Below are positions 1-26,412 of a DNA stretch of 26,412 bases, piece by piece (position 1 is the first letter of the stretch; each line of letters starts with the position of its first letter). A model generated the notes under the pieces. That model was not told where the DNA came from, did no database searches, and worked only from the letters and a program-made list of their open reading frames with translations. The stretch lies in the IMG/VR virus record IMGVR_UViG_3300022843_000057, positions 1-26,412 of that record. One strand, 5' to 3'. Both the position numbers and the translations under genes were made by a program. Origin of the DNA: a virus.

Positions 1-2
1 CG

Positions 3-74
3 CACAAGCCGAGTTCTGCTGGACAAATTCGTACAGTGTGTGGTGTAAAAACAACAAAACCCTACTACAAATAG
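3..74 (+). CDS. Possible C-terminal end of an upstream gene (partial)
   Basis: The frame starting at base 3 is open from the window edge to a TAG at 72-74 and gives 23 residues ending in KTTKPYYK. The other two + frames also run a short way, to stops at 46-48 and about 104, so the choice rests on residue composition only. I do not recognise the protein. The stop lies inside the 57-79 inverted repeat. Confidence 0.3.
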   Translation, partial: HKPSSAGQIRTVCGVKTTKPYYK

Positions 75-79
75 GGTTT
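57..79. repeat. Perfect 8-bp inverted repeat (hairpin) upstream of the first promoter
   Basis: AAACCCTA (57-64) and TAGGGTTT (72-79) are perfect reverse complements around a 7-nt loop. No T-tract follows on the + strand, but the minus strand continues into a T-rich run. A canonical + strand terminator is therefore not supported. It may be a transcript 3'-end stabiliser, or a terminator reading leftward. Confidence 0.5.
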
Positions 80-83
80 ACAC

Positions 84-112
84 TTGCGTTTAACTTGAAA
101 TGATGTTATACT
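84..112 (+). promoter_or_regulatory. Sigma70-like promoter of the AAA+ ATPase gene
   Basis: The -35 is TTGCGT (84-89), the spacer is 17 nt, and the -10 is TATACT (107-112) preceded by TG, making it an extended -10. It has the same architecture as seven other promoters in the window. Transcription should start near 119, just upstream of a small hairpin at 125-140. Confidence 0.75.
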
Positions 113-124
113 AACAGCAGTGAG

Positions 125-140
125 TGAGGAAATGTCCTCA
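125..140 (+). other. 5'-leader hairpin of the AAA+ ATPase transcript
   Basis: TGAGGA (125-130) and TCCTCA (135-140) form a perfect 6-bp stem with loop AATG, within a few bases of the predicted transcript start. Such 5'-terminal stems can stabilise mRNA; that role is inferred. The start region follows after TATTATGGAG. Confidence 0.45.
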
Positions 141-160
141 TACTATATTATGGAGTTTTT

Positions 161-1306
161 ATGAATCTCGTCGCATCTGAAGTGCTTGCAGAAACCAAAG
201 CACGGTTCCCTAATCAAGAGGTGTTCTCCCGTAGTGAAATACATTTCACCGGCCGTGATATGGGATATTCCGCTTATAAGTTCAAAGAACTGTTCAGTGA
301 TACATATAAAGTCAGCCATGGCAAATATTCATTTGAGTTAAATGAATTTAAAGATGCATCTTCGGTTAAAGTTATGGAGATCCCCGAAAAACAACTACCC
401 AAGAAAGATATGACAACTCAAAAGTCAATTGATGACGGTGATGTATATGTTCCCGCCAAAGACGCATGTTACATTCCATGGGGGAACTTTACAGATGTAA
501 CTGAGATTATTAAATCACAGCAATTCTATCCTACTTTCATTACTGGACTTTCTGGCAATGGCAAGACTATGATGGTTGAACAGGCGTGTGCTAAACTGAA
601 ACGTGAATATGTTCGTGTACAGATCACTCCAGAAACTGATGAGGATGACCTGATCGGTGGTTTCCGACTGATTAATGGTGAAACCGTATTCTCTTACGGT
701 CCGGTCGTTAAGGCGATGAAGCATGGTGCTATCCTATTGATTGACGAGATCGACCGTGGTTCTAATAAACTGATGTGCCTACAGTCTGTCCTTGAAGGTA
801 AGTCTTTGCTCCTGAAGAAAACTGGCGAAGTGGTTAAACCTGCTGCTGGTTTCAACATTATCGCAACTGCGAACACCAAGGGCAAGGGTTCTGATGATGG
901 TCGTTACACTGCTGCTACTATCCTGGACGATGCTTTCCTAGAACGGTTTGTTGACACCATTGAACAGTCATACCCTAGTGCTAAGATTGAGAAAAAGATC
1001 GTCATGAAGCACATGGAAAAGTTCAATAAGATCGATGAAGAATTCTCAGATAACCTTATCACTTGGGCTGAGATTATCCGTAAGACATTCACCGAGGGCG
1101 GTGTCGATGAAGTAGTAACTACTCGTCGTCTGTGCCACATTGTGCAGATCTACTCCATCTTCAACGATAAGATGAAGGCGATCACACGAGGTATCGCTCG
1201 CTTTGATGAAGATACTAAGGCGGCTTTCGCTGACTTGTACACCAAAGTAGATGCCAAGGCAATTGTCTTTCAACCAGTAACTGAGGAAGATTCTGAAAAT
1301 AATTAA
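161..1306 (+). CDS. cobS: CobS/MoxR-type AAA+ ATPase
   Basis: This 381-residue protein is a AAA+ ATPase of the MoxR/CobS type. The Walker A GLSGNGKT is at residues 129-136 and the Walker B ILLIDEID at about 191-198, followed by the sensor/second-region features of the family (TANTKG, LERF). About 120 N-terminal residues precede the ATPase core and have no recognisable domain. Marine T4-like phages commonly carry such a gene, usually annotated as a cobaltochelatase CobS subunit. Cobalamin synthesis is unproven, and a remodelling or chaperone role beside a partner protein is equally possible. It has its own promoter (84-112) and a GGAG ribosome site shortly before the ATG. It sits directly upstream of the clamp gene, as in cyanophage-like genomes. 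Confidence 0.85.
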   Translation: MNLVASEVLAETKARFPNQEVFSRSEIHFTGRDMGYSAYKFKELFSDTYKVSHGKYSFELNEFKDASSVKVMEIPEKQLPKKDMTTQKSIDDGDVYVPAKDACYIPWGNFTDVTEIIKSQQFYPTFITGLSGNGKTMMVEQACAKLKREYVRVQITPETDEDDLIGGFRLINGETVFSYGPVVKAMKHGAILLIDEIDRGSNKLMCLQSVLEGKSLLLKKTGEVVKPAAGFNIIATANTKGKGSDDGRYTAATILDDAFLERFVDTIEQSYPSAKIEKKIVMKHMEKFNKIDEEFSDNLITWAEIIRKTFTEGGVDEVVTTRRLCHIVQIYSIFNDKMKAITRGIARFDEDTKAAFADLYTKVDAKAIVFQPVTEEDSENN

Positions 1307-1314
1307 GAAAACAC

Positions 1315-1343
1315 TTGCAAAACCAACTACTCTATGGTATAAT
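1315..1343 (+). promoter_or_regulatory. Promoter of the sliding clamp gene
   Basis: TTGCAA (1315-1320), a 17-nt spacer and TATAAT (1338-1343), with TGG directly before the -10 (extended -10). It lies in the 74-nt gap after the AAA+ ATPase gene, 38 nt before the clamp start codon. This matches the family of eight promoters here. Confidence 0.85.
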
Positions 1344-1380
1344 AACCATATCAACTATCTAATGGAGATTACATTAAATC

Positions 1381-2064
1381 ATGAAACTATCTGACAATAC
1401 CCTAAACATTCTTAAGAACTTCTCTACCATCAATCCTAATTTGGTGTTTAAAGAAGGTAATCAACTTAAGACTATCTCAGTCGCCAAGAACATTCTCGCC
1501 ACTGCAACCATTGATGAAACCATTCCTAGTGAATTTGGTATTTACGATTTACCTGAGTTCTTGAGTGTTATCGGTTTGATCGAAGACGCAGAACTAGTTA
1601 TTGGTGATACTAGTGCCAAGATCCGCGGAGACGGTGATTCACTAAACTACTTCTTCAGTGATGTGAGTAACCTTACTACACCACAAAAAGATATCACAAT
1701 GCCAAAGTGCGAAATCGAGTTTGACTTGACCGAGGTTAGTTTGGGTAAACTGCGTCGTGCTGCATCTACTATGGGTGTGTCTGAGGTGTTGGTTGTTGGT
1801 GAAGAGAATGGTGTTGGTATTTCTATTCAAGTAGTTGATACCAAGAATCCAACTTCAAACTCTTATCAACTCGACTTGCCAACAGAAACCGTTGTGCGAC
1901 CTTCAAACGAATTTAAAATGGTATTCAACATTGGTAACTTTAAGTTCGCCTCTGGCGACTACCGTGGTAAACTAAGTTCTAAACTGATCTCAAACTTCTC
2001 GAATACCAATGGTAAACTTGAATATTGGGTCGCGCTAGAAAAATCATCTACTTTTAATCAATAA
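1381..2064 (+). CDS. 45: Sliding clamp, DNA polymerase processivity factor (gp45)
   Basis: This 227-residue protein matches T4 gp45 (228 residues) in length and along its N-terminus: MKLS at the start, then LKNF, T-I-N and the FGIYDLPEFL region. Gp45 is a homotrimeric ring loaded on DNA by gp44/gp62; it holds gp43 on the template and activates late transcription. The gene has its own promoter. GGAG at 1364-1367 lies rather far (13 nt) from the ATG, so translation may be modulated; T4 clamp and clamp-loader mRNAs are RegA targets. The clamp matters for the rest of the window because gp43, the TET-like dioxygenase and a glycosyltransferase-like protein all end in similar putative clamp-binding tails. 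Confidence 0.95.
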   Translation: MKLSDNTLNILKNFSTINPNLVFKEGNQLKTISVAKNILATATIDETIPSEFGIYDLPEFLSVIGLIEDAELVIGDTSAKIRGDGDSLNYFFSDVSNLTTPQKDITMPKCEIEFDLTEVSLGKLRRAASTMGVSEVLVVGEENGVGISIQVVDTKNPTSNSYQLDLPTETVVRPSNEFKMVFNIGNFKFASGDYRGKLSSKLISNFSNTNGKLEYWVALEKSSTFNQ

Positions 2065-2077
2065 GGAATCATATAAC

Positions 2078-2314
2078 ATGACTACAGACCAAACTACCCC
2101 AGCCCCAGAAACAACTGCACCAGAGACTGAATCTGTTGGTGTTTCACTAAACGACATTGCTCTTGCAGTACGCATTGTAGACCTCGCCAGTGAGCGCGGC
2201 GCATTTAAGGGACCAGAGTTGAGTGCTATCGGTACATGCCGCGATCGCCTGGCTGCATTTGTAAAAGCAAATGCCGCCGCGCCTGCTGAGCCCCAAGAAC
2301 CTGTCTCTGAGTAA
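2078..2314 (+). CDS. Small conserved phage protein, function unknown
   Basis: The 78-residue product has a Pro/Thr/Glu-rich, probably disordered N-terminus (residues 1-20). A helical core of about 40 residues follows (I-V-D-L-A-S-E-R-G-A-F), then an Ala/Pro/Glu-rich tail. Similar small proteins with an RGAFK-like segment occur next to replication genes in marine T4-like phages; this is a family impression, not a search result. An AAGGA ribosome site precedes the ATG by a good distance. It is probably co-transcribed with the clamp gene 13 nt upstream. No function can be assigned. Confidence 0.75.
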   Translation: MTTDQTTPAPETTAPETESVGVSLNDIALAVRIVDLASERGAFKGPELSAIGTCRDRLAAFVKANAAAPAEPQEPVSE

Positions 2315-2333
2315 TACATAGGAAAATTATATA

Positions 2334-2609
2334 ATGTCCGTAGTGAATACCAATGTCGCGAAGATCCCAACGGATCCCGCTGAGCGCAAAAAAGTTATGG
2401 GAGCACTGATGGAAATCAGTGCATCTATGACGAGGATGGAAGCAGAACGCGATCTGATTAAATCTATCCTCGAACGTATGGAAGACGAGTTTGAAATTCC
2501 TAAGAAACCTGGACGCAAGTTGGCGAAGATCTACCACAAGCAGAACTTCTCCGAGGTCAAGGAAGAACAGGAAGAACTTGAAACTCTGTACGAAACCATC
2601 GTGGGATAA
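2334..2609 (+). CDS. DsbA-like small DNA-binding protein (putative)
   Basis: The 91-residue product is highly charged and helical. The central part (about 20-50) is an E/R-rich helix, followed by an IPKK segment and a motif of the type KIYHKQNFSEVKEE near residues 64-77. That C-terminal pattern (IP...L...Y...DF.E..E) resembles T4 DsbA, a small double-stranded DNA-binding protein that enhances late transcription and is 89 residues long. The length and position fit, but similarity is short, so the assignment is tentative. The ATG follows an AGGAAA ribosome site, 19 nt after the preceding gene. Confidence 0.6.
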   Translation: MSVVNTNVAKIPTDPAERKKVMGALMEISASMTRMEAERDLIKSILERMEDEFEIPKKPGRKLAKIYHKQNFSEVKEEQEELETLYETIVG

Positions 2610-2646
2610 TCCACAAATTTATCATTCTATATAAGGAAACCCTGAA

Positions 2647-2904
2647 ATGACTAAAACATCTAACCTACACACTGCACTGAAATCAGGTGCTAACATGACT
2701 GCAAAGCAAATCTCTGCCCAGTTCAAGATCAAGAACGCCCGCGAGGCAGTTCGCTCACTGCGCGAGTCTGGCGTATGTATCTATGGTAACCCCGCTGTGA
2801 TGAGCGACGGTACTAAGACAACCAAGTACCGAATTGGTACTCCTACTAAGGCAATGGTTGCCGCTGCTTACGCCTCTGTTGGTGGTGAATTGTTTACTGG
2901 CTAA
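2647..2904 (+). CDS. Small winged-helix/HTH-like protein
   Basis: The 85-residue product has a helix-turn-helix look: MTAKQISAQFKI (about 17-28) then a second helix with REAVRSLRESG and a short wing (VCIYGNP) ending in KTTKYRIGTPT. This arrangement matches abundant small HTH proteins of marine T4-like phages whose target is unknown. Autoregulation or transcription control is a guess from fold. A good AAGGAA ribosome site precedes the start. The next element downstream is the promoter/terminator hybrid at 2916-2962. Confidence 0.75.
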   Translation: MTKTSNLHTALKSGANMTAKQISAQFKIKNAREAVRSLRESGVCIYGNPAVMSDGTKTTKYRIGTPTKAMVAAAYASVGGELFTG

Positions 2905-2915
2905 TTAAATAGTAG

Positions 2916-2944
2916 TTTACTTTTGAATGGGAACATGTTATAAT
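2916..2944 (+). promoter_or_regulatory. Promoter of the clamp-loader operon
   Basis: TTTACT (2916-2921), a 17-nt spacer and TATAAT (2939-2944) preceded by TGT. The -10 hexamer coincides with the loop of the inverted repeat at 2929-2957. It drives gp44 and probably gp62 and regA. Confidence 0.8.
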
Positions 2945-2962
2945 GATACATGTTCCCTTTTT
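2929..2962 (+). terminator. Terminator-like hairpin with the -10 element in its loop
   Basis: GGGAACATGT (2929-2938) and ACATGTTCCC (2948-2957) form a perfect 10-bp stem. The loop is TATAATGAT and TTTTT (2958-2962) follows, the form of a Rho-independent terminator. In a read-through transcript from the clamp operon it should fold and terminate. In DNA the same bases hold the -10 of the gp44 promoter. The same inverted repeat could also be an operator. Confidence 0.7.
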
Positions 2963-2980
2963 ATATTATGGAGATAGATT

Positions 2981-3922
2981 ATGAGCGTAAAAGAATTTCT
3001 CTGGGTTGAAAAATATCGACCAAAAACCATTGAAGATTGTGTGCTACCCGAGCATATCAAGAACACCTTTCAAGAGATCGTTAACACTGGTGAGATGCAT
3101 AACATGTTACTTTGTGGTACGGCTGGTCTAGGTAAGACTACCGTTGCTAAGGCATTGTGTAATGAGTTGGATCTAGACTACATGATGATTAACGCTTCTG
3201 AGGATGGTAACATTGACACACTACGCGGCAAGATCAAACAGTTTGCATCAAGTGTATCATTGCAGGGCGGTTACAAAGTTGTTATCCTAGATGAGGCAGA
3301 CTACCTTAACGCACAGTCAACTCAACCAGCACTACGGGGTTTCATTGAAGAATTCTCAAACAACTGTCGTTTCATTATGACATGTAACTTCAAGAACCGC
3401 ATTATTGAACCACTTCATAGTCGTCTTGCTGTTATTGAATTCAACATTGCAAAGAAGGATACGCCTCCATTGTTGATGAAGTTCATGAAACGACTTAAAG
3501 TTATCCTAGACACTGAAGGTGTTAAATATGATGACAAGGTACTTGCCGAGGTTATCATGAAGTTTGCTCCTGACTGGCGTCGTGTTATCAATCAATGTCA
3601 GAACTATGGTAAGACAGGTTCGATTGATAGTGGTATGTTGTCTTGGATGAACAACTCATCGATCGACCCGTTGATCAAAGCACTAAAGGATAAAGACTTC
3701 AAGAAGATGCGTCAATGGGTTGCTGACAACATGGACTCTGATGCGTCTGCTATCTATCGCAAGATCTACGACAGTTTGTACGACCATATCCAACCTCAGT
3801 CTATCCCTCAGGTGGTGGTTACTATTGCTGATTATCAGTACAAGGATGCATTTGTTGCAGACCATGAACTGAATACTGTTGCATGTATGACAGAGTTGAT
3901 GGTTTCCACTGAGTTCAATTAA
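2981..3922 (+). CDS. 44: Clamp loader large subunit (gp44), AAA+ ATPase
   Basis: The 313-residue protein (T4 gp44 is 319) is a clamp-loader AAA+ ATPase. After the typical opening WVEKYRPKT come Walker A GTAGLGKT (46-53), Walker B LDEAD (103-107) and an HSRL segment near residue 147 in the arginine-finger position. Four gp44 with one gp62 open and load the gp45 ring at primer-template junctions. It has its own promoter. Its leader TATATTATGGAG closely resembles that of the first ATPase gene, suggesting shared translational control. A 62-residue gene begins 1 nt after its stop, followed by gp62. Confidence 0.95.
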   Translation: MSVKEFLWVEKYRPKTIEDCVLPEHIKNTFQEIVNTGEMHNMLLCGTAGLGKTTVAKALCNELDLDYMMINASEDGNIDTLRGKIKQFASSVSLQGGYKVVILDEADYLNAQSTQPALRGFIEEFSNNCRFIMTCNFKNRIIEPLHSRLAVIEFNIAKKDTPPLLMKFMKRLKVILDTEGVKYDDKVLAEVIMKFAPDWRRVINQCQNYGKTGSIDSGMLSWMNNSSIDPLIKALKDKDFKKMRQWVADNMDSDASAIYRKIYDSLYDHIQPQSIPQVVVTIADYQYKDAFVADHELNTVACMTELMVSTEFN

Positions 3923-3923
3923 T

Positions 3924-4112
3924 ATGCTTACTAAGATAGCAAGCCTATATAAAGATAATGACCCAGAAGTATTCTCTAAGGTATACCTTAACGAAATCAC
4001 AGGATACTACGAAGTTCATTATTACGATGAGACAATTAAAGAAGAACCTCCCGTGGGATTATTCACTAAGTATTTGCAAGCAATAGAATCAGCAAGGGAG
4101 TGGACAATATGA
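3924..4112 (+). CDS. Small protein between gp44 and gp62, unknown function
   Basis: This 62-residue acidic protein is rich in Tyr and Glu (YYEVHYYDETIKEE near the middle). Its ATG is 1 nt after the gp44 stop, and its own stop overlaps the gp62 ATG (ATGA), so it is translated within the clamp-loader operon. It has no recognisable domain. The position suggests a replication-associated accessory role, but nothing in the sequence shows it. Confidence 0.7.
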   Translation: MLTKIASLYKDNDPEVFSKVYLNEITGYYEVHYYDETIKEEPPVGLFTKYLQAIESAREWTI

Positions 4113-4504
4113 GCCTTAGTCCGTTTGATTATACCAATGCAATCAACATGACCAAAGAAGATATCATGGTGGATGACCTTGCTGAAAAGGCATATGCTCC
4201 ATACATGGTTAATCGTTCGTTGTCGTATTTTATGGATACTGTATTACTTGCTAACGAGATGAATACTCGCCACCGCACAGACCATAAGTTACAGTTTTCT
4301 TTTTTACTAAATAGTATTCGTAAGGGTAAACGTTTCTCTAAATGGGCGAAACCTATGTTACCTGATGACATTGAAGTGGTCAAAGAATACTATGGATACA
4401 GTAATGATAAAGCCAAAGTTGCATTGACCCTTTTGAGTGAAGAAGAATTAAAAGAACTTAGAATGAGGGTATATAAAGGTGGAACTAGAAAACTACGAAA
4501 TTAA
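4109..4504 (+). CDS. 62: Clamp loader small subunit (gp62)
   Basis: This 131-residue protein has the hallmark segment of gp62, RKGKRFSKWAKP, about two thirds of the way along; T4 gp62 has PRGKRYGKWAK. It is shorter than T4 gp62 (187) but similar to marine T4-like homologues. I chose the ATG at 4109 because an AAGGGAG ribosome site lies 8 nt upstream and the ATGA overlap with the preceding stop is typical coupling; a GTG at 4100 is in frame. It forms the clamp loader with gp44. Its 3' end overlaps the regA start by 26 nt. Confidence 0.88.
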   Translation: MSLSPFDYTNAINMTKEDIMVDDLAEKAYAPYMVNRSLSYFMDTVLLANEMNTRHRTDHKLQFSFLLNSIRKGKRFSKWAKPMLPDDIEVVKEYYGYSNDKAKVALTLLSEEELKELRMRVYKGGTRKLRN

Positions 4505-4910
4505 AGGATGGACTGCCGCTTCAATGCTGGAAGTTACTTTGAATGAACCAGATGATTTTTTGAAAGTGCGGGAGACTCTAACTAGAATTGGGGTTGCATC
4601 ACATAAAGAAAATAAGTTATTCCAGTCATGTCATATCCTACACAAACAAGGGCGATACTTTATCGTTCACTTTAAAGAACTGTTTTTACTTGACGGTAAA
4701 CCAAGTACTTTGATGTTGAATGATATACAGAGACGAAATACAGTTGCCACATTGTTGTCTGATTGGGGTCTTATCGACATCACAGATAATGAGATGGTTA
4801 AGGACAAGGCACATCTGCGTCAGATAAAGGTTATATCACACAAAGATAAACACCAATGGGAGTTGTCTCCAAAATATAATATCGGATCTTCTAGACGCAA
4901 GCCTGCATAG
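4479..4910 (+). CDS. regA: RegA translational repressor
   Basis: The core matches T4 RegA (122 residues): EPDDFLKVRETLTRIG, then LFQSCHILHKQGRYFIVHFK, then DWGLI and a C-terminal KHQWELSPKYNIG. RegA binds the start regions of early phage mRNAs and represses their translation, including clamp and clamp-loader messages in T4. The frame opens with GTG at 4479 behind TGAGGG (9 nt spacing), giving 143 residues with a 15-residue N-terminal extension relative to T4. An in-frame ATG at 4524 would give the T4-like start (MLEVTL), but has no obvious ribosome site. The extension reads like coding sequence, so I keep the longer form with reservation. Confidence 0.9.
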   Translation: MELENYEIKGWTAASMLEVTLNEPDDFLKVRETLTRIGVASHKENKLFQSCHILHKQGRYFIVHFKELFLLDGKPSTLMLNDIQRRNTVATLLSDWGLIDITDNEMVKDKAHLRQIKVISHKDKHQWELSPKYNIGSSRRKPA

Positions 4911-4918
4911 AATAAATA
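4911..4918 (+). promoter_or_regulatory. T4-type late promoter candidate upstream of hsp20
   Basis: AATAAATA directly follows the regA stop and fits the T4 late -10 consensus TATAAATA with one change, as known for marine T4-like phages (NATAAATA). The 101-nt gap to Hsp20 leaves room for a structured leader. Confidence 0.5.
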
Positions 4919-4921
4919 CTA

Positions 4922-5011
4922 TTGAGGGGATAGTATAAAACTCCTCAACTTTACTGATATGCCTTATTGGGTATCAGACATAACTTAACTCGCTTTTAAG
5001 GAGAATAAAGC
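4922..5011 (+). other. Structured 5' leader of hsp20
   Basis: Three inverted repeats lie in this leader. TTGAGG (4922-4927) pairs with CCTCAA (4943-4948). CTGATA (4954-4959) pairs with TATCAG (4972-4977). GCTTT (4992-4996) pairs with AAAGC (5007-5011). The last stem puts the AAGGAG ribosome site (4998-5003) in its loop, directly before the ATG at 5012. Small heat-shock genes often have thermosensing leaders, but the classical forms sequester the ribosome site in a stem, which is not seen here. Confidence 0.4.
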
Positions 5012-5488
5012 ATGACTTATCTAAATAGTCCACTCGGACACGACCTATTCGAACGCTCACGCAAATATCACGTCGGCATCGAACAGCAACTAGATCGTAT
5101 GTTACGCCAGGCGTCTACCGCCCAAGGCACTCTAACAACCAACTACCCTCCATACAATATCTATCGAGATGGCGACAACTATCGCGTAGAAATTGCCGTG
5201 GCTGGTTTTAAGAGAAGTGACATTGATATAGAACTAACTGAAAACATGTTGACCGTAACTGGAAAGATCGAGCAGAAAGGTGAAACTGTAGACGTCATTC
5301 ATCGAGGCATCGCTTCTCGTGAATTTTCTCGTTCGTTTGTACTCGGTGAAAACATCATTGTTAAAGGTGCAGACCTACAGGATGGTATGTTGTTTATAGA
5401 TATGGTTCATATCGTGCCAGAAGAAAAGAAACCTCGTAAGATTGAAATTGGTTTATCTGAAAATAAACCTGAATTATTGAACGAATAA
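5012..5488 (+). CDS. hsp20: Hsp20 / alpha-crystallin small heat-shock protein
   Basis: The 158-residue protein has an alpha-crystallin domain at about residues 47-145. It includes YNIYRDGDNYRVEIAVAGF, a DIDIELTENMLTVTGK strand pair and a FSRSFVLGENI segment, followed by a short charged C-terminal tail. It is closest in layout to IbpA-type bacterial sHsps and is a well-known accessory gene of marine T4-like phages, thought to protect or help fold phage proteins late in infection. It has an AAGGAG ribosome site and lies behind a T4-late-type promoter candidate. Confidence 0.93.
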   Translation: MTYLNSPLGHDLFERSRKYHVGIEQQLDRMLRQASTAQGTLTTNYPPYNIYRDGDNYRVEIAVAGFKRSDIDIELTENMLTVTGKIEQKGETVDVIHRGIASREFSRSFVLGENIIVKGADLQDGMLFIDMVHIVPEEKKPRKIEIGLSENKPELLNE

Positions 5489-5498
5489 TTCTATATTG

Positions 5499-5508
5499 GG
5501 GTTAACCC
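5499..5508. repeat. Perfect palindrome upstream of the late promoter
   Basis: GGGTTAACCC is a 10-bp perfect palindrome placed 3 nt before the TATAAATA element. It is too short to be a convincing terminator. It could be a protein-binding site or the end of the Hsp20 transcript. Confidence 0.35.
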
Positions 5509-5511
5509 TAG

Positions 5512-5519
5512 TATAAATA
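5512..5519 (+). promoter_or_regulatory. T4-type late promoter
   Basis: TATAAATA is the exact T4 late -10 consensus, recognised by the gp55-type sigma factor with clamp help. It lies in the 96-nt gap between hsp20 and the small gene at 5585. Predicted initiation is near 5525, immediately before the candidate pseudoknot. Confidence 0.7.
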
Positions 5520-5528
5520 CTTTATGAA

Positions 5529-5559
5529 GGAGAACGGGACTGCTCCATAATTCAGTCCC
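5529..5559 (+). other. Candidate H-type RNA pseudoknot in a late leader
   Basis: GGAG (5529-5532) can pair with CTCC (5543-5546), and GGGACTG (5536-5542) with CAGTCCC (5553-5559). The four strands alternate, as in an H-type pseudoknot with stems of 4 and 7 bp and loops of 3, 0 and 6 nt. The 7-bp stem alone is a perfect hairpin. The structure lies between the late promoter and the AGGAG ribosome site of the gene at 5585. Confidence 0.45.
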
Positions 5560-5584
5560 ATCACACTACACACAGGAGTACAAT

Positions 5585-5797
5585 ATGTACACACTAAAAG
5601 CTGTTGCGCAGCACAATGCAAAATTCGTTGATTCCTTTGTAGAATTAAAAATCGTTGGGTGGAAATCCTACGAGTCTGCAATGAATTCATACACATATGG
5701 ATTTTTCAAAGATACATTGACAAAACAAACTCAATTGGTTGAGAAGTTTGCTGATGGTATCAAATCGGTTAATGTTAAACTAATAGATTCTATCTAA
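5585..5797 (+). CDS. Small helical protein, loosely phasin-like
   Basis: The 70-residue product is predicted to be almost entirely helical and amphipathic. It has aromatic and Lys-rich segments such as FVELKIVGWKSYESAM and ends with FADGIKSVNVKLIDSI. The pattern recalls the helical repeats of phasins, which coat polyhydroxyalkanoate granules, but similarity is weak and phasins are longer. AGGAG 6 nt before the ATG is a strong ribosome site. It follows an exact T4 late promoter, so it is probably expressed abundantly late. It forms a pair with the next small gene 11 nt downstream. Function unproven. Confidence 0.7.
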   Translation: MYTLKAVAQHNAKFVDSFVELKIVGWKSYESAMNSYTYGFFKDTLTKQTQLVEKFADGIKSVNVKLIDSI

Positions 5798-5808
5798 GGA
5801 ATATTATC

Positions 5809-6030
5809 ATGGCAAATAAAAACCCCTTTGAAATTCGTACTGAAATGCTCCAAATGGCTAAAGACTATATGGACCGTACTTGGGAAATGAACTATATGTT
5901 TACCCAACAACTTTTTGATGAAGGTAAGAAAACTGCAGAAGACATGCAAGATGCATTAAAACCTTATTCAACAAAAGAGTTGATGGAAAAGGCTACAGAA
6001 TTATATTCTTTCGTATCAAAGAAGGACTAA
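5809..6030 (+). CDS. Small helical protein, conserved marine phage type
   Basis: This 73-residue helical protein starts MANKNPFEIRTEMLQMAKDY and carries long amphipathic helices with many Met, Lys and Glu. The C-terminal half (YSTKELMEKATELYSF) is typical of small phasin-like or structural helper proteins, but I cannot name a family with confidence. An AAGGA-type ribosome site precedes it. It is presumably co-transcribed with the preceding helical gene from the late promoter at 5512. Confidence 0.72.
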   Translation: MANKNPFEIRTEMLQMAKDYMDRTWEMNYMFTQQLFDEGKKTAEDMQDALKPYSTKELMEKATELYSFVSKKD

Positions 6031-6034
6031 TACT

Positions 6035-6091
6035 ATGTGGCCAGTAAGCGACGAAGAATGGGAAGCATGGTTTAATCAACCATCTGCTTAA
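6035..6091 (+). CDS. Predicted 18-residue Trp-rich microprotein
   Basis: The short frame MWPVSDEEWEAWFNQPSA has three Trp and five acidic residues and a strong GAAGGA ribosome site (6021-6026) at 8 nt spacing. It lies after the helical pair and is closed by a terminator-like hairpin at 6100-6125, so it fits as the last gene of the late unit. Similar acidic W-rich tiny frames can be genuine, but without conservation data the call is tentative. Confidence 0.45.
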   Translation: MWPVSDEEWEAWFNQPSA

Positions 6092-6099
6092 CTAATACG

Positions 6100-6125
6100 A
6101 ATCCCGAGTGATCCTCAGGATTTTT
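6100..6125 (+). terminator. Rho-independent terminator candidate
   Basis: AATCC-c-GAG pairs with CTC-a-GGATT around the loop TGATC (5 + 3 bp with one C-A mismatch), followed by TTT. It would end the late transcript covering 5585-6091. It lies immediately before an in-frame ATG at 6127 that I therefore disfavour as the next gene's start. Confidence 0.55.
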
Positions 6126-6150
6126 AATGTGCATATCTTACGAGGATAAA

Positions 6151-6324
6151 ATGCTAAAACTAATAACAAAACTTTTCAACGCCCTAGAGTGGGCACTAGA
6201 TCAAATGTCTCCAGATTTTGTTCATATGAACCGTAAACAGATTGACAACTACCTTGGTCAGTCAGAGAATCTTGCAGAACTAGAAACCCGCCAACGTGAA
6301 CTAATGCGCAGAGGTGTTATATGA
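6151..6324 (+). CDS. Small protein, unknown function
   Basis: From the ATG at 6151, which has a GAGGA ribosome site just upstream, the product is 57 residues: a hydrophobic/aromatic N-terminal helix (KLITKLFNALEWALDQM) and a charged helix ending in ETRQRELMRRGVI. An upstream ATG at 6127 would add eight residues but starts at the terminator's T-tract. The C-terminal pattern resembles small conserved marine phage proteins. Its TGA overlaps the ATG of the next small gene. Confidence 0.62.
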   Translation: MLKLITKLFNALEWALDQMSPDFVHMNRKQIDNYLGQSENLAELETRQRELMRRGVI

Positions 6325-6431
6325 TACAGAAGATACTAGATATCATAGAGGCTATCGGTCGTAGGCGTGCCGCGAGAGAATTATACCGTCTAGGTCATCA
6401 TAAAATTGCATCAGACCTCTTGAACAGATAA
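6321..6431 (+). CDS. 36-residue basic protein, DUF1127-like pattern
   Basis: The frame starts with an ATGA overlap with the preceding stop and has a GAGGTG ribosome site. Its 36 residues include GRRRAARELYRLGHHKIASD, a basic Arg-rich helix followed by an L..L pattern. That layout resembles the short bacterial DUF1127 motif (Arg-rich, then EL..L.D.ELADIG), though the C-terminal signature is degenerate. Coupling and codon use support a real gene. A possible RNA or regulatory role is known for some DUF1127 proteins but is not shown here. Confidence 0.55.
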   Translation: MIQKILDIIEAIGRRRAARELYRLGHHKIASDLLNR

Positions 6432-6434
6432 TAC

Positions 6435-6463
6435 TTTACATAAATATGATAGTATGGTATAAT
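6435..6463 (+). promoter_or_regulatory. Promoter of the 6474 small-gene pair
   Basis: TTTACA (6435-6440), a 17-nt spacer and TATAAT (6458-6463) preceded by TGG. A CATAAATA (6439-6446), a T4-late-like sequence, overlaps the -35 side, so dual early/late use is possible. The start codon follows at 6474. Confidence 0.8.
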
Positions 6464-6473
6464 AAGGAATGTT

Positions 6474-6680
6474 ATGAAACTACTATCAATGGATACAGTA
6501 ATACGAGGGAACTGGAAAATTCGCGCTTCCATAGTGCAGAATGAACAGATTCTCATTTGTATGTTTAATACTTGGACTTTCGAGACAGTAGTAAGCGCAT
6601 TCACCGATGAGTTGAATGCTAACTTGATGATAGAATATATTCTACATAAAAATTTATTAAAGGATAGATACGATGAATGA
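6474..6680 (+). CDS. Small protein, unknown function
   Basis: The 68-residue product begins MKLLSMDTVIRGNWKIRASI and has a beta-rich N-terminal half (I-R-A-S-I-V-Q, I-L-I-C-M-F), then a short helix. It has no domain I recognise. It is transcribed from the promoter at 6435-6463, and its end overlaps the next gene by 8 nt, indicating coupled translation with the Sm-like protein. Confidence 0.65.
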   Translation: MKLLSMDTVIRGNWKIRASIVQNEQILICMFNTWTFETVVSAFTDELNANLMIEYILHKNLLKDRYDE

Positions 6681-6960
6681 TGTGAAACTGGTGCGAATTA
6701 CTTCTGGTGAAGAAGTATTGTGTACCATTATTAAAGACGAAGCCGCTGACTATATTACAATCGCACAACCTACTATTATTATTCCAACGCAGGACAGGAG
6801 CATCGCTCTAGCACCGTGGATGCCCTATGCAAAGACTGATAAGATGGACATTAGTCGCTCGGCAATTGCGTTCATTATTGAACCAGTAGAACAACTTGCC
6901 ACGCAATATAATGAGATCCACTCTAAGATCCTAGTACCAAACCAGAAAATCATAACATAA
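6673..6960 (+). CDS. Sm-like/beta-barrel phage protein
   Basis: The 95-residue protein opens with VKLVRITSGEEVLCTII, a pattern typical of Sm/LSm-like five-stranded barrels (strand, G-E-E, strand). It then has the PTIIIPTQD...LAPWMPYA segment and the acidic-hydrophobic FIIEPVEQL strand. Homologues with this layout are common in marine T4-like phages, usually annotated as hypothetical or Sm-like. RNA binding is a family-level suggestion. It is the last gene before the 104-nt gp43 leader. Confidence 0.7.
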   Translation: MNDVKLVRITSGEEVLCTIIKDEAADYITIAQPTIIIPTQDRSIALAPWMPYAKTDKMDISRSAIAFIIEPVEQLATQYNEIHSKILVPNQKIIT

Positions 6961-6989
6961 CATTTATGATTATGATCCATAAGGCTGTT

Positions 6990-7039
6990 GTTATAATGTA
7001 ACATAACAGTTGCGTTATAACACCTTTTATGTTATAATG
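6990..7039. repeat. GTTATAAT/ATAAC repeats in the gp43 leader region
   Basis: GTTATAATG occurs at 6990-6998 and 7031-7039 as a direct repeat. ATAAC at 7003-7007 and the palindrome GTTATAAC at 7014-7021 lie between them. One copy is the extended -10 of the gp43 promoter. The other is an extended -10-like element without a good -35. Clustered half-sites of this kind could bind a regulator. Confidence 0.45.
7010..7038 (+). promoter_or_regulatory. Promoter of the DNA polymerase gene
   Basis: TTGCGT (7010-7015), a 17-nt spacer and TATAAT (7033-7038) preceded by TGT. The -35 is identical to that of the first promoter (84-89). The gp43 start follows 26 nt downstream. Confidence 0.85.
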
Positions 7040-7064
7040 ATTATATTATGTTAGAAGGTGAATG

Positions 7065-9593
7065 ATGCGATTTTATACCAATGTAGGGCGATACGGTAAC
7101 TCTATTCTGTATCGTGGTTTTGATGACGGCAAACGAGTAACTACCAAAGTTCCGTTCTGCCCGACTCTATATGTTCCAGACCGCAATGGTGACTGGAGCA
7201 CCTTAGATAATCAAACTGTATCACCAATGCAGTTCGAAGACATGAAGTCTGCTAAAGAGTTCATGACCAGTTATGAAGATGTAAACAACTTTACCATCTA
7301 CGGTAATAGCAACTTCATCGCACAGTACATTCACGACAACTTTCCTGGCAGTGAAATCCCATTTGACCCATCACTAATCAATGTCTGTACAATTGACATT
7401 GAGGTACAGTCTGATGATGGATTTCCTCAACCCGAAGAAGCAAAGTATCCAGTCACCGCAATCGCAATCAAAGACAGTGTCCGTGATACTTACTACGTCT
7501 GGGGTACGGGTGAGTATGATGTGTCTAAGTCTGAACTGCCTGGAATTATTGTAAAGTACACACGATGTACAGACGAAGTTCATTTGTTGAAGTTGTTCCT
7601 CACGCACTGGAATACTCCACACCTCACACCAGATGTTATCACAGGTTGGAACATCCGTGGGTTCGATGTACCATACTTGGTTAACCGTTTGAGCGTGTTG
7701 TTTGGTGAAGATATCGCCAAGAAACTATCCCCTTGGAAGATGATCAACGAACGAGTTGTTACTATCAAAGGTAAGAAGCAACAGATGTTTGACTTGGTTG
7801 GTATTCAACAGATGGACTATCTTGAACTGTTCTTGAAGTTCGGTGTTCAGACATATGGTAAACAAGAATCCAACAGACTTGATCACATTGCATGGGTTAT
7901 CCTAGGTGAGCGCAAACTTGCATTTGATGGTAACTTGCATACATTGTACAAGACAGATCACCAGAAGTTCATTGAGTACAACATTAAAGACGTTTACTTG
8001 GTTGATCGCATTAACGATAAGACTGGCTTGATGCAGCTTGCATTCACACTGGCTTATAAGGGTGGAGTTAACTACAATGAGACACTAGGCACTACTGGTA
8101 TTTGGGATACCATTATCTACCGTCAGTTGAGCGCCAAGAAGGTTGCGATTCCACCAAATAAACACACCGCCAAGGAAGAGTATCCGGGTGCATATGTTAA
8201 AGAACCTATTCCTGGTAAGTATGATTGGGTAGTTTCCTTTGACTTGAACTCACTATATCCTTCTATCATTATCCAGTTGAACATGGGTCCAGACACTATA
8301 TCAGATCATGTTACATCGGGTGTTGACGTTGATTCGTGTCTTGCCGGAACTAATGCACCAAACGAACTACCTGGAACTGCAATGAGTGCATATGGTATTC
8401 ACTTCAACACTGCTGAACAGGGTGCGTTACCCGAGATTATCGATGGTTACTACAAAGAACGAGTAACCATTAAGCGAAAGATGTTGGATGCTAAACAGGC
8501 AAAGCAACATTTGTCGGGTAGTGATGCTGATGAAAAGTACCGCATCGAAAAAGAGATATCGCAGTATGATAGTCAACAGATGGCGATTAAGATTCTACTC
8601 AATTCACTTTATGGTGCGATGGGTAATCAATGGTTCCGTTACTATGACAATCGTATCGCTAAGTCAATTACATTGTCCGGTCAGTTAACTATTCGCTGGG
8701 CAGAACGCGCCGTGAACGACTACATGAACAAGATTATGGGTAGTACAGATGTTGACTATGTCGTCGCAATGGACACTGACTCTTTGTATTTGAACTTCGG
8801 ACCCTTTGTTAAGAAGTATCTTGGTGATGCACCTGAAACACAAAAAGCGGTTAAGTTCCTTGATGCAGTATGTGAAGAAAAGTTTACTAAGGTACTTGAA
8901 TGTTCTTTCCAACAATTGTACGACAAGATGGGTGGTTACGAGAACCGCATGGTTATGAAACGCGAAGGTATCTCTGATAAAGGTATCTGGGTTGCCAAGA
9001 AACGCTATATACTAAATGTATGGAACAATGAGGGTGTTCAATACAAAGAAGCAGACTTGAAGGTTATGGGTATTGAGGCAGTTAAATCGTCTACTCCACA
9101 AGTGTGTCGTGATAAGTTTATGGATGTATTTAAACTACTGATCGATGGTGACGAGCGTGATGTGCGTACATTCGTAGATAACTTCCGTGATGAGTTCCGA
9201 GCATTGCCTCCAGAGAAAGTATCATTCCCTCGTGGTGTTAGTGATGTTATCTCTTGGGCAGATCGCGCAAGCATCTACAAGAAAGGTTGCCCAATTCATG
9301 TTCGTGGTAGTCTGCTATATAATCATCATGTTAAGAAACATGGTCTTGAAAAGCAATATGAGATGATTAAGAATGGTGAGAAGATTAAGTTCTGTTACTT
9401 GCGTATGCCAAACCCCATTGGTGAAAACATCATATCATACTCAGAGCAGTTCCCCGAAGAGTTGGGGTTGTTGAAATATATCGACAAAGACAAGCAATTT
9501 GATAAAACATTTAAAGACCCTCTTAACGCAATTATGGAAGCGATTGGATGGTCTCTAGAAGATAAAAACACACTTGAAGATTTTTTTGGTTGA
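7065..9593 (+). CDS. 43: DNA polymerase, family B (gp43)
   Basis: The 842-residue protein is a T4-type replicative polymerase with proofreading. The exonuclease motif IDIEV is near D111/E113, the exo II region is VITGWNIRGFDVPYL, and exo III is YNIKDVYLVDRI. The polymerase motifs are DLNSLYPSI (D393), KILLNSLYG (about 509-517) and DTDS (D570/D572). It is slightly shorter than T4 gp43 (898), as in marine relatives, and shows no intein or intron. Two ATGs are adjacent; I use 7065 because AGAAGG is 6 nt upstream. The C-terminus NTLEDFFG corresponds to the clamp-binding tail known for T4/RB69 gp43 and recurs in two other proteins here. Confidence 0.96.
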   Translation: MRFYTNVGRYGNSILYRGFDDGKRVTTKVPFCPTLYVPDRNGDWSTLDNQTVSPMQFEDMKSAKEFMTSYEDVNNFTIYGNSNFIAQYIHDNFPGSEIPFDPSLINVCTIDIEVQSDDGFPQPEEAKYPVTAIAIKDSVRDTYYVWGTGEYDVSKSELPGIIVKYTRCTDEVHLLKLFLTHWNTPHLTPDVITGWNIRGFDVPYLVNRLSVLFGEDIAKKLSPWKMINERVVTIKGKKQQMFDLVGIQQMDYLELFLKFGVQTYGKQESNRLDHIAWVILGERKLAFDGNLHTLYKTDHQKFIEYNIKDVYLVDRINDKTGLMQLAFTLAYKGGVNYNETLGTTGIWDTIIYRQLSAKKVAIPPNKHTAKEEYPGAYVKEPIPGKYDWVVSFDLNSLYPSIIIQLNMGPDTISDHVTSGVDVDSCLAGTNAPNELPGTAMSAYGIHFNTAEQGALPEIIDGYYKERVTIKRKMLDAKQAKQHLSGSDADEKYRIEKEISQYDSQQMAIKILLNSLYGAMGNQWFRYYDNRIAKSITLSGQLTIRWAERAVNDYMNKIMGSTDVDYVVAMDTDSLYLNFGPFVKKYLGDAPETQKAVKFLDAVCEEKFTKVLECSFQQLYDKMGGYENRMVMKREGISDKGIWVAKKRYILNVWNNEGVQYKEADLKVMGIEAVKSSTPQVCRDKFMDVFKLLIDGDERDVRTFVDNFRDEFRALPPEKVSFPRGVSDVISWADRASIYKKGCPIHVRGSLLYNHHVKKHGLEKQYEMIKNGEKIKFCYLRMPNPIGENIISYSEQFPEELGLLKYIDKDKQFDKTFKDPLNAIMEAIGWSLEDKNTLEDFFG

Positions 9594-9603
9594 AAGTTAT
9601 ATA

Positions 9604-9804
9604 ATGTATTCAGAAATTTTAGAATTTGATCCTGCTACTCAAGAATATACAACTAATATGATCTGTATAGATCGTATAGAAAAGACCCCTGATGGTTCTA
9701 TTGAGCTTGCTATGACTATTGATAAGATGAACCATGATAGTCTGAAGCGCAAGGGGTTCTATCGCAAGTTCTTAGAGAACCCTGATAACATTTGGATTGG
9801 ATAA
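9604..9804 (+). CDS. Small protein, unknown function
   Basis: From the ATG at 9604 the product is 66 residues, with a beta-rich front (SEILEFDPATQEYTTNMICI) and an acidic-basic mix ending FRKFLENPDNIWIG-like. A TTG 10 codons upstream is in frame but overlaps gp43. Its TAA shares an A with the ATG of the DNA methyltransferase (TAATG), so it is translationally linked to the modification genes. No domain recognised. Confidence 0.6.
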   Translation: MYSEILEFDPATQEYTTNMICIDRIEKTPDGSIELAMTIDKMNHDSLKRKGFYRKFLENPDNIWIG

Positions 9805-10964
9805 TGAATATGTACACACCCTATAATCTTCAAGACGTATTAGAAGCGTCTAATCAGAATAAGTTTAACGTGATATCAACATTTGCTGGCGGTGGTGGTT
9901 CTTCTACTGGATACCGTCTCGCAGGTGGTAAGATACTATGTGTGAACGAGTTTGTTGAACAGGCTCAACGCACATATGCGGAGAACTACGCCGATACACC
10001 AATTCTACCTGATGACATAAAAAAACTTTCTGGTAAAGATTTCATGTCTATAGCGAATATACAACCAGGCGAACTTGATATCTTTGATGGTTCGCCTCCA
10101 TGTTCTGCTTTCTCTGTATCAGGTAAGTTATCACACACCAAGGATGGTAAACATTCTGACGGTTGGGGCAAGACCAAGAAATACTCTGATGGTATGATGG
10201 TCGAAAATATCGAGGACTTGTTCTTTGAGTTTCTACGCATCGCTAATGAAATTAAACCTAAAGTCATCATCGCAGAAAATGTCAAGGGTTTAACTATTGG
10301 TGAAGCGAAATCATATTTCAATAAAATCCAGAACACATTTGGTGAAATTGGATACGATGTATGTGCTCACGTGTTAGACAGTAGGTATTATGGCGTATCG
10401 CAGACTAGGTCAAGGGTTATCTTCATTGGTGTCAGAGAAGATATCAGCGAAGCGTTGGGACTAAGTATATTAAACATTGGAAACATATTTCCTGATCCAA
10501 CTGCATATACTATCCCCCTTAAAGACGCATTAGTTGGTTTGGTGTATGATCCTGATGAGGTTGAGTTGTTAACCAAGAAGTTTTCTGCAACTGCATATTG
10601 GAAACAGACTGGTTCTCTAATGCCCTTGGACCCACCAAAGGTATTGAGCGGAATGGATTATCATCCAAAGGGGCATCACTTTAACCTAAAGCGAGTTTCG
10701 CAATACGCACCAGCACCAACACTAACCGCTCTTGGTAGTGGTGACGGTACTGCCGGAGCATTCCACTGGAACGAACCTAGGAAACTAACTCTTGGTGAGT
10801 TGAAGCGTATTATGTCATTACCAGATGACTATAAATTAACTGGTACATGGAATCAAAAGGCAGAGCGCATTGGGCGCATGGTTCCTCCGTTAATGATGAA
10901 ATCAGTAGCGAGTTCTGTCTACGAAAGAGTATTAAACCCATATAAGGAATTACATAATGGCTGA
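9804..10964 (+). CDS. DNA (cytosine-C5) methyltransferase, possibly carboxymethylating
   Basis: The 386-residue enzyme has the C5-methyltransferase motifs in order. These are I (STFAGGGGSSTGYRLAGG, SAM binding), IV (GSPPCSAFS with catalytic Cys100), VI (ENVKG, Glu158), VIII (QTRSRVIFIGVR), a target-recognition stretch and a C-terminal motif X (ERIGRMVPP). The chemistry is covalent attack on cytosine C6 and alkyl transfer to C5. In motif X the usual Gly-Asn-(Ala/Ser)-Val is Gly-Arg-Met-Val, so Arg358 replaces the conserved Asn beside the cofactor. The stop overlaps the start of a CmoA homologue by 8 nt. Together these suggest use of carboxy-SAM (inference). I chose ATG 9804 over an upstream TTG because of the TAATG overlap. 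Restriction protection is the conventional alternative. Confidence 0.92.
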   Translation: MNMYTPYNLQDVLEASNQNKFNVISTFAGGGGSSTGYRLAGGKILCVNEFVEQAQRTYAENYADTPILPDDIKKLSGKDFMSIANIQPGELDIFDGSPPCSAFSVSGKLSHTKDGKHSDGWGKTKKYSDGMMVENIEDLFFEFLRIANEIKPKVIIAENVKGLTIGEAKSYFNKIQNTFGEIGYDVCAHVLDSRYYGVSQTRSRVIFIGVREDISEALGLSILNIGNIFPDPTAYTIPLKDALVGLVYDPDEVELLTKKFSATAYWKQTGSLMPLDPPKVLSGMDYHPKGHHFNLKRVSQYAPAPTLTALGSGDGTAGAFHWNEPRKLTLGELKRIMSLPDDYKLTGTWNQKAERIGRMVPPLMMKSVASSVYERVLNPYKELHNG

Positions 10965-11652
10965 TTTTACATTTGCACACCGTGAAGAAGGTTTCGATGA
11001 ACACATTGAAAACTCTATCCGAGGATATAGCAACCTACTAGAAGATGTTATATCTTTGTCTAGATACTTTGTAGAAGACAATACTAATGTTTACGACATT
11101 GGGTGTTCTACTGGTAAGTTGACTGAACGCATGTTGGAATCTAACATGGACTTTTGCAAGAATGCAACCTACATTGGAATCGAGATTGCCGAGGGGTTCT
11201 ATAAAGATATGGATAACCGTAGCACTTCATTGAATGATAAGTTCCCTTGGTCTAATGTTGAGTTCATTAAAGATGATGTACGAGAAGTCGTGCTAGAAAA
11301 TGCTTCTTTGGTTACATCTATCTTTACTTTACAGTTTATGCGACAACAAGACAGGCAGGGAATGGTTCATCGTATTTACGATAGTTTGAACGAAGGTGGT
11401 GCATACATCTTCTCTGAGAAAACCATTTGCGAAAATGCCCGTCATCAGGATATGCTTACTTTCAACTACTATGACTACAAGCGTAAGTCTTTCACCACAG
11501 AAGATATCATGGACAAAGAGCGTACACTACGCCCCATGATGAAACCTAATACATGGAGTGAGATTGAGAACATGTTACACACAGCAGGTTTCCGAGAAAT
11601 ACAACCATTCTGGCGCAACTATATGTTCGTCGGCGCAATTGCTTTAAAATAA
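10957..11652 (+). CDS. cmoA: CmoA-like carboxy-SAM synthase homologue
   Basis: The 231-residue protein aligns along its length with E. coli CmoA (247 residues). It has RGYSN near the N-terminus, DIGCSTG (47-53) for SAM binding, the run ENASLVTSIFTLQF, then LNEGGAYIFSEK, DYKR and a C-terminal AGF...F...AIALK. CmoA converts SAM and prephenate to carboxy-S-adenosyl-methionine, normally for tRNA U34 (cmo5U) synthesis with CmoB. The ATG overlaps the end of the DNA methyltransferase gene (8 nt), so the two are translated together, and no CmoB is seen here. That neighbour suggests the product feeds DNA modification. Helping host tRNA decoding is the alternative, and an ordinary methyltransferase cannot be excluded. 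Confidence 0.82.
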   Translation: MADFTFAHREEGFDEHIENSIRGYSNLLEDVISLSRYFVEDNTNVYDIGCSTGKLTERMLESNMDFCKNATYIGIEIAEGFYKDMDNRSTSLNDKFPWSNVEFIKDDVREVVLENASLVTSIFTLQFMRQQDRQGMVHRIYDSLNEGGAYIFSEKTICENARHQDMLTFNYYDYKRKSFTTEDIMDKERTLRPMMKPNTWSEIENMLHTAGFREIQPFWRNYMFVGAIALK

Positions 11653-11653
11653 T

Positions 11654-12277
11654 ATGTTAGAAACTATTTGTGAAGTAATGGTAGACGCCTATGAGCGTAA
11701 TTGGATCACCAGTCGTGATGGTAATGTAAGTATTCGTCACCACGACCGTGATCACTTTTACATTACTCCTTCGGGTGTTCGCAAGCAGACTCTACAACCC
11801 GATCAGTTCAAGAAGATTGAGATTGTAAGTGGTCTAATGTGGCGTGAAGAATCTTACACTGACATCAGTTCAAATCTAAAACCATCTGGTGAGATTCCTC
11901 TACATTTTGGTCTACAGAAGAATATGGGACAGCACAGCAATGATGTGCGAGTAGTAGTGCATGTACATCCTACATATTGTATCGCCGCTATGCATGCTGG
12001 TATTGACCTAAGCACAATTAGCGATGCGTTTCCAGAGTTGAACCGTTACACCCGAGTTGGTAAAAATGTTGGTGATGTACCACCAATTAGTCAACAACTT
12101 GCTGATGAATGTTTTGAAAGTTTTCAACTTGATAAAGATGGTAATATTGGTTTTGATATTATAGGTATCAAGGGTCACGGTGTTGTTGCGGTGGATACAA
12201 GTCCATGGCGAGCGTATGAACACATCGAACGATTAGAACACATTTGCAAGATTGTACTTGCGTCAGGAAAATATTAA
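11654..12277 (+). CDS. Class II aldolase/adducin-family protein
   Basis: The 207-residue protein has the class II (zinc) aldolase layout: GNVSIR (phosphate-binding loop), TPSGVR, PSGEIPLH with the catalytic-type Glu80, VHVHPTY with zinc ligands His103 and His105, and KGHGVVA with His175. The length is that of fuculose-/ribulose-phosphate aldolases and of MtnB dehydratase (methionine salvage). Substrate cannot be read from sequence. It starts 1 nt after the CmoA-like gene and ends immediately before DoxX, so it may belong to either the modification or the metabolic cassette. A link to SAM recycling (MtnB-like) or to sugar-derived base modifications is speculation. Confidence 0.85.
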   Translation: MLETICEVMVDAYERNWITSRDGNVSIRHHDRDHFYITPSGVRKQTLQPDQFKKIEIVSGLMWREESYTDISSNLKPSGEIPLHFGLQKNMGQHSNDVRVVVHVHPTYCIAAMHAGIDLSTISDAFPELNRYTRVGKNVGDVPPISQQLADECFESFQLDKDGNIGFDIIGIKGHGVVAVDTSPWRAYEHIERLEHICKIVLASGKY

Positions 12278-12739
12278 ATGTTAGTTAATATAAGAAACTA
12301 TTGGAATCTATTACCAGATTTTAGCCTAAGCCATATTCTGCTGCGTATCCCACTAGCGCTGATCTTTATTCAGCAGGGTTTAAGTAAAATGCCGTTCGAT
12401 CCTGCTGGCGGCGAAGCATTTGGGTTACCAGCATTGATATGGTGGGTAGTTGTATTTGGAGAAATTGCCGCTGGCCTAGGACTTTTATTAGGCGCACTAA
12501 CCACACTGCCAGGACTGCGGGACAACTATGTTGTGGCAGTGACTGGCGACTTGATCACACGATTCTGCGGCATCACCATGTGCTGTATTGCAACCGGAGT
12601 GATTTGGGTAGTAATCAGACCTGACGATCTGCTGACATTTGTAATGACCGACTACATGCACTTTTCTTTGTGGTGCGGTGGACTATATTTTGCCTTGCGT
12701 GGCAACTGGGCCGTAGCTACTAGAATTAAATCTGTATAA
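12278..12739 (+). CDS. doxX: DoxX-family membrane protein
   Basis: The 153-residue protein is hydrophobic with about four membrane helices (near 20-35, 52-73, 85-112, 124-142). It has the DoxX signature LLRIPLALIFIQQGLSKM in the first helix and FGEIAAGLGLLLGALTTLPGL in the second. DoxX proteins are inner-membrane proteins linked to redox and thiol-oxidative-stress responses, with no defined reaction. The ATG directly follows the aldolase stop. Its codon choice (more CTG, GCG and GCC) looks different from the replication genes, consistent with later acquisition. DoxX is unusual in a T4-like phage. Confidence 0.82.
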   Translation: MLVNIRNYWNLLPDFSLSHILLRIPLALIFIQQGLSKMPFDPAGGEAFGLPALIWWVVVFGEIAAGLGLLLGALTTLPGLRDNYVVAVTGDLITRFCGITMCCIATGVIWVVIRPDDLLTFVMTDYMHFSLWCGGLYFALRGNWAVATRIKSV

Positions 12740-12759
12740 CAAATACGGATATATACAGT

Positions 12760-12921
12760 ATGACAAAAATAAATCGACAAGAAGACAACAACACAGCGCA
12801 TGAACCTGCAGAAGAAAAAGATGTAACCGAAGCGATAGTGCATATAATGCACATTGCTTTGCCTGTTACCGGCGTTATTTTAATTTTCTTAATGGCATTT
12901 ATTGCTGTGTTCATGGCATAA
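12760..12921 (+). CDS. 53-residue single-pass membrane protein
   Basis: A short frame encodes a 30-residue, charged and probably cytoplasmic N-terminus (many Glu, Asp, Lys, Asn), then the membrane helix ALPVTGVILIFLMAFIAVFM at the C-terminus. The hydrophobic segment is too regular to be chance. The layout resembles small respiratory-complex accessory subunits, but I cannot name a family. It occupies part of the 314-nt space between doxX and erpA. The rest (12922-13053) holds only a 20-codon frame at 12928-12990 and an AAGGC/GCCTT inverted repeat, neither convincing. Confidence 0.6.
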   Translation: MTKINRQEDNNTAHEPAEEKDVTEAIVHIMHIALPVTGVILIFLMAFIAVFMA

Positions 12922-13053
12922 TGTTTGATGATTGAAAAGATTGCAGCATCAAATCTAGCGGACCAATTATTAAGTATAAGTAAAAATTAAAGGCATGTGT
13001 AAAAACGTCGCCTTAACCAACAGAAATACTATTATGCAAAAGACTCTGATCTA

Positions 13054-13383
13054 ATGGACCAATTAACAATAACCGAAGCAGCATTTGTAAAAATACAAGA
13101 TCTTCTTGCTGAAGAAAATAATCCTGAAATTAAACTTAGAACTTTCGTTCAAGGTGGTGGATGCAGTGGGTTCACTTATGGATTTACATTAGATGAAGTG
13201 CAGAATGATGACGACTTCACAATAGAACGCGAGAATGTTACTGTTCTAATTGATGCCATGAGTATGCAATATTTAGTTGGATCGGTCGTCGATTATAAAG
13301 AAGACTTGCATGGCAGCAGCTTCAGTATTTCTAATCCAGGTGCTACAAGTACATGTGGGTGCGGCAGCAGTTTTTCAGTTTAA
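13054..13383 (+). CDS. erpA: ErpA-type A-type Fe-S carrier
   Basis: The 109-residue protein has the A-type carrier fold with three cluster-ligand cysteines: Cys37 in GGGCSGF, and Cys101 and Cys103 in TCGCGSSF. The spacing and C-terminal CGCGSSFS match ErpA more than IscA. It carries Fe-S clusters from the scaffold to apoproteins, for example isoprenoid and respiratory enzymes. It lies just upstream of iscU and iscA, giving a compact Fe-S module. The ribosome site is weak. Such genes are rare auxiliary metabolic genes in marine viruses and usually occur singly. Confidence 0.92.
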
Positions 13384-13400
13384 TATAAGAGGATAACATA

Positions 13401-13784
13401 ATGGCATATTCAGCAGCAGTAGTTGAGCACTACGAAAATCCACGCAATGTGGGAAAGTTCGAAATAGACGAAACCATTGGCACCGGAATGGTTGGCGCCC
13501 CCGCTTGTGGTGATGTGATGAAGTTGCAAATCAAAGTCGTAGACGATGTTATCACTGATGCGCGTTTCAAAACATATGGGTGCGGCAGTGCTATCGCAAG
13601 TTCAAGTTTAATTACCGAAATGGTTAAGGGTATGACCCTTGATCAGGCGGCCGCCATCAAGAACAGTGAACTGGCAGAAGAACTTGCACTCCCTCCAGTT
13701 AAAATTCACTGTAGTATTTTGGCAGAGGATGCTATCAAAGCAGCAGTCGCAGACTACAGATCCAAACATGATAACACTAACTGA
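13401..13784 (+). CDS. iscU: IscU Fe-S cluster scaffold
   Basis: The 127-residue protein (E. coli IscU is 128) has all three scaffold cysteines, Cys36 (APACGD), Cys61 (YGCGSA) and Cys104 ([10 protein letters not shown]), and the conserved Asp38. Residues 97-101 are LPPVK, the motif recognised by the HscA chaperone, so the protein appears able to plug into the host HscA/HscB system. It assembles [2Fe-2S] clusters using sulfur from the cysteine desulfurase IscS, which is not encoded here and would have to come from the host. GAGG precedes the ATG. Its end overlaps iscA by 17 nt. Confidence 0.95.
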
Positions 13785-14091
13785 AGTTGCAGCCAACAAA
13801 GTTAAAAAACAACTAGACAAGCGAGGGTTTGGCTTAGGTATTCGCCTTGGCGTAAAAACTACTGGATGCAGTGGACTAGCATATGTGTTAGAATTTGTTG
13901 ACTCTGTAAATTTCTCCGAAGATACTGAAATTACCTCCAATGGTATCACAGTAGTGATAGATCCAAAATCCTTGGTGTATATGCAGGGACTGGTGGTTGA
14001 TTATGTTCGAAATGGACTCAATGAAGGATTTGAGTTCAGGAATCCCAACGAGCGTGATCGTTGCGGTTGCGGAGAAAGTTTTAGAATATGA
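13768..14091 (+). CDS. iscA: IscA A-type Fe-S carrier
   Basis: Starting at ATG 13768, the product is 107 residues, exactly the length of E. coli IscA, and begins [16 protein letters not shown]. Cluster-ligand cysteines are Cys34 (TGCSGLAY), Cys99 and Cys101 (CGCGESF). A longer in-frame extension to 13639 is an overlap of iscU in another frame and is not credible. It carries iron or Fe-S clusters from IscU to targets. Its TGA overlaps the ATG of a 22-codon frame leading into dadA, so translation is coupled onward. Confidence 0.93.
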
Positions 14092-14156
14092 AGATAGGGT
14101 ACAATAGAAATTTCTGGAATGATCTAGATTTAACACAACAATACAATATAAGATGA
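14088..14156 (+). CDS. Predicted 22-residue coupling peptide between iscA and dadA
   Basis: The frame starts in an ATGA with the iscA stop and ends in an ATGA with the dadA start, filling the 61-nt gap exactly. It encodes a 22-residue peptide ([11 protein letters not shown]... to ...YNIR). It could pass ribosomes from iscA to dadA rather than make a functional peptide. Two consecutive ATGA junctions are suggestive but could be chance in AT-rich sequence. Confidence 0.4.
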
Positions 14157-15337
14157 CAAACAAAAAAGTAGCAGTTGTTGGTGCAGGAATATCTGGTGTA
14201 TGTGCAGCGTATTACCTTGCACGAGCAGGATATCAAGTCACGGTGTATGACGCAGAGCGCTATCCCGCCATGCGAACTAGTTTTGCCAATGGTGGTCAGG
14301 TATCAGTTAGCAATAGCGAAGTTTGGACAACATGGAGTAATGTGTTCAAGGGTATCAAGTGGATGTTTCGCAAGGATGCTCCTTTGCTTATTAAACCCAG
14401 TTTTGAATGGGCTCGTATCAAGTGGATGATCAAGTTCTTATGGACAACTATGCGAGGTAGTGCAGATGCAAACACTGCGGAGACTATCCGCATGGGACTA
14501 GAAGCACGAGCATTGTACAAAGACATCATTGCAGAAGAAGGATTGGAGTTTGATCAATCCAGCAGTGGCATCCTACACTTCTATAAGAATCCAGAATATC
14601 TACAAAACGCACACAATGTAAAAGAACTGTACAACGCAAATGGATGTTCTTGGGATATGCTAGGCGAAATGCAAACCAAATCAATGGATCCTGCACTGGC
14701 ACAAATTAGTGGTATTGTAGGCGGTGCATGGACTGGTGAAGACTGGACTGGTGATATACACAAGTTCTGTACTGAATTATGTAAGGTGTTAGAGACAAAG
14801 TATGGTGTGGAATTTAAATTTAACACTGAGATTAAAGACGGTTATGAACTAGCACTATACGATAAAGTTGTTGTTAGCAATGGCGTTGGTAGTACTGCAC
14901 TTGCTAAACTGATTGGCGATAGCATTGATGTGTATCCAGTTAAGGGATATAGTATTACTATCAACGCCAGTGATGATGATATGAAGTATGTACCAAAGGT
15001 TAGTCTATTAGATGACGAGGCAAAGATTGTTACCAGCACACTGGGAAACCGATTACGTGTTGCGGGTACTGCCGAACTTGCTGGAGAAGACTATGACATT
15101 AGGCGTGATCGCATTGAACCCTTGTTGAATTGGGTACACACTAACTTTCCCAATATCAATACCAGTGACTACACACAATGGGCATGTTTGCGTCCTATGG
15201 CACCAGACATGATGCCTATCATCAAACAAAGCAAGGTTGACAGCAGAGTATTTTACCATACTGGCCACGGTCACTTGGGTTGGACACTAAGTCCTGCAAC
15301 TGCTAAGAAATTAGTGATGATAATATCTGAATCTTAA
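14153..15337 (+). CDS. dadA: D-amino acid dehydrogenase (DadA-like) FAD oxidoreductase
   Basis: The 394-residue protein is a FAD-dependent D-amino acid dehydrogenase of the DadA family. It has the Rossmann FAD motif GAGISG (10-15), SFANGGQVS in the catalytic region and a closing GHGHLGWTLSPATAKKL. DadA oxidatively deaminates D-amino acids such as D-alanine to keto acids plus ammonia, feeding electrons into the respiratory chain at the inner membrane. It is slightly shorter than bacterial enzymes (410-430). It follows the Fe-S genes through coupled frames. In a phage it could release carbon and nitrogen from D-amino acids of the peptidoglycan. That use is inference, and other FAD amine oxidases are the alternative. 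Confidence 0.9.
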   Translation: MTNKKVAVVGAGISGVCAAYYLARAGYQVTVYDAERYPAMRTSFANGGQVSVSNSEVWTTWSNVFKGIKWMFRKDAPLLIKPSFEWARIKWMIKFLWTTMRGSADANTAETIRMGLEARALYKDIIAEEGLEFDQSSSGILHFYKNPEYLQNAHNVKELYNANGCSWDMLGEMQTKSMDPALAQISGIVGGAWTGEDWTGDIHKFCTELCKVLETKYGVEFKFNTEIKDGYELALYDKVVVSNGVGSTALAKLIGDSIDVYPVKGYSITINASDDDMKYVPKVSLLDDEAKIVTSTLGNRLRVAGTAELAGEDYDIRRDRIEPLLNWVHTNFPNINTSDYTQWACLRPMAPDMMPIIKQSKVDSRVFYHTGHGHLGWTLSPATAKKLVMIISES

Positions 15338-15340
15338 CCA

Positions 15341-15369
15341 TTGCAAAACCCGTAGAAATATGGTATAAT
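15341..15369 (+). promoter_or_regulatory. Promoter of mazG and the modification genes
   Basis: TTGCAA (15341-15346), a 17-nt spacer and TATAAT (15364-15369) preceded by TGG. It restarts transcription after the metabolic cassette and probably reads through mazG, the TET-like gene and the first glycosyltransferase-like gene. Confidence 0.85.
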
Positions 15370-15393
15370 ACTACTTTACATTAAGGATATACT

Positions 15394-15810
15394 ATGACAA
15401 AAAATGTTGATTTGAACCAATACAGTAAATTCGTTGAACAAGTTACTTCAGAAGAGAGTAACAGTGTCGACCACTTTGGTCGCCGCTTAAAAGAACTAGC
15501 AGATGTTAACGATGGGTATAATTTCTCACTGTTAATGACCGCCGCTATTGGTATGGCGGCAGAGACTGGCGAGTTCTGCGAACTTCCTAAAAAGATTCTG
15601 TTTCAAGGTAAACCCTTTGATGAAGAAACTATATTCCATATGAAGCGCGAACTAGGTGATGTCATGTGGTACTGGATTAATGCATGTCGTGCGCTCAATC
15701 TAGACCCTAATGATGTGGTTGCCGAGAATGTGCGTAAACTAGAATCTCGTTATCCAGGTGGGTCATTTGATGTGTTCCAATCCGAGAACCGCAAATCTGG
15801 AGACCTATAA
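15394..15810 (+). CDS. mazG: MazG-like nucleotide pyrophosphohydrolase
   Basis: The 138-residue protein is an all-alpha MazG-like NTP pyrophosphatase. The acidic metal-binding motif AETGEF is at residues 56-61, and KRELGDVMWY lies about 28 residues later, forming the E..E...E..D ligand set. Single-domain MazG enzymes are common in marine T4-like phages, where effects on nucleotide pools or on (p)ppGpp have been proposed. The gene is driven by the promoter at 15341-15369 and lies upstream of the TET-like dioxygenase. A role in controlling dNTP pools for DNA modification is possible but unshown. Confidence 0.87.
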   Translation: MTKNVDLNQYSKFVEQVTSEESNSVDHFGRRLKELADVNDGYNFSLLMTAAIGMAAETGEFCELPKKILFQGKPFDEETIFHMKRELGDVMWYWINACRALNLDPNDVVAENVRKLESRYPGGSFDVFQSENRKSGDL

Positions 15811-15813
15811 TAC

Positions 15814-16011
15814 ATGGACTCGTATGATCTTTCCGGAAAACTCCTAGATTCATGGAGAAAAGTTATGTCCAATCAAATTGAATCTGCATCGATAAATAAA
15901 CAGTATCCTAAAATCCATACTTATGTTACAATGGACGATATGGGTAGGCGCAGAGTAATAGGTTGTAGGGTTGAAGGCTCTGATATTATATTAGATGTAG
16001 AAGGAAAGTAA
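15814..16011 (+). CDS. Small protein, unknown function
   Basis: The 65-residue product has a short polar N-terminal helix (SGKLLDSWRKVM) and a beta-hairpin-like C-terminus (MGRRRVIGCRVEGSDIILD). It begins 3 nt after mazG and ends 1 nt before the TET-like dioxygenase, so it is translated inside that operon. I recognise no family. Confidence 0.6.
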   Translation: MDSYDLSGKLLDSWRKVMSNQIESASINKQYPKIHTYVTMDDMGRRRVIGCRVEGSDIILDVEGK

Positions 16012-16012
16012 A

Positions 16013-17350
16013 ATGGTTAGAGTAGTAATAGCACCAACTAAATTTGATGCAGAACATGTGATTGGTCAGTTCATTGACGAATCTCATTACGACGAGGTTA
16101 TCGATGAAGACTGCGATTTCTATGCTCCAACACCATACGGCGAAGATCCGCATGATGAAAGTCGACTGATCTTCAAGTTTCGTAAGAACGCATTCACTTC
16201 TAAAGAATACGTCGATGCATATATCGGATTGGTTGATGCTGCCCAACCACAAACTAATCGTGGTCTTGCTGCTGGCCCTCGTGGTGAAACCGTTGGCGCC
16301 CGTGACTTTGTCAAAGCAGTAGAGTTTGATATTCTCAAGTACTTTATGGAAGACAAGACTTCTGCACTGTATGAAGATGAGATGTCTGATAGTGAACATA
16401 TCAACCGAATTATCCGCAACCATGAATCCGGCGAAAATAAGGAAGACACTCGTGGTGTAGTCTGGCGACGAGGTGGTATTGAAGAAGATGGTCTTGAATA
16501 TGGTAAGTGGTTTAAGCATTGGGTAGAACAGATGTGCGCACTACCAAAGAGCCAACAAGTAGAAAGGGCAAAGGACATCTATGATCGATACATTTCTGAC
16601 ACTTCTTATGCTGCTGCTGTTAACAGCGGTGTTGCTGGTTACTATGATCGTTATCCTAGGTTTCCTTACGGGCGTGTCACTTCTTATAGTTTGGCAAATC
16701 CTAAGTGGACAATGGCATTACCTTACCTCAAGAAACTTAATCAATACTTTAAAGAATTAGTCCCAGGAAAGTACGCTGCTCAAAAACATGTTGCTGATCA
16801 ATTAGACCCCAAGTTCTTGGTAGAGGATACCGTGTTTACTACTATCACGGTTAACAAGAATTTCCGAACCGCAGCGCACCGAGACGCAGGTGATTTGCGC
16901 ACAGGTTTCTCGAACCTCGCGGCACTCACCGGCCCTGATAATAAAGGTTGGACAGGTGCGTATCTTACATTCCCAGAGTTTAGGGTCGCTGTTAATGTAC
17001 GCCCCGGAGATTTGTTATTGGTTAACAACCATGAAGGCATCCATGGAAACTCTGCTATCACTTCCCCCATCGAGGAATCTGACCGTTGTACATTGGTATG
17101 TTACTTCCGTGAGAACATGATGGAACTAGGTTCATGGGAATATGAGCACATCCGTAAAGACTTTGTTGAAGGTCGCAGATTGAATAAAGAACATTCAGAA
17201 TGGCGTGCTGGTTGGAATGGAGTTTCTCCTAGTATGTTCTCGTCTAAAGAATGGTATGGCTATTGTGCTGAACGAGGTGGTGTAGATATGTTGAACAAAT
17301 ATCATCCCAAAGCAAATGAGGTTAAATCATCACTGGAGGAATTTTTCTGA
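16013..17350 (+). CDS. TET/JBP-type 2-oxoglutarate Fe(II) dioxygenase
   Basis: The 445-residue protein has a C-terminal TET/JBP-type dioxygenase domain, about 265-375. The iron ligands are His289 and Asp291 (HRDAGD) and His344 (EGIHGN). Arg358 (DRCTLVCYF) is in the 2-oxoglutarate-binding position, and the intervening GWTGAYLTFPEF and VNVRPGDLLLVNNHE segments are family hallmarks. Phage and eukaryotic relatives oxidise 5-methylcytosine or thymine methyl groups in DNA. The first 260 residues have no named domain and may bind DNA. It is followed 1 nt later by a glycosyltransferase-like gene, the classic phage pairing for glycosylated hydroxymethylcytosine. The C-terminus SSLEEFF resembles the gp43 clamp-binding tail. 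Confidence 0.88.
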   Translation: MVRVVIAPTKFDAEHVIGQFIDESHYDEVIDEDCDFYAPTPYGEDPHDESRLIFKFRKNAFTSKEYVDAYIGLVDAAQPQTNRGLAAGPRGETVGARDFVKAVEFDILKYFMEDKTSALYEDEMSDSEHINRIIRNHESGENKEDTRGVVWRRGGIEEDGLEYGKWFKHWVEQMCALPKSQQVERAKDIYDRYISDTSYAAAVNSGVAGYYDRYPRFPYGRVTSYSLANPKWTMALPYLKKLNQYFKELVPGKYAAQKHVADQLDPKFLVEDTVFTTITVNKNFRTAAHRDAGDLRTGFSNLAALTGPDNKGWTGAYLTFPEFRVAVNVRPGDLLLVNNHEGIHGNSAITSPIEESDRCTLVCYFRENMMELGSWEYEHIRKDFVEGRRLNKEHSEWRAGWNGVSPSMFSSKEWYGYCAERGGVDMLNKYHPKANEVKSSLEEFF

Positions 17351-17351
17351 T

Positions 17352-18158
17352 ATGATTATTACTATTCCTACTCTCATGCGTGAGGATAATCAGAAGTGTT
17401 TTAACAATATGCCACAATGGGTAAAGGATATGACCGTCCTTGCTACTCGTAGTGATCGTGTCGATGAGTTACGGAAACACAACCCATCTGCAACTATCGT
17501 CGATTTAGGTATGACCGAAGGTATTGCGGATGTTCGCCAGCGACTGCTTGATTACGCCAAGGATGAAAAGGTGTTGATCGTTGACGACAGTTGTGTGTTT
17601 ATGCAGCGTGACAGTGAATTGAAACTATCTGAGATCACAGAAGATGGTTGGAAAGACATGTTGCATATGGTTGAAACAATGTTAGATGAGTACCCTTGGG
17701 TTGGTATTAGTGATCGTGGTGGCAACAATCGAGTTCCAGAGGACTTCAAAGAAATTACCCGTTCATACTCTTGTTATGGTATCAATCCCGTCACTATGCG
17801 TGGACATGGAGTTAGGTTTGATGGTATGTATCAAAAGAACAATGAGATCAAACTGTATGAAGATTTCTACGCAACATTGTCTCTATTAACCAAAGGCGTG
17901 AAAAATGCAGTCATCTTTAAGTATGCGTTTAATCATCCTCATGGTAAGCCTGGCGGTAACTCGGTGTTCAGAACCACTGACCTCCAACGAAAGTGCCTTG
18001 AAGCACTCTCAGCAGAATTTCCAGGACTTGTAAAGTTAGTTCGCAAAGAAGATCCTTCTTGGGTTACTGGAGAAGGTGAGAACTTCCGGTGGGAAGCTAT
18101 TATATCATGGTCTGAAGCATATAAGGGCGGTGGTAACTCTTTAGAGGACTTCTTTTAA
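17352..18158 (+). CDS. TET-associated glycosyltransferase-like protein (TAGT type), copy 1
   Basis: The 268-residue protein has a GT-A-like front: a first strand IITIPTLMR, then GIADVRQRLLDYA and LIVDDSCVF with a DD pair at residues 78-79 in the nucleotide-sugar/metal position. A later YEDFYATLSLLTKG holds an acidic pair. The order matches the TET-associated glycosyltransferase group, and it directly follows the TET-like gene. It would add sugar to an oxidised cytosine in DNA (inference). A second, shorter relative is at 25294. The start is ATG 17352 after GGAGGA; an upstream in-frame extension overlaps the TET gene. The tail NSLEDFF closely resembles the polymerase tail. Confidence 0.75.
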   Translation: MIITIPTLMREDNQKCFNNMPQWVKDMTVLATRSDRVDELRKHNPSATIVDLGMTEGIADVRQRLLDYAKDEKVLIVDDSCVFMQRDSELKLSEITEDGWKDMLHMVETMLDEYPWVGISDRGGNNRVPEDFKEITRSYSCYGINPVTMRGHGVRFDGMYQKNNEIKLYEDFYATLSLLTKGVKNAVIFKYAFNHPHGKPGGNSVFRTTDLQRKCLEALSAEFPGLVKLVRKEDPSWVTGEGENFRWEAIISWSEAYKGGGNSLEDFF

Positions 18159-18164
18159 TAAATA
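18157..18164 (+). promoter_or_regulatory. T4-type late promoter candidate before the nuclease gene
   Basis: AATAAATA begins in the stop codon of the glycosyltransferase-like gene, 22 nt before the next ATG, with AAGGAG as ribosome site. It is one base off the TATAAATA consensus. Confidence 0.45.
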
Positions 18165-18186
18165 GTATATTAAAAGGAGTTTTTAG

Positions 18187-18999
18187 ATGGCTGCACAGCA
18201 AGGTTTTGTTTACGAAGAATACACTACTAAGTTTCTTAAGAAATTTGGTTTGTCCGATGGAATCACTGCTGGTGCATCTCACACGCGTCCAGACCTCATG
18301 CTTACCGTTAGAGGTAAATCTGAGGGGTGTGAATTAAAAATATCCCCGACTGCGGGTGGTAGTTTAGTTATTAAAGCGTATGCCAATTCTAGACCGCATT
18401 GGAGGTTTGGTGATATTGAACATGATGATACTGAAAAGCAGTTCATGGTTGATCTTGCCAAGCAGTCTGGAGTATTGGATCAGATTAATAAAAAGTGGGA
18501 TCTTCCTGTTTATAATATATCTGATAGATCCGGTGTATGGGAAACTCAAATGTTGAAGATCCCACTACGAGAGCGTTATGACTTTGACCTTAAGACATGT
18601 CCCGACATTAAGATGGCACTGCCTTCAGACTCAATGTCAAAATACTATAATCTAAAAAAGACATACTATATCAACGTAGGTACGCATGGGTTTTATCTAC
18701 TTGGTAGTAAAGACCCATTAGGATTGAACGACCAGATGAAAGCGCAGGGCAAACCCCCTGTTCCAAAATTTGAACAACACTGTAGGATAACTGCTCGTGT
18801 GCGTTGTCAGTCAAAGGGTGTGACTAAAGCTGACGCGGCAGAGAAGTCTAAAAAGACTATTGGTGCTCAGGGGTATCAGTTTACTTTTACCATTGAATTT
18901 GCTCTGCCCAAGAACACCAGCCCCTACAATATTGCTCCTATCAGTGATGGTTCAGTTAGAATACTTGAAAATCAAGCAAAATATGACTGTCTAAAATAA
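18187..18999 (+). CDS. PD-(D/E)XK-type nuclease candidate
   Basis: In this 270-residue protein, Asp36 (RPDLML), Glu49 and Lys51 (CELKIS) fit the D-(x12)-E-x-K core of the PD-(D/E)XK nuclease fold, preceded by a helical FVYEEYTTKFLKKFG. The remainder is beta-rich and has no named domain. Similar proteins with this N-terminal layout are frequent in marine T4-like phages. It may degrade or process DNA, for example host DNA lacking the phage's base modification, but no specificity can be read. It stands behind a late-type promoter, which argues for a late role. Confidence 0.55.
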   Translation: MAAQQGFVYEEYTTKFLKKFGLSDGITAGASHTRPDLMLTVRGKSEGCELKISPTAGGSLVIKAYANSRPHWRFGDIEHDDTEKQFMVDLAKQSGVLDQINKKWDLPVYNISDRSGVWETQMLKIPLRERYDFDLKTCPDIKMALPSDSMSKYYNLKKTYYINVGTHGFYLLGSKDPLGLNDQMKAQGKPPVPKFEQHCRITARVRCQSKGVTKADAAEKSKKTIGAQGYQFTFTIEFALPKNTSPYNIAPISDGSVRILENQAKYDCLK

Positions 19000-19003
19000 T
19001 CCC

Positions 19004-19032
19004 TTTACTTTATACCATTCCTGTGGTATAAT
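19004..19032 (+). promoter_or_regulatory. Promoter of the PrimPol-like gene
   Basis: TTTACT (19004-19009), a 17-nt spacer and TATAAT (19027-19032) preceded by TGG. The start codon is 9 nt further on, so the transcript is almost leaderless: initiation near 19039 leaves about 3 nt before the ATG. Confidence 0.8.
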
Positions 19033-19041
19033 ATCTGTATT

Positions 19042-19989
19042 ATGTACTCATTGACCATCTTCAAATCGTTATTTGATAAATACACCGACAAACGCTTGGA
19101 CTTCTCCACTTGGGAGCAGTTCGAGAGCATGTTGTACGAACTATCAAAGAAACCAGGCTACAAGGGTTCTCGTGGAGACCCCAAGCAATCTTCCCCCTTA
19201 ATATCCCCTGCTGTATATCATCCAGACACTACTCGTGCGAATAAGAACGTCATCGAGTGGGCCCACTGGGCTGCGGTAGACGTTGATGATCATACATTTG
19301 AAGGAGACTTACAGAATGAGCTTTACTCTAGGTTTGGTGATTGGTATTATGTGTGTTATAGTACTGCGAGCAGCACACTTGACAGACCAAAGTTCCGACT
19401 AGTCTTCCCACTTACTACGCCTGTCGGATCCGATAACATACGACACTTCTGGTATGCCCTTAATACAGAACTTGAGTCAATCGGAGATAGACAAACTAAA
19501 GACTTCAGCAGAATGTATTACGTCCCTGCGATATATCCTAATGCTCATAATTTTATCTTCAGTAATACTGGGAATCATATCGATCCTAGTGCATTGATGG
19601 AAAAACACCCGTATGTCGAAAAGACAGTTACGGGTAACTCGTTCTTTGATAAACTTCCTGAAGAGTTGCAGAACAAGGTTATTGAGCACCGCAAGAACCA
19701 AGCAAATAATAAAAACTTCGCATGGAAATCTTACCGAGACTGCCCATTCATTAATCGCAAGCTCCTTGCTGATTACCTTACTATCAGTGAGACCGGATGG
19801 TACTCTAAGATGTACTCGTTGATGGTTTCCATTGCAATGAACGCAGTCAAACGAGGATATCCTATTACTGCTGCTGAGATTGCTACTTTGTGTAGAGAGT
19901 TAGATATGGATAACGGTAATTGGTATGAGAACCGTCCGATGAAAGTTGAATCAGAAAGAGCAATTGAATATGCATACCGAAACGGATAA
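19042..19989 (+). CDS. PrimPol (archaeo-eukaryotic primase)-like protein
   Basis: The 315-residue protein shows the three motifs of AEP/PrimPol enzymes: hhhDhD as AAVDVDD (Asp80, Asp82), a CYSTASST...KFRLVFPL strand-turn-strand where relatives carry S-x-H, and QTKDFSRMYYVP with the third Asp region. The usual motif II His is not evident. A C-terminal part (about 230-310) is helical, like PriCT-type domains. It might prime DNA synthesis or fill damaged DNA. T4 uses the DnaG-type gp61 as its primase, and no gp61 lies in this window. No ribosome site is obvious and the leader is very short. Confidence 0.65.
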   Translation: MYSLTIFKSLFDKYTDKRLDFSTWEQFESMLYELSKKPGYKGSRGDPKQSSPLISPAVYHPDTTRANKNVIEWAHWAAVDVDDHTFEGDLQNELYSRFGDWYYVCYSTASSTLDRPKFRLVFPLTTPVGSDNIRHFWYALNTELESIGDRQTKDFSRMYYVPAIYPNAHNFIFSNTGNHIDPSALMEKHPYVEKTVTGNSFFDKLPEELQNKVIEHRKNQANNKNFAWKSYRDCPFINRKLLADYLTISETGWYSKMYSLMVSIAMNAVKRGYPITAAEIATLCRELDMDNGNWYENRPMKVESERAIEYAYRNG

Positions 19990-20428
19990 TAAATGGCACA
20001 CCCGATATATAAACCTTGCCAAGGAGGTTTCGGGTTGGAGTAAAGACCCTTCTCGTAAAATTGGTGCTGTTATAGTCGGAGAACATGGTCAGATATTATC
20101 ACAGGGTTACAATGGATTCCCTCGTGGAGTGTTTGACTTAACCGAGAGGTACGACGATCGTCCAACGAAATATAAGTATGTTGTCCATGCTGAGATGAAC
20201 GCCATTTACAACGCCACCCTAAATGGTGTAAAATGTCAGGGTGCAGAACTATATGTCTGGGGACTACCCGTTTGTTCTGAATGTGCAAAAGGTATCATCC
20301 AAGTTGGTATCACGCATGTACATATCCCTCAAGCTGCGTTTGGTGTCAATGTGATGTGGGATGAATCATTCGAATTCACTAAATCAATGTTTATAGAAAG
20401 CGGAGTTACCGTTACAATACATGAATAA
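19970..20428 (+). CDS. dCMP deaminase
   Basis: The 152-residue zinc enzyme has HAEMNAI (ligand His73, proton-shuttling Glu75) and PVCSECA (Cys102 and Cys105), the deoxycytidylate deaminase signature, and the conserved GYNGFPRG loop. It converts dCMP to dUMP, the substrate for ThyX, whose gene starts at 26074. I use ATG 19970, which overlaps the previous gene by 20 nt. A few upstream non-ATG starts exist. In T4 this enzyme balances dC and dT supply. Here cytosines are apparently modified at the DNA level, so dCTP need not be excluded. Confidence 0.9.
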   Translation: MHTETDNKWHTRYINLAKEVSGWSKDPSRKIGAVIVGEHGQILSQGYNGFPRGVFDLTERYDDRPTKYKYVVHAEMNAIYNATLNGVKCQGAELYVWGLPVCSECAKGIIQVGITHVHIPQAAFGVNVMWDESFEFTKSMFIESGVTVTIHE

Positions 20429-21959
20429 AATTAACCTTATTATCCCTGCCGCTGGTGCTGCAACAAGACTAAGACCTCTATCTAGCAATACATCAAAGGC
20501 TATGGTTCGCGTCAATGGTAAACCCTGCATCGATTTTATCCTAGAGCAAGCGGGTGAACATGCTGAAGTGTCTGAAGTTATCATAGTAGATGGTACATTT
20601 AACGATATCCGTGAATATGTTAAACGACGCTGGTCGAGCAAGTTGAATATCAAGTTTGTTAAACAAACTTCGTTAGACGGTCCTCTAAATGCAATTAAGA
20701 TAGGTGTAGATTCTATCACTGATATGAGTATTCCTACAGTCGTTTGGCTTGGTGATGCTATTATTCTAGAGGAAGAACTTCCATTAGGTAAAGATTTTTT
20801 ATTGACCAAAGAAGTCACTGATCATAACAACTGGTGTATGTGGAATGTGGTTAACAACACATTTCATGACAAACCCGTTGAAACTGTTCCTACTGCGGTC
20901 GCGTTGGTGGGATTGTATTCATTTTCCGACACTTTACGGTTTATGTCTGCTCTGGTTGATACGGATGGTCAGTATGATATCAGTTCTGCACTGGTTGCGT
21001 ATCAGCGCAAGTATGAACCAATCAGTACTGAAAAATGGTATGATATTGGCGAGATCAGTTCTTACTACAAGACATGTGCGTCATTGTTATCGTTAAAGAG
21101 TCGTTCATTCAATACTATTTCTTATGACTCGGAACTTAATCTTATACATAAACAACCAGATTACCACAACATTGATGCGATACAAACCATTGATAGCGAG
21201 AAGTCTTGGTATAGAGGACTTGATTGGCGTCAAGAGTTGTTTGTTCCTAGGTTTATTGATTCTTCATCATCACTGACATTGTCTTACGAACCAGGATTGT
21301 TGTTGTCAGACTTGTTGATGTATGAGGACATTCCTGCTTCTACTTGGGAATATATCATAGATAAAATTTTCCATATCGTTACTCAGTATTTTCATGCGGG
21401 TAATGAGTCTGCGCAGAATGACCCTATATACACTTTCAGCACAAATTGTAAAAAGATATGGGTTGGTAAAACAGAAGATAGACTACGGGGAACAGTACTG
21501 CCGCATGATATTAAAGATCAACTTATAAGATATGCACATGAGATCTACAAGAACTGCAAGCCGGTGGCATGTATGCTTGGTGATTTACACTTTGGTAATG
21601 TATTATACAATGCTCAGAATGATAAAGTAACATTCATTGATCCTCGTGGTCAATATGGTGATATTGAAGGTGTTATGGGTGATAGTCTGTACGACTGGTC
21701 TAAGCTTGCTCAAGACTTGGTACTTGGATATAATCACTTACTTTCAGATATACCATACACACGCCAAGAAGAACTCACGGGTATATTCAAACGCATGTGT
21801 AAGAAATATGGAGTTGACTATAAACTTGCAGTTAAGGGTGGGGTAGTGTTACTGGCAACATGCATCCCATTGCATAATGATAACCTTGCGCGCCAAAAGC
21901 GTTTTGAAACTAAAGTAGTGGAGTATTTCGATGACAAGTCTTCGTTCCATAGTATTTGA
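20421..21959 (+). CDS. Fused nucleotidyltransferase and APH-like kinase
   Basis: The 512-residue protein is a fusion. The N-terminal half is a sugar/aminoalcohol-phosphate nucleotidyltransferase with the motif AAGAATRLRPLSSNTSKAM (about 9-27), GDAI-like metal site and a KWYDIGE segment near 215. The C-terminal half has a kinase motif of the aminoglycoside/choline kinase type: LGDLHFGNV (386-394) and FIDPRGQYGD (about 407-416). This resembles LicA/LicC-like activation of a small molecule by phosphorylation then nucleotidylation. In this phage it could make an NDP-sugar or CDP-alcohol for the glycosyltransferase-like proteins; surface-glycan decoration is the alternative. It is followed by an overlapping HAD phosphatase gene. 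Confidence 0.8.
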   Translation: MNKINLIIPAAGAATRLRPLSSNTSKAMVRVNGKPCIDFILEQAGEHAEVSEVIIVDGTFNDIREYVKRRWSSKLNIKFVKQTSLDGPLNAIKIGVDSITDMSIPTVVWLGDAIILEEELPLGKDFLLTKEVTDHNNWCMWNVVNNTFHDKPVETVPTAVALVGLYSFSDTLRFMSALVDTDGQYDISSALVAYQRKYEPISTEKWYDIGEISSYYKTCASLLSLKSRSFNTISYDSELNLIHKQPDYHNIDAIQTIDSEKSWYRGLDWRQELFVPRFIDSSSSLTLSYEPGLLLSDLLMYEDIPASTWEYIIDKIFHIVTQYFHAGNESAQNDPIYTFSTNCKKIWVGKTEDRLRGTVLPHDIKDQLIRYAHEIYKNCKPVACMLGDLHFGNVLYNAQNDKVTFIDPRGQYGDIEGVMGDSLYDWSKLAQDLVLGYNHLLSDIPYTRQEELTGIFKRMCKKYGVDYKLAVKGGVVLLATCIPLHNDNLARQKRFETKVVEYFDDKSSFHSI

Positions 21960-22299
21960 TCTAGACGATACCATATGTTTTCCCGACCACACTCAGTCTG
22001 AGACATATGAAAAATACGGTCGTGCTGCGCCTAATATCCCAGTCATCACGGCCATGCAAAAACTAGATGGCGCAGGATATCATATTACTATATTATCCAG
22101 TAGGAGAATGTTGACCCATGATGGAAACCTAGCAAAGATCATTGCCGATGTATCTGAAACCACTGTAGAATGGTTACATAAGCACAAAGTTCCTTACGAT
22201 GAGCTAAAATTCGGAAAACCCTACAGCACAACTTATTATGTCGACGACAAAGCAATGACTCCAGAAATACTTTGCAATAATGTCGATAGTATGTTATAA
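21931..22299 (+). CDS. HAD-family phosphatase
   Basis: The 122-residue protein begins with the HAD nucleophile motif DLDDT (Asp10, Asp12). Motif II SSRR (about 52-55) and a C-terminal FGKPYSTTYYVDDKAM (Lys, acidic pair) follow. Its size and the short linkers match the capsule/polysaccharide-biosynthesis HAD phosphatases. It overlaps the end of the nucleotidyltransferase-kinase gene by 29 nt, so these act in one pathway. Such HADs remove a phosphate from sugar intermediates before nucleotide activation. No cap domain is present. Confidence 0.8.
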   Translation: MTSLRSIVFDLDDTICFPDHTQSETYEKYGRAAPNIPVITAMQKLDGAGYHITILSSRRMLTHDGNLAKIIADVSETTVEWLHKHKVPYDELKFGKPYSTTYYVDDKAMTPEILCNNVDSML

Positions 22300-22300
22300 T
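22272..22300 (+). promoter_or_regulatory. Promoter of uvsX
   Basis: TTGCAA (22272-22277), a 17-nt spacer and TATAAT (22295-22300) preceded by TGT, overlapping the 3' end of the HAD gene. The uvsX ATG follows at 22327. Confidence 0.85.
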
Positions 22301-22326
22301 GAACGTTATTCTAAACAGGAGACTAT

Positions 22327-23409
22327 ATGTCCTTACTTCAAAAACTTAAAGCAAATTCAAAAATCAAAGAGAGTGCATCTCTCGACAAGTCCAAGTTCTT
22401 TGGTGAGAAAGATCAAATCCCAACCGCAGTGCCGATGGTAAACGTCGCGCTTTCGGGTAAACTCGATGGTGGACTAACCAGCGGTCTTACTGTATTGGCA
22501 GGTCCTTCTAAACACTTTAAGACTGCATTCTCATTGTTAATGGCTAAGGCGTATCTTGATAAGTATGAAGATGCAGTTATGATATTCTATGACTCGGAGT
22601 TTGGTACACCACAAAACTACTTCACCTCATTTGGTATCGACACCTCACGGGTATTACATACTCCTATTACTGATGTAGAGCAGTTAAAGTTTGATGTAGT
22701 TTCGCAACTGGATAACCTTATTCGCGGTGAGCGAGTCATTATGGTTATCGACTCAGTTGGCAACCTCGCATCTAAGAAAGAACTTGAAGATGCTAAAGAT
22801 GGTAAATCAGTTGCAGACATGTCGCGTGCCAAAGCATTGAAGGGTCTGTTCCGTATGATTACGCCATACCTCACCATGAAGGATATTCCTATGGTTGCGG
22901 TGAACCATACATATAAAGAGATCGGATTGTTTCCTAAAGACATTGTCGGAGGTGGTACAGGAATTTATTATTCAGCAGACAACATCTGGATCATCGGTCG
23001 TCAGCAAGATAAAGTTGGTACAGAGATTCAGGGTTATCACTTTATCATCAACATTGAGAAGTCTCGATATGTGCGTGAGAAATCTAAGATCCCAGTATCT
23101 GTTTCATACGACGGTGGTATCCAGAAGTACAGTGGTCTACTAGATATTGCGCTTCAGACTGGTTATGTTATCAAACCCTCTAATGGATGGTATCAGTTGG
23201 TTGATAAGTCCACGGGCGAGTTGATTGGTGGTAAGGTTCGTGAGAAAGATACACAGAAGAAAGAGTTCTGGGCAGATATGATGGCAAGTAAAGAGTTCCA
23301 CAAAGAAGTATCTGAGATGTTTACTATTGGTCATCGCTCTATGATGGAATCTACTGAGGCAGAACTTGCATCAGGTGAAGAAGAGGAATATGTTGATGAT
23401 AACGAGTGA
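22327..23409 (+). CDS. uvsX: UvsX recombinase (RecA-like)
   Basis: The 360-residue protein is a T4-type RecA homologue with Walker A GPSKHFKT (59-66), Walker B VIMVIDSVGN (about 137-146) and the RecA-fold segments VNHTYKEIG and GGGTGIYYSADNIW. T4 UvsX (391 residues) drives strand exchange, recombination-dependent replication and repair with UvsY. The C-terminus is strongly acidic. Its end overlaps the next small gene. Confidence 0.95.
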   Translation: MSLLQKLKANSKIKESASLDKSKFFGEKDQIPTAVPMVNVALSGKLDGGLTSGLTVLAGPSKHFKTAFSLLMAKAYLDKYEDAVMIFYDSEFGTPQNYFTSFGIDTSRVLHTPITDVEQLKFDVVSQLDNLIRGERVIMVIDSVGNLASKKELEDAKDGKSVADMSRAKALKGLFRMITPYLTMKDIPMVAVNHTYKEIGLFPKDIVGGGTGIYYSADNIWIIGRQQDKVGTEIQGYHFIINIEKSRYVREKSKIPVSVSYDGGIQKYSGLLDIALQTGYVIKPSNGWYQLVDKSTGELIGGKVREKDTQKKEFWADMMASKEFHKEVSEMFTIGHRSMMESTEAELASGEEEEYVDDNE

Positions 23410-23722
23410 TGATTACACCTTTATGGAAAACCCAATGTCTGAAAGTTGGGCTATCCATATTAAAACCGGACAATACGAAGGTGTACAGTATTCATATGGT
23501 AAGATTGGGTTGAAGGAGTCTCTCGAACATGATTCTGCAACCCTCCAGTTCAACTACGCAGTGTTAGACTCATGCGAGCACGACACTGATGAATTAGTCG
23601 CAAGTGCAGAATTTAATAATTATGTGGGAGATATTCTCTCCCATATCTTGACAGACTCTTTAGAAAACGATAGATTCAAATTAGGTAATAATGATAGAGC
23701 AGATGCAAACAACGGTTCTTAA
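23396..23722 (+). CDS. Conserved small protein between uvsX and gp41
   Basis: From ATG 23396 (AGAGGA 8 nt upstream) the product is 108 residues. It has a beta-rich front (SWAIHIKTGQYEGVQYSYGKIGL), then an acidic region with FNYAVLD, an NNYVGDILSHIL helix and an acidic tail. Proteins of this layout occur at the same place in marine T4-like phages and are usually listed as hypothetical. A replication-recombination accessory role is likely from position only. It overlaps uvsX by 14 nt and gp41 by 32 nt. Confidence 0.75.
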   Translation: MITSDDYTFMENPMSESWAIHIKTGQYEGVQYSYGKIGLKESLEHDSATLQFNYAVLDSCEHDTDELVASAEFNNYVGDILSHILTDSLENDRFKLGNNDRADANNGS

Positions 23723-25091
23723 GAACCTGATTCATGATGAAAACTATGTCAGGAGGGTATCACCCTTCCTGAAGGATATCTACTTTGACGGTGCGAACAA
23801 ACATGTTTTCAATCTCATTGTAGATCATTTGGAACGGTATAACGCTGTTCCTACTAAAGAGGCGCTGAACATTGAAGTTCAGAATGCTGATAAAGTTGAT
23901 ATGGAGGTATTGAATGTCATTGAAGATGTCTGTGGTGGATACGAAACACCCAACGACAAGTGGTTGTATGACACGACTGAGAAGTGGTGTCGTGATCGTG
24001 CTATCTACCTTGCGGTACTGGATAGTTTTAATATTATTGATGGTAAGAACAAAGAATTAACTCCTAATGCAATTCCTGATATCTTGAAAGATGCACTTGC
24101 GATATCGTTTGATCCTAATATTGGTCACGACTACATTGAGAACTTTCAAGAGCGTTACGACTTCTATCATCGTGTAGAGGAGCGTATTCCATTTGGTCTG
24201 GAACTATTTGACGATATCACAAAGGGTGGTTTACCTAAGAAGACCCTGAACATATGTTTGGCCGGGACTGGAGTCGGGAAATCTTTGTTCATGTGTTCTG
24301 TAGGAGCAAACATGCTCACTCAAGGTAAGAATGTACTATACATCACTATGGAGATGGCAGAAGAGCGTATCGCAGAGCGTGTTGATGCAAACCTAATGAA
24401 CATGCCAATTGATCAACTTGAGAATTTGTCGAAGGATATGTTCCAAACCAAAGTTGATAAGATCGCCGCTAAGACCAATGGTAAGTTCATCGTTAAAGAG
24501 TATCCTACTGGTTCTGCTCATGCGGGACACTTTCGCGCACTGTTGAATGATCTGCGTCTAAAGAAGAAATTTGTACCAGATATCATATTCATCGATTACC
24601 TAAACATTTGCGCTTCCTCCCGTATGAAGGGTCTTGGTGGTAGTGTTAACTCATACACATACATTAAAGCAATTGCTGAAGAACTCCGTGGTCTTGCCGT
24701 AGAGTTTAATGTGCCTATCGTTTCTGCTACCCAAACTACAAGATCTGGATTCTCGAATTCTGACGTTGGTCTTGAGGACACGAGTGAGTCGTTCGGTTTG
24801 CCTGCCACTGCTGACCTGATGTTTGCGTTAATAAGTACTGAGGAACTAGAGAAGTTGGGTCAGCTGATGGTAAAGCAATTGAAGAATAGATATAATGACC
24901 CAACACGCAACAAGCGGTTTATTATCGGTGTTGATCGCGCTAAGATGAAACTGTATGATGTTGAGCAATCTGCTCAGAGTTTAATCCAGGACACAGCACC
25001 AGCAGGAGCAATGCCAACCGATAAACCATTAAACACATTCGGTATGAATAACCGTAGTAACAATAAAGACTTTTCAGGAATAAGAGTATAA
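23691..25091 (+). CDS. 41: Replicative DNA helicase (gp41, DnaB family)
   Basis: The 466-residue protein is a DnaB-type hexameric helicase. An N-terminal helical domain (1-155) precedes a RecA-like domain with Walker A GTGVGKS (192-198), the helicase H1a region LYITMEMAEERIAERVDANLM-like, Walker B DIIFIDYLNI (about 299-308) and the motif PIVSATQTTRSG. T4 gp41 unwinds DNA 5' to 3' ahead of the fork and supports gp61 priming. Starts at 23691 and 23703 are both possible; I keep the first. It overlaps the preceding gene, and its stop overlaps the next ATG. Confidence 0.94.
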   Translation: MIEQMQTTVLKNLIHDENYVRRVSPFLKDIYFDGANKHVFNLIVDHLERYNAVPTKEALNIEVQNADKVDMEVLNVIEDVCGGYETPNDKWLYDTTEKWCRDRAIYLAVLDSFNIIDGKNKELTPNAIPDILKDALAISFDPNIGHDYIENFQERYDFYHRVEERIPFGLELFDDITKGGLPKKTLNICLAGTGVGKSLFMCSVGANMLTQGKNVLYITMEMAEERIAERVDANLMNMPIDQLENLSKDMFQTKVDKIAAKTNGKFIVKEYPTGSAHAGHFRALLNDLRLKKKFVPDIIFIDYLNICASSRMKGLGGSVNSYTYIKAIAEELRGLAVEFNVPIVSATQTTRSGFSNSDVGLEDTSESFGLPATADLMFALISTEELEKLGQLMVKQLKNRYNDPTRNKRFIIGVDRAKMKLYDVEQSAQSLIQDTAPAGAMPTDKPLNTFGMNNRSNNKDFSGIRV

Positions 25092-25297
25092 TGACAAGAC
25101 CAATAAGTGAATATTTTTCAGATCCATGTAAGGGTTTGCGCAGGAGTGCTCAAGTTCTAACCTACGGTATGACCGGATATATGGTTAGAATGTTTGAGGA
25201 GGGGCATATCGCTAGAGAGCACCTCATTAACGAGGGACAATCATTAGATTACGCTGAGGATTGTGCTGAAAATTGGGTAACAAGAGTAATTAAATGA
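25091..25297 (+). CDS. Small protein between gp41 and the second glycosyltransferase-like gene
   Basis: The 68-residue product has LRRSAQVLTYGMTGYMVRM and a helical, acidic C-terminal half (DYAEDCAENWVTRVIK). Start and stop are tightly coupled (TAATG with gp41, ATGA with the next gene). No family is recognised. Two Cys and an amphipathic helix suggest a small folded domain. Confidence 0.6.
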   Translation: MTRPISEYFSDPCKGLRRSAQVLTYGMTGYMVRMFEEGHIAREHLINEGQSLDYAEDCAENWVTRVIK

Positions 25298-26064
25298 TAC
25301 CAATTTATATTCCGACAAGAGGTACTGTAACCAAAACATACGATAACCTACCTGATTCAATTAAGAAAAGTGTTATTATGTTCACGGACAACATCGTTGA
25401 CAGTATCCCTCTTGATCAACAATTATTATTTAAAGGGGGCATTGCAAACAAGCGCCAAGCATGTATTGATCATGCTATCAAGACCAACAATGAACATATG
25501 GTACTGGTTGATGATGACGCATTATTATATAAGGTGATTCGTAATGAGGATGGTACACATAAAGCGGCAAAGGAACTTGCTGATGAAGAATCATACAAAA
25601 GTTTCTACGTTGATGCAATTCAACGATTCGTTGACGACGATGCCCTGACAATTATCAGTGATCATTCTCGGGCGTTTATCAATGGTAAAAATGAAACGAA
25701 TAGTAACCTAAACAAATTTTGTATTCACGATCTTGCCAAGGTTAAAAAGAGTGGGTGCGTATATAACCGAATAACTATATTCGAGGATATTGATTTTTAC
25801 CTACAGTTATTCAGAGCAGGTTATTCAGTGCGTAGAACAAAAATTATATCTTCAATCAATGATTCGAGTGATTATGTTGATATGAGTCCAGATAAATACA
25901 CCGCAGTGTTCTTAGATTGGCAAGAGCACTTTCATCACAACGTAAAGATAACATGGGATACAGCCTCTATATTTGCTGGCAATAAAAGAGTTCCAGTTAC
26001 AGTGAATATCAAATGGAAACCTATGGTATATGAAACCGTAGATTTAAATAATTTTTTAGAATAA
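25294..26064 (+). CDS. TET-associated glycosyltransferase-like protein, copy 2
   Basis: The 256-residue protein is a relative of the protein at 17352. It starts with a strand and PTRG, has GIANKRQACIDHA (compare GIADVRQRLLDYA) and a LVDDDALLYK site at Asp73-75, and later FEDIDFYLQLFRAGYS (compare YEDFYATLSLLTKG). The fold is GT-A-like, so it probably transfers a sugar. It may act on the same modified base, adding a second sugar or working in another sequence context. Its C-terminus VDLNNFLE is only a weak version of the clamp-tail motif. It lies next to gp41 and thyX rather than to the TET gene. Confidence 0.7.
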   Translation: MIPIYIPTRGTVTKTYDNLPDSIKKSVIMFTDNIVDSIPLDQQLLFKGGIANKRQACIDHAIKTNNEHMVLVDDDALLYKVIRNEDGTHKAAKELADEESYKSFYVDAIQRFVDDDALTIISDHSRAFINGKNETNSNLNKFCIHDLAKVKKSGCVYNRITIFEDIDFYLQLFRAGYSVRRTKIISSINDSSDYVDMSPDKYTAVFLDWQEHFHHNVKITWDTASIFAGNKRVPVTVNIKWKPMVYETVDLNNFLE

Positions 26065-26073
26065 GTATATAAT

Positions 26074-26412
26074 ATGGAAGTAAAATTAGTAGCATATACG
26101 CAACCCACAGAAGAGTTTGCGGTTAAAGGAGTAGAAGATGTACAAGACCTTATTGCATTCTGTGCAAAAGTGTCAAACCCATCAGGGCAGTTCGACCTAG
26201 AAACTTCTGAGCGACTTATTAGGTATTTGGTCAAGCACCAGCACTGGAGCCCCTTGGAAATGGCTAGTGCCACTTTAGAAATCACCACTACACGTGACAT
26301 TGCCCGACAAATCCTACGACATAGATCTTTCACGTTTCAGGAGTTCAGTCAGCGATACGCAGACCCGACCAAAGACTTAGACTTTGTTATTCGTGAAGCA
26401 CGACTACAGGAC
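26074..26412 (+). CDS. thyX: Flavin-dependent thymidylate synthase ThyX (partial)
   Basis: The first 113 codons are in the window and the gene runs off its end. The ThyX signature RHRxxSxNExSxRY is present as RHRSFTFQEFSQRY (82-95), with S to T and N to Q substitutions. ThyX makes dTMP from dUMP using FAD and NADPH. It pairs functionally with the dCMP deaminase at 19970. A TATAAT lies immediately before the ATG, but it has no -35 and is not credible as a promoter. Confidence 0.9.
   Translation, partial: MEVKLVAYTQPTEEFAVKGVEDVQDLIAFCAKVSNPSGQFDLETSERLIRYLVKHQHWSPLEMASATLEITTTRDIARQILRHRSFTFQEFSQRYADPTKDLDFVIREARLQD

Follow-up and report, generated by a model that had tools for sequence, protein, structure and literature searches.

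We are highly confident, judging from gene content and conserved residues, that an overlapping pair of genes in an uncultured T4-like phage forms a CmoA-CmoX system that would make 5-carboxymethylcytosine in the phage's own DNA. The window, that is, the whole stretch of DNA analysed, is the entire IMG/VR record IMGVR_UViG_3300022843_000057 (26,412 bases) and represents a fragment of the phage genome. Three near-identical contigs (G001, G003 and G007; 99.8-99.9% identity) together cover ~60 kb of the same phage. The pair is arranged as follows.

9804..10964, + strand: cmoX-type DNA cytosine-C5 carboxymethyltransferase (predicted), 386 aa; evidence, Pfam PF00145, best PDB match 8YF3 (SpCmoX) and a residue table
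10957..11652, + strand: cmoA, predicted carboxy-SAM synthase, 231 aa; evidence, E. coli CmoA (4gek), identity to SpCmoA and contact residues
10957..10964, + strand: cmoX/cmoA overlap, 8 nt

A natural system of this kind has recently been described in Synechococcus phage S-B43 (PMC12783734, Nat Commun, 7 December 2025), in which CmoA is a carboxy-SAM synthase, CmoX (SpCmoX; structure 8YF3) is a cytosine C5-carboxymethyltransferase that acts at GC sites and uses carboxy-SAM only, and CmoY is a glycine ligase. The survey in that study listed 5,615 CmoX candidates, whose contigs contained 4,257 CmoA proteins and 2,251 ligases (PMC12783734). The original prediction that the window pair makes 5-carboxymethylcytosine is strengthened by the chemistry demonstrated for these close homologues and by the conservation of key residues, but the novelty it implied does not hold. 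Instead, the pair very probably represents a further T4-type phage lineage with the published CmoX-CmoA system. Enzyme activities, GC specificity, structure and HhaI resistance were all shown for the S-B43 homologues (PMC12783734); for the window pair, the analysis establishes the genes, their order, their homology, their catalytic and selectivity residues and an arginine-CmoA association across homologues, whereas activity, sequence specificity and the fate of the carboxymethyl group are inferred.

In the proposed pathway, CmoA would carboxylate SAM, with host prephenate as the donor, to generate carboxy-SAM. Cys100 of CmoX would attack C6 of cytosine, Arg358 would bind the carboxylate of carboxy-SAM, and the carboxymethyl group would be moved onto C5 to yield 5-carboxymethylcytosine. 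The target would probably be GC dinucleotides (the GC dinucleotide ratio of 0.93 in the window is uninformative on GC depletion), and the modification would probably shield phage DNA from host restriction.

The cmoX-cmoA gene pair

Both open reading frames were found where they had been predicted, with an overlap of exactly 8 nt. The cmoX gene runs from an ATG at 9804 to a TGA at 10964, with an alternative in-frame TTG at 9792, and cmoA extends from an ATG at 10957 to 11652. Compared with a relative whose proteins are 77% (methyltransferase) and 74% (CmoA) identical, 221 of 341 and 133 of 219 base changes, respectively, fall at third codon positions. Of 150 related viral loci covered by a search for the same pair in other phages, as the original prediction had proposed, 128 have both genes, adjacent and in X-A order in nearly all, so the pairing is not due to chance.

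The pair resembles the CmoA-CmoX-CmoY system of S-B43, likewise a T4-like phage without CmoB, in that CmoX and CmoA are 58% and 57% identical to their counterparts and share the same arginine, SPPC motif and cofactor residues. The S-B43 genes, however, are ordered A-Y-X and include CmoY, whereas the window genes are ordered X-A, overlap by 8 nt and follow a DNA polymerase gene, with no CmoY found. Synechococcus phage S-CRM01 also has an adjacent, overlapping CmoA-CmoX pair and no CmoY in its complete genome, but there the order is A-X and the pair lies beside regA/clamp-loader genes.

Cofactor residues of CmoX and their association with CmoA

The product of 9804-10964 matches Pfam DNA_methylase (PF00145; 4.1e-52) and the NCBIfam dcm model, as could be expected of an ordinary SAM-dependent 5mC enzyme (a solitary anti-restriction methylase) whose neighbouring CmoA serves another purpose. 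We consider this reading very unlikely. The best match among solved structures is SpCmoX (E 3.3e-147 over 375 residues), followed by ordinary methyltransferases at 9e-23 or worse. The SPPC nucleophile motif occupies residues 97-100 (S95-C98 in SpCmoX), and the SpCmoX residues that contact the adenine and ribose of carboxy-SAM (F25, E47, F48 and D69) are all conserved; in an alignment with HhaI and other phage enzymes, so is every cofactor residue named for SpCmoX in PMC12783734. A CmoA gene in the neighbourhood, a further mark of CmoX, is also present.

Motif X (GRMVPP) contains Arg358, which corresponds to the carboxylate-selecting R350 of SpCmoX, shown to bind the carboxylate (PMC12783734). 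HhaI has Asn at this position; its sequence was typed into the alignment by hand, and the Asn at 350 is stated independently in PMC12783734. Replacement of the motif X Asn by Arg, as in the carboxy-SAM-only SpCmoX, argues against an ordinary 5mC enzyme. The engineered M.MpeI that uses carboxy-SAM, which the original prediction had mentioned, is indeed cited in PMC12783734: this N374K variant also has the motif X Asn replaced by a basic residue, although it is engineered and CG-specific, whereas the window arginine is natural.

All 165 distinct viral relatives have arginine at the Arg358 position. Because such constancy is expected within one family, we turned to a wider set of 88 homologues, comprising 80 loci in bacterial genomes (from a wider alignment) and 8 phage records, and scored each for a CmoA homologue in its locus; three homologues were not classifiable. 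CmoA was present in 27 of 32 Arg-type loci versus 0 of 53 loci of the Asn, Met or Leu type (Fisher exact test, 1.8e-17 over 85 homologues, a value that ignores relatedness). Two of the five Arg-type exceptions come from phages (Erwinia phage Y3, Dickeya phage AD1) whose groups encode CmoA at another genomic location (48 CmoA matches in the Erwinia group and 2 in the Dickeya group). This co-occurrence of Arg with a nearby CmoA likewise argues against an ordinary 5mC enzyme and, as it extends across bacterial genomes and phages, lends independent support to recognizing carboxymethyltransferases by the arginine.

In at least one bacterial locus (L352), a terminase-like gene, judged by eye, adjoins the pair, and given this neighbour the bacterial Arg-type pairs may be prophages. 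Several Verrucomicrobia assemblies (among L361-L363, L367, L371, L373 and L375) contain two or three separate Arg-type CmoX-CmoA pairs, which could be prophage copies or chromosomal systems. In a Staphylococcus phage SPbeta-like record (L202, 3947-5646), CmoA lies immediately upstream of an HhaI-like methyltransferase with the motif X sequence GGVINQL, in which the aligned residue is not Asn or Arg, perhaps reflecting another way of using carboxy-SAM. Methylophilales phage Melnitz-3 (L197, 1-4212) encodes a CmoX relative with Leu replacing the Arg and a RimK-like ATP-grasp gene close by; CmoA was not found in the stretch read, and the enzyme perhaps uses another unusual cofactor or substrate.

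A predicted phage-type carboxy-SAM synthase

In a sequence search of solved structures, window CmoA residues 2-231 aligned with residues 16-242 of E. coli CmoA (4gek; E 9.8e-31), in agreement with the homology along its length noted in the original prediction. Pfam returned general methyltransferase families only. The best NCBIfam model was TIGR00740 (CmoA), at 127.8 bits and thus under the cut-off of 193.3. As the activity-proven SpCmoA scores only 115.6 bits on the same model, this cut-off does not define phage CmoA proteins.

This homology to E. coli CmoA would be compatible with a role for CmoA in tRNA wobble modification (cmo5U34) alongside a host CmoB, with the DNA enzyme unrelated. We regard this as extremely improbable. 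A search for CmoB (PF08003) found none in the near-identical contigs of the phage, which extends the absence reported in the original prediction, and none in the complete genomes of S-CRM01 and S-B43; in the majority of related loci, moreover, CmoA sits immediately beside an Arg-type DNA enzyme. The window system differs from the E. coli CmoA/CmoB pathway in its lack of CmoB, in its partner, a DNA C5-methyltransferase homologue, and in the residue at position 199.

In E. coli CmoA, Arg199 forms a salt bridge with the carboxylate (PMC3663124, PMC4482062). Its equivalent in the window is Glu188, with Arg192 one helical turn later, and this substitution counts against the proposed system, as does the contig being a fragment. 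SpCmoA, S-CRM01 and the viral relatives sampled likewise have Glu at this position, and most such CmoAs of the clade have Arg at the E. coli Glu203 position, one helical turn on. SpCmoA is nevertheless active, with a kcat tenfold above that of the E. coli enzyme (PMC12783734), which indicates that Arg199 is not needed and is an unsuitable criterion for phage CmoA. Product inhibition has been suggested for E. coli CmoA (PMC4482062). We hypothesize that losing the tight Arg199 salt bridge might relieve inhibition of this type, which could explain faster turnover in the majority of phage-type CmoAs.

End product and neighbouring modification genes

Over the ~60 kb covered, the window phage has a ligase-less arrangement, as in the isolate S-CRM01. 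No ligase was found by PF00733 in or near the window, and searches for SpCmoY homologues came up empty in the window, its three near-identical contigs (an incomplete genome), two relatives (G004 and G005) and the S-CRM01 genome, which is complete at 178.6 kb. These absences, and the DNA polymerase rather than a ligase upstream of cmoX, argue against a further possibility, in which 5-carboxymethylcytosine serves only as a handle and is turned into an amide by a ligase that is unseen or non-homologous, in the manner of CmoY in S-B43. Such an end product would refine the main reading and is compatible with it, and we hold it to be a serious possibility, if somewhat short of an even chance. In its favour, of 37 related loci with CmoA and at least 2.5 kb of flank on both sides, 20 have a CmoY homologue, mostly as the gene immediately upstream of cmoX; coverage of the phage stops at ~60 kb; and the modified base in S-B43 virion DNA is exclusively the glycine amide (PMC12783734). 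For the 17 ligase-less loci, we rejected the idea that CmoX has a common alternative neighbour, as the recurring genes there are mainly T4-like core replication genes. The ligase-less arrangement is where bare 5-carboxymethylcytosine or another derivative could be sought.

Further candidate modification genes, and an inserted cassette, lie downstream of the pair.

11654-15337: inserted cassette between CmoA and MazG, absent in the relative G004
16013-17350: TET/JBP-like dioxygenase (PF12851, 1.6e-21)
17316-18158: glycosyltransferase-like (glucosyltransferase-like) gene (PHROG 842), overlapping the TET/JBP gene
20421-21959: 512-aa protein with an N-terminal nucleotidyltransferase domain (PF00483)
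21931-22299: HAD-like phosphatase, following the 512-aa protein
25294-26064: TET-associated glycosyltransferase (PF20691)

The TET-like enzyme might oxidize the side chain of 5-carboxymethylcytosine, with subsequent glycosylation and no amidation, to give an undescribed hypermodified base. The gene order in G004 (DNA polymerase-CmoX-CmoA-MazG-TET/JBP-glycosyltransferase), in which the pair is followed directly by MazG, the dioxygenase and the glycosyltransferase, would fit this scheme, but we think it very improbable, because a close relative retains the TET gene at a locus that lacks CmoX and because same-family TET-like genes occur in Stenotrophomonas phage DLP_6, phage C48C1, Caulobacter phage Cr30 and Synechococcus phage S-CBWM1, whose complete genomes contain no C5-methyltransferase. 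The TET substrate in these four phages is thus not phage-made 5mC; perhaps, as a guess, it is thymine, as in base J. DLP_6 and S-CBWM1 also carry PF20691 genes. Most likely, then, the TET/JBP-glycosyltransferase module is separate from CmoX-CmoA and works on another base. The nucleotidyltransferase and phosphatase genes near it possibly function in sugar activation.

The inserted cassette encodes a class II aldolase, DoxX, an ErpA-like (IscA) protein, IscU, IscA and a D-amino-acid dehydrogenase-like protein. We rejected it as part of the modification pathway, since G004 lacks it between CmoA and MazG and since CmoX in other phages did not have the aldolase as a neighbour. The best NCBIfam model for the aldolase is MtnB, far under its cut-off; near this aldolase in other viral contigs, IscU was present in 20 of 80 loci and IscA in 16 of 80.
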